Shown here: in pieces, positions 1 through 64,000 of the stretch
Numbering within the stretch: position 1 is the first letter of the stretch
Layout of the letters: every line of letters begins with the position of its first letter
Source: Planctomycetaceae bacterium
GTDB lineage: Bacteria > Planctomycetota > Phycisphaerae > Phycisphaerales > SM1A02
Direction: 5' to 3'
Assembly: GCA_027490145.1 (NCBI GenBank)
Contig: JAIXYQ010000015.1
Span: 1 to 64,000, forward strand
Length of the DNA: 64,000 nt
Notes under the pieces: model-generated
What the model was told of the DNA's origin: nothing
Database searches by the model: none
Seen by the model: only the letters and a program-made list of their open reading frames with translations
Position numbers and translations under genes: made by a program

Positions 1-127
1 CGCGCCGTCCGCAGCGACCGAGCGGCCCTGCGCTGCGCGGCTTTGGGAGTCGCGAAGGCGGCACGAACGATGCGTTCGGAGGCGGGTGCCAGCCCCGCCG
101 AGCGACGGACGTGAGCGCGAGCGAAAC

Positions 128-275
128 CTGGTGGAGCGAGCGCGTCCGCGCAGCCTGGGCCCCAGGGAGCGGGAGGACGAGCGCGGAGCGCACACCCGCG
201 CCCTGGTGGAGCGAGCGCGTCCGCGCAGCCATGGGCCCGAGGGCGCGAGAGGACGAGCGCTGAGCGCCCCCACTC
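128..275. repeat. Two tandem copies of a ~73-75 bp non-coding repeat
   Basis: Copy 1 begins at 128 and copy 2 at 203. Both start CTGGTGGAGCGAGCGCGTCC, continue through GCGCAGCC and a TGGGCCC core, and end in GAGGACGAGCGC followed by GAGCGC. The copies differ by scattered substitutions and by one- or two-base indels, so the duplication is not recent. An open frame runs across them on the plus strand but is compositional and overlaps the real gene on the other strand. Bases 1-280 hold no supported gene. The repeat lies just downstream of the stop codon of the first pseudopilin gene, so a role in transcript 3' ends is possible but unproven. Confidence 0.6.
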
Positions 276-280
276 GTGAT

Positions 281-1381
281 TTACTTGGCGCCGAGGATGT
301 CGCGACCGCGGATGCCGTCGGTCGTCAGCACGTGGAAGCTGGTATCGACGAGCATGTCGAAGGAGAACTGCTGGTAGTAGCCGTTGGCGCCGTACGGGGT
401 GCCGGTGTGCCAGAGCCCGCGCCCAGTCACCGGCGGTGCACCGGCCACGCCGTTCCAGCTCGCCCGCATGCGTCGGTCGGCATCCATCACCTCGGAGCAC
501 GCGATCGAGGCCACGTGGCCATCGAAGAAGAGCGCATTCGGGTTGCTGTTGATGCCCTGATTGAAGATCCAAGGCTGCGACCCACCTTCGAACGCCGGGT
601 TCGTCGGTCCACCGTCCTGGTTCTGCAGCCACTGGTGCTCGATCATGCGCGTCTTGAGTTCGGGATACGCCGCTTGGCCGACGGCGGGTGCGCGGTACCC
701 GGCCGGCATCACGCGAGGATCCCTGAATCCCTTGCGTGACAGCACGTCCGGACCCCACATGGCGGCGGGGCTGAAGCAATACGTCGGGAAGACGATGCCG
801 ACGGAGTCGACGTAGCTGAAGCTGTCGGGCGAGTTGATGTACGGGTCCGCCAGCTCCAGGTTGATGAGGTCCTTGGGCGCGAAGAACGCCTTGTCGTAGT
901 AGCGGCCGTTCAGGTAGTTCGAGAAGCCCTGCACGCCGGGTGCGCGCCATGCGCCGAAGAGGTTTCGGCTGGTCTCGAAGGTGCCGGGCTCGAGGAGGAA
1001 GAAGTTGTCACAGCCCACCAGGCCCGGACAATCGACCGGACCGGGACCCACAGAGATGGCCCACTGGGTTTGCCCCTGCCAACCAAGGATCACTGCCGGC
1101 AGGCACGCCGTCTGCAGGTAGTTCTGGCAACTGCCGAACGCGCCGACGTCATCGGGGGTCGCCTGGAACTGGCGATCGGCATAGTCGGCGCCGTAGGTGG
1201 CGTTGGCGGCCGAGAGGTTGCGGAGGTTGCCCAGGCTCTGCGTGACCAGGGCGGCGTCACGGGCGCGGCCGAGTGCCGGCAGGAGGATCGCGATCAGCAG
1301 GCTGATGATCGCGACGACCACCAAGAGTTCGACGATGGTGAAGGCCCGGGGTCCGGGCACGCTGCGTTGGGCGTGATCCAT
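281..1381 (-). CDS. Pseudopilin-like protein, copy A (prepilin N-terminal methylation domain)
   Basis: A 366-residue secreted or pilus-like protein of the planctomycete pseudopilin group. The N-terminus has a short leader, then AFTIVELLVVVAIISLL, the type IV prepilin cleavage and methylation motif with Glu at +5 and a hydrophobic helix. The residue before the cleavage site is Ala13 instead of the usual Gly. The C-terminal part carries NALFFDGHVASI, the DGH box of the family, and ends with SFDML...TDGI.GRDILGAK, shared with the two upstream paralogues. The middle section (about residues 65-215) is the most divergent. It lies 12 bp downstream of copy B and is probably co-transcribed with it. 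Role in a type II secretion or pilus-like structure is inferred from the family. Confidence 0.85.
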   Translation of the reverse strand: MDHAQRSVPGPRAFTIVELLVVVAIISLLIAILLPALGRARDAALVTQSLGNLRNLSAANATYGADYADRQFQATPDDVGAFGSCQNYLQTACLPAVILGWQGQTQWAISVGPGPVDCPGLVGCDNFFLLEPGTFETSRNLFGAWRAPGVQGFSNYLNGRYYDKAFFAPKDLINLELADPYINSPDSFSYVDSVGIVFPTYCFSPAAMWGPDVLSRKGFRDPRVMPAGYRAPAVGQAAYPELKTRMIEHQWLQNQDGGPTNPAFEGGSQPWIFNQGINSNPNALFFDGHVASIACSEVMDADRRMRASWNGVAGAPPVTGRGLWHTGTPYGANGYYQQFSFDMLVDTSFHVLTTDGIRGRDILGAK

Positions 1382-1393
1382 CGGGGGGAGATC

Positions 1394-2494
1394 CTACTTG
1401 GCACCAAGGATGTCGCGACCAAGGATTCCGTCGGTCGTGAGCACATGGAAACTCGTGTCGGCCAGCATGTCGAAGGAGAGTTGCTGGTAGTAGCCGTTCA
1501 CGCCCAGCGGGGTGCCGGTGTGCCACAGGCCGCGACCCGCCGTCGGCGGGGCGCCCACGGCGCCTTCCCAGCTCGCCCGCATGCGTCGGTCGGCATCCAT
1601 GACCTCTGAGACGGCGATCGAGGCCACGTGGCCATCGAAGAACATGGCGTTCGGGGTGCTCGCATAGCCCTGATTGAACAGCCAGGGCGACGCACCCCCG
1701 GCGAAGCCCGGATTGACGGAGCCGCCATCCTGGTTCTGGAGCCAGGAGTGCTCGATCATGCGGGTCTTGAGCTCCGGGTACTTGGCCTGTCCGGCGGAAG
1801 GGCACTTCCACCCGGCCGGCAGCGACGAGGGTTGCTTGAACCCCTTGCGCGACAGCACATCGGGATTCCAGCATGCCGCCGGGCTCCAAACGTACGTGCT
1901 GCGGATGCTCGTTCCCCCGACGGCAGAAGGCGGGATGAACTCGCCCGGATACTGGAAGCCCGGCGTTGCCTGCCCGATCCAGAGCAGATCCTTGGGGGCC
2001 CAGAAGACAGGGTCGTAGTACCGGCCGTTGACGTAGGTGTTGAACGCCTTGTAGTTCGGCAGGCGCCAGTAGCCGAACATGCCGTTGGCGAAGCCCCACT
2101 CGTTGGGCCAGTAGATGATCCAGTTGCCGCAGTTGCCGGGGTAGTTCGGCGGGCACATGCCGCCGCCGAGCCAGAAGCCCCACAGCCCGCCGTTCATGTC
2201 CCATCCCGCGATCTGCTGCGGCGGGCAGGTGACGGTGCTGATGTAGGTGTTGCAGTTCCCCTGGACCACGCCGAAGTCATCGCCCGAGGCGGTGAACTGC
2301 CGGTCCGCGTAGTCGGCACCGTAGGTGGCGTTGGCAGCCGCAAGGTTGCGCAGGTTCGCAAGGCTCTGGGTGATCAGCGCTGCATCACGTGCGCGACCGA
2401 GTGCTGGCAGCAGGATGGCAATCAGCAGGCTGATGATGGCGACCACCACCAGGAGCTCGACGATCGTGAAGGCACGGTTGCGCACGGAAGGCAT
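1394..2494 (-). CDS. Pseudopilin-like protein, copy B
   Basis: A 366-residue paralogue of the genes on both sides. The leader MPSVRNRA precedes FTIVELLVVVAIISLL, with Ala8 at -1 and Glu at +5. The first 60 mature residues are nearly identical among the three copies. The central region contains CPPNYPGNCGNW, also present in copy C but not in copy A, so B and C are the closest pair. The DGH box is NAMFFDGHVASI. An AAGGGGAG Shine-Dalgarno-like stretch precedes the ATG. A strong terminator for copy C lies upstream, so B and A probably have their own promoter between 2495 and 2600. The protein is expected to be cleaved by prepilin peptidase and held in the inner membrane by its N-terminal helix. 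Confidence 0.85.
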   Translation of the reverse strand: MPSVRNRAFTIVELLVVVAIISLLIAILLPALGRARDAALITQSLANLRNLAAANATYGADYADRQFTASGDDFGVVQGNCNTYISTVTCPPQQIAGWDMNGGLWGFWLGGGMCPPNYPGNCGNWIIYWPNEWGFANGMFGYWRLPNYKAFNTYVNGRYYDPVFWAPKDLLWIGQATPGFQYPGEFIPPSAVGGTSIRSTYVWSPAACWNPDVLSRKGFKQPSSLPAGWKCPSAGQAKYPELKTRMIEHSWLQNQDGGSVNPGFAGGASPWLFNQGYASTPNAMFFDGHVASIAVSEVMDADRRMRASWEGAVGAPPTAGRGLWHTGTPLGVNGYYQQLSFDMLADTSFHVLTTDGILGRDILGAK

Positions 2495-2601
2495 GAGGCG
2501 ATCTCCCCTTGGGTCGGGAGAAGATAATCACGATGCCACCCGCCACCGAGCCCATGCCGTCGTGCTTCGCCTGAATTCGCGCTGTTTCGCCCCATGCGGC
2601 G

Positions 2602-2636
2602 CAAAAACACAACGGGCCCCGCACGGGGGCCCGTTG
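2602..2636 (-). terminator. Rho-independent terminator after pseudopilin copy C
   Basis: An 11-bp perfect stem, CAACGGGCCCC paired with GGGGCCCGTTG (2610-2620 with 2626-2636), has a 5-nt loop. On the minus strand it is followed directly by TGTTTTTG. It stands about 75 bp beyond the stop codon of copy C and before the start of copy B, so it separates the two transcription units. It is the clearest intrinsic terminator in the window. Confidence 0.85.
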
Positions 2637-2709
2637 GAAGGTGCTTTCAGGGTCTCGTGAACCCGGGCGGTGAGGTCATGCGCTCACACGACCGCGATCA
2701 CGATTCGGA

Positions 2710-3804
2710 TCACTTCGCGCCGAGCACGTCGCGACCGAGGATGCCGTCGGTCGTGAGCATGTGGAACGACGTGTCGGCCAGCATGTCGAACGAGAGCTGC
2801 TGGTAGAAGCCGTTCGCACCGAGCGGCGTGCCACGGTGCCACAGGCCGCGGCCCGTGGCCGGCGGGGCGCCGGTCTGGCCGTTCCAGCCGGCTTGAGCGC
2901 GGCGGTCGGCGTCCATGACTTCCGAGACCGCGATGCCGGCGACGTGACCGTCGTAGAACATGGCGTTCGGCGTGCTGGCGTTGCCCTGGTTGAAGTACCA
3001 AGGGGTGTAGCCGCCCGAGAAGCCCGGGTTGGTCGGACCACCGTCCTGGTTCTGCAGCCAGTAGAACTCGATCATGCGGGTCTTGAGTTCGGAGTACTTG
3101 GCCTGACCTTGCGACGGGCACTTCCACGCACCGGGCAGCGTGTTGGGCTGCTTGAAGCCGTTGCGCGACATGACGTCAGGGCTCCAGAGCGCAGCCGGGC
3201 TCCACACGTAGGTCGAGAAGACGACCTGGCCGGGCTGCTGCGGGAGGATGGTGAACTCACCGGGATCGCCCATGCCTTCTTCGGCGCGCTCCATGGTGAG
3301 CTTGTCCTTCGGGGCCACGAACGCGCGGTCATAGAAGCGACCGTTGACGTAGGTGTTGAAGGGCTTGCAGTTGGGCAGGCGGTAGTACCCGAAGAAGCCG
3401 TTCGTGAAATTCCACTCGTTCGGCCAGTTCACGATCCAGTTGCCGCAGTTGCCGGGGTAGTTCGGCGGGCAGAGGCCGCCACCGAGCCAGTAGCCCCAGA
3501 GACCACCGTTGTCATCCCAGCCCAGGATGGCCTGGCCGGGGCAACCGATGGTGCCGAGGTAGGTGCCGCAGTTGCCGGCCGCAAGGCCGAAGTCATCGCC
3601 AGCCAGCGTGAACTGACGATCGCTGTAGTCCGCGCCGTAGGTGGCGTTGGCGGCAGCGAGGTTGCGGAGATTGCCGAGGCTCTGGGTGACGAGCGCGGCA
3701 TCGCGCGCGCGACCGAGCGCAGGCAGGAGGATGGCGATCAGCAGGCTGATGATCGCCACGACGACGAGCAGTTCGACGATGGTGAATGCGTTGCGTTGCT
3801 TCAA
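2710..3804 (-). CDS. Pseudopilin-like protein, copy C
   Basis: Third paralogue of the pseudopilin array. A longer open frame extends upstream to 3993, but the TTG at 3804 gives a 364-residue protein that matches the length of the other two and is preceded by AAGGAG at a 6-base spacing. The N-terminus reads MKQRNA then FTIVELLVVVAIISLL, again with Ala at -1. The central CPPNYPGNCGNW block and C-terminal DGH box (NAMFYDGHVAGI) match copy B. It is first in the array by transcription order and is followed by its own terminator, so it may be expressed at a different level from copies B and A. Confidence 0.85.
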   Translation of the reverse strand: MKQRNAFTIVELLVVVAIISLLIAILLPALGRARDAALVTQSLGNLRNLAAANATYGADYSDRQFTLAGDDFGLAAGNCGTYLGTIGCPGQAILGWDDNGGLWGYWLGGGLCPPNYPGNCGNWIVNWPNEWNFTNGFFGYYRLPNCKPFNTYVNGRFYDRAFVAPKDKLTMERAEEGMGDPGEFTILPQQPGQVVFSTYVWSPAALWSPDVMSRNGFKQPNTLPGAWKCPSQGQAKYSELKTRMIEFYWLQNQDGGPTNPGFSGGYTPWYFNQGNASTPNAMFYDGHVAGIAVSEVMDADRRAQAGWNGQTGAPPATGRGLWHRGTPLGANGFYQQLSFDMLADTSFHMLTTDGILGRDVLGAK

Positions 3805-4156
3805 GGGAGGCTCCTTGCTGGACCGACCGACAAGGCCGGCATTGCCGAGTGTCGGGACACCGCCTGCATGAGCCGGGCATGACGCTCGGATCACCCAAGT
3901 CTGGATCGTCGGACGATCCGTCGGTGCTGCAGGTCGTGAGAAGTGGACGGCTGACCTGCGAACCCACCCGTCCTGGACCCTGGCAAGGACCACGACGGAG
4001 CCGCAGAGGGACTATACGGCAGATCAGGTGCGGCAACGCCAAAATCCCTGATTCCGAGGGTCGGTGGCGGGGCTCGATCGATCGGCTCCCGGACGCATCG
4101 ATAACCTCCCTACGGGTCTGAATCCCCGGGCCCCCCAATCACGAAGGACGCCGCTC
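3805..4156. other. Divergent intergenic region, no gene seen
   Basis: This 352-bp gap separates the minus-strand pseudopilin copy C from the plus-strand adenosyltransferase gene, so it should carry promoters for both. A TATAGT hexamer on the minus strand (4011-4016) could be a -10 element, but no well-spaced -35 goes with it. No cobalamin riboswitch core was recognised upstream of the adenosyltransferase. No open frame with a convincing start or family match is present. Confidence 0.4.
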
Positions 4157-4723
4157 ATGAAGCTCTACACCAAGACCGGCGACGACGGCACGACGGGCCT
4201 CTTCAGTGGAGCGCGCGTGGCCAAGGACCACCCCCGGATCGAGGCCTACGGCACGATCGACGAGCTCAACGCCGTGGTCGGGCTGTGCGCGAGCGGTTGC
4301 GAGCCCGGACGGGGCTTCGATGGCCGCCTGCTGGCCATGTTCGGCCAGATCCAGTCCCGGCTCTTCGACATCGGCGCCGACCTGGCGACCCCCGAGGGGG
4401 CCAAGCAGCAGTCCCGGATCATCCGGATCGGCGACGCCCACATCAAGGAAGCCGAAGGCTGGATCGACGAGGTCGAGTCGGGCAATGATCCGATCCGCAG
4501 CTTCGTGATGCCCGGCGGCAGCGAACTCGCCGCCCGCCTGCACCTGGCCCGAACCGTGTGCCGTCGCTCCGAGCGACTGGTCGTGAGCCTGAACCACTCC
4601 GAACCCGTGGGCGATGCGATCCTGGTCTACCTCAACCGGCTGAGCGACCTCTTCTTCGCCATGGCCCGGCGCGCGAACAAGGAGCGCGGCGTGGCCGACA
4701 CGCCGTGGATCCCGGGCGCGTGA
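4157..4723 (+). CDS. pduO: Cob(I)alamin adenosyltransferase, PduO type
   Basis: A 188-residue ATP:cob(I)alamin adenosyltransferase, transferring adenosyl from ATP to cob(I)alamin to make coenzyme B12. Visible family motifs are the N-terminal YTKTGDDGTTG (residues 4-14, ATP binding), EAYGTIDELNA (29-39), FVMPGG, RTVCRRSERLV and YLNRLSDLFFAMAR near the C-terminus. Length fits the trimeric PduO group. The ATG at 4157 was chosen over an upstream in-frame start because the family begins MKLYTKTGD. A BtuF-like cobalamin-binding protein is encoded at 43880-44806, so B12 salvage rather than de novo synthesis is the visible theme. The gene upp follows 52 bp downstream. Confidence 0.93.
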   Translation: MKLYTKTGDDGTTGLFSGARVAKDHPRIEAYGTIDELNAVVGLCASGCEPGRGFDGRLLAMFGQIQSRLFDIGADLATPEGAKQQSRIIRIGDAHIKEAEGWIDEVESGNDPIRSFVMPGGSELAARLHLARTVCRRSERLVVSLNHSEPVGDAILVYLNRLSDLFFAMARRANKERGVADTPWIPGA

Positions 4724-4775
4724 AGCGAACGGGGCGGGGTGCATCGTCCGTGGTGACGCGGGTACAACTCGACGC

Positions 4776-5417
4776 ATGCAGGCACACCCGCAGCACCCGA
4801 ACCTGTGGCTGGTCGACCATCCGCTGATCCAGCACAAGCTCAGCGTGCTGCGAGATCGCGCGACCAGCAGCAGCGACTTCCGGCGGCTGCTCGGCGAGAT
4901 CGCCGGCCTGATGACCTACGAGGTGAGCCGTCGCTTCGAGACCGAGCCGATCGAGATCCACACGCCGATGGAGCGCATGGTCGCGCGACGGCTCAAGGCC
5001 GCGCCGACGCTGGTGCCCGTGCTTCGCGCAGGACTCGGGATGACCGACGGCATCCTGTCGCTCTTCACCGAGGCTCGCGTGGGTCACATCGGGATCCGTC
5101 GCGATGAACGCACGGCCAAGCCCGAGGAGTACTACCTGCGGCTGCCGCCCGACGTCGAGGATGGTCCGGTGCTCGTGATCGACCCGATGCTCGCGACCGG
5201 CGGCAGCGCCGCGCGCGCGGTCGACGAGGTCAAGCGCACCGGTGCGCGCGACATCAGCGTGGTCTGCCTGGTGGTGGTGCCCGAGGGGCTCGCGGCGATG
5301 CACGCGGCGCACCCCGATGTCCGCGTGTACTCGGCAGCGCTCGACCGTTGCCTGAACGAGCGCTTCTTCATCTGCCCGGGGCTGGGCGATGCCGGCGATC
5401 GCTGCTTCGGGACCTGA
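4776..5417 (+). CDS. upp: Uracil phosphoribosyltransferase
   Basis: A 213-residue enzyme that makes UMP from uracil and PRPP in pyrimidine salvage. The PRPP-binding loop is DPMLATGGSA (residues 136-145) and the uracil-recognition segment near the end reads ICPGLGDAGDR, both diagnostic. The N-terminal HPLIQHKLSVLRD is also typical. Full length for the family. It follows the adenosyltransferase on the same strand with a 52-bp gap and may share its transcript. It ends 60 bp from the convergent argS stop; no hairpin is obvious between them. Confidence 0.95.
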   Translation: MQAHPQHPNLWLVDHPLIQHKLSVLRDRATSSSDFRRLLGEIAGLMTYEVSRRFETEPIEIHTPMERMVARRLKAAPTLVPVLRAGLGMTDGILSLFTEARVGHIGIRRDERTAKPEEYYLRLPPDVEDGPVLVIDPMLATGGSAARAVDEVKRTGARDISVVCLVVVPEGLAAMHAAHPDVRVYSAALDRCLNERFFICPGLGDAGDRCFGT

Positions 5418-5477
5418 ACACGGCTCAGTCAGCGCACGAACGACGCGTACGAAGTGAGTTCACGCCCCGACGCGCGC

Positions 5478-7340
5478 TCACATGCGGGCGGGAGCTTCGA
5501 TGCCCAGGAGCGAGAGGCCATCGGCGAGCGTGCGGCGCGCGAGGTGCGCCAGGCGCAGTCGGCTTGCGCGCATGGCGGCATCGTCGCACTTGAGGACCGG
5601 ACACGCCTGGTAGAAGGCGTTGAACGCGTTCGCGAGCGCGTAGAGGTACGCGCAGACCGTGCTGGGAGAGCACTGGTCGGCGGCCGTGCGCACCGCAACG
5701 GGATAGCGCAGGATCGCGAAGCCGAGCGCCTTCTCCTCGGGCGTCGATGGGTCGATGGGCGCGGTGGTCCACGCCGCGGCGTCGCCGGCCTTGGCCAGCA
5801 TGCTCGCGATGCGGGCGTGCGCGTACTGCAGGTACGGGCCCGTGTCGCCCTCGAAGGCGACCATGCGGTCGAGGTCGAAGACGTAGTCGCGCGAGACCTC
5901 GCTGCTGAGGTCGGCGTACTTCACCGCGGCGATGCCGACCGCCTGGCCGATCGCGTGGAGTTCCGCGGCGCTCATGCCGTGGGTGGGGCTGGCGGGGTCG
6001 CTCGAGCGCGCCGTCACCTCGCGCACCCCGCGGTCGATCGCCTCGTCGAGCAGCGCCTTGAGCGTGAAGTTCTCGCCGCTGCGGGTCTTGAGCGGCTTCT
6101 TGTCGGCGCCGAGCACCGTGCCGAAGGGCACGTGCACGAGTTGGCACTCGACCGCGACATCACGACCGCCGCGTTCGCGGGTGAGCTTGGTCCAGCCGAT
6201 CATGCGCACGGCATCGAAGACATCCTTGAAGTGGTCGCGCTGGCGGGCATCGACGCAGTAGATGACGCGCTCGGCGCCCAGGCCCTGGATGCGGAACCGC
6301 AGGGCCGCCAGGTCGGTGGTGGCGTAGAGGAACGCGCCGTCGGACTTGCGGATGAGCATCGGGCGCTCGCGGTCGGGGTACTTCACGACCAGCGCACCCT
6401 GGTCGATCGTGGCCAGCCCGGCGCGTTCGAAGGCCTCGATCACCGGCGCGAGCTCGTCGCGGAAGCTGCTCTCGCCCTTCTCGCTTGCGGGATCGAGCCG
6501 CACGTTGAGCAGCGCGGCCGCGGCGTAGACCTCGCGCATCGTGACCTCGATGATGCGTTCCCACTGCCGCACGAGCTCTGGATCGCCGCCCTGCAGGCGC
6601 ACCAGCGTGGACTTGGCATCGGCGATCGCGGCCGAGGCGCCGTCGTGCTGGGCCTCGAGCTCCGCGATGCGGTGCGGGCCGCAGTGGCAGGCGCGCGCCG
6701 CCGCGAGTCCGGCTTCGTCGTCGCGGCCCTCGGCCTGCGCGGATCGGTACGCCGCGTTCAGGTCATCGAGCGTGAGCGTGGCTAGGTCCGTGCCGCGTCG
6801 ACGCAGGCTCGCGAGCGTCATCGCGATGGGCAGGCCCCAGTCGCCGAGGTGGTTCTGGCGGAACACGCGCCAGCCGAGCCGTTCGTAGGTGCGTGCGATC
6901 GTGTCGCCGATGATCGTTGCGCGCAGATGGCCCACGTGCATCTGCTTCGCCACGTTGACCCCGCACAGGTCGACCGCGCAGGTGTGCGTATCGGCAGGGG
7001 GGTCGATGCCCAGCGCGGGTGCATCGAAGGCGGCGAGTGCAGCACCGAGCGCGGCGGGCCGCAACCGGATGTTGATGAAGCCCGGGCCGGCGACCTGCAT
7101 CGGTTCGCAGCGCGCATCGAGCGAGTCGCCCAGGCGCGCCACGACCGCCTGCGCGAGGTCGCGCGGGTTGCGGCCGCACTGCTTGGCCAGCGCCATGGCG
7201 AAGTTGGCCTGCAGGTCGCCGAAGGCGGGGTTCGCCGAGGGTTGGAGCCGCGGATCGGCCTGGGCGGGATCGATGCCGCACTCGGCGGCGATCGCCGCGC
7301 GAAGGGCCAGCGCAATGGGTTCAGCCGGGTCGCAGCTCAT
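5478..7340 (-). CDS. argS: Arginyl-tRNA synthetase
   Basis: A 620-residue class I aminoacyl-tRNA synthetase charging tRNA-Arg. It has the N-terminal Add-1-like domain, the HIGH-equivalent motif HVGH (135-138, in AKQMHVGHLRAT), a KMSKS-equivalent region reading KPLKTRSGENF, and a C-terminal DALR anticodon-binding domain ending RTLADGLSLLGIEAPARM. The ATG at 7340 is preferred over an in-frame TTG at 7361. The gene lies 42 bp after the sigma-like gene on the same strand and may be the last gene of that operon, although an internal promoter cannot be excluded. Confidence 0.95.
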   Translation of the reverse strand: MSCDPAEPIALALRAAIAAECGIDPAQADPRLQPSANPAFGDLQANFAMALAKQCGRNPRDLAQAVVARLGDSLDARCEPMQVAGPGFINIRLRPAALGAALAAFDAPALGIDPPADTHTCAVDLCGVNVAKQMHVGHLRATIIGDTIARTYERLGWRVFRQNHLGDWGLPIAMTLASLRRRGTDLATLTLDDLNAAYRSAQAEGRDDEAGLAAARACHCGPHRIAELEAQHDGASAAIADAKSTLVRLQGGDPELVRQWERIIEVTMREVYAAAALLNVRLDPASEKGESSFRDELAPVIEAFERAGLATIDQGALVVKYPDRERPMLIRKSDGAFLYATTDLAALRFRIQGLGAERVIYCVDARQRDHFKDVFDAVRMIGWTKLTRERGGRDVAVECQLVHVPFGTVLGADKKPLKTRSGENFTLKALLDEAIDRGVREVTARSSDPASPTHGMSAAELHAIGQAVGIAAVKYADLSSEVSRDYVFDLDRMVAFEGDTGPYLQYAHARIASMLAKAGDAAAWTTAPIDPSTPEEKALGFAILRYPVAVRTAADQCSPSTVCAYLYALANAFNAFYQACPVLKCDDAAMRASRLRLAHLARRTLADGLSLLGIEAPARM

Positions 7341-7382
7341 GGGGCGGGGATCGTAGACCAAGGCCGCGCGGCCTTGGTGGCG

Positions 7383-7913
7383 TCAGGCGCCTTCGCCCAG
7401 TCGCTGCAGGGCCCGGTAGTAGCGGCGGTGCGCCGCGGATGCGCTCATGCCCAACTGCTCGCCGATCAGGCTCCAACCCGCGCCGCGCAGGCGCAGTTGC
7501 ACGACCATGGCCTCGGCGTCGGTCAGTCGCAGGAACGGATCGTCGGCATCGTCGTGGAGGATCGGCTCGTCGGCAGCCTGCGGCGCGTGGCGTGCGGCAC
7601 CTTCGCAACGCTCGCGGTCACGCCGTTCGCGGCGCGCCTGTTCCCGCACGGCGTTCTTGCTGATCGCCGTGGCCAACGCGATGAGCTGGTCATCGTCGAT
7701 GCCGGACACGATCCGACCGGCGACGGCGGCGGCATCGGTCCTGCGCAAGGTCGTCGAGAAGATGTCCTCGGCCTGGGTCGAGGTGAGCCCTGCCCGCACC
7801 AGGCGCTGCCGGATCCGCGCGAGCAGGAGCGTGCGTGCCGACAGCAGCCGATCGGCGAGGGCCTGGCGATCCACATCGGCGTTTCCTTCATGCGATGGAG
7901 CGCCCTGGCTCAT
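7383..7913 (-). CDS. Small sigma-70-like factor (ECF-like)
   Basis: A 176-residue protein with a weak sigma region 2-like N-terminal half (LARIRQRLVRAGLTSTQAED) and a clear region 4 at the C-terminus: LTDAEAMVVQLRLRGAGW, then IGEQLGMSASAAHRRYYRAL, matching the helix-turn-helix of ECF-type sigma factors. The start at 7913 overlaps the stop of the upstream membrane gene as ATGA, which settles it against upstream in-frame codons. It is third in a tightly coupled operon after a kinase-like protein and a cysteine-module membrane protein, so its activity is probably controlled by those two. A plain DNA-binding regulator is the alternative. Confidence 0.72.
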   Translation of the reverse strand: MSQGAPSHEGNADVDRQALADRLLSARTLLLARIRQRLVRAGLTSTQAEDIFSTTLRRTDAAAVAGRIVSGIDDDQLIALATAISKNAVREQARRERRDRERCEGAARHAPQAADEPILHDDADDPFLRLTDAEAMVVQLRLRGAGWSLIGEQLGMSASAAHRRYYRALQRLGEGA

Positions 7914-8419
7914 GGGCACGCACACTCGAAGCGCAGCGATTCCTGATCGAATCGAAGCACGCAGCGGCTGGATGCGCTCGCGCACGCGCCCTCGCACAGC
8001 ACCATGAGCACGCTGGGATCGCGTGCGTCTGGGACGAGGATGATCGAGCATGCATCCGCGGCCGGAGGCTGATGGCCGATGATCGTGCCGCGCTGGTCGA
8101 GCTGCACCTGGCCCGCGCGAAGTCCGCCGTCAGGGATCACCACGCCATCGGCGATGCGGCGATCGATGAGGATCGCGCGGATCGTGCCATCGTCGGCACC
8201 TTGACCCCCGCGCAACATCGATCGCGTGGCGAGCCAATCCATGAACTCGACGGTGCCCGGGGCGGTGTTGAACTGGCGGCTGCCGACGACCAGTGCCGGT
8301 GCGTCATCAGCGGCGTGTGGCCGTGGCAGCATCAGCTGCACGGCCGTGAGCGCTGCACCAAGGATGAGCAGGACCAGGGCGAGAGGGGGGCGAAGCCGCG
8401 TCGGTGGTCGGTGCGTCAT
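7910..8419 (-). CDS. Membrane-anchored protein with C-terminal six-cysteine module
   Basis: A 169-residue protein of unknown function. Residues 1-12 are basic, 13-30 form one transmembrane helix (LALVLLILGAALTAVQLM), and the rest should face outward if the positive-inside rule holds. The last 46 residues carry cysteines at 124, 142, 146, 153, 166 and 168, ending LRFECACP. The same pattern, with almost identical spacing, forms the 73-residue protein at 9786-10007. The start at 8419 overlaps the stop of the kinase-like gene as ATGA, and its own stop overlaps the sigma-like start in the same way, so the three are translationally coupled. A sensor or anchoring role within the kinase-sigma pathway is inference. 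Confidence 0.7.
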   Translation of the reverse strand: MTHRPPTRLRPPLALVLLILGAALTAVQLMLPRPHAADDAPALVVGSRQFNTAPGTVEFMDWLATRSMLRGGQGADDGTIRAILIDRRIADGVVIPDGGLRAGQVQLDQRGTIIGHQPPAADACSIILVPDARDPSVLMVLCEGACASASSRCVLRFDQESLRFECACP

Positions 8420-9702
8420 GGTGTGCGGTCGGGTGCCGTGGGAAGTGACTCGGGCCAGGTCGCTGGTGACAGGCTTCCCGGTGATTTCCTCGAGATCACC
8501 TCGATGCCATCCTTGAACTCGATCCAGAACACCAGTCGCTCCCGGGCCGGCACGGCGGGATCGAATCGAGGCCATGCCAGCCATGCTCCAGCCGGGCTTC
8601 CATCGACGCCATGCACGACTTCGACGAGGTTGCCCCGCGCACGCAAGCGAGCGATCGCGGCCTCGGCCGGTGTCCGGCTCCAGGGACCGACGGTCCACGC
8701 GATCACCGCCGTCATGAGGATCGCCAATGCTGTCGGTACTGCGGTGGACACGAGTCGTCGAGCGTGGCGGCGAGGAGCGCCCAGGGCGAGCCATGCAGCG
8801 GCCAGGCCGAGGCATCCAAACCCGCAGAGCCGTCGGGCTGGCTCGACGATCCAGGATGGCGCACCGGAGGTTTGCCCAAGCGCGCGCACGACGCTTGCCA
8901 GGCGATCGGCATCCGCGGAGCGGCCGGCTTGATCCGCGACGGACGCGCTGCCCCAATCGATCAGGAATGCGGAGCCGTCGGAACGCAGGCGGAGATGGTC
9001 GGGTTTCAGATCGCCGTGCGCCACGTTGGCGGCATGCACGCGGCGGACGGTCCAGAGCAATTCAGGCAGATCGCCAAGGTGGCGTGGGGGCGACGATGGC
9101 TCCCATGCGGTGACGAGGATCGCGCCGCCTGCGCGATCGGCGTGGAAGCCCAGGACCTTGGGCGCGCAGCGATCGGGAAGCGTGAGCAGCGTGGCCAGCT
9201 CCCGGCGGGCATGGCGCAGCGCATGACCCGACGCATCGGCCTCGAACCGCTTGAGCACCACGCGCGTGGGTCCGATCTCCGATCCCAGCAGCGCATCGGT
9301 GGCGATGCCTACCGTGGCCGTCGACCCGCGCCCCACGATCCGGTCGATGCGCCAACGACCGAGCACGACCTCACCTTCCACGATCGTGCCTTCGAGATCG
9401 CCATCGGGAAGGCCCACACCGAGCGCAGCGGCCATGAAGTCCTCGGCAAGCATCGGGTGGGCGGTCGCAAGGCGCTGGGCTGCTTCGAGCGGCGGACTTC
9501 CGTCGCGCATGCCTGCTTCGAGGCAGGCTTCGGCGGCGGCGAGCGAAGCCATCGGTCGATCGGCCGGAGCCCCGATGACCGGCAGCCAACGCTTGATCAA
9601 CTGGTCCGGTTCCGATCCGCGGCAGTCCTGGGCGTCACGCTCGATCAGGAGCGCAAGATCCGCATCATGGATCGCTGACCCGGGCTGGAACGGCGGGAAC
9701 AT
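8416..9702 (-). CDS. Membrane-attached protein kinase-like protein
   Basis: A 428-residue protein with a kinase fold: glycine-rich loop GRGSTATVG (124-132), candidate ATP lysine K151 in VVLKRFE, catalytic-loop-like HGDLKPDH (229-236; HGD instead of HRD) and a metal-binding D249 in LIDWGSA (DWG instead of DFG). A transmembrane helix follows at about 319-339, and the C-terminal 90 residues would be outside the cytoplasm. Residues 1-110 resemble no domain I can name. The HGD/DWG variants leave catalytic Asp residues in place, so activity is possible. It is first in the operon with the cysteine-module membrane protein and the sigma-like factor, suggesting signal transduction from membrane to transcription. 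Confidence 0.72.
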   Translation of the reverse strand: MFPPFQPGSAIHDADLALLIERDAQDCRGSEPDQLIKRWLPVIGAPADRPMASLAAAEACLEAGMRDGSPPLEAAQRLATAHPMLAEDFMAAALGVGLPDGDLEGTIVEGEVVLGRWRIDRIVGRGSTATVGIATDALLGSEIGPTRVVLKRFEADASGHALRHARRELATLLTLPDRCAPKVLGFHADRAGGAILVTAWEPSSPPRHLGDLPELLWTVRRVHAANVAHGDLKPDHLRLRSDGSAFLIDWGSASVADQAGRSADADRLASVVRALGQTSGAPSWIVEPARRLCGFGCLGLAAAWLALGAPRRHARRLVSTAVPTALAILMTAVIAWTVGPWSRTPAEAAIARLRARGNLVEVVHGVDGSPAGAWLAWPRFDPAVPARERLVFWIEFKDGIEVISRKSPGSLSPATWPESLPTAPDRTP

Positions 9703-9785
9703 GCCGACCGCATTGTCCGCGACCCGCGACGAGTCGGCAATGAGGATTTTCCGGATTGGCCGTCACACCGGAGGTCCGAACGTCA

Positions 9786-10007
9786 GTGCGATGGTGGTTC
9801 AGCATCGAACTTGATGAACTGGGGCGCTTCGTCGGGGCGGTCCCCGCGGCGACCACGGCGCCGCCGACGTGTGCGGTGCTGCTCGAACCGCATCCGGACC
9901 AGCCGGGTCGATTCATCGTTCACTGCGTGGGAACCTGCGCCAACGGTCACGCATGCGCGCTGTACTTCGACTTGGGGAACCTTCGATGGACATGTGGGTG
10001 TCCATGA
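9786..10007 (+). CDS. Small six-cysteine protein related to the membrane protein at 7910-8419
   Basis: A 73-residue protein starting at GTG 9786, with GGAGGT at 9770-9775 ten bases upstream; an in-frame TTG at 9756 is possible but has no such site. Cysteines stand at 29, 47, 51, 57, 70 and 72, and the end reads LRWTCGCP. Compared with the membrane protein across the divergent junction, the spacings are 18, 4, 6 (versus 7), 13 and 2, and the residues L-x-P after the first Cys and F-x4-LR before the last pair are also shared. No signal peptide or membrane helix is visible. Metal binding or a disulfide fold are both possible. Confidence 0.65.
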   Translation: MRWWFSIELDELGRFVGAVPAATTAPPTCAVLLEPHPDQPGRFIVHCVGTCANGHACALYFDLGNLRWTCGCP

Positions 10008-10059
10008 GGCGGACGGAATCCAAGAGAGTCAGTTCAACTGCGGTGGAAAGCCCCTCAGC

Positions 10060-10123
10060 CGGCTTTGTGAACAGCATCGACCTCGGCATGGTGATCGGCT
10101 CATGGGGCGTGTGCCCGGAGTGA
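10060..10123 (+). pseudogene. Possible remnant of a GC-type dockerin C-terminus
   Basis: Just after the six-cysteine gene, an open stretch translates as VNSIDLGMVIGSWGVCPE and then stops (10121-10123). This closely resembles the second half of a GC-type dockerin repeat (compare DGADLGLMLTAW in the subtilase of this window), but the calcium-loop first half (D-x-N-x-D-G) is absent and there is no plausible start or signal peptide upstream in this frame. It may be a decayed end of a lost secreted protein. It is short, so chance resemblance cannot be excluded. Confidence 0.35.
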
Positions 10124-10151
10124 GCGGGGGTGCAGCCGTTCAAACCCGAGC

Positions 10152-11483
10152 TCACACGAGCGGCGTGAGCACGCGCTTCTTCTGCGCGTAGAGCTGCTCC
10201 ATGGTCGCCTTGCCGTCCCACGCGATGGGGCGCGCCAGGATCGACGCGGCCACCAGCAGCATGCTCGCCAGGCTCGTGCAGTCATCGACGGACACGAACT
10301 CGGGGCCCATGCGCGCAGGGCCGGTGCCTGCCTCCACGCGCTCGAGCCGTTCCATGTTGTGGTAGTTGCCCAGCGGAAGGCAGAGGCACACGCTTCGGTA
10401 GCCGTAGCAGCCGAACGCGGTCGTTTCGCACCAGCCGCCTGGCATGAGCTTGCGCTGGCAGCGGAACCGCGGGTCGGCCTTGGCGAGCTTGCCGAACTCG
10501 GCGGACAGGCCGTTCACGATGCCTGCATCGAACACCGTGGCCCGGTCGCCGATGCGCAGGATGGCACCGGCCCCGATCGGTGAATCGTGCGGGTAGCTGC
10601 GCGAGTTCTCAAGGTTCAGGAGCAGCGCGCGCTTGGGAATGAACCCCGCGCGCGCGGCATGGATCGCCCCGATGAAGCCGACTTCCTCGGCCACCGTGAG
10701 CACCAGACCCAGGTGCGCCATGTCCTTGCGGGCGAGGCACGCATCAAGCACGGCGAGCGCGATCGCCGCGGCCGCCAGGTCATCGCAGGCGTGTGTCTGC
10801 AGCACCTTGACGCGGCGCAGGCCGCGCATGGCTCCGATGGGTGGAAGACGCCGGGTGGAGATCGATGCCCGGTCATCGCCGCCTGAACCGGCCCAGCGCC
10901 AACGCGCGATGTCGCCCGCCGCAAGGTCCCGCAGCGCGCGAGCCTTGGCCGCCGCCGATCCCGTGGGCACGGCGATCACGGTCTTGAAGGGCGTGGCCTT
11001 GAGGTCGGCGCGCTCGATCCGCAGCGCATGCCGGCCATCGCCCGCGTCGAAGGCCTCGAGCCGCGCGCCGGCGAAGTACGCATCGAGCACGCCGCCGCGG
11101 AACTCCAGGTGCACGCGGCCACGCTCGATGCGCGTGACGACGAACGCCGGGTGATCGAGATGCGCCGTCATGAGCACCTGCTGCGCGCCGCGGGGCAGGT
11201 CGCGCCGCGTGATCAGGTAGTTGCCGGCATCGTCGCGCCGCACCGCCAGCCGATCGGCGCGCACCATGAGCCACTGGTCGATCCAGGCCATGACGCGGTG
11301 CTCGCGGCCGGCCGCCGTGGGGAGCGCAGTGAGTTCCAGTAACCACCGCATCATGCGTGCGTGCTGTGACGCCGTGAGCACGGGGGCGTGTGCGGTCGGT
11401 GTGGCCGCTGGCTTCGAGGCCCGCTTCGAGGTGGGCTTCGCGGCGGTGCGTGCGGTCCGCTTGGCGACGGAGGACGTGGTCAT
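10152..11483 (-). CDS. Zinc aminopeptidase-like protein (M42/M28 type)
   Basis: A 443-residue metallopeptidase-like protein. Metal-site motifs visible in order are TAHLDHPAF (His and Asp), HACDDLAAAAIAL (bridging Asp), TVAEEVGFIGA (catalytic Glu-Glu), LNLEN, and a late His in GNYHNMERLE, the pattern of co-catalytic zinc aminopeptidases of the M42/M28 clan. Residues 1-37 are a basic Lys/Ala/Thr-rich tail with no signal peptide, so the protein is probably cytoplasmic. It is divergent from ribB with 40 bp between starts. Peptide or glutamyl-peptide substrates are possible; the exact substrate cannot be read from sequence. Confidence 0.8.
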   Translation of the reverse strand: MTTSSVAKRTARTAAKPTSKRASKPAATPTAHAPVLTASQHARMMRWLLELTALPTAAGREHRVMAWIDQWLMVRADRLAVRRDDAGNYLITRRDLPRGAQQVLMTAHLDHPAFVVTRIERGRVHLEFRGGVLDAYFAGARLEAFDAGDGRHALRIERADLKATPFKTVIAVPTGSAAAKARALRDLAAGDIARWRWAGSGGDDRASISTRRLPPIGAMRGLRRVKVLQTHACDDLAAAAIALAVLDACLARKDMAHLGLVLTVAEEVGFIGAIHAARAGFIPKRALLLNLENSRSYPHDSPIGAGAILRIGDRATVFDAGIVNGLSAEFGKLAKADPRFRCQRKLMPGGWCETTAFGCYGYRSVCLCLPLGNYHNMERLERVEAGTGPARMGPEFVSVDDCTSLASMLLVAASILARPIAWDGKATMEQLYAQKKRVLTPLV

Positions 11484-11523
11484 GGCGTGATCGTACGGCG
11501 CGCGCGGCTACGCTTTCCCCTCC

Positions 11524-12726
11524 ATGCCGCTGAGCCCCATCCCCGAGATCCTCGACGAACTCCGTGCCGGCCGCATCGTGGTCATGGTCGACGACGAGAA
11601 CCGCGAGAACGAGGGCGACTTCGTGTGTGCGGCCGAATCGCTGACGGTGGAGCAGGTCAACTTCATGACGCGTGTGGGTGCGGGGTACCTCTGCGTGGCG
11701 CTCGATGGTGCATCGTGCGAGCGCCTGGACCTGGTGCCGCAGGCGGCGATCAACACGAGCCTGCGCGCGACGCCCTTCACGGTGAGTGTGGACGGTCACC
11801 CAAGGCATGGCGTCGGCACGGGCATCAGCGCGCGGGATCGCGTGAAGACGATCCACCTGATGTGCGATCCCGCGTCGCGGCCGGATGACTTCGTGCGCCC
11901 CGGGCACATCAACCCGCTGCGCGCCCGCGACGGCGGCGTGCTCGTGCGCACCGGCCAGACCGAAGGCAGCGTGGACCTGTGCCGGCTCGCCGGCCTGCGG
12001 CCCGCGGCGTGCATCATCGAGGTCGTGCGCGAGGATGGCGAGATGGCCCGCGTGCCGGACCTTGAGCTGCTCTGTGCGCAGCACGGGCTCAAGATGTGCT
12101 CGGTCGAGCAGGTGATCGAATGGCGCCTGCGCCGCGAGAGCCTCGTGCGCCGCATCGAGCCGGTGACGGGTGAACGCGTGATGACGCCCGAGGGTGAGTT
12201 CACGGTGCTCGCCTGGCACAGCGCGATCGATCCCTTACCGCACCTGGCGCTGACCTTCGGTGGTGTCGGCATCCCGGGCGCCGGCGGCGTGGTGCCGACG
12301 ATCGACGATCCGGTCCTCGTGCGCATGCACCGCCGCGATGTGCTCGGCGACATCTTCGGTGCAGCGGCGACCGGCGACCGCAGTGGACAGGACACGATCC
12401 GTGCATCGCTGCGCGCGATCCGCGACGCCGGCCGTGGCGCACTGGTCTACCTGCGCCCCGAGGAAACCGACGACAACCTTCGCTCGCGGCTGCATGCGAT
12501 CCGGCGGGCTGCAGGCGACGACGTGAATTCGCCGGACCTCACCCGCCCGGGCGGGATCGGCGGCAAGGCGCAACCGATGAGCGAGCGCGAGTACGGCATC
12601 GGTGGACAGATCCTGCGCGACCTGGGCCTGTCACGGCTGCGCTTGCTCACGGACCATCCGCGCGCGTTGCCGGGGCTGCATGGGTTTGGGCTCGAGATCG
12701 TTGGTCATCAGGCGCTCGCGCCCTGA
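11524..12726 (+). CDS. ribB: 3,4-dihydroxy-2-butanone-4-phosphate synthase with degenerate GTP cyclohydrolase II domain
   Basis: A 400-residue RibBA-shaped protein. The RibB half (1-205) is well preserved: DDENRENEGDF, FMTRVGAGYLCVAL, RHGVGTGISARDR, RPGHINPLRARDGGVL, RTGQTEGSVDL, converting ribulose 5-phosphate to the four-carbon riboflavin precursor. The RibA half (210-400) keeps its overall length but has lost the three zinc cysteines: where GTP cyclohydrolase II has a C-x10-C-x-C pattern, this protein reads VLGDIFGAAATGDRSGQD, and the RQEGR motif is RPEET. RibB activity is therefore likely and GTP cyclohydrolase activity unlikely, so a separate RibA should exist elsewhere. Divergent from the peptidase gene. 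Confidence 0.88.
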   Translation: MPLSPIPEILDELRAGRIVVMVDDENRENEGDFVCAAESLTVEQVNFMTRVGAGYLCVALDGASCERLDLVPQAAINTSLRATPFTVSVDGHPRHGVGTGISARDRVKTIHLMCDPASRPDDFVRPGHINPLRARDGGVLVRTGQTEGSVDLCRLAGLRPAACIIEVVREDGEMARVPDLELLCAQHGLKMCSVEQVIEWRLRRESLVRRIEPVTGERVMTPEGEFTVLAWHSAIDPLPHLALTFGGVGIPGAGGVVPTIDDPVLVRMHRRDVLGDIFGAAATGDRSGQDTIRASLRAIRDAGRGALVYLRPEETDDNLRSRLHAIRRAAGDDVNSPDLTRPGGIGGKAQPMSEREYGIGGQILRDLGLSRLRLLTDHPRALPGLHGFGLEIVGHQALAP

Positions 12727-12855
12727 GGCGCGCGACCGGCGCACGTGCCGTGTCGAGTCGATCGGACCGGCTCGGCTGGTCCATGCCATTCGCCCGTTTG
12801 CATCGATCCTGCATGGGTGCGCTCCGTATGATCCTGCGACCCCTTGGAGGCTCGC
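12727..12855 (+). promoter_or_regulatory. Probable promoter region of the yceI operon
   Basis: The 129-bp gap upstream of the YceI gene has a TATGAT hexamer at 12827-12832 that could serve as a -10 element, and a GGAGG ribosome-binding site at 12846-12850, five bases from the ATG. No canonical -35 at 16-18 bp spacing is seen, so the promoter call is tentative. Confidence 0.3.
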
Positions 12856-13521
12856 ATGCGCACCCTGATCCTCGTTCCGTCACTGATCGCCGTTCCCGTG
12901 CTTGCCCTCGCGGCGATCGAGCCGACCGCGGCGCCCATCGCGGTGATGCAACCGGTTGCCCTCGCGGCGCAGCCTGATCCAGCGGCGCAGCCCGCTGCTG
13001 CAGCGATGACGCTCGACCCCGTGCACAGCATGGCGCTCTTCCGCATCCAGCACCTGGAGGCGGGGCAGTTCTGGGGTCGCTTCAACGGCGTCGAGGGTTC
13101 CGTGAGCTGGCCGCTGGATGATGCATCCGCGCCGATGATCAAGGCCATCGCGAAGGTCGAGCGGGTCGACACCGGCAGCGAGAAGCTCGACGGCAATCTC
13201 AAGGGCCCGAACTTCTTCAATGCCAAGGAATTCCCGGAAATCGCGTTCACTACGACGGCGGGAACGCGGGTGGGTGAACGCCACTGGACGCTCACCGGCG
13301 ACCTGTCGCTGCACGGTGTGACCAAGCCCGTCACGGTTGACTGCGTCGTGACCGGCGTGGGCAAGGGTCCCACCGGCAAGAAGGTCGGCTTCGAGTGCCA
13401 ACTCACGATCAAGCGCAGCGAGTTCGGCATGACCTGGGGCATCGAGAAGCCACCGAAGGCGTTGGGTGACGAGGTCAAGCTGGTGATCGGGCTCGAGGCC
13501 GACGAGACGAAGGCCGAGTGA
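12856..13521 (+). CDS. YceI family periplasmic protein
   Basis: A 221-residue exported lipocalin-like protein. Residues 1-20 are a signal peptide (MRTLILVPSLIAVPVLALAA), followed by an Ala/Pro-rich linker to about 50 and then the YceI domain: LDPVHSMALFRIQHLEAGQFWGRF, NLKGPNFFNAKEFPEIAF, LTGDLSLHGVTKPVT and FGMTWGIEKPPKALGDEV, all typical. The family binds long isoprenoid or amide lipids and is linked to envelope stress and quinone metabolism. The ATG at 12856 has GGAGG five bases upstream. It leads a four-gene operon with a membrane protein, a LolA-like protein and a TPR protease. Confidence 0.88.
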   Translation: MRTLILVPSLIAVPVLALAAIEPTAAPIAVMQPVALAAQPDPAAQPAAAAMTLDPVHSMALFRIQHLEAGQFWGRFNGVEGSVSWPLDDASAPMIKAIAKVERVDTGSEKLDGNLKGPNFFNAKEFPEIAFTTTAGTRVGERHWTLTGDLSLHGVTKPVTVDCVVTGVGKGPTGKKVGFECQLTIKRSEFGMTWGIEKPPKALGDEVKLVIGLEADETKAE

Positions 13522-13524
13522 CCG

Positions 13525-14562
13525 ATGCTGCCTGAGGTCCTGCTGTATCTCGTCAAGGTCCTGCTGCTTCCGGCGCTCGCTGGATTGGCCGTGGGCGGTC
13601 TCGGCGTGCTCATGGTCGCGCGTCGCGCTGCGTCGGACCGGGCCCGGACCGTGCGCGCTGCACAGGTCGCGCAGGCCTTGGCGGCACCGGTCGCGTTCGT
13701 CGCGAGCTTCCTGCTCGAGACCGGTCCGGTGGGCCTTCCGCCTGCCGAACGATGGCATGTGCTTCCGTACGCGGTCGGTGCCGCAGCGATCGTGGGTGCG
13801 ATCGTGTCAGGCGTGCGCATGGCGTGGTGGGTGCAGTGGTCGATCGTGGTTGCGGTCCTAGGGAGCCTGGCCTGGAAGTTCGTGGTGTTCCCCGCGAGCA
13901 ATCCGTACATCCAGGCGGGGCTGTTCGCTGCGATCGTGCTGGCGGGCCTGCTCTGGTCGGCCGTGGCGCGTGATGCCTGCAGCGTCGGCATGGCGATGAT
14001 GTCGGCGATCGTCTTTGCCGGCATCGGCGTCCTGATGGTGCTGGCCAACTTCGCGAGCCTGGGCGTCATGTCGATCGCTGCCGCTGCCGCCCTGGCGGGG
14101 CTCGGCATGGTGAGCGGCGCCCTGAACCTGCGCGAAGACGCGCAGCTGCGCAAGGCGTCTGCGGCACCTGATGCGCAGCACCGCGTCGACGATGCTGCCG
14201 CGGGTGCGGCCTGTCCCGGCGATGCGGCGTGCGAACTGGTGCCGTGGACCGCTGCCGCGGCGACATCGCTCGCTGCGATCGCCTGCGTGCTGGCCCTGTG
14301 CGGCCATGCCTACAACTACGGTGAGGTCCGCCCGGTGCACTGGGCCGCGATCCTGCTCTCGCCGTTCTTCGCCTTGCTCGTCTGCAAGCCCTGCCTGCGT
14401 GGGGCCAAGCCCATCGTCGGCGTGGCGTGGCGTGCAGGCCTGTGCCTGGTGGTGGTGCTGGCCACGATCGTGAACGCGATCGGCGCAGGTTCCACCGAGG
14501 CCACATCCGATGGCGCGGCCGGCGACGATCCCATGATGGACATGCTCGAGGAGTCCAAGTGA
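13525..14562 (+). CDS. Polytopic membrane protein of unknown function
   Basis: A 345-residue integral membrane protein with about nine or ten hydrophobic segments, for example residues 5-30, 52-63, 80-98, 101-120, 128-147, 150-173, 175-192, 235-255, 264-280 and 288-310. Between the helix groups (about 195-230) there is a hydrophilic loop with paired Cys in AACPGDAACELVP. The C-terminus is acidic (DDPMMDMLEESK) and methionine-rich. No family was recognised. It starts three bases after the YceI stop and its own stop overlaps the GTG of the next gene, so it is co-translated with both neighbours and presumably acts in the envelope. Confidence 0.75.
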   Translation: MLPEVLLYLVKVLLLPALAGLAVGGLGVLMVARRAASDRARTVRAAQVAQALAAPVAFVASFLLETGPVGLPPAERWHVLPYAVGAAAIVGAIVSGVRMAWWVQWSIVVAVLGSLAWKFVVFPASNPYIQAGLFAAIVLAGLLWSAVARDACSVGMAMMSAIVFAGIGVLMVLANFASLGVMSIAAAAALAGLGMVSGALNLREDAQLRKASAAPDAQHRVDDAAAGAACPGDAACELVPWTAAAATSLAAIACVLALCGHAYNYGEVRPVHWAAILLSPFFALLVCKPCLRGAKPIVGVAWRAGLCLVVVLATIVNAIGAGSTEATSDGAAGDDPMMDMLEESK

Positions 14563-15482
14563 CGAGGCATGCGCTTGCGGTGCTCGCGCTCGCCGCGGCA
14601 TGCTCGGCCCGGAACGACCGTGCTCTGGCTCAGATGCCCGGCCAGGGCGGCATCCAGCAGCGGACCGATCCAGCCCCGACCGAACCTCCAGCCTCGGGTG
14701 ATGGGCCGGCGCGCAGCGTGCCGCCGACCGGATCCGCGGCTGCGCCCGAGGCCCAAACTGCGTCTGCCACTCCGGCTGCCGGGCAGGAAGCCATCACGAC
14801 GATCCTCGATGCAGCCGAAGCGGCGGGCGAGCGACTCGACTCGATGGCCTGCACCGTGATCATCGAGAAGCGCGACGCCCTGACCGATGACGTCGAGCGT
14901 CGACGCGGCCGACTCGTGCTGTCGGGCAAGGCTGGCCCGTCGCGGCGCATCGGGCTCCGCATCGACCAGTTCATCGATGGCACCGGCCGTGCCAGCGAGG
15001 ACCGCCGGCTGTTCCTCTACCGCGATGGCTGGCTGATCGAGCGCGACGATGCGCGCAAGCAGCAGATCGAGCGCCAGCTCGTGGCCGAGGGCACCAGCAT
15101 GGATCCGCTGCAGCCGGGCGAGGGCCCGCTGGCGCTTCCGGTGGGGGCTCGTCGCAGCGAGGTGCTCGCGAACTACATCGTGACGGCGACCACGCTTCCC
15201 GAGAGCCCGCTCTGGAAGGATCTGCCGGCGAGCGACGTGCTCTGCCTGGTGCCGCGTCCTTCGACGCCCGCCGCGCGCGATGCGAAGCAGCTCATCGTGG
15301 CGTGGGATCGTGCGACGTCGCTGCCGATCGCCGTGGTGCGCGACTCCACCGAGGGTGATCGCACGATCGCGCGACTGCGTTCGGTCGAGGTCGGGCCGCT
15401 CAATGATGCCGATCGGGCGCTCGTGGACCTGCCCGCTGCGGCAGAAGGATGGACGGTCGATCGCCGTCCGCTCAAGCCATGA
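14559..15482 (+). CDS. Exported LolA-like protein
   Basis: A 307-residue exported protein. The GTG at 14559 overlaps the preceding stop (GTGA) and gives a signal peptide (MTRHALAVLALAAACSARNDRALA). A Pro/Ala-rich linker runs to about residue 75, then a folded domain starts with AAGERLDSMACTVIIEKRDA and contains long alternating strands such as RRGRLVLSG, RRIGLRIDQFIDG, RRLFLYRDGWLIER and LIVAWDRATSLPIAVV. The order and the step from a 'wear your substrate as JRT-type strands' halfway barrel resemble LolA/LolB lipoprotein carriers and related sorting proteins. The assignment is structural inference only. The next gene overlaps by ATGA. Confidence 0.55.
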   Translation: MTRHALAVLALAAACSARNDRALAQMPGQGGIQQRTDPAPTEPPASGDGPARSVPPTGSAAAPEAQTASATPAAGQEAITTILDAAEAAGERLDSMACTVIIEKRDALTDDVERRRGRLVLSGKAGPSRRIGLRIDQFIDGTGRASEDRRLFLYRDGWLIERDDARKQQIERQLVAEGTSMDPLQPGEGPLALPVGARRSEVLANYIVTATTLPESPLWKDLPASDVLCLVPRPSTPAARDAKQLIVAWDRATSLPIAVVRDSTEGDRTIARLRSVEVGPLNDADRALVDLPAAAEGWTVDRRPLKP

Positions 15483-18079
15483 CGCGAGACCGTGTCGTGA
15501 TTCGGTCGGTGGTCGTGGTCGTCGCCGCGATGCTGGTGGCCACGCTCATCGTGACAGCCGTGGCGAATGCCCAGGATGGCGCTGCACCGCCGCGCCGGCA
15601 GGACCCGACCATGATCCCGCGCTCGGCGGCGAGCCGAGCTGCGCTGGATGCCAAGGCCGCCACACCCGATGCGCTCAAGGACCTGCGTGTGCGCTACGGC
15701 GCGTGGGAGCAGGGTGATCTCGACACGCCGCTGCGTGCGGCCGAGGCGGCCGTGTGGGCGTGGCGCTGGGATGAGCCCGCGCTCGCCGATCCATCGGTTC
15801 CGGCGGTCCTGCGCGCTCGCGCGCTCGTGCAGCAAGGCGCATGGGACCGTGCGATCGCTGCGCTCGTCGACGATGCATCGCCGCGCGCGACGGCGCTCAA
15901 GGGGATCGCGCTCGCGGGTGCGGGCAAGCTGGCCGAATCACGCGCTGCGCTCGAGCCGCTCATGGCCGAGCCGATGCCCGCGGTCGTGCGCACGCAGGGG
16001 CAGCGCGAGCTGGTGCTCGCCAAGGCCGAGGCGCTCGAGGCCTGGTCGATGACCGGGCGCGTGGCGCCGCAGCTGTACGAAGCCGTGATCGAGGCGCTCG
16101 GTGCCGCTCGGGCGCTCGACCGGACCGACTGGGAAGCGATGCTGCTCGAAGCGCGCATCCTCGCGGCGCGCCACAACCGAGCCGATGCGTGGAAGGCGCT
16201 CGCCGATGCACTCGCGCAGCACCCGCGCCTGGCCGAGGCCTGGCGCATGCGCGGCGAGCTCAGCGCGGGTGCGCTCGAGCAAGCCGATGCACTCGCGATC
16301 GCCGAGGGAATCGATGCCTTCTCGCCGGCGTGTGCCGCGGCTGCGCTCCTGCGCGCGCGCACGGCGCTGATGCAGGACGATGCCGACGGCGCCGAACCGA
16401 TGCTGCGCCAGGTGCTCGCTACCGCGCCCACACAGCCGGATGCCTTGGCGTACCTGGCCGCCATGCACGCGGTGCGCTTCCGCCCCGAGGCGATGGAGCA
16501 GGCCCTCGCCGATGCCGATCGCGCCGCACCCGGCAGCCCGCACGCACCGCTTGAGGTGGGCCGCATGCTCTCGCGTCGCCGTCAGTACGAGGACGCTGCG
16601 GTGCTGCTGCGCCGGGCGTGGGACCGTGCGCCGGAGTGGAGCGAGCCCCCGATGGAACTCGGCCTCATGGACATGCAGTCGGGCGAAGATGCGCGCGCGC
16701 TCGAGGCGCTGCGAGCGGCCGTCGAGCGCGATCCCTTCAACGTGGGGGCCACGCTCAGCCTTCGCTTGCTCGAGGACATGGCGCCATGGCCCGTGCGGGA
16801 GGGCCGCCACTTCACGCTTCGTTCGCAGCCAGGCATCGATGATGCGATGGCCGATGGCATGCTCGCGCAGCTCGATGCGATGCACGAGGAGGTCTGCGCG
16901 CGGCTCGGCCACGCACCGTCGCGGCGCACGCGCATCGAACTCATGCCCGACCACGAGTGGTTCGGGGTGCGGCTCACCGGCCTGCCGGCGATCCACACGA
17001 TCGCGGCGTGCACCGGCCCGGTGATCGCGATGGAGGTGCCGCGCGAAGGCAGCCGCAAGAAGCACCTGGGACTCTTCGACTGGCTGGATGTGGTGCGCCA
17101 TGAGTACGTGCACACCGTCACGCTCTCGCAGACGCGCAACCGCATCCCGCACTGGATGACCGAGGCGATCGCCGTCGACCTGCAGCACAAGCGCCGTGAC
17201 TACAAGGAGTGCCAGATGCTCGCGGCGGCGCTCGAGGGGGGCACGCTCTTCGACTTCGATTCGATCCTGCTGGCCTTCGTCCGGCCGGTGAAGCCGACCG
17301 ATCGCGCGCAGGCCTACGCCCAGGGCCACTGGTGGGTCGAGTTCATCCGCGAGGCCTGGGGCGACGAGGCCCTGCGCCGCATGCTCGCGCTCTATGCCGA
17401 GGGCGCCACCGAATCGCAGGCGCTCGCGCAGGTGCTGGACGTGTCGAAGGAGCAATTCCTCGAGCGGTTCACGCCGTGGGCACGCACGCAGGTCAAGGCG
17501 TGGGGGCTTGCACCGGAGCCGCCGCCCGATGCGCTGCTGGGCAAGGACCGGGTCGAGCCCGTGAGCGACAAGGAACTCGACCTCCTGCTGCGTTCGCACC
17601 CGGAGCATCCGGACCTGCTCGAGTTGGCCGTGCGCCGGCGCACCGAGCGCGGCGAGGGCGACGCGCCTGAGGTCATCGAACTGCTCGAGCGCTTGTGCCG
17701 GGCTCGTCCGGTCGATCCCTTCCCGCACCGAAAGCTCGCGGAGGTGGCGCTGCTGTCGGGGCGCGATGCCGAGGCCGTGCCGCACCTCGAGCGGCTCGAT
17801 GCCGTCACGGACCGCGAGAACTCCTATGCGATCGAGCTCTCGCGCATCGCCCGCGCGGCGGGGGATGGTGCGCGGGCGGGGAACCACATCGAACGCGCCG
17901 TGCGCATCAATCCATTCGACCCGTCGCTGCGCGAGCTCGCGGCGGCGACGCAGATCGAGGCCGGAAACCTGGCGGCTGCGCGGGTGCACGTGGTCGCGCT
18001 GGGCATCCTTGAGCCGGATCGCGAGCAGCACAAGCGTCGACTCGTCCGCCTGGATGAATTGATCGCGAAGGCGCCCTGA
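15479..18079 (+). CDS. TPR-repeat protein with gluzincin (peptidase MA-like) protease domain
   Basis: An 866-residue envelope protein. Residues 8-32 form a signal peptide or signal anchor. Degenerate TPR repeats fill roughly 60-440 (for example LAYLAAMHAVRFRPEAMEQA and YEDAAVLLRRAWDRAPEW). The protease domain follows at about 450-690 with HEYVH at 541-545 and a downstream glutamate E562 in WMTEAIAV, the HExxH plus Glu zinc site of gluzincins of the peptidase MA group. More TPRs close the protein. The ATG overlaps the LolA-like gene's stop (ATGA). As the last gene of the envelope operon it may process or monitor cell-surface proteins; the substrate is unknown. Confidence 0.78.
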   Translation: MTRDRVVIRSVVVVVAAMLVATLIVTAVANAQDGAAPPRRQDPTMIPRSAASRAALDAKAATPDALKDLRVRYGAWEQGDLDTPLRAAEAAVWAWRWDEPALADPSVPAVLRARALVQQGAWDRAIAALVDDASPRATALKGIALAGAGKLAESRAALEPLMAEPMPAVVRTQGQRELVLAKAEALEAWSMTGRVAPQLYEAVIEALGAARALDRTDWEAMLLEARILAARHNRADAWKALADALAQHPRLAEAWRMRGELSAGALEQADALAIAEGIDAFSPACAAAALLRARTALMQDDADGAEPMLRQVLATAPTQPDALAYLAAMHAVRFRPEAMEQALADADRAAPGSPHAPLEVGRMLSRRRQYEDAAVLLRRAWDRAPEWSEPPMELGLMDMQSGEDARALEALRAAVERDPFNVGATLSLRLLEDMAPWPVREGRHFTLRSQPGIDDAMADGMLAQLDAMHEEVCARLGHAPSRRTRIELMPDHEWFGVRLTGLPAIHTIAACTGPVIAMEVPREGSRKKHLGLFDWLDVVRHEYVHTVTLSQTRNRIPHWMTEAIAVDLQHKRRDYKECQMLAAALEGGTLFDFDSILLAFVRPVKPTDRAQAYAQGHWWVEFIREAWGDEALRRMLALYAEGATESQALAQVLDVSKEQFLERFTPWARTQVKAWGLAPEPPPDALLGKDRVEPVSDKELDLLLRSHPEHPDLLELAVRRRTERGEGDAPEVIELLERLCRARPVDPFPHRKLAEVALLSGRDAEAVPHLERLDAVTDRENSYAIELSRIARAAGDGARAGNHIERAVRINPFDPSLRELAAATQIEAGNLAAARVHVVALGILEPDREQHKRRLVRLDELIAKAP

Positions 18080-18142
18080 GCCGGGGCCACGAAGCGTGCG
18101 CGTTCCTCGTGCGCGTTGCGTGCGCGCCGAGTCGGGGCAGGT

Positions 18143-19102
18143 TCAGGCCGTGCGGATCCAGGGCAACGCGTCCAGGTCGACGTTGCCGCCGCAGAGCACG
18201 ACGCCGGTCGGGACGGGATCACGCGAGCGGAACGATGCCTGCACCGCGACCGCCACGCCCACGGCGCTGCTGGGTTCGATCACGATCTTCATGCGTTCCC
18301 AGACCAGCCGCATGGCGGCGATGATCTCGTCCTCGGTCACCGTGATGACTTCATCCACCAGATCACGCACGACCGGCAGCGTCAGTTGCCCCAGCGGCGT
18401 GCGGAGCCCGTCGGCAATGGTTCGTGTGGGCGGCACGGGCTCGATGCGGCCCGTCCGCTTGGCGATCGCCGCGTCGCCGGCGTTGAGCGGCTCGGCGGCG
18501 ATCACGCGCAGGTCAGGACGCAGCGCCTTCATCGCTATCGCCACGCCGCTGATGAGCCCGCCGCCACCGATGGGCACGATCACCGCGCCGAGGTCCGGGC
18601 ACTGCTCCAGGAACTCGATCGCCACCGTGCCCTGGCCCGCGATGATGTGCGGATGGTCGAAGGGCGGGATCAGCGTGGCGCCCGTGTCGGCGACCACACG
18701 CTCTGCCGCGGCGGCGCGGGCCGCCGCGTTGGGCTCGCACTCGACGATCGTGGCGCCGTGTGATCGCACCGCGTCCTTCTTCACGCGCGCCGAGTCGTGC
18801 GGCATCACGACGGTGCAGGGGATGCCACGCAGGCGTGCCGCGAGGGCCAGGGCCTGGCCATGGTTGCCGCTGGAGTGGGTGACCACGCCGCGTGCAGCGT
18901 GGTCATCGGGCAGTCGGAGCACGGCGTTCGTTGCGCCCCGCAGCTTGAACGAACCCGTGCGCTGCATCGATTCGCACTTGAAGTGCAAGGAGCGGCCGGA
19001 GAGCCCATCCATCGTGCGGCAGGTCATGACCGGCGTGCGGTGCACGAACGGCCGGATGCGGTCCAAGGCTTGGCGGATGTCGTCGATGCTGGCGGCGTGC
19101 AT
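18143..19102 (-). CDS. PLP-dependent threonine/serine dehydratase
   Basis: A 319-residue fold-type II pyridoxal phosphate enzyme. The PLP lysine lies in TGSFKLRGA, the substrate-carboxylate loop is SSGNHGQALALAA, the phosphate-binding loop is PIGGGGLISG and the C-terminal CGGNVDLD supplies the pyridine contact. The length without a C-terminal ACT domain fits catabolic threonine dehydratase (TdcB) or serine racemase rather than biosynthetic IlvA. The reaction would be threonine to 2-oxobutanoate or serine to pyruvate. It lies 24 bp downstream of a double Lrp-type regulator on the same strand, which probably controls it in response to an amino acid. Confidence 0.88.
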   Translation of the reverse strand: MHAASIDDIRQALDRIRPFVHRTPVMTCRTMDGLSGRSLHFKCESMQRTGSFKLRGATNAVLRLPDDHAARGVVTHSSGNHGQALALAARLRGIPCTVVMPHDSARVKKDAVRSHGATIVECEPNAAARAAAAERVVADTGATLIPPFDHPHIIAGQGTVAIEFLEQCPDLGAVIVPIGGGGLISGVAIAMKALRPDLRVIAAEPLNAGDAAIAKRTGRIEPVPPTRTIADGLRTPLGQLTLPVVRDLVDEVITVTEDEIIAAMRLVWERMKIVIEPSSAVGVAVAVQASFRSRDPVPTGVVLCGGNVDLDALPWIRTA

Positions 19103-19126
19103 GCCGCGCAGGCTAGCCGTGCGGCC

Positions 19127-20089
19127 TCAGGCTTCCTCGGCACCGCACCACACGAACGATTCCTTGAGGATCGCGTGGTAGGGGTGCAGGTCGATGTCCG
19201 TGATGCCGGGCAGTGCCCCGACGCGTTCAGCCAGGGCCTGCAGGGCGCGACCGTCGGCGGCGCACATCTCCATGACCACCGGGTTCGGTCCCGACACCAT
19301 CGCGACGAAGCGCGGGTTCGCCACGACCGTGGCGGCCGCACACGCCTCATCCGTCGTGACGCTGGACCGGATGAACACGCAGCCCGAGGCGCGCATGCCG
19401 ATGCGGCTTGGTTCGGGGAAGGCCAGCATGCGGATCAGCTGGTCGTCGATGAGGTGACGGAAGCGCTCGGCCGCGGCGGTGGAGGAGATGCCGGCGACCT
19501 CGCCGAGCGTCGCGAACGTGGCGCGGCCGTCGCGTTGCAGCTCGCGGATGATCGCGCGGTTGACGCGGTCCAGCGGCCGCCCGCCGCGCCAGTGGTGGCG
19601 ATGGGACTCGCTCGTCTCCTGCGTGCCGAAGCTGTCGAGCACCAAGCGCACGTCGACGACCGGGGCGAGCGGATCCCCGCCGAGATTGCGGTCGATCAGC
19701 GCACGCAGGGCGGTGCCGTTCACGACCGAGCCGTGGGCCACGAGGCCGTCGGCCGGGCCGTTGATGGGGCCGGTGGTCGCGATGAAGTGGAGCCAGTCGA
19801 GCGAAGCCAGCCGACGACCGAGTGCCTCGGGATCGGGTGACTTCACGAGCATGACCGCACTGGCCGAGAGGCCCGCCCGGTCCAGTGGCATGAACGCCCG
19901 GATGCGCACCGCATGCTCGGCGATGAGCCGGTTCAGGCGCCGGCTGATGTTGGCTTCGGAGCAGTCAAGGGCCTTGGCCAGGTCGCGGCCCGACGCACGT
20001 GGGTCGGCCACGAGGCGGTCGATGAGCGCGCGGTCGGCCTGCTCGAGGTCGGGCAGGCCGCCTTCATTGTGGACCGTCCGCGTCAGCAT
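19127..20089 (-). CDS. Tandem-duplicated Lrp/AsnC-family regulator
   Basis: A 320-residue protein made of two Lrp/AsnC units. Each has a winged helix-turn-helix followed by a ligand-binding-like domain: HTH 1 at about 15-65 (LEQADRALIDRLVADPRASG and CSEANISRRLNRLI) and HTH 2 at about 172-222 (LDRVNRAIIRELQRDG and ISSTAAAERFRHLI). Ordinary Lrp proteins have one unit of about 150 residues, so this is a covalent dimer. It stands directly upstream of the dehydratase gene. The ATG at 20089 lies at the centre of an 18-bp palindrome, suggesting self-repression. A GAGG stretch 8 bases upstream of the ATG is the only ribosome-site candidate. Confidence 0.82.
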   Translation of the reverse strand: MLTRTVHNEGGLPDLEQADRALIDRLVADPRASGRDLAKALDCSEANISRRLNRLIAEHAVRIRAFMPLDRAGLSASAVMLVKSPDPEALGRRLASLDWLHFIATTGPINGPADGLVAHGSVVNGTALRALIDRNLGGDPLAPVVDVRLVLDSFGTQETSESHRHHWRGGRPLDRVNRAIIRELQRDGRATFATLGEVAGISSTAAAERFRHLIDDQLIRMLAFPEPSRIGMRASGCVFIRSSVTTDEACAAATVVANPRFVAMVSGPNPVVMEMCAADGRALQALAERVGALPGITDIDLHPYHAILKESFVWCGAEEA

Positions 20090-20097
20090 GCTGACGC
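20080..20097. promoter_or_regulatory. 18-bp perfect palindrome at the regulator start codon
   Basis: GCGTCAGCATGCTGACGC reads the same on both strands. Its centre is the ATG of the double Lrp-type regulator. It is long enough to be an operator for a two-fold symmetric regulator, and in mRNA it could fold so that the start codon lies in a six-base loop (stem GCGUCA/UGACGC). Self-regulation is inferred from position only. Confidence 0.55.
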
Positions 20098-20212
20098 CTC
20101 GAACGGCCCGGATTGCCCCCGGAGTCCCCCGGACATCGTTGCATCGATGCCCATGTGCGCTCCTTGTGGAAGACCGACGTGGCGATGCTAACCGCCTCGC
20201 CTATGCTGTGTT

Positions 20213-20290
20213 GGTCGCTCGGGGCGTCCTTCGGGACTGAGAAGCACCCGCTGAACCTGATCCGGATCATGCCGGCGTAGGGATGCGACA
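20213..20290 (+). promoter_or_regulatory. TPP riboswitch (THI element)
   Basis: The conserved TPP-aptamer pieces are present in order: GGGG at 20220-20224, ACTGAGA at 20236-20242, ACCCGCTGAACCTGATC and CCGGCGTAGGGA. The closing helix P1 can form between GTCGC (20214-20218) and GCGAC (20285-20289). It sits 48 bases upstream of the thiC start codon, so it is expected to reduce thiC expression when thiamine pyrophosphate is abundant. With only 48 bases after the aptamer and no clear terminator stem, control of ribosome access is more likely than transcription termination. Confidence 0.95.
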
Positions 20291-20337
20291 GGGCGCGTCG
20301 GCGCCTTCAGCGGGCCCCCATCGATGGAGGTTCGATC

Positions 20338-22239
<1,902 letters not shown>

Positions 22240-22316
22240 GCGCGGGTGCGGCCTGAGCGCGGAGCACACGCGCGCGCCCGCACGCGAACGGACCCGCGGC
22301 ATGGTTCAATGCGGGC

Positions 22317-24122
22317 ATGGACCCGCAGCGCAAGCGGCCCGGCTTCCTCAGCCTTCCCGCCATGCTCCACGAGAACGCCTACGTCGCGTTCGTGTTCTTC
22401 TCATGCTGCGACATCGTGCTGACCTGGGTCATCCTGCGCAAGGGCGGAACGGAAGTGAATCCCGTGGCGGCGGTCGTCATCCGCGACTGGGGCCTTCCCG
22501 GTGCCGTCGGCTTCAAGTTCAGCCTGACGCTCTTCGTGATCGTGCTGTGCGAGGTCATCTCGCGCATCAGGCCGCGCACGGGCCGCGCGCTGGCGATCGC
22601 GTCGGTGCTGGTGTCGGCATCGCCCGTCGTCTGGTCCGGGGTGCTGCTCACGCGTCATGCCCTGGATCGCGACGATCCCGCGCCGTCCGCCAGGGTGGGT
22701 CGCGTGCAGCCACTTGCGCATCCGACGCAGCCCAACATCGTCGTGATCCTGGCCGATGACCTGGGCTGGGGCGAGCTCTCGTGCCAGGGCCAGCGGCGGT
22801 TCGCAACGCCGTCCATCGATGCCGTGGCAGCCGAGGGCGTCCGGTGCGTGCAGGGCTACTCGGGGAGCACGGTCTGCGCACCGAGTCGCTGTGCGCTCCT
22901 CACCGGCCTGCACATGGGCCATGCCGCGGTGCGCGACAACGTCGAGCGGCCCAACCCATCGAAGGACGAGTTCGGTGGACAGGCCCCGTTGGCGGCATCG
23001 GCGGTCACCCTCGGCGAGCGACTGCAGCGCGCGGGCTACGAGACGGCGTTCATCGGCAAGTGGGGACTCGGCACCACGGGCACCGAGGGTGATCCGCTCG
23101 CCCAGGGCTTCGATCGCTTCTTCGGGTACCTCTGCCAGCGGCACGCGCACAACCTGTATCCCACGCACCTCATCCGAGACGGCGGACGCGAGGAGTTGGC
23201 GGGCAACGACCCGTCGACGCGCGCCGAGTCGCGGTACGCGCCCGACCTGATGGCCGACGAGGCCGCGGCCTTCGTGGGTTCCCGCGGGCCGGATGCGCCG
23301 CCGTTCCTGCTCGTCTTCGCGAGCCCGCTGCCACACCTGGCGCTGCAGGCCCCGCCTGATGAGGTGGCGCGCCACGCGCTTGCCGACGATCCGCCGTACG
23401 AAGGCGGCAAGGGCTACCTGCCGTGCACGCAGCCACGTGCGACCTACGCCGCCATGGTGACCCGCTTGGACCGTCACGTCGGCGCGATCGTCGATGCGCT
23501 GAAGTCGCGCGGGCTGTGGGAGCGCACGATCGTGGTGTTCACGAGCGACAACGGCAGCACCTTCGGCCTCGGTGGCTACGACCCGGCGTGGTTCGACGGC
23601 ACGGGCGGCCTGCGCGGGCACAAGACGAATCTCCACGAGGGCGGCATCCGGGTGCCGTACCTCGTGCGGTGGCCCGGCGTGACGTCGCCGGGGAGCACGC
23701 TGTCGATGCCGGTGACCGGATGGGACCTTGCGCCCACGCTCTGCGCCGCCGCCGGAGTCGCGATGCCCGTCGCTGAGACCGATGGCCTCGATCTGCGGCC
23801 CTGGCTCGCTGCGGCCGGTGCGCCGATCGGGCCGACGCCACCGGATCGTGCGCTGTATTGGGAGTTCGCCGGCGGCGGTGGCCAACGGGCGATGCGCCTG
23901 GGCGACTGGAAGGCCATGCAGAAGGGCATCCGGAAGGATCCCGATGCACCGATCGAGCTCTTCGATCTGGCGAAGGATCCGGCGGAGACGACTGACGTGT
24001 CTGCCGCGCACCGTGAACTCGTCAGCGAACTGCGCCAACGCATGATCACCCAGCGCACGCAGGCCGAAGAACCTGCGAGCGACCTGCCGTGGGGCGATCC
24101 ATCGCGCATCGACCCACGCTGA
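22317..24122 (+). CDS. Sulfatase fused to an N-terminal DUF5658-like membrane domain
   Basis: A 601-residue protein in two parts. Residues 20-125 form a small membrane domain with about three helices and the motif GGTEVNPVAAV, as in DUF5658-type proteins. From about 137 (QPNIVVILADDLGWGELS) the rest is a type I sulfatase: CAPSR at 187-191 supplies the cysteine converted to formylglycine, with GKWGLG, SDNGST and HEGGIRVPYLVRWPG further on. Sulfatases normally carry their own signal peptide; here the membrane domain seems to export the catalytic domain and tether it. Likely substrate is a sulfated polysaccharide or sulfated glycan ester. One continuous frame spans both parts, so this is not a sequencing break. 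Confidence 0.85.
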   Translation: MDPQRKRPGFLSLPAMLHENAYVAFVFFSCCDIVLTWVILRKGGTEVNPVAAVVIRDWGLPGAVGFKFSLTLFVIVLCEVISRIRPRTGRALAIASVLVSASPVVWSGVLLTRHALDRDDPAPSARVGRVQPLAHPTQPNIVVILADDLGWGELSCQGQRRFATPSIDAVAAEGVRCVQGYSGSTVCAPSRCALLTGLHMGHAAVRDNVERPNPSKDEFGGQAPLAASAVTLGERLQRAGYETAFIGKWGLGTTGTEGDPLAQGFDRFFGYLCQRHAHNLYPTHLIRDGGREELAGNDPSTRAESRYAPDLMADEAAAFVGSRGPDAPPFLLVFASPLPHLALQAPPDEVARHALADDPPYEGGKGYLPCTQPRATYAAMVTRLDRHVGAIVDALKSRGLWERTIVVFTSDNGSTFGLGGYDPAWFDGTGGLRGHKTNLHEGGIRVPYLVRWPGVTSPGSTLSMPVTGWDLAPTLCAAAGVAMPVAETDGLDLRPWLAAAGAPIGPTPPDRALYWEFAGGGGQRAMRLGDWKAMQKGIRKDPDAPIELFDLAKDPAETTDVSAAHRELVSELRQRMITQRTQAEEPASDLPWGDPSRIDPR

Positions 24123-24207
24123 ACGGTCGCGGGGTCATCCAGCGCGGATGGTGCTCGACCGCGGCCTCGTGGACGGTTTCCGGCGTGGGGTGACCTGCGC
24201 GCCGCGT

Positions 24208-25485
24208 TCAGCGTCGGCTGCGGATCTCGCGCTCGATCGCGTCGGCGTCCTTCTCGATGTGCGAACTCAGGTTCGCGCGACCGGACGCCGTGACGAGGAT
24301 GTCGTCCTCGATGCGGACGCCGAAGCGCTCGTGCGGCAGGTAGATGCCCGGCTCGATCGTGATGATGGCCCCGGCCTTGAGGGGTTCGTTCGGGGTGATG
24401 TCGTGCACCTCGAGGCCCAGGTGGTGACCGATGCCGTGGATGAAGAAGTCGCCGTAGCCGGCCTTGGTGATCACGTCGCGTGCCGCACGGTCGACCTGTT
24501 CGAAGGTCGCGCCCGGGCGGACCGCGGCGATGGCGGCGAGCTGCGACTTCAGCACGATGTCGTAGACCTTGCGTTGCAGCATGGAGAAGCGCCCGTCGAC
24601 CGGGTAGGTGCGGGTGATGTCGGCGGCGTAGCCCGCGAACTCGGCACCGGAGTCGAGCACCACGAGTTCGCCGGCCTGCAGCGGCGCGTTGTTGGCGCGG
24701 TAGTGAAGCACCGTGCCGTTGATGCCGGTGCCGGCGATCGTGCCGTAGGCGGGACCGCGCGAGCCGTGGCTGCGGTATTCGTGCTCGGCGGCCTCCTGGA
24801 TCGCGAACTCGCTGATGCCCGGGCGGATCGTGTCGAGCACGGCCTCGTAGCCGGACGCCGTGATGTCGATCGCCCGTTGCATGAGCGCCTGCTCGGCAGT
24901 GCTCTTCACGGCCCGGAGCCGCGCGATGATCTCGGTGCCGTCCATGATCGCGCACGCGGGGATGCGGGAGGCCACCTCCCGGTAGACCGCGAGGTCGGGC
25001 GAGACCGGCGCGGTGTGCGCGGCGAAGGGATGCAGGCAGGTCAGGCTCTTCGCGCGCTTGGCGCTGTCGAGCATCCATCGCGGGAAGGCGTTGGTGCGGA
25101 AGATGGTCTCGATGCCGTAGCGCACGCGCAGCGGGCTCGCGATCTCCTCGCGCAGGCCGTCCCACTTCTCGATCTCGGGGTCGCGGGGCTTGAGGAAGAG
25201 CTGCACGCGACGCTTGGTGACGGGGTGCCCGGGATCGAGCAGGAGCATCGCGCCGGGTTCGTCGGCGATTCCGGTGAGCCACTCGAAGTGCGGATGCGCG
25301 CGGAAGTGGCTGAAGTGGCCACCCTGGTCGTTCCCGGCGAACACCACGGCGATGCTCTGGCCGAGCGCCTTCATCACGCGTTCACGCCGTGCGGCGTGCT
25401 CGGCGACGGGGATCGCCGTGGGGGCGGCCGCCGTGCGTGCCGAGGTGGTGCGGGGAGTCCTGGTCGATGTCGTGCGCTTGGCCAT
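24208..25485 (-). CDS. Xaa-Pro aminopeptidase-like protein (M24, with aminopeptidase P N-domain)
   Basis: A 425-residue M24 metallopeptidase removing N-terminal residues before proline. The N-terminal aminopeptidase P domain (about 30-190) includes FAGNDQGGHFSHFRAHPHFEWL. The catalytic pita-bread domain shows the five metal ligands: Asp in VVLDSGAEF and AADITRTYP, His in GIGHHLGLEVHD, Glu in TIEPGIYLP and Glu in VRIEDDILVT. The ATG at 25485 (MAKRTTSTRT) is preferred over upstream in-frame codons because it leaves a 52-bp divergent promoter region with phhA. Residues 1-25 are a basic Thr/Arg/Ala tail, and no signal peptide is seen. Confidence 0.9.
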   Translation of the reverse strand: MAKRTTSTRTPRTTSARTAAAPTAIPVAEHAARRERVMKALGQSIAVVFAGNDQGGHFSHFRAHPHFEWLTGIADEPGAMLLLDPGHPVTKRRVQLFLKPRDPEIEKWDGLREEIASPLRVRYGIETIFRTNAFPRWMLDSAKRAKSLTCLHPFAAHTAPVSPDLAVYREVASRIPACAIMDGTEIIARLRAVKSTAEQALMQRAIDITASGYEAVLDTIRPGISEFAIQEAAEHEYRSHGSRGPAYGTIAGTGINGTVLHYRANNAPLQAGELVVLDSGAEFAGYAADITRTYPVDGRFSMLQRKVYDIVLKSQLAAIAAVRPGATFEQVDRAARDVITKAGYGDFFIHGIGHHLGLEVHDITPNEPLKAGAIITIEPGIYLPHERFGVRIEDDILVTASGRANLSSHIEKDADAIEREIRSRR

Positions 25486-25537
25486 GGGCCTATGGTAGAT
25501 GCGCGCCGGTGCGTACCATCCACGGCGAGGACCGACC

Positions 25538-26404
25538 ATGGCAAGCAACAAGATGTCCGGCAGCCTGAACCACGCGATGATCGACGGCACCGAGGCCAAG
25601 GCCGCCCAGGCGATGGCCGACCACTTCGGCGAGCCCGGTTACGACGACATCACCAAGGTCTACATCGCGCAGAACTACGCGGGCTACACCGAGGAGAACC
25701 AGGAGACCTGGCGCATCCTGTACGACCGCCAGATGGCCTACCTCGCCGATCACGCGAGCAACGTCTACCTGTCGGGCGCGCGCAGCATCAACCTGGTCCG
25801 TGACCACATCCCGTACCTCGAGGGCCCCAGGAGCGTGAACACGTTCCTGCAGCGGCTGACCGGCTGGCAGAGCAAGGCCGTCCCGGGCTACCTGCCGGCC
25901 AAGGCCTTCTTCGCGTGCCTCGCGCGCCGCGAGTTCCCGACGACCATCGTGATCCGCCCGAAGGAGTCGATCGACTACCTGCCCGAGCCGGACATCTTCC
26001 ACGACATCTTCGGCCACGTCCCGCTGCATGCCGACCCGACCTTCGCCGACTTCCTGCAGACCTATGGCAAGGCGGCGCTGCTCACGAACGATCCGTACCA
26101 CACGGAGCGCCTGTCGCGCCTCTTCTGGTTCACGGTCGAGTTCGGCCTGATCCGCGAAGGCGGGCAGATCAAGCTCTACGGCTCGGGCCTGATCAGCAGT
26201 CCCGGCGAGAGCAAGCACGCCCTCGATTCGAACGAGGTCGACCGTCGCCCGTTCGACCTCGAGACCGTGTGCGCGACCAGCTTCGAGATCGACCACTACC
26301 AGCCGATCCTGTACGTGCTCGAGAGCTTCGAGCAGCTGCGCGACGCCATGAACAGCTACGCCGAACGCCTGCTGAACGACGTGCCGGCTTCGGCAACGGC
26401 CTGA
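25538..26404 (+). CDS. phhA: Phenylalanine 4-monooxygenase
   Basis: A 288-residue pterin-dependent aromatic amino acid hydroxylase making tyrosine from phenylalanine. The non-heme iron site is visible as the two histidines of PDIFHDIFGHVPLH and the glutamate in FWFTVEFGLI; RPKESIDYLPEPD, YGSGLISSPGE and AVPGYLPAKAFF are also family signatures. Length fits bacterial enzymes without the regulatory ACT domain. It is divergent from the M24 peptidase. A pterin carbinolamine dehydratase partner is not in the window. Confidence 0.95.
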   Translation: MASNKMSGSLNHAMIDGTEAKAAQAMADHFGEPGYDDITKVYIAQNYAGYTEENQETWRILYDRQMAYLADHASNVYLSGARSINLVRDHIPYLEGPRSVNTFLQRLTGWQSKAVPGYLPAKAFFACLARREFPTTIVIRPKESIDYLPEPDIFHDIFGHVPLHADPTFADFLQTYGKAALLTNDPYHTERLSRLFWFTVEFGLIREGGQIKLYGSGLISSPGESKHALDSNEVDRRPFDLETVCATSFEIDHYQPILYVLESFEQLRDAMNSYAERLLNDVPASATA

Positions 26405-26496
26405 TCGCGCGGTGCGAGGCCCGCGCTGCGGTCGGGGAACGCTTGACCACCGCGCGGCGGGCGTGACCCGTCTGTACGGCGTGCCGGACGCCGGAC

Positions 26497-27117
26497 TCAG
26501 CGCGCCATCGATCCGACCGCCGCCACGGCATCCTCGACGGTGGTGATCTCCACGCCGTCGGGCCAGGGCACGCGCACCACGTCGAAGGCGCGCCGCACGT
26601 CCATGCCATCGGGATCGATGCCGACCACGCGCACGTCCTTGGCCATGGTGCGTGATGAACCCGGGATCGCCTTGAGAAGCCGTGCAGGATCCGCGTTGAT
26701 CGCCTTGCACGCTGCCGGTTCGATCGACGCGAGCGCATTCGGCACCACGACGGCCTCGGCATCGACGTAGTACCCCGCATGGCGACAGGCATCGATCGCC
26801 AGGCGCGCCCAGTTCACGTCGGGCGCATCGCCGTGGTAGATGCGCCAACGGTCGCACAACGCGGCATCCTCGCCGCGCTCGATGAACCGTTCCGGGGTCA
26901 CCGAGAGCTGCATCGAGTCGGGCTCGCCGTCCGGCAGTTCGAGCACCACGTCGCCGCTCGCGAGCACGGCCACCATGACCGGTGCCACGATGCGGCCATC
27001 GGGCCCGAGCACGATCTTGACCGGACGCCGCTCGCCATCGAAGCACAGGTGCCCTTCAAGGTGACTCCGCAGCCACAGGTAGGCCTCGTCTGCAATGCCA
27101 TGTGGATCGTCGATCAT
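26497..27117 (-). CDS. Conserved-looking cytoplasmic protein of unknown function
   Basis: A 206-residue soluble protein with no signal peptide or membrane helix. The ATG at 27117 (MIDDPHGIADEAYLWLRSHL) was chosen over a GTG three codons upstream. The first 85 residues contain a beta-rich stretch, VKIVLGPDGRIVAPVMVAVL followed by VVLELPDGEPDSMQLSVTPE, which recalls split-barrel flavin-binding or heme-binding proteins, but no motif is firm. It is convergent with phhA and divergent from aroDE, so neighbours do not define its role. Confidence 0.6.
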   Translation of the reverse strand: MIDDPHGIADEAYLWLRSHLEGHLCFDGERRPVKIVLGPDGRIVAPVMVAVLASGDVVLELPDGEPDSMQLSVTPERFIERGEDAALCDRWRIYHGDAPDVNWARLAIDACRHAGYYVDAEAVVVPNALASIEPAACKAINADPARLLKAIPGSSRTMAKDVRVVGIDPDGMDVRRAFDVVRVPWPDGVEITTVEDAVAAVGSMAR

Positions 27118-27227
27118 GCGGCGCACGGTACGCGGCCTGCGGTGGATGCGCTGTGGATCAGGTGTGGGATCGCTTTCATGTGCGGTATTCCGGCGACGGC
27201 ATCGGAATCCGTGGCTACGCTGCGCGC

Positions 27228-28820
27228 ATGACCCTCGTGGCCTGCAGCGTGACGGTTGACCGGCCCGACCTCGTGTCGCCGGCGATCGAGCGGGCGATGC
27301 GGGCGAAGGCGGATGGCGCGGACCTCGTCGAGTGGCGCGTCGATCTGCTGGCCATGCTGCCCGATGCGGCCGGTGCGATCGCGAGGCTCCTTCGCGACAG
27401 CCCCTTGCCGACGATCCTCACCGTCCGCAGCGAGGCCGAGGGTGGTGCCTTCGATGGTTCGCCGATCGAGGCCGCTCGTGTGCTGGCCGAGGCGATTGCC
27501 GGTGACACACCGCCCCGCTTCGTGGATGTGGAGGCCTCGCTCCTGCGCGATCGCCGCGCGAGCGACGTGGTGCATGCCGCCCTTGCCGGCGTGGACGCAT
27601 CGCAGCGCCCCTCGCTCGTGACGAGCCTGCATGATGTCGGCGGCCGGCCCACGGCGCTGTGGACCGAGCTCGAGCGGATGTGGTCGGATGCGGCGTGCCA
27701 CGTGGCCAAGGTGGCGTGGACCGCACGCACCGTGCGCGACAACCTCGAGGCGTTTGAGGTGCTTGGCAGCCGGCAGGGCCCGACGATCGCGCTCTGCATG
27801 GGCGAGCAGGGTGTGCTGTCGCGCGTGATGGGCGCGAAGTTCGGTGCGTTCCTGACCTTTGCCCGGCTCGACGACGAGGAAGGCACCGCGCCGGGCCAGC
27901 CGACGGTGCGCGAGCTGGTCGAGCTCTACCGCGTCAAGGCGATCACGCACCACACCCGCGTCTACGGCGTGGTGGGCTGGCCGGTGTCGCACAGCCGCGG
28001 TCCGGTCGTGCACAACGCCTGGTTCGGTCGCATGTGCCTCGATGCGCGCTACCTGCCGCTGCCCGTCGGCCCGACCTGGGAATCGTTCAAGGCGAGCGTG
28101 TCGGAGCTCGTCGATCATCCCACGCTGGGGCTGGCTGGCGCGAGCGTGACGCTGCCGCACAAGGAGCATCTGGTGCGGTTCGTGCAGGAACGGGGCGGCG
28201 CACTCGATGACGCGAGCCTGGCGATCGGCGCAGCGAACACCCTCATCATCGATCCGGAGTCACGCTCCGTGCGGGCGTGCAACACCGATTCGCTGGCCGG
28301 GATCGAATCGCTGGCCGAGGCACTCGGCCGTGCGAGCGATGACCTGCGTGGGTTGCGCGTGGCGGTCCTCGGTGCCGGTGGCGTGGCGCGTGCGATGGCG
28401 TGGGCCTGTGCGAATGCAGGCGCTCAGGTGGTCGTGGTCAACCGGACCCACGACCGTGCCGTGGAGCTCGCCGCATCGTTCGATGGCCGCCCGGGCGAGC
28501 GTGGACCGATGCGCGTCGAAGCGGGCCATGCGGCGTCGATCGGCTGCGGCTGCTTCCATGCCATCATCAACGCGACGCCGCTGGGCATGAAGGACGGCCC
28601 CGCACCGGATGAGAGCCCGATCCCCGATGACGTGGCCTTGGACGGCGTCGTCGTGATGGACACCGTGTACGTGCCCGAGCGCACGCCGCTGGTGCAGCAG
28701 GCGACGTCGCGCGGCGCGCGTGTGGTGACCGGCGTGGGCATGTTCATGCGCCAGGCCGCCCTGCAATTCGAACTCTGGACGGGCACGCGACCCTCCATGA
28801 TTTCGGCGCAGGTTTCCTGA
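27228..28820 (+). CDS. aroDE: Bifunctional 3-dehydroquinate dehydratase / shikimate dehydrogenase
   Basis: A 530-residue fusion catalysing two successive shikimate-pathway steps. Residues 1 to about 235 are a type I dehydroquinase with the catalytic His135 (VTSLHDVGG) and the Schiff-base Lys161 (VAKVAWTA). From about 243 follows shikimate dehydrogenase: YGVVGWPVSHSRGPVVHN, ASVTLPHKEHLV (usually NVT-x-P-x-K; here Ser replaces Asn), GAANTL, the NADP loop VLGAGGVARAMA and NRTHDR. The ATG at 27228 begins at the family's TLVACSVT. AroC lies 507 bp downstream on the same strand, so shikimate steps 3, 4 and 7 are grouped here. Confidence 0.95.
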   Translation: MTLVACSVTVDRPDLVSPAIERAMRAKADGADLVEWRVDLLAMLPDAAGAIARLLRDSPLPTILTVRSEAEGGAFDGSPIEAARVLAEAIAGDTPPRFVDVEASLLRDRRASDVVHAALAGVDASQRPSLVTSLHDVGGRPTALWTELERMWSDAACHVAKVAWTARTVRDNLEAFEVLGSRQGPTIALCMGEQGVLSRVMGAKFGAFLTFARLDDEEGTAPGQPTVRELVELYRVKAITHHTRVYGVVGWPVSHSRGPVVHNAWFGRMCLDARYLPLPVGPTWESFKASVSELVDHPTLGLAGASVTLPHKEHLVRFVQERGGALDDASLAIGAANTLIIDPESRSVRACNTDSLAGIESLAEALGRASDDLRGLRVAVLGAGGVARAMAWACANAGAQVVVVNRTHDRAVELAASFDGRPGERGPMRVEAGHAASIGCGCFHAIINATPLGMKDGPAPDESPIPDDVALDGVVVMDTVYVPERTPLVQQATSRGARVVTGVGMFMRQAALQFELWTGTRPSMISAQVS

Positions 28821-28938
28821 ATCGTCGCTCGCGGGGATTGTGCCGAATTCCGTTCGGTTTCCTTGGTGGGCCCCGCGGGAAACGTACGGTTGTGGTGTTC
28901 GATGGCCGAGTCGTGTGGCCTGCGCCAAGGAGGCACAC

Positions 28939-29199
28939 ATGACCGGTCACCAGCACACGCCCAGCACCGTCGGAGGGATGGAAAGGTCTGGAGGGATGGA
29001 AAGGGAGCAGGCGCCTCGTGGGGAGCGAGGGAGCCGAGGATGGGGCAAGCTGGTGGCGCTCGTGTTCGCCGTCGCCGTGGTCGGAAGCGCAGCCGAGGCC
29101 TTTGCGAAGGCTTCCTGCGGGGAGGGGATTGGGCGCGAGCGCTCGTCGGAGCGCGCTTGCGCCGGGGACCGCGCGTGCCACGCGCCACGCGGTCCCTGA
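28939..29199 (+). CDS. Small exported protein with three cysteines
   Basis: An 86-residue protein between aroDE and aroC. The ATG at 28939 has a strong AAGGAGG ribosome-binding site at 28927-28933, five bases away. Residues 11-22 repeat GGMERS/GGMERE. A hydrophobic segment (LVALVFAVAVVGSAAEAFA, 38-56) ends in an AFA-type signal-peptidase site, leaving about 30 residues with Cys at 60, 74 and 80 and many Arg/Glu. The long charged stretch before the hydrophobic part is unusual for a signal peptide, so it may instead remain as a membrane anchor. No family was recognised. The good ribosome site and codon pattern argue it is real. Confidence 0.6.
   Translation: MTGHQHTPSTVGGMERSGGMEREQAPRGERGSRGWGKLVALVFAVAVVGSAAEAFAKASCGEGIGRERSSERACAGDRACHAPRGP
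28972..29004 (+). repeat. Two 15-bp direct repeats within the small exported gene
   Basis: GGAGGGATGGAAAGG occurs at 28972-28986 and 28990-29004, an 18-bp period that encodes GGMERS then GGMERE. It keeps the frame of the small protein. Each unit looks like a ribosome-binding site followed by ATG, so internal starts at these Met codons are conceivable. Confidence 0.7.
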
Positions 29200-29327
29200 A
29201 GGAACACCCGAACTACGGCGGGGAGACGGCGTGATACGCCTCCCGCGAGCCGCCCTCGGCGGCATGGACGCCCGGCCCGACCTCGGCCCGGGCGTCCAAC
29301 ACTTTTTGGCACGCGTACGATCCATCC

Positions 29328-30488
29328 ATGTCGCTCCGATACCGCACCGCCGGTGAGTCGCATGGTCCGGCCCTGATCACACTCGTCGAAGGCGTGCCTT
29401 CCGGGGTCCGGGTCGACACGGACTGGATCGATGCCGAGCTTGCCCGGCGCCAGGGTGGGTATGGCCGTGGCGCTCGGCAGCGCATCGAGACCGATCGCGT
29501 GCGGGTCCTCTCGGGCGTGCGGCAGGGGATCACGCTCGGATCGCCGATCGCGCTGGAGATCGTGAACGCCGACAGCAGGATCGATGATCCCGTGCGCACG
29601 CCGCCGGTGCACCAGCCGCGACCCGGCCATGCGGACCTGGCGGGCAGCGTGAAGTGGCTGACGAACGACTGCCGCGGGACGCTGGAACGTGCGAGCGCGC
29701 GCGAGACCGCGGCGCGTGTCGCGGCCGGGGCGCTCGCCGCGTGCATGCTGCGCGAGGTGGGCATCGAAGCCTTCGGCTACGTGCTCGGGGCGATCGATGC
29801 CTTCGCGGCCGTCGAGGTTGACGCCGCGACGCTGCCGGCATTGCGCGCGGCGCGTGACGGGGCCGAGGTCGCATGTCCCTGCCCGGTGACGGATGCACGC
29901 CTGGTCGAGCACATCCATGCCGCGAAGGTCGCCAAGGACACCGTGGGTGGACTCTGCCGGGTGCACGTGCTCGGGTGCCCGATCGGCCTGGGCTCGTGCG
30001 TGGCCGCCGACGAGCGTCTCGATGCCCGGATCGCCATGGCGGTCATGGGCATCCAGGCCTTCAAGGCCGTCGAGATCGGCCTGGGCCGTGAGTGCGCGCT
30101 GCGCTTCGGCAGCCGGGTGCACGATCCGATCTCGTTCGATGCCTCGCGCTCGACGGAACCGCACCTTGGCTACCTGCGGCCGACCAACCACGCCGGCGGC
30201 CTCGAGGGCGGCATGACCAACGGCATGCCGGTGGTGGTGACCGGCACCATGAAGCCGATCGCCACGCTGCTGCAGGGCCTGCCGAGCGTGGACCTGCGCA
30301 CGAAGGACGCCACGCGCAGCCAGTACGAGCGCAGCGACATCAGTGCCGTGGCCGCGGCGAGCGTGGTCATGCAGCACGCGGTGGGCTTCGAGGTCGCCCG
30401 GGCATTCCTCGAGAAGTTCGGCGGCGACTCCTGGGACCAGGTGCGTTGCTCGTACGACCGGTTCATGGCGGCCGCCCGCGCACTGTGA
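29328..30488 (+). CDS. aroC: Chorismate synthase
   Basis: A 386-residue FMN-dependent enzyme converting 5-enolpyruvylshikimate-3-phosphate to chorismate. The signatures are all present: TAGESHGPAL at the N-terminus, RRQGGYGRGARQRIE, HQPRPGHADL, ERASARETAARVAAG and NHAGGLEGGMTNGMPV near the C-terminus with KDATRSQYERSD. Full length. The ATG at 29328 starts at the expected MSLRYRTAGESHG. It lies downstream of aroDE with the small exported gene between them; whether the three are one transcript is uncertain. Confidence 0.97.
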   Translation: MSLRYRTAGESHGPALITLVEGVPSGVRVDTDWIDAELARRQGGYGRGARQRIETDRVRVLSGVRQGITLGSPIALEIVNADSRIDDPVRTPPVHQPRPGHADLAGSVKWLTNDCRGTLERASARETAARVAAGALAACMLREVGIEAFGYVLGAIDAFAAVEVDAATLPALRAARDGAEVACPCPVTDARLVEHIHAAKVAKDTVGGLCRVHVLGCPIGLGSCVAADERLDARIAMAVMGIQAFKAVEIGLGRECALRFGSRVHDPISFDASRSTEPHLGYLRPTNHAGGLEGGMTNGMPVVVTGTMKPIATLLQGLPSVDLRTKDATRSQYERSDISAVAAASVVMQHAVGFEVARAFLEKFGGDSWDQVRCSYDRFMAAARAL

Positions 30489-30524
30489 CGCGGCCCCCGG
30501 CGCGCGCACGGCTATCTTCCGTGC

Positions 30525-32495
30525 ATGTCCACGATGGCTTCGGATCGGCGCCTGGATGGCGTGCACAGCGGACCTGATGGTGCGAGCGCACGGGAGCGCA
30601 TCCCGGTGGCGGTGTTCCATCGCCCAGCCGCGGCGAGCGCGGCGGTCGCCGCCGAGATCGCCGCGCTCGTGAGGGCCAAGGCCGCCCGGGGCGAGCGATG
30701 CGTGCTCGGGCTGGCCACGGGCAGCACGCCGGTGAGTGTGTACAACGAACTGATCCGCCTGCACCGCGAGGAAGGACTCTCCTTCGCCAACGTCGTCACG
30801 TTCAACCTCGATGAGTACTGGCCCATGCAGCCGCACGAACTGCAGAGCTACCACCGCTTCATGCGGGAGCACCTCTTCGACCATGTCGACATCGATCCGG
30901 CCAATGTGAACCTGCCGTGCGGCACGGTGCCCGCGAACGCCGTGCACGCGCACTGCGAGGAGTACGAGCGGCGGATCCGGGAGCACGGCGGCATCGACCT
31001 GCAGCTGCTGGGGATCGGCCGGACCGGCCACGTCGGCTTCAACGAGCCCGGCTCGGGCCGCACGAGCCGCACGCGCCTGATCACGTTGGATCGCGTGACG
31101 CGCCAGGATGCGGCGAGCGACTTCTTCGGCGAGGAACAGGTGCCGCTGCGTGCCGTCACGATGGGCATCGCCACGATCCTCGAAGCCCGGCGCATCGTGC
31201 TCATGGCGCTTGGCGAGGGCAAGGCGCCGATCATCGAGCGCTTCGTCGAAGGTGACGTGTCCGATGGCGTGCCGGCGACGTTCCTGCAGGGTCATCCCGA
31301 CGCACTGGTCGTGCTCGACCGCGCCGCCGCGGGGCGGCTCACGCGCGAGCGTTGCCCTTGGTCCGTCCGCGCGGTGCGCTGGGACGAAGCCATGGTGCGC
31401 AAGGCCGTGCTCTGGCTCTGTGAGGCGACGGGCAAGCCGATCCTCAAGCTCACCAACGAGGACTACAACGAGCATCACCTGCAGGACCTGCTGGCCATGC
31501 ATGGTCGCGCCTACGACCTGAACCTCCGCGTGTTCCGTGACCTGCAGGAGACCATCACCGGCTGGCCCGGCGGCAAGCCGCGCGAGCAGAAGCTCGCGGG
31601 CGACATCGATCGCCCGCGCGACCGGGTCTTTCCCAAGCGCGTGGTGCTCTTCAGCCCGCATCCGGACGACGACGTGATCTCGATGGGCGGCACGCTGATC
31701 AGGCTCGTCGACCAGGGCCACGAGGTCCACGTGGCCTACCAGACCAGCGGCAACATCGCGGTGTTCGATGCGGACGCGATGCGCTTCCTCGACTTCGCGA
31801 GCGAGTTCAACGCGCGCTTCGGCTTCGATGGCGCCAACACCGAGCGCCTCGAGCATGCGCTGGCCGATCGCCTGCGCTCCAAGCGCCCCGGCGAGGTCGA
31901 TCCCCCGGAAGTCCAGCTCCTCAAGGGCATGATCCGGCGCGGCGAGGCGCGCGCTGCCGGCGTGGCGTGCGGCCTCACGCATGATCGGCTGCACTTCATG
32001 GACCTTCCGTTCTACGAGACCGGTCGGGTCCGCAAGAAGCCGTTGGGTGAGGAGGACATCCGGCTGACGGCGGAACTGCTCGATCGGCTCCAGCCGCACC
32101 AGGTCTACGCCGCGGGTGACCTGAGCGATCCCCATGGCACGCACCGGGTCTGCCTCGGCGCCGTCCTGCAGGCGCTCCACCGGTTGCGCGACCGTCCGTG
32201 GATGGCGGAGTGCGAGGTGCTGCTCTACCGCGGCGCCTGGCAGGAGTGGGATCTCGAGGACATCGACATGGCCGTGCCGCTCTCACCCGATGAAGTGATG
32301 CGCAAGCGCCAGGCGATCTTCAAGCACCAGTCCCAGAAGGACCGGGCGCCCTTCCCCGGTGCGGACGAGCGCGAGTTCTGGCAGCGGGCCGAACAGCGCA
32401 ACGCCGCCACGGCCGCCCGCTACGACGCGCTGGGATTGCCGGAGTACACCGCGATGGAAGCCTTCCGGATCTGGGATGGATCCCTCGACTTCTGA
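30525..32495 (+). CDS. nagB: Glucosamine-6-phosphate deaminase fused to PIG-L (LmbE-like) deacetylase
   Basis: A 656-residue two-domain protein. Residues 20-340 are NagB, which isomerises and deaminates glucosamine-6-phosphate to fructose-6-phosphate: GLATGSTPVSVY, TFNLDEYWPM with the catalytic Asp, GIGRTGHVGFNEPG and WLCEATGKPILKLTNEDYNE. From about 370 is a PIG-L domain with the zinc motif SPHPDDDVISMGG (about 376-388), and further zinc-site histidines in DPHGTHR, so it would remove an N-acetyl group. Such fusions exist in Bacteroidetes and Planctomycetes. Together the domains could convert N-acetylglucosamine-6-phosphate to fructose-6-phosphate; glmS at 57222 runs the opposite way. Confidence 0.92.
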   Translation: MSTMASDRRLDGVHSGPDGASARERIPVAVFHRPAAASAAVAAEIAALVRAKAARGERCVLGLATGSTPVSVYNELIRLHREEGLSFANVVTFNLDEYWPMQPHELQSYHRFMREHLFDHVDIDPANVNLPCGTVPANAVHAHCEEYERRIREHGGIDLQLLGIGRTGHVGFNEPGSGRTSRTRLITLDRVTRQDAASDFFGEEQVPLRAVTMGIATILEARRIVLMALGEGKAPIIERFVEGDVSDGVPATFLQGHPDALVVLDRAAAGRLTRERCPWSVRAVRWDEAMVRKAVLWLCEATGKPILKLTNEDYNEHHLQDLLAMHGRAYDLNLRVFRDLQETITGWPGGKPREQKLAGDIDRPRDRVFPKRVVLFSPHPDDDVISMGGTLIRLVDQGHEVHVAYQTSGNIAVFDADAMRFLDFASEFNARFGFDGANTERLEHALADRLRSKRPGEVDPPEVQLLKGMIRRGEARAAGVACGLTHDRLHFMDLPFYETGRVRKKPLGEEDIRLTAELLDRLQPHQVYAAGDLSDPHGTHRVCLGAVLQALHRLRDRPWMAECEVLLYRGAWQEWDLEDIDMAVPLSPDEVMRKRQAIFKHQSQKDRAPFPGADEREFWQRAEQRNAATAARYDALGLPEYTAMEAFRIWDGSLDF

Positions 32496-32534
32496 GCGGA
32501 TTCCCGCTCGATCTTCGCCTGTTTTGTGTTTTGG
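32494..32534 (+). terminator. Possible terminator after the NagB/PIG-L gene
   Basis: GAGCGG (32494-32499) can pair with CCGCTC (32504-32509) around an ATTC loop, overlapping the stop codon. A T-rich stretch (GTTTTGTGTTTT) follows at 32521-32532, but 11 bases separate it from the stem, so this is at best a weak intrinsic terminator. Confidence 0.3.
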
Positions 32535-32623
32535 ACCGTGTCGGGCTTTGACCCCGTCGGCCCGCCATAGCACAATGCACTGACGGTCCGCATGCCGCGG
32601 GTCGTGCCATTGGGGACCTTCGA

Positions 32624-35600
32624 ATGCTCCGAATGAACAGCCGTTGGGGTGTCATGATGTCCGTGCTCGTCATCGTGGCGGGCCTCGCCACGACCCACGA
32701 GGCGAGTGCGCAACAGGCCACGCGCAAGCCAGTCACGCACAAGGGCACGGCGAAGCGGAGCCTGGTCAAGCAGTCGGCGCCCGTGCAGACTTCGACGGGT
32801 TCGGCGGGTGGCACGAAGCCACTGCCTCCAGTTGAAGCACCGGACAACACCACTCCGACCTCGGTTCCCAGCAGCGGCACGGCCCTGCCGGTTCCCAAGG
32901 CACCCGCGGCGCCGGCAGCCAAGACACCCGCGGCGCCAGCGGTGCCTGCTCCCAAGACACCCGCGGCACCCGCGGCGCCTGCAGCCAAGCCTGCACCCGT
33001 GACTCCAGTCACCGCGCCAACCACGCCAGCCACCGCCACCGGAGCTGGCGCCACAACTGCGGCAGGCTCAACGGCTCCCGGGGCCAAGGGCGTGCCGACC
33101 GCACCTGCACCAGCGATTCCTCAGCAGCCGGTGGCCAAGGCACCGGTCGTGGTGCCACCGCCGATCGTGCCCAATGCACCAGCGACTCCGAACGCCGGTG
33201 ATCTTGCTGCAGGCCTCGATGCAAAGGGTTCGTCTGCGCCAGTGGTGTCCGGTGGTGTCGCGACCACGCCGCCGACGCCACCAGCGTCCAAGACCTCGAG
33301 CGTCCGACGACCGGTGACCGCCAAGACCGTCGGCACGACGCTGGCGACCGCACCGACCAGTACCTCATCGTCCAGCAACGGCGCGACCAATCGCGTCACG
33401 GATCCCACTCCAGTCGCCAAGCCCAATCCTGTGGTGACCAGTGGATCAGGAAGCTCCTCCGCAACGACCTCCGGAACGGTGACGGGTTCCGGTGGATCGG
33501 TGACCAAGCCTGCCACCAGCGGTTCCGCGACCACGGCTGCAAAGACCAGCGAGCCAGCCTCGGGCGGCGCGACGACCAAGCCGGCTGCGACCGGCGGTTC
33601 GGCCGTGGCCAGCGGTGGATCGACGGTGTCCGGGGCCGCCTCTGGTTCGACCGGATCCGTCGCTGGTTCCTCGACGGCCGCTCCCACGACGTTCGCGGTC
33701 CGTCCGAAGGCGTTGCCGAGTGACCCTCGGTCGGCGCGGTTCCGCGCACTGGCATGGTCGCCCGTCTCCGAGGATGGCGTGGACTTCGTCGCTCCATTCG
33801 TCTGGGCCGGATTGCCGGGCAGCCCCGTGGCCAGTGATCCCGTCGCGATCGCCAAGCAGCTGTTGCAACGACCCGAAGGTCAGCGCGTGCTGTGCTTCTG
33901 GGATGTGCTGTTCGAACTCGCGGATCACCCGCTCGACCGGATCCAGACGCCCGATGGCAAGCCCACCGACGTCCGCAGTCCATTCATGGACCAGGGCATC
34001 GAGGCCACGGCGCAGCGCGTGAACACGATCCTCGCGGGCATCAAGCGTGCCGGTGCGACGGTCGACGTGCTCGTGCTCGACTATGAGCGCGGCTTTGCCT
34101 GGGATCCACGATTCGGTGCGCTCGACAACGATCCGCGCTGGATCGGCCTGGCACGCGAACTGGGCTTCGAGGACCTGCGTGGCATGGATGCGGCACGCAT
34201 CGCGCGCTGGAACGAGGTGATGGGGCGTTACTTCGACGACGCCATCGCACGCAGCACCGATCAGCCGCTGCAGTCGATCTTCCCGGGTGCGCGGTTGGCC
34301 AACTTCGAGTCGTTCGCCAGCACGCCGATGGAACCGGTCATCGGCAGCGACGGTGCGCCGTTCCTCCGGGCCTCGGTCACGGATCGCAGCGGCAGGATCG
34401 TCGGTCTTGGTTCACACGACTCCTCGCCGTTCTTCGGGGTGCTCCTGCCGACCACCGCACGACAGCGCGTCGATGGCTCGAACCCGATCGGGGACGATGC
34501 CTTTGCCGCCGCGCGGCTTGAGTTGCACCGATCCAGGTCGATGCACAAGTCGGCCGGTCGCGCACAGATGCCGTGGATCGCACCCCGCAGCCTCGATGCG
34601 GGCGCCGTGGTGGCGCAGGCGGATCCGGGGACCGCAGCGCCGATGCGGAGCACGCCGTACTGGGACGAGATGGTGCTGCAACTCGGCCTGCACGGCGCGG
34701 AGGACTTCCTGTACTGGAACCCCGAAGGTGCCCTGGCCCCGCAGGCTCCGGTGGCGGCGCTGCCCGATGACCACCAGGCGCTCGATCGCGTGCTCGAGGA
34801 ACTCAACCGCAACCTGGGCCAGCAACCCGGTGACAGCGTGTATCGCGAGCAGCCCGGCTTCGATGACCGCATCATCGCCACGGGCCGCGACGATGGGGAG
34901 TCCATCGTGTGGCGCTTCACCTTCGATCCCGGCATCGAGAGCGCACGGGTGTTCTTCACCGACGGTACGTCGGTCGTGGTGAACCGCGAGGCTGATCGCC
35001 CCGGTGCATGGATTGCCCATCCGAAGTCCAAGTCGCTGGTCTTCGACGCGGACAACACCGCGCCGGCCTTCGAGGTCGTCACCGTGCGCGCCTCCGGCAC
35101 CGCGAGTGCCTCGACGAAGTCGCCCGATGGATCCTCGGGCTCCGAGTCCGGCAGTGGAACCGGGACGAAGGACGGCGCCGATGCCGGTTCGACCGTCGCC
35201 TCCGGCGGTTCGACCGGTTCAACCGGAACCTCCGGCTCGTCTGGATCGACGGTCGACGGCAGCACGCTGGCGACGGGTTCGGGCGGGGGGAACGGGGGTG
35301 TTGGCGCATCGACCGGGGCGACCGGTTCGTCCGCGTCGACTGGTTCCGATGGTCCGCAGGCTTCCGCCCGCGCCGTGCTGATTGCGCAGCTCACGTCTGA
35401 AACCCGACAGCGCGCCGGCGAGGCGATGGCCTCCATCTTCACGAGCCGACGGACTGCGGACTGGACGGGTGCGCTCTCGTATCGGCGAGGCCGATGGGCG
35501 GCCATGCTGGGTCAGGCCGCAGCGTCCAGTTCGCTGTCGTCGTACCTGGCCGAGGTGAATGGCCAGGGCGCGGCCGTGGTCCAACTCGATCCGGCGCTCT

Positions 35601-37285
35601 ACGTCCGACCGCAATCCCTCCAGGAGATCCACCCGCAGCTGCTCGATGCTCGCGCCGCCACCGCGGGGCAGAACAAGCTGTCCTGCGCGCTCGCGTATGC
35701 GGACGTCAACCAGTCGGCGCTCTTGCAGCAGCGTGGGGTGGTCCTGGCCATCGCCGCCGCGCAAACGGGCGATCCTGTGCTCGTGGCCAAGGCCAACGAG
35801 ATGCTGCGTGCCTTCGTGGGACACAATCCGCTCCAGCGGCCCGGCACCACGCTGACCTCGGCGGCGATGGTCATGCCGGAGGGCGGTGATGGTGTCTGGC
35901 TCGCCACCGCGTGGGGCATCGATGGCATCGTCGGCATGATGTCGGCGCTCGGTGATCGCGTTCCCGCGGACCTGCAGGCCGATCTGGAGGTGCTGCTGCG
36001 CCGCGAGGTGCGCAACATCTGCGTGGACTGGGCCGACCAGCGGCCTTGGTTCGTGCGCGTTCGGGCCTTCAACAGCAACCAGTGGATGGAGCCGGCGGTG
36101 GCGCTGATCCGCGCTTGCCTCTTCCTCGGTGATCCTGAACTCCTTCCCGCCTACAACCTCGGAGTCGAGAGCCTTGCGGCCTCGCTCGCGGTCCATGGTT
36201 CCGATGGCGCGTACCTCGAGGGCTTCTCCTACGCGGCGCAGTCCCTGGGCACGGTCTTCGACATCGTCGACGACATGCGCGCGATCGGTGACCAGCGCTG
36301 CGCCGACTTCGGCTTCACGGCCAACAGTTGGCGCTGGCTCATGCACACCGTCATGCCCGGCGGCCATGTCGTGAATTGCTACGACAGCGGCCGTTCAGTG
36401 CTCCCGGACTGGGGACGAGCCGCACCGATGCCGCACTTCGGTGTCGTGGCCACGGGCTCCGATCCCGAGGCGCTCACGAACATGGCCTGGATGTTCCCGC
36501 AGGGCCGCGGCGACCTTCCCGGCCTGCGTTATGCCTCGGCCATCGCAGGCCTGGGGGGGCAGGCATCGATGACCTTGCCGACGTTCGCCTACTTCCCATC
36601 GCAGCAGGTGGTGACCTGGCGCAGCGCCTGGGAGCGCCCGGCTGAGCCGAGCCGCGCGTTCGGGGTCTGGGTGCGTGGCGGTGCACTGCTCGACGGCCAT
36701 GCGCACCGCGACCAGGGGCAGGTCTCGGTGTACGCGGGTGACCGTCCGATCCTGATCGATTGCGGCAGCGATTACTCCCAACCGAACCAGGAAGCCATGC
36801 TCGCGGCCGCAGCCGGCCACGGCATCATGCAGGTCGGCGCCCTGTCGCCGCGTCACAAGGCGATCTCGGCGCCGATCGTCGTCAGCCGTCTCGACGACCA
36901 GGCGGGTTCCGTGCTCGTCGACTCGACGGCCGCCTACTCGGGCGTGGTGTCCTGCCTGCGCACCGTGCAGTGGGACGTCAGCGGCCGCGTGAACCTCGGC
37001 GACACCGTGGCGTTCCGCGACACCGTGGCGGCCGGCACGGAGGTCTTCCGATTCCACACCGGTTCGGCGCTCCCGCTCGAGATCTCGGGCAACGGGACGT
37101 CGTGGCAGGTCACCTGGGACGGCGCCACCATGTCGATCAATGCCGACCGCGGCATCATCGTCGATCAAGCCGAATGGCCCGATGCGATGCTGCCCGGCAA
37201 GATGCACCGAGTCATCACGATCCGCAACGTCGACGCCCTGGACTCCATGGCCATGACCAGCGTGCTCGAAGTCTCGATGCGGTGA
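32624..37285 (+). CDS. Giant exported two-module protein: GH-like domain and heparinase II/III-like lyase domain
   Basis: A 1553-residue secreted protein. Signal peptide: residues 1-29. Residues 30-360 are a low-complexity Pro/Ala/Thr/Ser-rich linker. A first folded module (about 361-820) has VDVLVLDYERGFAWDPRFG and FWDVLFELADHP, suggestive of a (beta/alpha) barrel glycoside hydrolase. A second linker (about 823-918) is Gly/Ser/Thr-rich. The last 635 residues look like an alpha/alpha-toroid plus beta-sandwich polysaccharide lyase: SNQWMEPAVAL, GSDGAYLEGFSYAAQSLG, DGHAHRDQGQVSVYAGDRP (about 1355-1373) and DCGSDYSQP. Probably degrades an acidic polysaccharide outside the cell. Codon-rich linkers are very GC-biased but stay in frame. 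Confidence 0.8.
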   Translation: MLRMNSRWGVMMSVLVIVAGLATTHEASAQQATRKPVTHKGTAKRSLVKQSAPVQTSTGSAGGTKPLPPVEAPDNTTPTSVPSSGTALPVPKAPAAPAAKTPAAPAVPAPKTPAAPAAPAAKPAPVTPVTAPTTPATATGAGATTAAGSTAPGAKGVPTAPAPAIPQQPVAKAPVVVPPPIVPNAPATPNAGDLAAGLDAKGSSAPVVSGGVATTPPTPPASKTSSVRRPVTAKTVGTTLATAPTSTSSSSNGATNRVTDPTPVAKPNPVVTSGSGSSSATTSGTVTGSGGSVTKPATSGSATTAAKTSEPASGGATTKPAATGGSAVASGGSTVSGAASGSTGSVAGSSTAAPTTFAVRPKALPSDPRSARFRALAWSPVSEDGVDFVAPFVWAGLPGSPVASDPVAIAKQLLQRPEGQRVLCFWDVLFELADHPLDRIQTPDGKPTDVRSPFMDQGIEATAQRVNTILAGIKRAGATVDVLVLDYERGFAWDPRFGALDNDPRWIGLARELGFEDLRGMDAARIARWNEVMGRYFDDAIARSTDQPLQSIFPGARLANFESFASTPMEPVIGSDGAPFLRASVTDRSGRIVGLGSHDSSPFFGVLLPTTARQRVDGSNPIGDDAFAAARLELHRSRSMHKSAGRAQMPWIAPRSLDAGAVVAQADPGTAAPMRSTPYWDEMVLQLGLHGAEDFLYWNPEGALAPQAPVAALPDDHQALDRVLEELNRNLGQQPGDSVYREQPGFDDRIIATGRDDGESIVWRFTFDPGIESARVFFTDGTSVVVNREADRPGAWIAHPKSKSLVFDADNTAPAFEVVTVRASGTASASTKSPDGSSGSESGSGTGTKDGADAGSTVASGGSTGSTGTSGSSGSTVDGSTLATGSGGGNGGVGASTGATGSSASTGSDGPQASARAVLIAQLTSETRQRAGEAMASIFTSRRTADWTGALSYRRGRWAAMLGQAAASSSLSSYLAEVNGQGAAVVQLDPALYVRPQSLQEIHPQLLDARAATAGQNKLSCALAYADVNQSALLQQRGVVLAIAAAQTGDPVLVAKANEMLRAFVGHNPLQRPGTTLTSAAMVMPEGGDGVWLATAWGIDGIVGMMSALGDRVPADLQADLEVLLRREVRNICVDWADQRPWFVRVRAFNSNQWMEPAVALIRACLFLGDPELLPAYNLGVESLAASLAVHGSDGAYLEGFSYAAQSLGTVFDIVDDMRAIGDQRCADFGFTANSWRWLMHTVMPGGHVVNCYDSGRSVLPDWGRAAPMPHFGVVATGSDPEALTNMAWMFPQGRGDLPGLRYASAIAGLGGQASMTLPTFAYFPSQQVVTWRSAWERPAEPSRAFGVWVRGGALLDGHAHRDQGQVSVYAGDRPILIDCGSDYSQPNQEAMLAAAAGHGIMQVGALSPRHKAISAPIVVSRLDDQAGSVLVDSTAAYSGVVSCLRTVQWDVSGRVNLGDTVAFRDTVAAGTEVFRFHTGSALPLEISGNGTSWQVTWDGATMSINADRGIIVDQAEWPDAMLPGKMHRVITIRNVDALDSMAMTSVLEVSMR

Positions 37286-37299
37286 TCGCCAGCAGGTTG

Positions 37300-37350
37300 C
37301 ATCGGCAGGGTTCATCGGCAGGGTTCATCGGCAGGGTTCATCGGCAGCGG
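37300..37350 (+). repeat. 13-bp tandem repeat, nearly four copies
   Basis: CATCGGCAGGGTT is repeated exactly at 37300-37312, 37313-37325 and 37326-37338, with a truncated and altered fourth copy at 37339-37350. The repeats fill most of the gap between the giant lyase stop and the GAF gene. Exact copies imply recent slippage, and the copy number may vary between strains. Confidence 0.85.
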
Positions 37351-37383
37351 CAGCGGCCGCTCGGGCGCACTACGCTTGGCGGC

Positions 37384-37812
37384 ATGGATGACCTTGCGGC
37401 GCTCGAGCAGCTCGTTCGTGCCTTCGGTGCCCAGACCGGGACGATCCATTGGATCGGTGACGATGGCCTGCTCCACCTCTCTGCCTGCGTCGGGCAGTTC
37501 CCGCCGCCGGTGATGGACGCGATCCGCGTGATCCCGCCGGGCAAGGGCCTTGCCGGGCTCGCTGCGCAAGGCACGACCTGCATCACCGTCTGCAACCTGC
37601 AGACCGATGAGAGCGGCCTGGCCCGTCCCGCAGCGCGCGCCACCGGCATGGAAGGCGCCATCACCGCACCCTGCCTTGCGCCGGATGGGCGCGTGATCGG
37701 CGTGATCGGCGTGGCCAACGCGCAGGCGCGCACCTTCACCGATGTCGAGCAGGCCTCCCTGCTCGAGCATGGGCGCTCGCTCGCGGCGCGGCGCCTGGGC
37801 GGCGCAGCGTGA
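37384..37812 (+). CDS. Small GAF-domain protein
   Basis: A 142-residue stand-alone GAF domain. The start at 37384 (MDDLAALEQLVRAFG) is the first sensible one after the tandem repeat; an open frame continues upstream but inside the lyase gene. Features include HWIGDDGLLHLSACVG, IPPGKGLAGLAAQ, ALCNLQ-like VCNLQTDES and a C-terminal VIGVIGVANAQARTFTDVEQ. Such small GAF proteins bind small molecules such as cyclic nucleotides or act as free methionine-sulfoxide reductases, but the Cys pattern of the latter is not clear. Its stop overlaps the next gene's GTG start. Confidence 0.78.
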   Translation: MDDLAALEQLVRAFGAQTGTIHWIGDDGLLHLSACVGQFPPPVMDAIRVIPPGKGLAGLAAQGTTCITVCNLQTDESGLARPAARATGMEGAITAPCLAPDGRVIGVIGVANAQARTFTDVEQASLLEHGRSLAARRLGGAA

Positions 37813-38690
37813 TCGGTCCGGCGACGATCGAGGCCTGGGCACCGGTCCTCGGCTTTGCCTTGGCTGCCGGCGTCGTGAGCGCCGGGGCGACGGTTGCCGT
37901 CGAGCGGTTCGGCGGACGGGTCGGAGGCATCCTCGGCACCGTGCCCACCACGATCATGCCCGCGACGATGGGGCTCTTTGCGACGCATCCGATGGATGCC
38001 GACGGCACATCGAGCGAGGGGTTCCTTCGCGCGGTTGCCGTGGTGCCGGCAGGCATGATGATCAATGCTGCTTTCCTGGCGAGCTGGCGCGTGCTGCCAC
38101 GGTGGTTGCATGCCGACGACTCGCGGACCACGCTCTGGCGCTGCGTCGCGGCGAGCCTCGTGGTCTGGGCACTGCTCTCGCTGGCATGGGTCGTCGGCAT
38201 GAACGCGATCGAGCCATCCGTCGAGGCCTTGCTGGCCATCGGCGGAGGCACGCTGGTCGCCACGGCGTCGCTGGGCATCGTGTTGTGCCGTCACGGCGTG
38301 CCCGCCCCGAAGGGCACCAATCACGTGACGTGGCCGGTGCTGCTGGCCCGCGGTGTTGCCGCAGGCGGGGCGATCGCCGTGGCCCTCGTCATCGCGCGCG
38401 GAGGACATGCGATCGCCGGTGGCATGGCGGTGACGTTTCCGGCGATCTTCCTGACGACCATCGTCGGGACGTGGCTGGCCCAAGGTCGCGAGGTTCCCGT
38501 GGGTGCGGTGGGGCCGATGGTGCTGGGGTCGTGCGCGGTGGGCTCGTACGCCATGCTCTCGGGGCTCATCTATCCAAGGTTCGGTCTCGTGCTGGGGACT
38601 CCGACCTGCTGGATCCTCGCCGTCGGCTGCGTGAGCGTTCCCGCGGGACTGTGGCTGCGTGCCCACAGCATGCGGGCCGACCAGGAGTGA
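37809..38690 (+). CDS. Polytopic membrane protein of unknown function
   Basis: A 293-residue integral membrane protein with about nine helices and two similar-looking halves, each containing a Gly-Thr rich VPTTIMPATMGLF or VTFPAIFLTTIVGTW segment. This internal symmetry suggests a transporter-like inverted or direct repeat, but no family was named. The GTG at 37809 overlaps the GAF gene's stop (GTGA), so the two are coupled and the GAF protein may regulate this membrane protein. Confidence 0.7.
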   Translation: MIGPATIEAWAPVLGFALAAGVVSAGATVAVERFGGRVGGILGTVPTTIMPATMGLFATHPMDADGTSSEGFLRAVAVVPAGMMINAAFLASWRVLPRWLHADDSRTTLWRCVAASLVVWALLSLAWVVGMNAIEPSVEALLAIGGGTLVATASLGIVLCRHGVPAPKGTNHVTWPVLLARGVAAGGAIAVALVIARGGHAIAGGMAVTFPAIFLTTIVGTWLAQGREVPVGAVGPMVLGSCAVGSYAMLSGLIYPRFGLVLGTPTCWILAVGCVSVPAGLWLRAHSMRADQE

Positions 38691-38772
38691 TGCATCCCCC
38701 GTGGTCGCGCGGTCCCGCGCGGCATGCGTTCCGCATGATGGGCCGAGCGTCGGGTAGGGTGGGGCGGATCAC

Positions 38773-39303
38773 ATGCCGAGGCTTGCACGATGGATCCTTC
38801 ACGTCAGTGCCCTGGCCACGCCGTGGGTGGTCGCCATCTGGCTCGGGGCGACGCTGCCTGATCGTTACCCCGTGCACTTCGATGGCTCAGGCACGCCTGA
38901 CCGATGGGCGGGGCCCGGTCATGGAGAGTGGTACCTGCTGGCGGGCATCGCGACGTTCGTCCAGTGCATGCTGGTCGGCGCGGGCGCCCTGGCGACCTTC
39001 TGCGCGATGCGGGCGCCCGAATACGTGAACGTGCCGGCGAAGGCGGCCTTCGTGCGATTGCCGCCGATGGCCCGCGTGCGGTGCCTGGCACCGATGGTCG
39101 ACCTGCTCGCCATGATCGCGGTGCTGGTCGCCGTGCTCTTCGCACGCATCATGCATGGGACCTGGCAGGTCGCGACCGGTGAGCGCGCCACGCTCGCGCC
39201 GTGGGACGTGCTTGTGCTCGTGGGCCTGATCCTCGCGGCGACGGTCTGGCAATCGATCGTGACGTACCGCCGTGTGCTGGCCGAGGTGGCGCATCAGGCG
39301 TGA
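38773..39303 (+). CDS. DUF1648-like membrane protein
   Basis: A 176-residue membrane protein with four helices (about 9-27, 56-76, 110-128 and 143-163). Between helices 1 and 2 it has LPDRYPVHFDGSGTPDRWAG, the conserved P-x-H-F-x-x-G-x-x-D-x-W pattern of DUF1648, found in SdpI-like immunity proteins and regulators of membrane-protein sensors. It is the last gene of the run on this strand and converges on the sulfotransferase-like gene. Confidence 0.75.
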   Translation: MPRLARWILHVSALATPWVVAIWLGATLPDRYPVHFDGSGTPDRWAGPGHGEWYLLAGIATFVQCMLVGAGALATFCAMRAPEYVNVPAKAAFVRLPPMARVRCLAPMVDLLAMIAVLVAVLFARIMHGTWQVATGERATLAPWDVLVLVGLILAATVWQSIVTYRRVLAEVAHQA

Positions 39304-39325
39304 CCGGTCCCTACGCAGGCTGCCG

Positions 39326-40108
39326 TCAGGTGGTGCCGAGCCAGCGGGACCGTTGGGCTGCGATCTCGGCCGGCGTGAAGAAGTGCGAGGACAACCGTGA
39401 GCCGTGAACACGATCGATCTCGTCCGGCAGGCGGCTGATTCGATCACGGACCTTGTCGTGTGAAGCGCCGGCACCGCGTTGCTCGGCCGAGTTCACGCGG
39501 ACCATCCGGACGGGGGCCCCGACGAAGTCCGACAGTTCGCGTGCCTTCGCGTCGTCATCGAGATCGGCCCGGAGCACGAGGATCGTCCAGGGTGCATGCT
39601 GGACCACCATGGCTTTGCGTTCGGTGTCGAAGCGTGCGCCCCACGGACTCCAGCCGAGGGCCGGGCGTACATCGGCGTCGAACCAGTCCGTCATGGCGTT
39701 CGCGTACGGAGGGATCAAGGGCCAGGCCGCACCGTCACCGGGGGGCTCGAAGGCCGCCATGCTGGCCGCCACCGCGATCGGGTCCCTGACCATCATCACG
39801 AATCGAGCCGGTCGCCGCGGCTGGGTGATGCCATGCAGGACGGCCCAGTCACCCGTCATGCGATTGCGCAGGATGCCATCCGAAGTCAGGTGGGGATCCG
39901 GCCGGTTCCATGACATCAAGGGCTCGTGCAGACGATGGCACTTGAACACCCGAGGCCCCAGTGCCAGCCGAAGCGCACGGTAGACGGCTGTGGATGCGGT
40001 TCGGTGAGTGCTTGCGACGATGACCGGCTCGTTGCGCAGGGCAGCAAGGCGCAAACGCAGCATGGCATAGCGAGCGAGAAACGACGCTTGCTTGAGCTGG
40101 CCGTACAT
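39326..40108 (-). CDS. Sulfotransferase-like protein
   Basis: A 260-residue protein with a P-loop-like start to the fold, IVASTHRTASTAVYRAL, and a later MVRDPIAVAASMAAF, the two phosphosulfate-binding elements typical of PAPS-dependent sulfotransferases and related capsule proteins. The middle carries PLIPPYANAMTDWFDADV and the end is basic with SSHFFTPAEIAAQRSRWL. The ATG at 40108 shares one base with the stop of the SPFH gene (TGATG), which decides the start. Its acceptor is unknown. A sulfatase is encoded at 22317-24122, but there is no evidence that the two act on the same glycan. Confidence 0.65.
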   Translation of the reverse strand: MYGQLKQASFLARYAMLRLRLAALRNEPVIVASTHRTASTAVYRALRLALGPRVFKCHRLHEPLMSWNRPDPHLTSDGILRNRMTGDWAVLHGITQPRRPARFVMMVRDPIAVAASMAAFEPPGDGAAWPLIPPYANAMTDWFDADVRPALGWSPWGARFDTERKAMVVQHAPWTILVLRADLDDDAKARELSDFVGAPVRMVRVNSAEQRGAGASHDKVRDRISRLPDEIDRVHGSRLSSHFFTPAEIAAQRSRWLGTT

Positions 40109-41088
40109 CAGGCGTGACCGGTCTGCACGACGGGCTGCGCGTTCTGCTCGCTGCACAGCACGATCAGCAGGTTGCCGACCATGCGGGCCCGCTCGGCACC
40201 ATCGAGCTTGGCGACACCGCGCTGTTCGAGCTGGGTGAGCGCCATCTCGACCATGCCGACGGCACCCTCGACGATCTTCTGCCGTGCCGCGATGACCGCG
40301 CTGGCCTGCTGGCGGCGCAGCATCGCGGCGGCGATCTCGGGCGCATAGGCCAGGCTGCTGATGCGGGCCTCGATGACCTCGACGCCGGCCTGGGCGAGCC
40401 GGACGTGCAGTTCATCGCGCAGCCGCGCGCCGATCAGGTCGGTGTTGCCGCGCAGGCTCGGCGTGTCGTGGTCGTCGGGGGCGTCGTAGTGGAACTGGCT
40501 GGCCAGGTTGCGCAGTGCGCTCTCGGACTGGATCTCGACGAAGTTCTCGTAGTCGTCGACCGAGAAGATGGCCTGCGCGGTGTCGGTCACCTGCCAGACG
40601 ACGACGGCGGCGATCTCGATCGGGTTGCCGTCGCGGTCGTTGACCTTGATGGGCGTGCCGCGGCTGCGCGCGGCCTTCACGAGCACCTTGCCCGTCGTGG
40701 GCTCGGTCACGTCGGAGCCCTTGGAGCTGCCGGTCTCGAAGGTGCGCACGCGCAGGCTCACGCGGCGCTTGCCGCTGAATGGATTCACCCAGTGGAAGCC
40801 GACGGTGCGCACGGTGCCGCGGTACTGGCCGAAGAAGGTGATGGCACGGCTGTCGCCGGGCTGCACGGCGAAGTAGCCGGCCCAGCAGATGAGCCAGACC
40901 AGGATGCCGAGTGCGCCGCCGATGATCGGCAGTGGTGAAGGCGTGAAGCCGTCGCCGCGCACGCCGTGCACGATGGCGTAGATCGCGGCCCCGAGCATGA
41001 TCATGTGGAAGGGCAGGATGGCCCAGCCGCTCATCGGCTGCAGGAGCTGCTCACGGACGGTCGATGCGGGGGCGCTGGGCGTGGACAT
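40108..41088 (-). CDS. SPFH / band 7 family membrane protein
   Basis: A 326-residue protein with two N-terminal membrane helices (about 25-43 and 52-74) followed by a band 7 (SPFH) domain from about 75 to 290: [64 protein letters not shown] and [21 protein letters not shown] with a following coiled coil. Such proteins form oligomeric membrane scaffolds and often control proteases. AAGGAGG precedes the ATG. It overlaps the sulfotransferase-like gene by one base and lies 47 bp after clpB. Confidence 0.88.
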
Positions 41089-41135
41089 GGTGCCTCCTTG
41101 GCGGGCGCCATGCTACAGCCACCACCCGTCCGGGC

Positions 41136-43757
41136 TCAGGATCGCGCCACGGCTGCCGGCTCGCTTGCCTTCGCGAAGGTGAACGACTTGCCGACGTGGT
41201 CGACCAGGATCGTGTCACCATCGGCGAACGCGCCCTCGAGCAGCTTCCCCGCAAGCTGGTTCTCGATCCGCTGCTGGATCACGCGCTTGAGCGGGCGAGC
41301 GCCGAACTGCGGGTCGTAGCCCTCGCTGGCGAGCGCGGCCCGGGCCTGCGGCGTGAGTGTGAGCCCGATGTGCCGCGATGCCAGGCGCTTGTCCAGGTTC
41401 TTCACCTGGATGTCGACGATGCGGGCGATGTCGTTGCGCTTGAGCTGCTCGAAGATCACCGTCTCGTCGATGCGGTTGATGAGCTCCGGCCGCAGGTGCT
41501 TCTTCAGGATCGTGCGCACATGCGCCTCGATGACCTCGTGGCGCTCGCCCTTCTCGGTCATCTCGAGGATCGCCTGCGAGCCGATGTTGCTCGTCATGAC
41601 GATGATCGTGTTGCTGAAGTCGACCGTGCGGCCCTGGCCATCGGTCAGGCGGCCGTCGTCGAGGACCTGCAGCAGCACGTTGCTCACGTCGGGGTGCGCC
41701 TTCTCGAACTCGTCGAAGAGCACGACGCTGTAGGGCCGGCGACGCACCGCCTCGGTCAGACGACCGCCTTCCTCGTAGCCGACGTAGCCCGGAGGGGCAC
41801 CGATCAGGCGGGCCACGGAGTGCTGCTCCATGAACTCGCTCATGTCGATGCGCACCATGGCGTCTTCGGTGTTGAAGAGGAGCGCCGCGAGCGCCTTGCA
41901 GAGTTCGGTCTTGCCCACGCCGGTGGGGCCGAGGAAGAGGAACGAACCGATGGGCCGGTTCGCCTCGCCCAGGCCCGCGCGGTTGCGGCGCACGGCCTCG
42001 GCCACGGCGGTCACGGCCTCGTCCTGGCCGACCACGCGCCGGTGCAGTTCGGCCTCGAGGTGCATGAGCTTCTCACGTTCGCTCTCGACCAGGCGCGAGA
42101 CCGGGATCCCGGTCCAGCGGGCCACGACCGCGGCGATCGCCTCGGGGTCGACTTCCTCACGCACGAGCGAGCCGCCCGCGGCCATGCGCGACCGGAGCGT
42201 GCGCTCGGTCTCGGCCATGCGCTTCTCGAGCTCGGGGATCTCGCCGTACTGGATGCGCGCGGCCTGCTCGAACCGGCCGTTGCGCGTGGCGACCTCGAGT
42301 TCGGTGCGCTTGCCGTCGATCTCGCGCTTGAGGTCCTTGATCGAGTCGAGTTCCTTCTTCTCGGATTCCCAGCGGGCCGTGAGCGCGCGGTTGCGCTCCT
42401 GCTCACCGGCGAGCTCCTGCTCGACCTCGACGAGCCGGCGCTTGCTGGCCTCATCCTTCTCGATGGTCAGTGCGGTCTTCTCGATCTCGAGCTGGGTGAT
42501 GTGACGCCGGATCTCGTCGATCTCGACCGGGATGCTGTCCTGCTCGATGCGCAACCGGCTTGCGGCCTCGTCGAGGAGGTCGATCGCCTTGTCGGGCAGG
42601 AACCGGTCGGCGATGTAGCGGTGGCTCAGGCTCGCAGCCGTGAGCAGCGCGCCGTCCTGGATGCGCACGCCGTGGTGCGATTCGTACTTCTCCTTCAGGC
42701 CGCGCAGGATCGCGATCGTGTCCTCGAGCGAGGGCTCGCCCACGAAGACCGGCTGGAAGCGGCGTTCGAAGGCAGGGTCCTTCTCCACGTGCTTGCGGTA
42801 CTCGCTCAGGGTGGTGGCGCCGATGCACCGCAGTTCACCGCGGGCGAGGGCCGGCTTGAGCAGGTTGCCGGCGCTCGGCGATCCCTCGGTCTGGCCTGCA
42901 CCGACCATGGTGTGGAGTTCGTCGATGAAGAGGATGATGCGGCCTTCGGCGGCGGCGACTTCGCGCAGCACGGCCTTCAGGCGCTCCTCGAACTCGCCGC
43001 GGTACTTGGCGCCGGCGAGCAGCGAGCCGACGTCGAGCGCCATGATGCGGGAACTGCGCATGGACTCGGGGCAGTCACCGCTGACGATGCGCTGCGCGAG
43101 CCCTTCGACGATCGCCGTCTTGCCGACGCCGGGTTCGCCGATGAGCACGGGGTTGTTCTTCGTGCGGCGTGAGAGCACCTGCATGCAGCGGCGCACCTCC
43201 TCGTCGCGGCCGATGACCGGATCGAGCTTGCCCGACTGGGCGCGCTCGGTCAGGTCGATCGCGTACTTCTTCAGGGCCTCGAAGCTGCCCTCGGCCTCCT
43301 GGTCGGTCACGTTGGTCACGCCGCTGGCCTTGCGGATGTCGGCCATGGCGCGCTCAAGGTGCGCGCGCTGCACGCCGCAGGCCGCGAGCGCCTTGGCCGC
43401 TTCGCAGCGTTCGCCTGCGCAGGCCAGCAGCAGGTGCTCGCCCGTGGCGTACTGGTCCTTCATGCGGGCGGCCTCGCGGTCGGCGCCCGAGAGCACCGAC
43501 ATGATGTCGTTGCCTGCCGTGGGCTGGGCGCCCTGCACGGTGGGAAGGCGCTTGAGTTCAGCTTCGACGACCTGCCCGATGCGCGCGGCATCGACGCCGG
43601 CCTTCGACAGGATCGCGCACGCTGCGCCCTTGCGGTCGGCAAGCAGCGCGGTGAGCAGGTGCAGCGAACTGAACTCGCCGGCGCGCTCGCGCGCCGCCCG
43701 GGCTTGCGCCTCGACGATCGTCTGCTGGGCTGCGGTGGTGAATCGGTTCATGTCCAT
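41136..43757 (-). CDS. clpB: ATP-dependent disaggregase ClpB
   Basis: An 873-residue Hsp100 chaperone that rescues aggregated proteins with DnaK. The N-terminal domain (1-150) starts [17 protein letters not shown] domain 1 has Walker A GEPGVGKT (207-214), Walker [11 protein letters not shown] and the [16 protein letters not shown] loop. The middle coiled coil (about 410-525) that marks ClpB rather than ClpA/C is present. AAA domain 2 has GPTGVGKTE (about 607) and [26 protein letters not shown]. No ClpP-binding loop is evident. No CIRCE element was found upstream, so heat-shock control is unclear. Confidence 0.97.
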
Positions 43758-43879
43758 GGTGGTGGGGTGTCCTTGTGCCTCGGGTCACGAGGCGACCATC
43801 CGCTACAAACGGCGTGCCATCCCCGCCGGATCGCGCGTCCGGGAACCGGGTGCCGTGGCATCGAGGCCCTGCCGCCCGT

Positions 43880-44806
43880 TCAGCGCCGCAGATCGGCAAG
43901 CCGGCGCACTGGAAAGCCCGGGGGCACCAGTTCCGGACGATCGTTCAGCCATCCCACCAGCCAACGGAAGGCATCCACCAGGCGCGGGCCGGGGCGGTTG
44001 AACATCTGGTTGCCGTCGACGAGCACGATCGCGTCGGGATCGCCGGACATCACGGCCGGCAGCAGGGGCCACCAGCGTTGCGTGGTCAGCGCCTCGAGTT
44101 CCTGCTCGATCCGGTCGAGCCCGAAGCCGCACGGACAGATCACGATGCGCTCGGGCGCAGCCTCGAGCAGGTCCTCGGGCGTGACGCGGCGACTCTTGGC
44201 GCCGGCCTCGTTGAGCACATGCCGCGCGCCGGCGGCGTTGATGAGCGCGGGGGTCCAGTGCCCGCCGACGAAGGGCGGGTCCATCCACTCGAGGAAGAGC
44301 ACGGGCGGACCGGGCACGAACGGATTCACGAAGTCGACCGCGGTCCAGTAGCCCTCGCGCAGCCGCACCATGGTGGCCTGAGCCTGGTCGGCCATGCCGA
44401 CGACCTCGCCCACCGCCAGGACGTCATCGAGCACCTGCCAGAGCGTGGTCGGATTCAGGCTGACGACCGTCGGCTTGGGATCCATGGTGGCCGCGACCCC
44501 CCGCACGGTGGCAAGGTCGATGCTGCAGACGTCGCACAGGTCCTGCGTCAGGATCACGTCGGGCCTGAGGGCGCGCAGCAGGTCGACATCGAGCGTGTAG
44601 AGCGATTGCCCGCTGCCGAGTGCGGCGCTGACCTGGGCATCGATCTCGGCGCTGGTGGCGGCGTGCGTGCGCTGGCCGGTCAGGACGGGCAGGTGACCGA
44701 TGTCGGCGGGGAAGTCGCACTCATGGCTGCGGCCGACCAGCAGGTGCTGTCCACCGAATGAACACAGCACTTCGGTGGCGCTGGGAAGCAGGCTGACGAC
44801 GCGCAT
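43880..44806 (-). CDS. BtuF-like cobalamin-binding protein lacking a signal peptide
   Basis: A 308-residue periplasmic-binding fold of the cobalamin/iron chelate ABC group: [60 protein letters not shown] and [14 protein letters not shown]. The N-terminus begins directly with [12 protein letters not shown], so there is no signal peptide and the protein should be cytoplasmic. This subgroup, without neighbouring permease genes, is known in many phyla but its role is unclear. It is divergent from the subtilase and sits upstream of clpB. Confidence 0.82.
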
Positions 44807-44968
44807 GGGTCGGAAAGGGTAGTGCGGCAGGCCGGTCCCGGTGTCGGGCCGAACGGGTGTTCGATCGAGGCACCCCACCGTGCGGTCAGCGCCCGCGTGA
44901 CCGGAGAACCTTCGTCGAAACCTGCGGACCGGGTTGTCGAGGGCCCGGGACCCGTCCATACTTCGTCG

Positions 44969-47107
44969 ATGCTCGCCCACGCCTCGATCGTGCTCGTTGC
45001 TTCGTCGCTCGTCGCCCAGGCCGACTTCACCGAAGTGCGTGGTGAGCGTGAGTTCTCGGGGGAACTCATCGTGAGGCCCCTGCAGTCGCTCGATGCCTCG
45101 GGGCGGGCGGCTGCGATCAAGCGGCTCGCGGCGTGGTCCGGGCGCCGGAACGAACGCACCGACGAGTGGGTCATCCAGGTCGGAGCGGGGCCACTGGCGG
45201 TGGGCGCAGCCGAGAACATGGTGGCCGCGGAGCTCATGGCGACCGGTCTCTTCAAGTACGCGTGCCCGAACTGGACGGTCTACCCGTGCGGTGAGCCCAA
45301 CGATCCTCGCTTCGTCGAGCAGTGGCACCACCCGATGATGCAGTCCGCCGAGGCGTGGGACCTGCACCGCGCGGACCAGGCCGACGGCGTCATCATCGCG
45401 GTGACGGACACCGGGATCGTCCCCCATGAGGACCTGCTGAATCGCGTGCCCGGCTTCAACAGCGCCAGCGACCTCGCCGAGGCCGATGGCGGCATCATGG
45501 ATGACATCAACGGCCACGGCACGCATGTGGCCGGATGCGCAGCGGCGGCGGGCGACAACGGCGTCGGCGTGAGCGGCATGGGCTGGAACTTCCGGATCAT
45601 GCCGATCCGCGTGAGCGAGGCCTCCAATGGTGGGGCGAGCTACGAGAACCTGCTGCAGGGCGTGCAGTGGGCCGCCGAGAACGGCGCGAAGGTGATCTCC
45701 ACGAGCTACTCGGGCATCGGCTACGACCCGATCGAGACGACCGGCCAGTACGTGCGTTCACTGGGTGCCAGCATGCTCTGGGCGGCGGGCAACTCGGCGA
45801 CCGACCATGCAGGCTGGGACTTCCCGAACGTGCTGGTGATCGGGGCGAGCAACCAGTCCGACCAGCGTGCGAGCTTCAGCGGTTTCGGGCGCGGCGTCGA
45901 CCTGTTCGCGCCGGGCGTGTCGATCCTGAGTTCGATCCGGGACGGCACGTACGGATTCGCCAGCGGCACGAGCATGGCGACCCCGGTGGCCAACGGTGCT
46001 CTGGCGCTGATCCGCTCCGCCAACCCGCAGTTGACCGCGGCCCACGCCGAGCACGTCCTGATGCACACGTGTGACGTGTGGGGCGGCACCGTCAACGGCG
46101 AGGAGTTCGGTTGGGGCCGCATCAACCTCCTGCGCGCGGTCGAGCAGGCCCGCTCGGCGCTCCTGCCGTCGCCGCCGGTCGCCCGCGCGGATCGTGTGCG
46201 CGCGATCGCGGGCCAGGCCGTGACGCTCGATGTCCTCGCCAACGACTTCGATCCCAACATGGACCAGCTGCGCATCGAGTCGTTCGATGCGGTGACGAGC
46301 ACCGGTCGCGCGGTGCGGCTCGTGCCCGGACAGGATGGCTCGCGCGACGTGCTGGTGATCGACGACCTTGGACCGTCGGCCGGCAACCAGACGCTCCTCT
46401 ACACGATGGTCGAACCGGTGAGCGGGGCCTCGAGTGCGGAACAGGTCACGATCGAGGTCGCCGTCGCCCGGCAGGCTGTGGTCGTGCAGGGCGATCAGCC
46501 GGGCCTCGATGCCGCCTGGTACGAGCTCAGCGCGCCGACGTCGCTCCCTGACTACTCCATGCTCACGCCGTACGGCACGGCGGTCGTCGAGAACATCAAC
46601 TACGGATCGACGACCGATGCCTTTGCCGGTAGCGGCCGTGTCGACGAGGTTGGCGCGACCTTCAACGGTTGGATCACCATTCCGACCGCGGGGTACTGGA
46701 CGCTCGGCGTGACGAGCGACGATGGATCGAGGCTCTGGATCGGTGACGATCTGGTCGTCAACAACGACGGCCTGCACGGCATGGTGACCGTGCGTGGGAC
46801 GAGGCCGCTCGCGGCCGGCAAGCACCGGCTTCGCGTGGAGTTCTTCGAAGCTGGTGGCGGCGCGGGACTCATCATGGCCTGGTCCGGTCCGGGCACGACG
46901 ACGTCCGCGATCCCCGGCTCGGCGCTCACGCGCGGCGGCGGCTTCGTGCCCGGCGATGTCGATGGCAACGGCGTGGTCGACGGTGGTGACCTGGGCATCC
47001 TGCTCTCGGCCTGGGGTGCATGCGGCGTTTGCGGGGCGGACCTCAACGGCGACGGCGTCGTGGACGGGGCCGACCTCGGACTCATGCTGACCGCGTGGAC
47101 GCCGTGA
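44969..47107 (+). CDS. Secreted subtilase with PA14 and GC-type dockerin
   Basis: A 712-residue secreted serine protease. Signal peptide about 1-17, then a short I9-like prodomain to about 110. The S8 catalytic domain has Asp147 (AVTDTGI), His183 (NGHGTHVAG) and Ser335 (GTSMATPVA). Next come an Ig/cadherin-like domain (about 405-500) and a PA14-like carbohydrate-binding domain (about 505-655, with TSDDGSRLWIGDDLVV). The C-terminal 50 residues are a dockerin with two calcium loops, DVDGNGVVDGGDLGILL and DLNGDGVVDGADLGLML, as used by Phycisphaerales to anchor surface proteins. The start at 44969 (MLAHASIVLV) was picked for its signal peptide. Confidence 0.93.
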   Translation: MLAHASIVLVASSLVAQADFTEVRGEREFSGELIVRPLQSLDASGRAAAIKRLAAWSGRRNERTDEWVIQVGAGPLAVGAAENMVAAELMATGLFKYACPNWTVYPCGEPNDPRFVEQWHHPMMQSAEAWDLHRADQADGVIIAVTDTGIVPHEDLLNRVPGFNSASDLAEADGGIMDDINGHGTHVAGCAAAAGDNGVGVSGMGWNFRIMPIRVSEASNGGASYENLLQGVQWAAENGAKVISTSYSGIGYDPIETTGQYVRSLGASMLWAAGNSATDHAGWDFPNVLVIGASNQSDQRASFSGFGRGVDLFAPGVSILSSIRDGTYGFASGTSMATPVANGALALIRSANPQLTAAHAEHVLMHTCDVWGGTVNGEEFGWGRINLLRAVEQARSALLPSPPVARADRVRAIAGQAVTLDVLANDFDPNMDQLRIESFDAVTSTGRAVRLVPGQDGSRDVLVIDDLGPSAGNQTLLYTMVEPVSGASSAEQVTIEVAVARQAVVVQGDQPGLDAAWYELSAPTSLPDYSMLTPYGTAVVENINYGSTTDAFAGSGRVDEVGATFNGWITIPTAGYWTLGVTSDDGSRLWIGDDLVVNNDGLHGMVTVRGTRPLAAGKHRLRVEFFEAGGGAGLIMAWSGPGTTTSAIPGSALTRGGGFVPGDVDGNGVVDGGDLGILLSAWGACGVCGADLNGDGVVDGADLGLMLTAWTP

Positions 47108-47136
47108 TGCGCTGACGAGGGCACCCACCAACGACA

Positions 47137-47161
47137 GGCGCCTCCCGCGAGGGGAGGCGCC
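47137..47161. terminator. Hairpin between convergent subtilase and tRNA-Gln
   Basis: GGCGCCTCCC (47137-47146) pairs with GGGAGGCGCC (47152-47161) around a five-base loop, a 10-bp GC-rich stem. It lies 30 bp after the subtilase stop and 15 bp before the 3' end of the tRNA gene, so it could serve both strands. There is no U-run on the plus strand, so classical intrinsic termination is not certain. Confidence 0.55.
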
Positions 47162-47175
47162 GTGATCGATCGAAG

Positions 47176-47246
47176 CTGGGGATCCTAGATTCGAACTAGG
47201 ACAAACTGAGTCAGAGTCAGTTGTGCTACCGTTACACCAATCCCCA
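47176..47246 (-). tRNA. tRNA-Gln (anticodon CUG)
   Basis: A 71-nt cloverleaf on the minus strand: acceptor TGGGGAT pairs with ATCCCCA, D arm GTGT/GCAC, anticodon stem ACTGA/TCAGT with loop CTCTGAC (anticodon CTG, reading CAG), short variable loop, and T arm CCTAG-TTCGAAT-CTAGG. Discriminator base G. The CCA end is not encoded. The anticodon, U35 and G36 and the short variable loop identify glutamine. Confidence 0.95.
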
Positions 47247-47259
47247 GTGACGGAGCGCC

Positions 47260-47265
47260 AGTATA
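47260..47265 (-). promoter_or_regulatory. Candidate -10 element for tRNA-Gln
   Basis: On the minus strand TATACT stands 13 bp upstream of the 5' end of tRNA-Gln, close to the sigma-70 consensus. The region at -35 (GTGGCC) is weak. The same sequence lies between the divergent tRNA and the lipoprotein-like gene. Confidence 0.45.
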
Positions 47266-47291
47266 GCGCGGCCTCCGCGGCGGGCCACCCC

Positions 47292-48257
47292 ATGCGAGCC
47301 GCGTTCCTCATCATCGCTACGACCCTGGCGGCCCTGTGTTCGGGCTGTGTTATCCAACCGATCCAGCTCCGCGCCGTGCAGCCCGACGGGCGACCGGTCG
47401 AGGGCGTCGACGTCTATCGGAACACGCTCGGATGGTTCAAGATCTTCGCGAGCGACGATGAGCCCTTCGTCTCCGACGGCGACGGCGTGGCTGGCTTCAC
47501 CCTCTTCTCCCGGCGAACGAGCCTCACGGTCTTCAAGCCCGGGTACGAACCGCGGCAGGTGATCGTGATGCCCTACGACGGTGTGCGGCAGGACATCCGC
47601 GGCGAGGGCGAGACCACGATCGACTTCAACCAGGTCAAGGGCAAGGATCCCATCGACTTCCCACTCGTGCCGGTGACGCGGACGCCCATCGAGGTGCGTG
47701 TGCGCGACGAGGATGGTCGGCCCGTGGAGGGTGCCACCGTCTACCTGAGCACCTTCATCTACCTGAAGGAGCAGGGTGCCGAGCAGTCGCGCGGGCGGCT
47801 GCCGGTGCAGCAGGCCCTGTCGGCTGCCGATGGACTGGCGCAGGTCGAGTTCATCTCGGGCTTCATGAACCGCGTGGTCGTGCGTGCGCCCGGTCGCGTG
47901 GGGACCTCGGTCGAACTGCGCACGCCCCGCAGCCTCGAGGTGCTGGCGCGCAGCCGTGAGACACGCCAGGTGAGCTTCCGCGTCATCGACCGTCGCAGCA
48001 AGCTGCCGCTCAGCGGGGCCGTGGTGAGTGCCGGGCAGTCGAGCGATGGCTTGCCGCCGGACCCCGATGCGTTCAGCGTGACCACGCCCACCGGGGGCGT
48101 GACGCCGCCGATCACGCTCGCGCGCCGCGTGCCGCTCTACGTGCACGTCAAGGCCCCCGCCGGGTACAAGGACACCGACATCCACCTGGAGTGGCGCAAA
48201 CTGGTCGACTCGCCGCTGCCGGTCTTCGAGGCGATCATCGGCCTGGAGCGACGGTGA
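47292..48257 (+). CDS. Exported protein with carboxypeptidase-regulatory-like domains
   Basis: A 321-residue exported, probably lipid-anchored protein. The N-terminus MRAAFLIIATTLAALCSGC has a near-lipobox (the -3 residue is Cys rather than Leu). Three beta-sandwich units follow: AVQPDGRPVEGVDVYRNT (about 25-100), VRDEDGRPVEGATVYLST (about 120-215) and VIDRRSKLPLSGAVVSAG (about 225-310), each of the carboxypeptidase D-like regulatory type common in outer-surface proteins. The start at 47292 was chosen for the signal. No enzyme domain is present. It is followed by apaG after 50 bp. Confidence 0.78.
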   Translation: MRAAFLIIATTLAALCSGCVIQPIQLRAVQPDGRPVEGVDVYRNTLGWFKIFASDDEPFVSDGDGVAGFTLFSRRTSLTVFKPGYEPRQVIVMPYDGVRQDIRGEGETTIDFNQVKGKDPIDFPLVPVTRTPIEVRVRDEDGRPVEGATVYLSTFIYLKEQGAEQSRGRLPVQQALSAADGLAQVEFISGFMNRVVVRAPGRVGTSVELRTPRSLEVLARSRETRQVSFRVIDRRSKLPLSGAVVSAGQSSDGLPPDPDAFSVTTPTGGVTPPITLARRVPLYVHVKAPAGYKDTDIHLEWRKLVDSPLPVFEAIIGLERR

Positions 48258-48307
48258 TGTCCTGAAGTTGGGCGCGGGCCGGTTGACGCGTCTACGCTTC
48301 CCGTGCG

Positions 48308-48718
48308 ATGACGACCACCACCATCGAACGCGGCTGCATCGGCAGCGAGGCCACCACGCAAGGCATCACGGTCCGTGTGCAGCCATCCTGGCTTGCGCGC
48401 GAGAGCAGCCCTGCGCATGGGCGGTGGGTTTTCAGCTACCAGGTGCAGGTCGTCAACGGCTCCGACGTGCCGGTCAAGCTGGTGGCCCGTCGCTGGACGA
48501 TCGTCGACGCCGACGGCGACAGCCACGTGGTCGAGGGCGAGGGGGTCGTCGGCCAGCAGCCGCGGCTCGCTCCCGGGGAGTCGTTCCGGTACGGCAGCTA
48601 CTGCCCGCTCACGACCGAGTGGGGCACCATGGAGGGCACCTTCACGATGCTCCGTGAGGATGGCTCCCGTTTCGAGGCGCAGGTGCGGCGCTTCTACCTC
48701 GTCGGTGCGCCGGAGTGA
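48308..48718 (+). CDS. apaG: ApaG protein
   Basis: A 136-residue ApaG-domain protein. The core has GITVRVQPSWL, RWVFSYQVQVVNGSDVPVKLV, ARRWTIVDADG, VVGQQPRLAPGESFRYGSYCPL and GTMEGTFTM, all as in the fibronectin-III-like ApaG family, whose members influence divalent-cation efflux or Ap4A-linked metabolism. Length is typical. It precedes asd by 61 bp on the same strand. Confidence 0.92.
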   Translation: MTTTTIERGCIGSEATTQGITVRVQPSWLARESSPAHGRWVFSYQVQVVNGSDVPVKLVARRWTIVDADGDSHVVEGEGVVGQQPRLAPGESFRYGSYCPLTTEWGTMEGTFTMLREDGSRFEAQVRRFYLVGAPE

Positions 48719-48779
48719 ACACGGACGAGGCTGCCGCGTGGCGGCGTGGCCGTCCCCGGCGACGTGGTAGAACCCGTCC

Positions 48780-49826
48780 ATGTCCCGTGACCCCGTGATC
48801 GCGATCGTCGGCGCCACCGGAGCGGTGGGTGTCGAGTTCCTGCATCTCATCGAACGGCGTGGCGTGCGGTTCAGCGAGCTGCGGCTCTTGGCGAGTGCGC
48901 GCAGCGTCGGTTCGACCATGCGCTGCGGCGCGCGTGACCTCACGGTCCACGAAGCCACGCAGCAGTCCTTCGATGGCGTGGACGTGGCGCTCTTCAGTGC
49001 CGGCAAGGGCGTGAGCAAGGCACTGGCCCCGGCGGCCGTCCGCGCCGGCGCCTGGGTCGTCGACAACTCGAGCGCCTTCCGCATGGAGGAGGGCGTGCCG
49101 CTCGTCGTGCCCGAGGTCAATGCGCACGAGCTCGACGCGCTCGGCGCCCCGTGCATCATCGCCAATCCGAACTGCAGCACGATCATCGCGCTCGTTGCGG
49201 TCACGCCGCTGCACCGCGCCGTGCGCGTGGAGCGCATGGTGGTGAGCACCTACCAGGCCGCGAGCGGTGCGGGCGCGGCCGCCATGCGCGAACTCGAGGG
49301 CCAGGCGCGTGAGTTCGCCGACGGCCGCGAGTACACGACCGAGGTGTTCGGCCGCCAGTACCTCTTCAACGTCTTCAGCCACAACAGCGCCGTCGGCGCC
49401 GACGGCTACAACGAGGAGGAGCGCAAGCTGCTCCAGGAGACGCGCAAGATCTGGGCCGATCCATCGGTACGGGTGACCGCGACCTGCGTGCGCGTGCCGG
49501 TCCTGCGAGCGCACTGCGAGGCGATCAACCTCTCGTTCGCGGGCGAGATGCCCGAGTCGCGCGTGCGCGAACTGCTGGCCTCCGCTCCGGGCGTGCGGGT
49601 GGTCGATGACCGTGGCGCCAACCGGTTCCCCGAACCGATCGACGCGGCCGGCCAGGATGACGTGCTCGTCGGCCGCATCCGCCAGGACTGGAGCCAGCAT
49701 GACCGTCGGGGCATCGACCTCTTCGTGGCGGGCGACCAGATCCGCAAGGGCGCGGCGCTCAACGCGATCCAGATTGTCGAGCGGCTGGTGGCGCAGGGCA
49801 AGGTCGGGCCAGCCATGGTGCGCTGA
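48780..49826 (+). CDS. asd: Aspartate-semialdehyde dehydrogenase
   Basis: A 348-residue NADP-dependent enzyme reducing aspartyl phosphate to aspartate semialdehyde, the branch point to lysine, threonine, methionine and diaminopimelate. It has the nucleotide loop IVGATGAVGVEFL, the catalytic cysteine in IIANPNCSTIIAL, VVSTYQAASGAGAAAM and VRVPVLRAHCEAINLSF. Full length, start ATG. Convergent with trpC. Confidence 0.96.
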   Translation: MSRDPVIAIVGATGAVGVEFLHLIERRGVRFSELRLLASARSVGSTMRCGARDLTVHEATQQSFDGVDVALFSAGKGVSKALAPAAVRAGAWVVDNSSAFRMEEGVPLVVPEVNAHELDALGAPCIIANPNCSTIIALVAVTPLHRAVRVERMVVSTYQAASGAGAAAMRELEGQAREFADGREYTTEVFGRQYLFNVFSHNSAVGADGYNEEERKLLQETRKIWADPSVRVTATCVRVPVLRAHCEAINLSFAGEMPESRVRELLASAPGVRVVDDRGANRFPEPIDAAGQDDVLVGRIRQDWSQHDRRGIDLFVAGDQIRKGAALNAIQIVERLVAQGKVGPAMVR

Positions 49827-49866
49827 GCGGGCGTCGATCACCGGCTGCGCGACGCCGGGATGGGAC

Positions 49867-50700
49867 TCAACGCGAACTCGGTTCCCGCGGCTCGCGGCCC
49901 AGGAGCTCGGCCAGGGCGGTGCCGGGGTCGGGCTGGCGCAAGAGATGCTCCCCCACGAGCACGATGTGGATGCCGTGCGCGCGCAGGCGCTTGAGGTCGT
50001 CCGGCGTGCGGATCCCGCTCTCGCTCACCATCACATGCGTGTCGTCCACCAGCTCCGCCATGCGGAACGAGTGGCCCAGGTCCGTCGTCATCGTGCGCAG
50101 GTCGCGGTTGTTGACGCCCAGCAGTGCGTAGCCCGAGTGCGGGAACGACAGGTGCGGTTGCACGCGGTACAGGCTCTCGGTGTCGTGCACCTCGACCAGC
50201 ACGCTCATGCCGAGCTCGATGGCCAGGATCTTGTAGTCGATCAGCTGCGCATCGCTCAGGCACTCGGCGATGAGCAGGATCGCGTCGGCACCGAAGGCGC
50301 GCGCCTCCCACACCTGGTAGCTCTCGATGATGAAGTCCTTGCGGAGCACCGGCAGGGGCACGGCATCTCGGATCGCGTGGATGAAGTCGAGCGAGCCGCC
50401 GAAGTCGACCTCGTCGGTCAGGCAGCTGATCGCGACGGCACCGTTGGCGTGATACCGTCGGGCGATGTCGACCGGATTGAAGTCAGGCCTGATGAGCCCG
50501 CCGCTCGGACTGCGTTGCTTGACCTCGGCGATGACGCGCGTGCCCTTCGTGCTGCCGTGGTCGACGACGGCTTGGAAGAAGTTGCGCGGCCGGCCGAGCT
50601 CGGCGATGCGTTCCTTGAGGCTCTCCACCGGGACGGATCGCTTCTTGGCGGCCACCTCGAGCCGCTTGCGCGAGACGATCCTGTCGAGGGCGTTGGGCAT
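49867..50700 (-). CDS. trpC: Indole-3-glycerol phosphate synthase
   Basis: A 277-residue TIM-barrel enzyme of tryptophan synthesis. Motifs in order: VIAEVKQRSPSGG, GAVAISCLTDEVDFGGS, LPVLRKDFIIESYQV, AILLIAE, VLVEVHD, LLGVNNRDLRTM and VSESGIRTPDDL, followed by LVGEHLLRQPDP. All catalytic Lys and Glu residues appear in place. The ATG at 50700 is decided by the family start (LDRIVSRKRLEVAA). It is divergent from the CPBP protease gene, and the other trp genes are not in the window. Confidence 0.95.
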   Translation of the reverse strand: MPNALDRIVSRKRLEVAAKKRSVPVESLKERIAELGRPRNFFQAVVDHGSTKGTRVIAEVKQRSPSGGLIRPDFNPVDIARRYHANGAVAISCLTDEVDFGGSLDFIHAIRDAVPLPVLRKDFIIESYQVWEARAFGADAILLIAECLSDAQLIDYKILAIELGMSVLVEVHDTESLYRVQPHLSFPHSGYALLGVNNRDLRTMTTDLGHSFRMAELVDDTHVMVSESGIRTPDDLKRLRAHGIHIVLVGEHLLRQPDPGTALAELLGREPREPSSR

Positions 50701-50725
50701 GGCGTGGTTCGTGAGCGTAGCCGCG

Positions 50726-51619
50726 ATGGGCGCACGGGCAAGCGCCGCGGACGAAGCCGCATCGCCTGAGTCCGCGCCGACCATGTCGGTCCCGGTCCTG
50801 CCGCTCGTCACGCTTGCCCTGGCCGTCGGGTTGGCGATCATGGCGCAACGAGGACGCTGGCTTGCGCTCGATGGGCGACCCGGCCTGCGCTGGCTGCCGT
50901 CCCCGTTGCATCTGATGGCCATGTGCGTCGCGGTGTGGCTCGCCGGTGGCGTGGCCACGCTCGTGGCCGCGCGCGCACTCGGGATCGGTGGAACCATCGA
51001 TCCGGCGTCGCTCACCCTCCGCGAGGCGGCGCTGGTGACGGTCGCGGCGATGGGTGCGGGGATGCTGGTGGCGATCGGCCTGATCGCCTGGATGCGCAGG
51101 AAGCAGCTCGCGCCGGCGTCATCGATGGTGCCGACCCGATCGGCCGCGTTCGGCCTGGCTGCGGTCGCGATGTGGTGGCCGGCCATCGCCTCGGCAGGAT
51201 GGATGGCCGGCCAGGTGCAGCGCATCGCCACGGGCATCGAGCCGCCGGCGATCGGGCACAGCACGCTCGAGCAGATGGTGCAGGGCACGCGCGATGCCTG
51301 GTGGTGGATCATGGCGCTCGGCGCCATCGTGCTTGCGCCGATCCTCGAGGAATGCCTGTACCGAGGGTTCGTGCAGCAGGCGCTCCGTCGTGCGGGCCTC
51401 GGCCCGTGGGCAGCGGTGCTGCTGGCCTCGGCTGTCTTCACGCTCATGCACGTCGGCAGCGTTCCAGAGGGTGCACGGGGTGCATCGCTGGCGTCGTTGG
51501 CCGTGCTCTCGTGCTGCTTCGGCTGGCTGGCCGAACGCACGGGCTCGCTCGTCGCTCCGGTGGCCGCGCACGTCGCGTTCAACCTGGGGAACCTGCTCGC
51601 CGCGACGGCGATGGCATGA
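50726..51619 (+). CDS. CPBP family intramembrane metalloprotease
   Basis: A 297-residue membrane protein with about seven to eight helices. The CPBP (Abi/CAAX) motifs are LEECLYRGFV (EE-x3-R), the histidine of VFTLMHVGSV and HVAFNLGNLLA near the C-terminus, giving the Glu-Glu-His-His site of type II CAAX-like proteases. The start is uncertain: ATG 50726 is used, but ATG 50699 (overlapping trpC's start on the other strand) and 50783 are alternatives. It leads an operon with trpS, a small cysteine protein and a xerC-like gene. Bacterial members often act in peptide maturation or immunity. Confidence 0.82.
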   Translation: MGARASAADEAASPESAPTMSVPVLPLVTLALAVGLAIMAQRGRWLALDGRPGLRWLPSPLHLMAMCVAVWLAGGVATLVAARALGIGGTIDPASLTLREAALVTVAAMGAGMLVAIGLIAWMRRKQLAPASSMVPTRSAAFGLAAVAMWWPAIASAGWMAGQVQRIATGIEPPAIGHSTLEQMVQGTRDAWWWIMALGAIVLAPILEECLYRGFVQQALRRAGLGPWAAVLLASAVFTLMHVGSVPEGARGASLASLAVLSCCFGWLAERTGSLVAPVAAHVAFNLGNLLAATAMA

Positions 51620-51644
51620 TGGCCACGGCTACACTCCGTGCCCC

Positions 51645-52718
51645 ATGAGCGACAAGCCACGGATCCTGACCGGCGACACACCGACCGGCAGCCTGCACCT
51701 GGGTCACTGGGTCGGCAGCGTGAAGCGCCGCGTCGAGCTGCAGGACTCGCACGACTGCTACTTCATCCTGGCCAACATGCACGCGTTCACCACGCGTTCG
51801 GACAAGCCGCAGGAGATCCGCCGCGATTCGATCGAGATCGTGCGTGACTACCTCGCCATGGGCATCGATCCGGCGAAGGCCACGATCTTCCTGCAGAGCG
51901 AGGTCCCGGCGATCGCCGAGCTCTGCTTCCTGTTCGCGATGCTGCTGCCCTTCAACCGGGTGATGCGCAATCCGACGCTCAAGACCGAGATCGAGCTCAA
52001 GGGACTGGGCGAGACCTACAGCTTCGGCTTCCCGCTCTACGCGGTCGGGCAGACCGCCGACATCCTCGCGTTCCGGCCCGTCGGCGTGCCCGTGGGCGAG
52101 GACCAGGTCCCGCACCTCGAACTCACGCGCGAGGTCGCGCGGCGCTTCAACCAGATGTACTGCAAGGTCGACGAGCACGCGAAGGACGATGAGCACGTGG
52201 CGCTCGGCGGCGTGTTCCCCGTACCGCGCGCCGACGTCGGCAAGGTCGGCCGCCTGGTCGGCACCGACGGCGTCAACAAGATGAGCAAGAGCCTGGGCAA
52301 CGCGATCTTCATCAGCGATTCGCCCAAGGAGGTCCAGAAGAAGGTCAATCGGATCTTCACGGGGCGACAGAGCCCGACCGAGCCCGGTGACACGGGCAAC
52401 GCGCTCTTCCAGTACGTGGATGCCTTCATCGCCGATCCGGTGCGCGTGGCCGAACTGCGTGACCGCTACGCCCGCGGCGACAACATCGGTGACGGCCACA
52501 TCAAGGCGGAGGTCGCCGAGGCGATCAACGCCATGCTCGCCCCGATGCGTGAGCGCCGCGCCCAGTACGAGGGGCGCGACGACCTGATCCTGGACATCCT
52601 GCGCGACGGCTGCGCACGGGCCAACCGCACCGCCGAGGCCACGCTCCTGAAGGCCAAGGAGGCCGCCGGGCTCGGGTTCTGGCCGCGGACTCTCGATCTG
52701 GGCGCCGTTCGCCGATAA
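51645..52718 (+). CDS. trpS: Tryptophanyl-tRNA synthetase
   Basis: A 357-residue class I synthetase charging tRNA-Trp. The HIGH-equivalent is in GDTPTGSLHLGHWVGSV and KMSKS in VNKMSKSLGN; YAVGQTADILAF and VPVGEDQVPHLELTREVA are also characteristic. Start ATG lies 26 bp after the CPBP gene's stop, and the small cysteine gene begins nine bases after the trpS stop, so they are probably one transcript. Confidence 0.96.
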   Translation: MSDKPRILTGDTPTGSLHLGHWVGSVKRRVELQDSHDCYFILANMHAFTTRSDKPQEIRRDSIEIVRDYLAMGIDPAKATIFLQSEVPAIAELCFLFAMLLPFNRVMRNPTLKTEIELKGLGETYSFGFPLYAVGQTADILAFRPVGVPVGEDQVPHLELTREVARRFNQMYCKVDEHAKDDEHVALGGVFPVPRADVGKVGRLVGTDGVNKMSKSLGNAIFISDSPKEVQKKVNRIFTGRQSPTEPGDTGNALFQYVDAFIADPVRVAELRDRYARGDNIGDGHIKAEVAEAINAMLAPMRERRAQYEGRDDLILDILRDGCARANRTAEATLLKAKEAAGLGFWPRTLDLGAVRR

Positions 52719-52727
52719 GGTCAGGGC

Positions 52728-52994
52728 GTGGAGCCCACCGCCTCCAACCAGTGTCCGCACATGGATGCCAACGATCCTCGTTGCGCGTCGCGCTTCAGTC
52801 TGGCGTCGCTCGGCGATGCCTTCGGCATCTGCCATGGCGGCTTCCACGGCTGTGCCATCTACCACCGCATCAACCTCGAGGCATCACTGCGTGCCAAGAT
52901 CGGCCCCGAGGCCGCCGCGCGCATCCTCCCGCCGGGCAGGATGCCCGGACTGATGGAATCCCATGCGCAAGGCCGCGCGACGAAGCCAGCCTGA
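52728..52994 (+). CDS. Small four-cysteine protein
   Basis: An 88-residue cytoplasmic protein beginning at GTG 52728. Cysteines at 9, 19, 35 and 42 fall in QCPHMDANDPRCASRFS and AFGICHGGFHGCAIYHRIN, a C-x9-C-x15-C-x6-C pattern with nearby His, suggesting a zinc or iron-sulfur site. An AAGGTCAGG stretch precedes the start. The tail after residue 60 is Ala/Pro/Gly-rich. Its last 32 bases overlap the xerC-like gene, and it is nine bases from trpS. No named family was recognised. Confidence 0.62.
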   Translation: MEPTASNQCPHMDANDPRCASRFSLASLGDAFGICHGGFHGCAIYHRINLEASLRAKIGPEAAARILPPGRMPGLMESHAQGRATKPA

Positions 52995-54039
52995 ATCCGC
53001 GGCTGCGCCCGCACCCCGTGCACGGACGCGCGCCCCGAGCGTGCCGGCGGCATCGAAGCCGGCACGTGCCGCCCGGACCGTCGCCGCGGATGCACCCACC
53101 GGACCCGGCGTGCGCGAGTTCCTTGCGTTCTGCCGCATCGAAGCCGGCCTCGCCAAGGCCACCATCGAGGCGTATGCCCGTGACCTGCGCGACCTCTGGG
53201 GTTTCCTCGCAGGCAAGGGCATCACCGAACCGGGTGCCGTGACGATGGCGCACGTGACCGAGCACATCCAGCAGCTGTCGCGCGAGCGCGGCATGGAGCC
53301 GACGAGCATCGCGCGGCACCTGGCCGCGCTGCGCGTGTACTTCCGCTGGATGCATGCCGAGCGCAGGATCGCGAAGGACCCTGCGCGACTGATCGACCGC
53401 CCGACGAAATGGAAGCGCGTGCCCGGCACGCTGAGCATCGGGCAGATGCGCAAGCTCGTCGAGGCGCCCAATCCCGAGACCTGCGGCAAGCTCTGGCTGC
53501 GCGACCGCTGCATGCTCGAGTTGATGTACGCGGGCGGCCTGCGCGCGAGCGAGGTCGGGACGCTCAAGATCAACGACTTCAACGAGACGCTCGGCTCGCT
53601 CGTGCTCCTGGGCAAGGGCAGCAAGCAGCGCGTGGTGCCCGTGGGACTGCCGGCGATCCAGTGGACCCAGCGCTACCTGCGCGACCTGCGACCGGAACTC
53701 GCGAGGTTCCCCGACGGGCGCGACCAGCATCGGCTGCTGCTGTCGTTCAGCGGCCGGCCGCTCGAGCGCGTGGCGGTGTGGCAGCTCGTCAAGAAGTACG
53801 CCGCCATGGCCGGACTGCAGGACGTCCACCCGCACACGCTTCGGCATTCGTTCGCCACGCACCTGGTCGTGGGCGGCGCGAACCTGCGCGTGGTGCAGGA
53901 ATTCCTGGGCCACGCGAACATCGCCACCACGCAGATCTACACGCACGTCGATCGCGAACGCCTGCGCGAGGTGGTCTGGCAGTTCCATCCGCGCGAGGCC
54001 GTGGCGCGCGCGGCGGCCGTCAAGCGCGGCAAGGCCTGA
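52963..54039 (+). CDS. xerC: Tyrosine recombinase of the XerC/XerD type
   Basis: A 358-residue site-specific recombinase, probably resolving chromosome dimers. The N-terminal core-binding SAM-like domain starts after a basic Ala/Pro/Arg extension (about 1-48) with VREFLAFCRIEAGLAKATIEAYARD. The catalytic domain has Arg in AGGLRASEVG, Lys in GKGSKQRVVP, His-x-x-Arg in HTLRHSFATHL, His in FLGHANIATT and Tyr in QIYTHVDRERL. It overlaps the upstream small cysteine gene and is not next to phage genes, so a cellular Xer role is favoured over an integrase. Confidence 0.9.
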   Translation: MRKAARRSQPESAAAPAPRARTRAPSVPAASKPARAARTVAADAPTGPGVREFLAFCRIEAGLAKATIEAYARDLRDLWGFLAGKGITEPGAVTMAHVTEHIQQLSRERGMEPTSIARHLAALRVYFRWMHAERRIAKDPARLIDRPTKWKRVPGTLSIGQMRKLVEAPNPETCGKLWLRDRCMLELMYAGGLRASEVGTLKINDFNETLGSLVLLGKGSKQRVVPVGLPAIQWTQRYLRDLRPELARFPDGRDQHRLLLSFSGRPLERVAVWQLVKKYAAMAGLQDVHPHTLRHSFATHLVVGGANLRVVQEFLGHANIATTQIYTHVDRERLREVVWQFHPREAVARAAAVKRGKA

Positions 54040-54049
54040 CGACCAGGGT

Positions 54050-54068
54050 GGCACGGGAATCCCGTGCC
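54050..54068. terminator. Hairpin between convergent xerC and pdxA
   Basis: GGCACGG pairs with CCGTGCC around GAATC (54050-54068), 10 bp after the xerC stop and 27 bp from the pdxA stop. No U-run follows on either strand, so it may be a bidirectional stem without classical termination. Confidence 0.4.
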
Positions 54069-54094
54069 GCCCGGCGCCACCGGCGCGATCACGG

Positions 54095-55135
54095 TCACTG
54101 CAGCGGCGGTCCGGCCGGGATGCGCGGCGCGGCGGCGAGTCGGATCGCCAGGTCGATGGCCGCGCGCATGCTCCGGTGGTCCGCCTTGCCCTTGCCGGCG
54201 ATGTCGAACGCCGTGCCATGGTCGGGGCTCGTCCGCACGATGGGCAGGCCGAGCGTGACGTTGACGGCGTCCTCCCAGCCGGTGAGCTTCACGGGGATCA
54301 GTCCCTGGTCGTGGTACATCGCGACCACCAGGTCGAACTCGCCCTTGAGTGCACGGATGAAGACCGTGTCGGCCGGGAACGGCCCGCGGGCATCGATGCC
54401 GTTCTGCACGGCGATGTCGATCGCAGGCTGGATCAGTCGCCGCTCCTCGTCACCGAAGAGCCCGCCCTCGCCGGCGTGCGGATTCAGGCCGCAGACGGCG
54501 ATGCGCGGCCGGTCGATGCCGAGCGTGCGGCACAGCCGATGGCCGAGGTCGATCGGTTCGACGATGCGGCCGATCGTCAACGCGTCGCGCAGCTCCATCA
54601 ACGGGATGTGCGTGGTGGCGAGCGTGACCTTCAGCCGCTCGCCGACGAAACCCATGCAGTGGTGCCGCGTGCGGCAGCGGTGCGCCAGCAGCTCGGTGTG
54701 GCCGGGCCACTGGTAGCCCGCCATCGACCAGCTCTCCTTGCTGATCGGCGCAGTGACGATCGCATCCACACGGCGCGGATCGCCGACCGGACGCAGCGCG
54801 TCGGTGACGGCATCCTCGACCCAGAGCTTGCTCGCGAACCCGCCCTCGCGCGTGCTGGCGCGCCGCGAGGCGTCGAACTCGAGCTCCGCATGGTCGATCA
54901 CCACCACGTCCTGGTCGAGCGGCTGCAGCGCCCGGTCGCTGCCGGCCCGGACACGGAACCAGGTGGGCACGATCCCGCAGCGCTCGGCGACGCGCGTGAG
55001 CGTGGCGTTGTGGCCGTGCACGACGAACCGCGCGAGGCCACGCAACGAGGCATCGGCAAGCGCCTTCAGCGTGACCTCCGGGCCGATGCCCAGTGGGTCA
55101 CCCATGCTGATCGCGATCGTCGGGCGCGTGTCCAT
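54095..55135 (-). CDS. pdxA: 4-hydroxythreonine-4-phosphate dehydrogenase
   Basis: A 346-residue enzyme of the DXP-dependent pyridoxal phosphate pathway. Family features: ISMGDPLGIGPEVTLKAL at the N-terminus, PGHTELLAHR with a metal histidine, VTLATTHIPLMELRDALT, CGLNPHAGEGGLFGDEE and VVAMYHDQGLIPVKLTG, then RTSPDHGTAFDIAGKGKAD. Full length. Transcribed after the L,D-transpeptidase with a 90-bp gap. Confidence 0.95.
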   Translation of the reverse strand: MDTRPTIAISMGDPLGIGPEVTLKALADASLRGLARFVVHGHNATLTRVAERCGIVPTWFRVRAGSDRALQPLDQDVVVIDHAELEFDASRRASTREGGFASKLWVEDAVTDALRPVGDPRRVDAIVTAPISKESWSMAGYQWPGHTELLAHRCRTRHHCMGFVGERLKVTLATTHIPLMELRDALTIGRIVEPIDLGHRLCRTLGIDRPRIAVCGLNPHAGEGGLFGDEERRLIQPAIDIAVQNGIDARGPFPADTVFIRALKGEFDLVVAMYHDQGLIPVKLTGWEDAVNVTLGLPIVRTSPDHGTAFDIAGKGKADHRSMRAAIDLAIRLAAAPRIPAGPPLQ

Positions 55136-55225
55136 GGAGGCATCCTAGGTTCGATGAACGACAGCGCCGCGCCCCACCAGGAACGCGGCGCCGCCAGGTG
55201 CCGACAGGATCGTGCGCGCGTGCCG

Positions 55226-56476
55226 TCAGGGCACGATGACGATCGTGCTGTTGGGCTCGGTCAGGGCCTCGTAGATGACTTCCACGTCGGCATCCTTCAG
55301 GCGCACGCAGCCCATGCTCGCCTGCTTGCCGATGGACGCGGGATCGGTGGTGCCGTGGATGCCGTAGCTCATCGCCTTGCTGTTGCCGGCATCGACGCCC
55401 TGCAGGCCGATCCACCGCTCACCGATGGGGTTCTTCGGGTCGTCGGCCTTGAAGAACTCGCCCGTGCGCGGGTTGCGCCACTCGGGATTCACGAGCTTGC
55501 TGCCCGGCTTGAGCATGAACGCGCCGGTGGGGGTGCTGTTGTGCTCGCCCAGGCCGACCGGGTAGGTGGCCACGAGGACGCGATCGGCGCCTTCGCCGGC
55601 GTAGAGATAGAGGCGGTACTCCGACTTGTTCACCACCGCGTGGAAGGTGCACGTCGGGATCTTCAGCACCTGGCCCGCCCGGATGCGGTTGGGATCCTTG
55701 ATGCCGTTGAGCCGCATGATCATGCGCCAGTCGGCGGCCATGCCGGCCTTGCGTGCGATCTTGCTCAGCGCATCGCCGCTCTTGATGGTGTAGGTCGTCA
55801 TCAACGCATCGGCCGGGTTCACCGTCGACGAGAAGAAGAGCGTGGCGTTCACGGTGGTGATCGCCTCGATCGCCTGGCGCTTGGCCTCGGGCGAGAGCGT
55901 GCCCGAGTCGACCAGGCGCGTGAGCTGCAGGCGTGCCGCGATCGGATCGGTGCCCACCATGCCGAGCGCGGTCGGCAGGTCGACGGTCGGCGCCGTGGCC
56001 GGGGCTGCAGCGAGCGGATCGCGCGCGGGCTCGGGGGCCGAGTCCGGTCCCTTGTCGCCGATCGTCGCGCCGGTGGCGGGCGCACTCACGATGACCGGGT
56101 CGGCGTTCACGCTCGCGCCGCGCGTGGCAGGCGTGAGTTCACCCGACGCCGTGCCCGCGGCATCGGGCGACTCGAGCGCAGCGACCGGCGGGGTGCCGGT
56201 TGCGGCTGCAGCAGTCGCATCGGTCGATGCTGGCGTTGCCGTCGCGGCGGCATCGGCGGCGGATGCCGTGGTGGCCTCGGTGACGCCAGCGACCGATGCT
56301 TGCGTGTCGGCGGCCGGCGTCGGCGCGGCCTCGGCGGAGCTCGGTGATGAACCCGACATCCACCACAGCACGCTCGCCACGAGGAAGAGCGTGCTTGCAC
56401 CCGCGATCACCCACGTGATGCGGCCAGGAGTCGAGGGCGTGCGGTTGCCCGGATGGGCGGAGCCAGTGAACGGCAT
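55226..56476 (-). CDS. LysM-containing L,D-transpeptidase
   Basis: A 416-residue cell-envelope protein. A membrane helix at 20-40 (signal anchor) is followed by an Ala/Pro/Thr-rich linker to about 180, a helical region, a LysM peptidoglycan-binding domain (about 226-274: YTIKSGDALSKIARKAG and IRAGQVLKIP) and a YkuD catalytic domain with YGIHGTTDP and SMGCVRLKD, giving the catalytic His and Cys. It would make 3-3 peptidoglycan crosslinks or attach proteins. The ATG at 56476, preceded by AAGGA, was chosen over upstream in-frame codons. Confidence 0.92.
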   Translation of the reverse strand: MPFTGSAHPGNRTPSTPGRITWVIAGASTLFLVASVLWWMSGSSPSSAEAAPTPAADTQASVAGVTEATTASAADAAATATPASTDATAAAATGTPPVAALESPDAAGTASGELTPATRGASVNADPVIVSAPATGATIGDKGPDSAPEPARDPLAAAPATAPTVDLPTALGMVGTDPIAARLQLTRLVDSGTLSPEAKRQAIEAITTVNATLFFSSTVNPADALMTTYTIKSGDALSKIARKAGMAADWRMIMRLNGIKDPNRIRAGQVLKIPTCTFHAVVNKSEYRLYLYAGEGADRVLVATYPVGLGEHNSTPTGAFMLKPGSKLVNPEWRNPRTGEFFKADDPKNPIGERWIGLQGVDAGNSKAMSYGIHGTTDPASIGKQASMGCVRLKDADVEVIYEALTEPNSTIVIVP

Positions 56477-56541
56477 GGCGGAATCCTTTCCAGTCGAATT
56501 GGTCGGCTGCCGCGCGACCGTGCGCGGCGACGCGCGGGATC

Positions 56542-57162
56542 CTACATCGAGAGCGCGGAAGATCGAGGCTGGAGTCGGCCGAACCACCAGATCCGCGTGG
56601 GGGTGACGACGTACTGCAGGCGCCAGTCGTGCGGGTCGGTCGGGACCAGGTCGACGACCTGCTCGTCGAAGCAGACGCCGACCGTCACGGCCTGTCGACG
56701 CAGCCGGGGCAGGAACCGGTCGTAGTAGCCGCCGCCCCGGCCCAGACGGTGACCCATCGGGTCGAACGCCAGCCCCGGCACCACCACCAGGTCGATCGCC
56801 TCGGTGGCGACCGTGGCGCCGTCGGGGGCTCGGACGCCGCTGGCATCGAGCGAGAACGAGGCATCCTTGCGCTTGAGGAGGACCGGCGCGATGCCCGCCC
56901 CGGCCACGACGCGCGGGGCCATGAGGGGCCGATCCGCCGCCAGCCAAGGGTTGTGCAGGAGCGTCATGTCCGGCTCGCTGCGCAGGTTCAGGTAACTCAT
57001 CACGCCGCTGGCCCGCCAGGCGGTGGCGATCAGGTAGACCGACTCGGCGATCCTGGTGCTTCCCTCGGCCCGCTGGGCATCGCTCATGCCCCGCAGCAGG
57101 GCCTGGTTGCGCTCGCGGAGCCACTTCTTGGCCTGGATCGTGCTGATGGCTTCGCCTTCCAT
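56542..57162 (-). CDS. 5-formyltetrahydrofolate cyclo-ligase
   Basis: A 206-residue ATP-dependent enzyme converting 5-formyl-THF to 5,10-methenyl-THF. The family signature is GHRLGRGGGYYDRFLPRL, preceded by DLVVVPGLAFDP and an N-terminal KKWLRERNQALLRGMSDAQR. The ATG at 57162 (MEGEAISTIQAKKW) avoids overlap with glmS, which is divergent. Together with folP at 62735 it belongs to one-carbon/folate metabolism. Confidence 0.93.
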   Translation of the reverse strand: MEGEAISTIQAKKWLRERNQALLRGMSDAQRAEGSTRIAESVYLIATAWRASGVMSYLNLRSEPDMTLLHNPWLAADRPLMAPRVVAGAGIAPVLLKRKDASFSLDASGVRAPDGATVATEAIDLVVVPGLAFDPMGHRLGRGGGYYDRFLPRLRRQAVTVGVCFDEQVVDLVPTDPHDWRLQYVVTPTRIWWFGRLQPRSSALSM

Positions 57163-57221
57163 GGATTCGTTTCGTAGGCTACCCCGACCGGGCTCCGTCC
57201 CGGCCAGAGGACCAACCACCC

Positions 57222-59060
<1,839 letters not shown>

Positions 59061-59111
59061 TCGCCGCCGCGGCTTCGCGCCGGGCTGCATCCGCGGCCCG
59101 GTCGGCGGCGA
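59061..59111 (+). promoter_or_regulatory. Long GC-rich stem-loop between glmS and the peroxidase gene
   Basis: TCGCCGCC (59061-59068) pairs with GGCGGCGA (59104-59111), and inside it CCGCGG at 59067-59072 can pair with CCGCGG at 59091-59096. The structure fills the gap just before the peroxidase start at 59122. It could be a terminator for glmS or a leader structure; no U-run follows. Confidence 0.4.
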
Positions 59112-59121
59112 AGGCAGCGGC

Positions 59122-59709
59122 ATGCTGAACACCATCCGTCACGCCGTCGTCACCGGAGCCCTCATGATCGCGGGCGCAGCCTGCGCGGTCGATGCGCCGC
59201 AGTCGCCGGAGCTCTCGGCCAAGTGGTCGGGCCGAACGGTGCTCGACCTCAAGGTCAAGGACATCGATGGCAAGGAGGTCTCGCTCGCCGATTGGAAGGG
59301 CAAGGTCCTCGTGATCGTGAACGTGGCGAGCCGCTGCGGCTACACACCGCAGTACGAAGGCCTGCAGAAGCTCGCCGACTCGATGAAGGACAAGGGCGTG
59401 ATCGTGCTCGGCTTCCCGTGCAACGACTTCGGTGGGCAGGAGCCCGGCACCGAGGCCCAGGTCAAGGAGTTCTGCTCGAGCAAGTACGGCGTGAAGTTCC
59501 CCATGTTCTCGAAGGTGCAGACGAAGGCCGGCGCCGGACAGAGCGAACTCTACGAATGCCTGGGCACGCAGACCGGCAAGTTGCCGGGCTGGAACTTCTC
59601 CAAGTACGTCATCGGCAAGGACGGCAAGCCCGTCGGGTTCTTCGGCAGCAGCGTCAAGCCCGACTCGAAGGAACTGCTGGACGCCATCGAGACCGCGCTG
59701 AAGGGCTGA
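59122..59709 (+). CDS. Exported glutathione peroxidase-like protein
   Basis: A 195-residue thiol peroxidase with an N-terminal signal peptide (1-22). The catalytic Cys72 lies in NVASRCGYTPQYEGLQ, the Gln in LGFPCNDFGGQEPGTE and the Trp/Asn in GWNFSKYVIG, so the Cys, Gln and Trp of the active site are present with Cys replacing selenocysteine. As an exported protein it probably removes peroxides in the periplasm using thioredoxin-like donors. Confidence 0.9.
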   Translation: MLNTIRHAVVTGALMIAGAACAVDAPQSPELSAKWSGRTVLDLKVKDIDGKEVSLADWKGKVLVIVNVASRCGYTPQYEGLQKLADSMKDKGVIVLGFPCNDFGGQEPGTEAQVKEFCSSKYGVKFPMFSKVQTKAGAGQSELYECLGTQTGKLPGWNFSKYVIGKDGKPVGFFGSSVKPDSKELLDAIETALKG

Positions 59710-59733
59710 GTGCCCGCCCGTGGGGGCGTGCGC

Positions 59734-60945
59734 TCACGCGCGCTCATCCGCCTCCCGCAGGGATCCTGCGGCGGCAAAGCGCAGCGTGCCGGTGAGGTCC
59801 AGGTAGAGCGCACCGAGCACGAGCATGACGATGCCCCAGGCGGGGACCACCGTGGTCGACGCGAGCACGCCCGTGAATCCCAACTGTGCCGCCGTGGCGC
59901 CCTGCGCGGCGAGCGCCGTGCGCGACGGCGATCCGCCATCGAGTGCGCCTGAACTCCGGGCTCCGATCCAGGCACCGAGCCAGCGACCATCGCTGCACGC
60001 CAGCGCCACCAGGGCCGTGGTGATCCAGTGGGTTTGGGAGCGCAGGTCGATCGACACGATGAGCAGCGCCGACAGGGCGGGCACGACGACGGCGTCCGCG
60101 ACGAGCTGCAGCCGTCGCGCCGGAGCATCGTGCACCACGAAGCCGACCACGCACGCGGCGGCGGCGACCACGCACGCTCGCCATGCATCGAACGAGCCAT
60201 CCGCCGCCAGCCCCAGGCCCACCACGAGCGGCAGCAGCGCCAGCACCGTCGCGAACCGTGCAGCCTGCGCCAGCGCACCGGTCGTCTGCTCGCGGTGCAC
60301 GAGCGCACGATCGGTTCCCGCGGCGACGGCGGCGCATCCCGTGCAGGCCGCGAGCGCGAAGGCGATGGGCGTCCCGCGCTCCGCTTCGAGGAAGGCCAGG
60401 CACACGAGCGTTGCACTCATCGGCACGGTCGCGAGCCATGCACCCTTCGCGAACGCGGTCGGCTGGCGGAGCGACTGGCGCGGCCCCGGATCGGCCATCG
60501 CACCGAGGATGGCCAGCGTGGCCAGGCCCAGCATGATCCACCGACGGGGTGCCGCGAAGTCGAGTCGCGCGTCCGCCAGGGCGGCTTGGCAGCGGTCGAC
60601 CGCCTCGACGTCCGCAGCGGCGATCGGGTCATCGGTCGTGGGCGCGCGCCCGGCATGCAGCATGGCGGCACGCCGGGCCTCGACCAGCCGCTGCGCGTCG
60701 CGCAGCGCCAGACGTTCGTCGGCACCACCGTCGATCCAACGCACGAAGGCCGTGGGAGCGCTCGGGCCCAGCACCATCGGGCCGAGCATGATGCCGGTCA
60801 CCAGGCCGGCAGCCACGGCGGCGTGGCGCAGGCCAGTCCGACGCAGCAGCCAGGCCAAGGCGATGGCAGCCGCCGCGACGCCCGTTGCGCCGAGCAGCGC
60901 ATCGACCATGTACTGATTGAGCGAGTCTTGGGGCTGAACGGCCAT
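59734..60945 (-). CDS. Membrane protein resembling a degenerate cation/proton antiporter
   Basis: A 403-residue membrane protein with about ten helices. The N-terminal segment LLRRTGLRHAAVAAGLVTGI followed by MLGPMVLGPS resembles the first helices of CPA2/KefB-type antiporters. Between helices 2 and 3 there is a hydrophilic insert (about 70-135) rich in Ala, Asp and Arg. Later helices (for example VVPALSALLIVSIDLRS) also resemble the antiporter core, but the conserved Asp-Asp or Asn-Asp pair is not obvious. It is divergent from the next gene with 23 bp between starts. Function is uncertain. Confidence 0.6.
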   Translation of the reverse strand: MAVQPQDSLNQYMVDALLGATGVAAAAIALAWLLRRTGLRHAAVAAGLVTGIMLGPMVLGPSAPTAFVRWIDGGADERLALRDAQRLVEARRAAMLHAGRAPTTDDPIAAADVEAVDRCQAALADARLDFAAPRRWIMLGLATLAILGAMADPGPRQSLRQPTAFAKGAWLATVPMSATLVCLAFLEAERGTPIAFALAACTGCAAVAAGTDRALVHREQTTGALAQAARFATVLALLPLVVGLGLAADGSFDAWRACVVAAAACVVGFVVHDAPARRLQLVADAVVVPALSALLIVSIDLRSQTHWITTALVALACSDGRWLGAWIGARSSGALDGGSPSRTALAAQGATAAQLGFTGVLASTTVVPAWGIVMLVLGALYLDLTGTLRFAAAGSLREADERA

Positions 60946-60968
60946 CGCGGTCGTACAGTAGTCCCGTC

Positions 60969-62738
60969 ATGCCCAAGCCACACGCTGCGTCGTGCATCCC
61001 ATCGTTGGTCCTTGCGCTCCTGGCTGCCGCGCCGTGCGCCGCCGGCAACGCCGAGGCTGCGCTCGCGCAGGTGCCGCCGCAGGCGATCAGCTTCGTGATC
61101 ATCCCGGATCTCGCGCGTGCCGGCGCCGACCTCTCGGAGACCCTCGCACGCATGAACCGTCCCGAGACGAGCGTGCTCGGCAAGCCGGTCGAACAGCTCA
61201 AGGGTTGGCTCGGCGTGGGCGAAGGCTTCGATGAACGAGGCTCGATCATCGCGTACAGCACGGCGATCGCCGATGCGAAGGCGGATGAGCCGCAAGCCGC
61301 GTGGACGCTCCTGCTCCCGGCGAGCGATCCCAAGGCACTCGCGGCCTCGCTTGGCATGGGTGCCGATGGTGCCCTGACCTTCATGGGCCAGCCAGCTTTC
61401 GCGGCGCTCGGAGGTTCACACGTGATCGTGAGCCAGACGGCCGCGCTCGCGACCGGCCACGATGCGAAGGGGGGCAGCGCCGCCTCGTTCATGAAGCTGG
61501 TGGGTGATGACCTGCGTGTCCGGGTCGATGAGGCCGAGGTCCTGGCGTGGGCCGGTCCGGTCGCCCTCGGCCATGCCAAGGTGATGGGCGAGCAGGCCGC
61601 GGCGATCGCCGAGCAGCGCGCCGCCGAGCAGGGCATGCCCACGGGTGGATTCGCCGGGCGTCGTGACGACCTGCAGCGGTTGTCGAATGCGTTCGTGGGT
61701 TCGATCGAGCATGGCATCGTGCTCGTGGACATCGACGCGCTCGGGTTGGCGCTGCGTCCGATCGCGGTCCTGGCGCCCGAGGGCGCGCTGGCCAAGGCAC
61801 TCACTGCGGGCGAGGCCGGGCCTGCGCCGTTCTCGCTGCTGCCCAAGGCTGCGCTCTACGGTGCGCTCTCGATCGATGTGCGCGCCGTCGGTGGCGGCGC
61901 GGCGCTGAAGGCGCTCGCCTCGGCGATCGACCCCGCCGGTGCGGTGCTGCCGGCCTGGCTGGTCGAGGCTGCGGACCTCGTCGATGGTGTGCAGCTGGGT
62001 GCGTACCCGAGCAAGCTCGGCGTGATGGCCGGCGGACTGCTGAACGACAGCAGCCTGGTGGTGGTGACGAAGGATCCCGCCGCGGTCCAGACGATCTTCA
62101 AGGATCGCCTGATGCAGATGGGTGGCGTGTCGGGTGGCCTGAAGCTGTCGCCGGCGTGGGACGATGCCCGCACGCTGAAGGACGGCTCCACGGCGGCGGC
62201 GTTCGAGCTCAAGCCGGAACCCGTCGCCGACGACGCGCAGGCGCGCGAGGCCGCGGCGGGGGCCATGCAGATGCTGGCGACGCAGGCGATCTTCGGCAAT
62301 CGCGGCATGCATGGTTTCGCCCGAGCCGGCAGCGGTGGGCTCATCGTGACCTACAGCCAGCGACCCGACGTGCTGACGCGGGCGACCGATGCCCAGGCAG
62401 GGCGCGGCGCGACCCTCGCCGACGACGCCGTCGTCAAGTCGATGATGCAGTGGATGGTGGCCAAGCCCGACGTCGTCGGGTTCCTCGGTGTCGGACAGCT
62501 GTTCAAGGCCGTGCGGCAGATCGCCGGTTCCTTCGGTGGCGGTGCCGACATGCTGCCGCCGGTGCCCAGTCGTGCAGAGCCGATCGGTGTGGCGCTCGAT
62601 GTCCGAGGCGGTCGCATCGAGGGTGCCGTGGTCGTGCCGACGGCCGTGCTCGCCGCCATGGCCGAGTACGCCGCGGATCAAGGCTCGGCCGACGGCGCGG
62701 ATGCGCCGGCCCCGGCCGATGGTGAGCCGGCACCGTGA
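60969..62738 (+). CDS. Exported protein of unknown function
   Basis: A 589-residue protein with a signal peptide (about 1-33, ending NAEAALA) and no recognised catalytic motif. It consists of regularly spaced alpha/beta segments, such as PQAISFVIIPDLARAGADLS, AAWTLLLPASDPKALAASLG, IEHGIVLVDIDALGLALRPI and LIVTYSQRPDVLTRATD, in the style of large uncharacterised planctomycete secreted proteins. The C-terminal tail is Asp/Ala/Pro-rich. Its stop overlaps the GTG of folP, so the two are translationally coupled. Confidence 0.7.
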   Translation: MPKPHAASCIPSLVLALLAAAPCAAGNAEAALAQVPPQAISFVIIPDLARAGADLSETLARMNRPETSVLGKPVEQLKGWLGVGEGFDERGSIIAYSTAIADAKADEPQAAWTLLLPASDPKALAASLGMGADGALTFMGQPAFAALGGSHVIVSQTAALATGHDAKGGSAASFMKLVGDDLRVRVDEAEVLAWAGPVALGHAKVMGEQAAAIAEQRAAEQGMPTGGFAGRRDDLQRLSNAFVGSIEHGIVLVDIDALGLALRPIAVLAPEGALAKALTAGEAGPAPFSLLPKAALYGALSIDVRAVGGGAALKALASAIDPAGAVLPAWLVEAADLVDGVQLGAYPSKLGVMAGGLLNDSSLVVVTKDPAAVQTIFKDRLMQMGGVSGGLKLSPAWDDARTLKDGSTAAAFELKPEPVADDAQAREAAAGAMQMLATQAIFGNRGMHGFARAGSGGLIVTYSQRPDVLTRATDAQAGRGATLADDAVVKSMMQWMVAKPDVVGFLGVGQLFKAVRQIAGSFGGGADMLPPVPSRAEPIGVALDVRGGRIEGAVVVPTAVLAAMAEYAADQGSADGADAPAPADGEPAP

Positions 62739-63652
62739 AGCGATCGACGGTCCAGGTGGATCCGCCGCGCGCCGCTGCATCGTCGTGGCGGGTGCGTGGC
62801 GGTGAGCTGCGGCTCGAACCGAGGCCGCTGCTGATGGCCGTGCTCAACTGCACGCCCGATTCCTTCAGCGATGGCGGCCTGTGGAGCGGTGATGACGCGG
62901 TCGAGCATGCCAGGGCGTGCGTCCGGGCCGGCGCCACGATCATCGACGTCGGTGGCGAGAGCACGCGCCCCGGTGCAGCGCGCATCGATGCGCACGAGCA
63001 GGTCCGCCGGACGCAGGGCGTGATCCGCGCGCTCGCGGGGTGGCTGCGCGCCGAGGGTCGTCACGACGTGGCGATCTCGATCGACACGACGCTCGCGGCC
63101 GTGGCACGGGCGGCGATCGACGCAGGGGCCTCGATCATCAATGACGTGAGCGCGTGCTCGGAGGATGCGGAACTCGCGCCGCTCGCCGCTGCGGAGGGTG
63201 CCGGCCTGGTGCTCATGCACCGGGTGCTCGATCCGACCCACGATCGATGGAGTCACGAGCATCGTGCATCGTTGGTGTCGGGGGACGTCGTCGAGGCCGT
63301 GGCCGCCGCACTGGCGGCCCGCGTGGCCGAGGTGTCGGCGCGCGGCGTGCCTGTGCAGTCGATCGCCATCGATCCCGGGCTCGGGTTCGGCAAGACCGTG
63401 CAGGAGAACCTGGCGCTCGTGGCCGGGACCGCGGCGTTCGTGGCGACGGGCCACCCCGTGCTCGTGGGCGCGAGCCGCAAGAGCTTCATCGGTGCCATCA
63501 CCGGCGAGCCGGATCCCGCCCGGCGCGTGGCTGGTTCGGTGGCCCTGCATCTGGAGGCGGCCACGCGCGGCGCGCACCTGCTGCGGGTGCATGACGTCGC
63601 CGAGCACGTGCAGGCGCTGGCGACCTGGCGCGCCGTCCGCGCGCTCGCGTGA
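62735..63652 (+). CDS. folP: Dihydropteroate synthase
   Basis: A 305-residue TIM-barrel enzyme joining p-aminobenzoate to the pterin pyrophosphate in folate synthesis. Motifs: LMAVLNCTPDSFSDGG, IIDVGGESTRPGA, ISIDTTLAAVARAAIDAGAS, IINDVSAC, GLVLMH and IAIDPGLGFGKTVQENL, then VLVGASRKSFIG. GTG start overlaps the preceding stop (GTGA). The N-terminal 30 residues before the barrel are slightly longer than usual. Confidence 0.95.
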   Translation: MKRSTVQVDPPRAAASSWRVRGGELRLEPRPLLMAVLNCTPDSFSDGGLWSGDDAVEHARACVRAGATIIDVGGESTRPGAARIDAHEQVRRTQGVIRALAGWLRAEGRHDVAISIDTTLAAVARAAIDAGASIINDVSACSEDAELAPLAAAEGAGLVLMHRVLDPTHDRWSHEHRASLVSGDVVEAVAAALAARVAEVSARGVPVQSIAIDPGLGFGKTVQENLALVAGTAAFVATGHPVLVGASRKSFIGAITGEPDPARRVAGSVALHLEAATRGAHLLRVHDVAEHVQALATWRAVRALA

Positions 63653-63748
63653 ATCCGCCGGGATTGCCGAGGGATCCAAGCGCTCAGGCAGGACTACACT
63701 TTCGCCTCCCCGAACGCACCCAACGACCCAGCACGGAGCACACCCACC

Positions 63749-64000
63749 ATGGCCGGACAGAACACGATGACCTTCACCGACGCGAACTTCCAGACGGAGG
63801 TCCTCGACAGCGACAAGCCCGTGCTCGTCGACTTCTGGGCCGAGTGGTGCGGTCCGTGCCGCATGCTCGGGCCGACCATCGATGAAGTGGCCAACGACTA
63901 CGCGGGCAAGGCCAAGGTCGGCAAGCTCGACGTCGACTCGAGCCGCGACTGGGCGATGAAGCTCGACATCCAGAGCATCCCGACGGTCATGATCTTCAAG
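63749..64000 (+). CDS. trxA: Thioredoxin, truncated by the window end
   Basis: The first 84 codons of a thioredoxin: [33 protein letters not shown] with the WCGPC active site, and the [11 protein letters not shown] region that holds the cis-proline. It is complete at the N-terminus and runs off the right edge. It follows folP after 96 bp and probably has its own promoter. Confidence 0.95.

Follow-up and report, generated by a model that had tools for sequence, protein, structure and literature searches.

Four closely packed genes of a lake-dwelling planctomycete raise the question of whether they encode a single dedicated envelope pathway for a lipidic or lipoprotein cargo, as the initial annotation proposed, or a run of genes with separate histories. 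The operon occupies positions 12856-18079 (+) of the window, which is the whole stretch of 64,000 nucleotides that was analysed. Reading of the open reading frames recovered the four genes on the + strand exactly as first placed (Table 1). The distance is 3 bp between genes 1 and 2 and -4 both between genes 2 and 3 (GTGA) and between genes 3 and 4 (ATGA), in full agreement with the spacing described initially. The congener copies of genes 2 to 4 display approximately 75-97% identity in an unchanged order, and for this reason the coding status of these three genes is not in doubt. A scan of the operon for promoters and terminators gave nothing above chance.

Table 1. Features of the operon and the evidence on which each was assigned.
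Feature	Position	Strand	Evidence or remark
Putative ribosome-binding site of gene 1, GGAGG	12846..12850	+	directly ahead of ATG 12856
Gene 1, YceI-family (lipocalin-like), predicted secreted, 221 aa, ATG start	12856..13521	+	Pfam PF04264, hydropathy
Gene 2, polytopic membrane protein, 345 aa, no known family	13525..14562	+	TM count
Gene 3, LolA-fold protein, 307 aa, GTG start	14559..15482	+	AlphaFold model, PDB comparison
Gene 3 modelled region, LolA-fold domain	14754..15479	+	AlphaFold
Gene 4, TPR + gluzincin protein, 866 aa	15479..18079	+	Pfam, domain model
Gene 4 modelled region, gluzincin (MA clan) domain	16736..17563	+	structure model
HEYVH, predicted zinc-binding/catalytic motif of gene 4 (H541, E542, H545)	17099..17113	+	invariance among homologues
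E562 of gene 4, presumed third zinc ligand, 17 residues past H545	17162..17164	+	invariance among homologues

Fold and distribution of the gene 3 protein

The gene 3 protein used alone as query has no match in Pfam, NCBIfam or the PDB sequences, and a profile of 33 homologues retrieved only a chance match from the PDB sequences. With Pfam, weak matches to LolA and LolA_like were obtained for 6/33 and 5/33 of these homologues, respectively (best E 2.6e-4). When a profile of 65 gene 3 proteins was set against E. coli LolA with hhalign, the probability was 0.1%, i.e. no sequence similarity. A sequence-based claim of LolA kinship was dropped after these searches, and since the hhalign probability is so low it is the fold alone that argues for kinship. 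The domain was modelled with AlphaFold (pLDDT 90.4, pTM 0.85). All the Foldseek matches of this model in the PDB from rank 1 to rank 22 are LolA proteins (E down to 1e-11), RseB entering the list at rank 23. In the Z-scored structure comparison LolA fills ranks 1-12, with F. tularensis LolA as the best match (Z 17.9, 183 residues aligned, 2.7 Å) and a Z of 17.6 for E. coli LolA. The next solved relatives include RseB (Z 14.3) and MucB (Z 13.0); the values are of 12.1 for P. gingivalis LolB and at most 10.7 for proteobacterial LolB. Model residue 64, located on the beta2-beta3 loop as assigned from the model's own strands without superposition, is Arg in 55/65 and Lys in 7/65 rows of the alignment. 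A basic residue on this loop is a LolA feature (PMC13103446). The exposed Leu of LolB type on the beta3-beta4 loop is found in only 4/65 rows, and the chain stops after one LolA-like domain. The LolA-like character first attributed to gene 3 is thus confirmed at the level of the predicted structure, an open beta barrel with a helical lid; the refuting outcome named at the outset, a prediction outside the LolA fold, did not occur.

The N-terminus of the gene 3 protein reads as a signal peptide, a possible lipobox AAAC (lipobox-like by a loose pattern only) and a Pro-rich linker. Lipobox-like N-termini occur in 30/61 gene 3 members (17 by a stricter pattern), against 4/65 for gene 4. Gene 3 was detected in 92/101 genomes, in approximately a single copy. 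The LolA model of Pfam matches 1/61 genomes. Another LolA-fold family might instead supply these bacteria with their true LolA: PF17131 matches 6/61. Matches to LolCE-like permeases were found in 31/31 genomes, every one under the cut-off. The presence of gene 3 extends to further orders of the class; there its neighbour is a flavodoxin or a HAD gene. A search for gene 4 in 10 genomes of these orders found the protease in 0/10 and gene 3 in all 10; this search contained no positive of its own, and a single-protein search with the same domain gives matches across the Phycisphaerales. The presence of gene 3 in orders lacking a detected protease indicates that it is probably the LolA-type carrier of the class, and that the protease is probably a partner gained later.

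The putative gene 4 protease and its tie to gene 3

Pfam detects TPRs in the gene 4 protein, together with Peptidase_MA_2 at 29.9 bits, slightly below the cut-off of 32.4. The predicted layout comprises a signal peptide, N-terminal TPRs, the gluzincin domain and C-terminal TPRs. Signal-peptide-like N-termini are found on gene 4 proteins, and the copy in the window has a hydrophobic N-terminal stretch by hydropathy. The residues H541, E542, H545 and E562 are invariant in the 33/33 aligned homologues; on a wider scale, HE[YF]xH is kept in 80/80 loci and TEA at equal spacing in 79/80. The model of the protease domain (pLDDT 89) resembles M9 (Z 16.1, 231 residues aligned, 3.9 Å), M30 (Z 16.0) and M1 (Z about 13). 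These matches are good (Z 16), yet they point to no single peptidase family. No M48 model appears among the Pfam matches up to E 1, and the lack of M48 from the rows of the fold comparison was not taken as evidence. Motif and predicted fold together support an intact-looking gluzincin, as the initial annotation had it. Its proposal of processing at the surface found no support, everything pointing to the periplasm. Directly downstream, 22/64 loci encode FG-GAP and dockerin-ended secreted proteins.

The position of gene 3 relative to gene 4 was recorded in 81 loci (the window and 80 named loci). The two genes are adjacent and co-directional in 59 loci, adjacent and divergent in 6 and fused in 2; gene 3 is absent despite at least 1 kb upstream in 6, and 8 loci are uninformative. 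They are therefore adjacent or fused in 67/73 informative loci, across Phycisphaerales. Among the relatives carrying both genes on one contig, 59/64 have them adjacent on the same strand. Each of the two fusions is a single ORF, and they are located on separate branches. The pair stays while its outer neighbours differ between families; statements on neighbours concern the loci with working gene calls, direct homology searches being used for the remaining loci. One family of the order (f4) has genes 3 and 4 apart, with a LolD/MacB-like ATPase gene upstream of gene 3. From the order-wide adjacency and the two fusions on separate branches, we conclude that genes 3 and 4 belong together, which suggests that this pair is the conserved core in the order Phycisphaerales. 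The initial annotation is partly supported; the set of four genes is not the conserved unit.

From the computed fold, catalytic motif, linkage, fusions and distribution we infer the cargo, its cutting, the direct contact and the cellular location that follow. We give about even chances to a functional core composed of a LolA-type carrier (gene 3) and a periplasmic TPR-gluzincin protease (gene 4) acting on a shared cargo. The gene 3 protein would be exported, and is predicted as a lipoprotein in about half of the relatives. Its open barrel would hold an acylated or otherwise hydrophobic cargo, most likely outer-membrane lipoproteins. The TPRs of gene 4 may dock onto gene 3 and its cargo, and the protease may cut, mature or destroy the protein part. 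A more specific form of this reading is tentative and less likely: in Phycisphaerales a highly diverged LolA, often membrane-anchored, would serve as both carrier and insertase, and a dedicated collagenase/M30-like TPR-protease bound to it would cut the lipoproteins at hand-off, for maturation, membrane release or quality control.

It is rather unlikely that gene 3 carries no cargo and acts as an RseB/MucB-like sensor or adaptor which senses a lipid or a misfolded lipoprotein and licenses the protease. RseB gates the protease DegS, RseB and MucB figure among the solved structures that rank next to LolA, and coupling and fusion to a protease are the pattern expected of an adaptor. However, LolA is clearly nearer, the single-domain gene 3 protein differs from the two-domain RseB/MucB targets of 260-290 residues, none of the nearest neighbours of the operon was recognised as a sigma/anti-sigma gene, and gene 3 is present where the protease was not found. 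We hold it equally improbable that gene 3 is the housekeeping LolA of Phycisphaerae, with an unrelated gene 4 adjacent by inertia and the YceI-gene 2 pair as a passenger. The class-wide, nearly single-copy occurrence of gene 3 and the failure to find gene 4 in the 10 genomes of other orders agree with this, as does the conservation of much of the neighbourhood in the family of the window (argS, M42, ribBA, ThiC); it is at odds with the two fusions and with the persistence of the pair when both flanks change between families.

The YceI and membrane-protein genes

The YceI assignment of gene 1 was verified with Pfam (PF04264, residues 52-215, E 4e-36, 125 bits for a cut-off of 23.7), and hydropathy indicates a signal-like hydrophobic N-terminal stretch at residues 3-21. 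Gene 2 was correctly described as encoding a membrane protein, with about 10 TM segments predicted by a simple hydropathy count; no family match was obtained in Pfam and NCBIfam. Its homologues are found beside a YceI gene. In an alignment of nine gene 2 proteins read by eye, the sole universally kept His is that of [RK]WH. An identity as cytochrome b561 (LcoA) was rejected because the protein matches no family and lacks a His pattern. The Cys motifs of gene 2 are confined to the genus and were left unused because they are absent from the homologues L077, L094 and L115. A FUSC match of one homologue (E 0.005) was judged to be due to chance.

The order YceI-gene 2-gene 3-gene 4, expected initially to be conserved, is kept within the genus and restricted to it. 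In the sister lineage YceI-gene 2 lies beside gene 3-gene 4 and divergent from it; beyond, the pairs are located separately, and gene 2 is missing from the majority of genomes (found in 11/101). The four-gene run is a mobile pair of YceI and membrane-protein genes joined to the gene 3-gene 4 pair at the level of the genus. It is very improbable that the four products are successive steps acting on one lipidic cargo: such a pathway would fit the compact run within the genus and the YceI gene that adjoins gene 3 without gene 2 in a distant family (L083-L085, L144, L171, L174, L182), but YceI is near gene 3 in just 11/58 informative loci, gene 2 is rare, and gene 2 away from gene 3 still accompanies YceI (G009, G042). 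The YceI and 10-TM pair probably handles a quinone or another isoprenoid in the envelope, not necessarily as a step of the same pathway.

Significance and comparison with known systems

The placement of lipoproteins in the planctomycete outer membrane is poorly known. In the papers searched, no Lol pathway coupled to proteolysis was found and outer-membrane lipoprotein sorting in this class was not described; a search on LolA with a TPR metalloprotease in planctomycetes found nothing. As a candidate for the LolA that a whole class seems to lack, gene 3 escapes the sequence models in common use. Its link to one protease opens a direct way in, since the two fusions found in nature define a compact protein suited to production and assay. 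If the coupling is real, lipoprotein transport would be joined to proteolysis, a combination not described in the papers found. The coupling of a LolA relative to a zinc protease, fused in two relatives, suggests a so far undescribed way to carry and trim outer-envelope proteins.

Gene 3 shares with LolA the fold over the whole domain, the basic residue of the beta2-beta3 loop, the export and about one copy per genome. It differs by the lack of a sequence match to E. coli LolA and, for the window protein, to the LolA model of Pfam, by a longer N-terminal Pro-rich linker with a lipobox-like Cys in about half of the members, and by its linkage or fusion to a protease. LolB has the same superfamily fold and is acyl-anchored, as many gene 3 proteins apparently are, but its fold similarity is lower and its Leu is rare in gene 3. 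RseB and MucB resemble gene 3 in having a LolA-like domain, which in their case governs a protease pathway of the periplasm; their Z values are lower, they have a second C-terminal domain that is missing from gene 3, and a sigma/anti-sigma neighbour was not recognised here. Genes 1 and 2 recall BcnA-LcoA (YceI lipocalin and cytochrome b561, peroxyl-radical detoxification) as a YceI protein with a polytopic membrane protein, although LcoA has two bis-His haems and gene 2 one conserved His. The putative export cluster BBJ23-29 of Borrelia also brings TPR proteins together with proteins of the LolA fold at one envelope locus; it contains Omp85 and an ABC exporter, and the text searched mentions no protease, whereas the present operon has a protease and neither of those (PMC13078400). 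Finally, gene 4 resembles BepA of E. coli (M48 with TPRs, LptD/BAM quality control) as a predicted periplasmic zinc protease with TPRs, but it has no Pfam M48 match, its nearest folds are M9 collagenases, M30 and M1, and its TPRs flank the protease domain on both sides.

Layout of the operon and linkage of genes 3 and 4

The four ORFs were recovered on a single strand at exactly the positions proposed in the initial annotation, spaced by a 3-bp gap and two 4-bp overlaps. A ribBA-like gene is located 129 bp 5' of the operon and a convergent dehydratase gene is found 63 bp beyond its end. The RibBA-like protein scored 352 of 569 bits, well under the curated scores of the bifunctional RibBA models, and its GTP cyclohydrolase II half is the weaker one; the activity of this half may be lost. 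Elsewhere in the window, a double AsnC/Lrp-type regulator, a single protein with two copies of the HTH, adjoins a hydroxyaspartate/threonine dehydratase-like gene, and a sulfatase is unusual in its domain order, with a membrane domain (DUF5658) at the N-terminus.

Coordinates of the features in the window and in the fetched loci
Feature	Source	Position	Strand
RibBA-like gene	window	11524-12726	
Gene 1, YceI	window	12856-13521	+
Gene 2, polytopic membrane protein	window	13525-14562	+
Gene 3, LolA-fold carrier	window	14559-15482	+
Gene 4, TPR-gluzincin protease	window	15479-18079	+
Double AsnC/Lrp-type regulator	window	19127-20089	
Sulfatase with membrane domain	window	22317-24122	
FG-GAP secreted proteins and dockerin-like C-terminus protein, directly downstream of the protease	L078	10917-14468	
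Gene 3-gene 4 fusion	L092 (G009)	5709-9488	
Gene 3-gene 4 fusion	L114 (G050)	2029-6030	
Three YceI matches beside the gene 3-gene 4 pair, distant family	L171	4731-7845	-

The initial annotation regarded the four genes as one dedicated pathway for the handling and surface processing of a lipidic or lipoprotein cargo. This reading is supported in part: the LolA-type carrier with its protease is retained, whereas the four-gene set does not hold as a unit: there are two modules rather than one, and the unit to follow is the carrier with the protease. Among 101 genomes (that of the window and 100 relatives), gene 3 is present in 92, the protease in 84, YceI in 84 and gene 2 in 11. The linkage and the fusions of genes 3 and 4 were computed directly. 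In the 95 genomes containing gene 3 or gene 4, the pair is adjacent on one strand in 59, on the same contig but otherwise placed in 5 and on different contigs in 16; 15 have only one of the genes. The named set comprises the window and 80 loci retrieved through gene 4. Here gene 3 is next to gene 4 and co-directional in 59, next to it and divergent in 6, and fused with it in 2; it is missing in 6 loci with at least 1 kb upstream, and 8 loci are uninformative. The pair persists while its outer neighbours differ by family (ribBA and ThiC in the window's family, RuvX-like in f2, others in f5). Contrary cases are family f4, where genes 3 and 4 are apart, and family f6, in which G096, G098 and G081 have one or more genes between them.

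Genes 3 and 4 form a single ORF in two genomes, G009 (locus L092, the same as L149) and G050 (L114, the same as L172). In each fusion, a linker, which is Pro-rich in G050, joins the gene-3 domain to a gene 4 that lacks its own signal peptide. They fall in two genera, on separate branches of the gene-4 tree: L172 is sister to a clade of separate-gene loci with a support of 1.00, and L149 is outside that group. Both come from MAG contigs and an assembly slip is possible for either one; slips behind both are unlikely, their linkers being different. Since the fusions place genes 3 and 4 on the same membrane side, it is strongly suggested that both act in the periplasm.

Folds and conserved residues of the carrier and the protease

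In the gene-3 protein, a signal peptide and a Pro-rich linker precede a domain of about 240 residues, which was modelled with AlphaFold from 65 sequences (pLDDT 90.4, pTM 0.85). The first 22 places obtained with Foldseek against the PDB are all LolA. With a second aligner, the model superposes on Francisella tularensis LolA with a Z of 17.9 (183 of 185 residues, 2.7 Å, 11% identity) and on E. coli LolA bound to LolC with a Z of 17.6; lower values were obtained for RseB (14.3), proteobacterial LolB (at most 10.7) and LppX (10.1). The LolA likeness proposed from the sequence is thus borne out by the fold. No sequence similarity between gene 3 and E. coli LolA was detectable. Of the residues that passages of PMC13103446 describe, the basic one of LolA on the beta2-beta3 loop is kept in 62 of 65 gene-3 rows, whereas the leucine typical of LolB is found in just 4. 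Among 61 gene-3 proteins whose N-terminus has a hydrophobic stretch, 30 carry a lipobox-like Cys (17 under a stricter pattern); the identical procedure gave 4 of 65 for gene 4, and none under the strict pattern.

For gene 4, fold and motif were likewise computed directly. The gluzincin domain is flanked on both sides by TPRs. His541, Glu542, His545 and Glu562 are invariant in 33 aligned sequences; HE[YF]xH is conserved in 80 of 80 sequences, and in 79 of these it is followed by a TEA at a fixed distance. The nearest structures to the protease-domain model (pLDDT 89.1) are Vibrio M9 collagenases (Z 16.1, 231 aligned, 3.9 Å), followed by the M30 lugdulysin (Z 16.0) and M1 peptidases (Z near 13). 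No M48 model was among the Pfam matches of gene 4 up to E 1, which leaves kinship with BepA without indication.

Distribution of the two modules

With the gene-3 profile, 55 of the 392 genomes gave a match at E <= 1e-5. Matches were strong across the order Phycisphaerales and in ten genomes of the class that belong to other orders (E 1e-15 to 1e-30); in the rest of the phylum they were weak (at most 36 bits). The protease was detected in 0 of the ten other-order genomes having gene 3, by a search without an internal positive. In these other orders (L206, L208-L212), a flavodoxin gene adjoins the LolA-type gene in 6 of 8 fetched loci and a HAD hydrolase gene is near it in 4 of 8. The curated LolA model matches one of 61 relatives and LolA_like six of 61, one over the cut-off; LolCE-type permease matches were found in 31 of 31, all under the cut-off. 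In f4, a LolD/MacB-like ATPase gene is upstream of gene 3, with ruvC, ruvX (named by eye) and a small membrane protein between them. Together, the spread, the rare LolA-model matches, the LolCE-type matches and the f4 ATPase single out gene 3 as the foremost candidate for the LolA of the whole class, the protease being its partner at the level of the order. The lack of detectable similarity to E. coli LolA at the sequence level stands against this assignment.

Gene 1 encodes a YceI protein. Gene 2 has ten TM segments predicted by hydropathy and matched no family in Pfam or NCBIfam. A YceI gene was seen close to gene 3 in 11 of the 58 loci that are informative. Gene 2 accompanies YceI in the window's genus; the two are also together in G013 and G055, where they are divergent from gene 3, and in G009 and G042, at a distance from gene 3. 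The gene-4 tree places the divergent arrangement of G013 and G055 (L135, L128) as sister to the window's genus with full support, so that the simplest history is a single entry of YceI-gene 2 between ribBA and gene 3, then an inversion in one lineage or the other. In a distant clade (L144, L171, L174, L182), a different YceI adjoins gene 3 without gene 2; YceI beside gene 3 seems to have two origins.

Putative cargo and comparison with known systems

Gene 3 would carry an acylated protein, and the TPRs of gene 4 would recruit this cargo, which the protease would cut, or clear when it fails. Downstream of gene 4, 22 of the 64 loci with 3 kb or more of sequence on that side encode a secreted protein whose C-terminus is dockerin-like, usually together with FG-GAP proteins; these are possible cargo candidates. 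They are absent downstream of gene 4 in the window's genus.

A LolA-fold carrier being itself a lipoprotein, as the lipobox-like Cys of gene 3 may imply, recalls LolB, but the loop residues given above are those of LolA. By analogy with Caulobacter LolA, described in passages of PMC11784454 as a bifunctional carrier-insertase, such a double function would fit the gene-3 features. According to passages of PMC9113575, ubiquinone-8 or another ligand was found with YceI lipocalins; in many Gram-negative bacteria, these proteins are paired with or fused to a cytochrome b561 for lipid-peroxyl detoxification, as in BcnA-LcoA. Gene 2 differs from this membrane partner in not being a b561; YceI-gene 2 would constitute a separate envelope module with a logic similar to that of BcnA-LcoA, which has come to share an operon with the carrier-protease pair.
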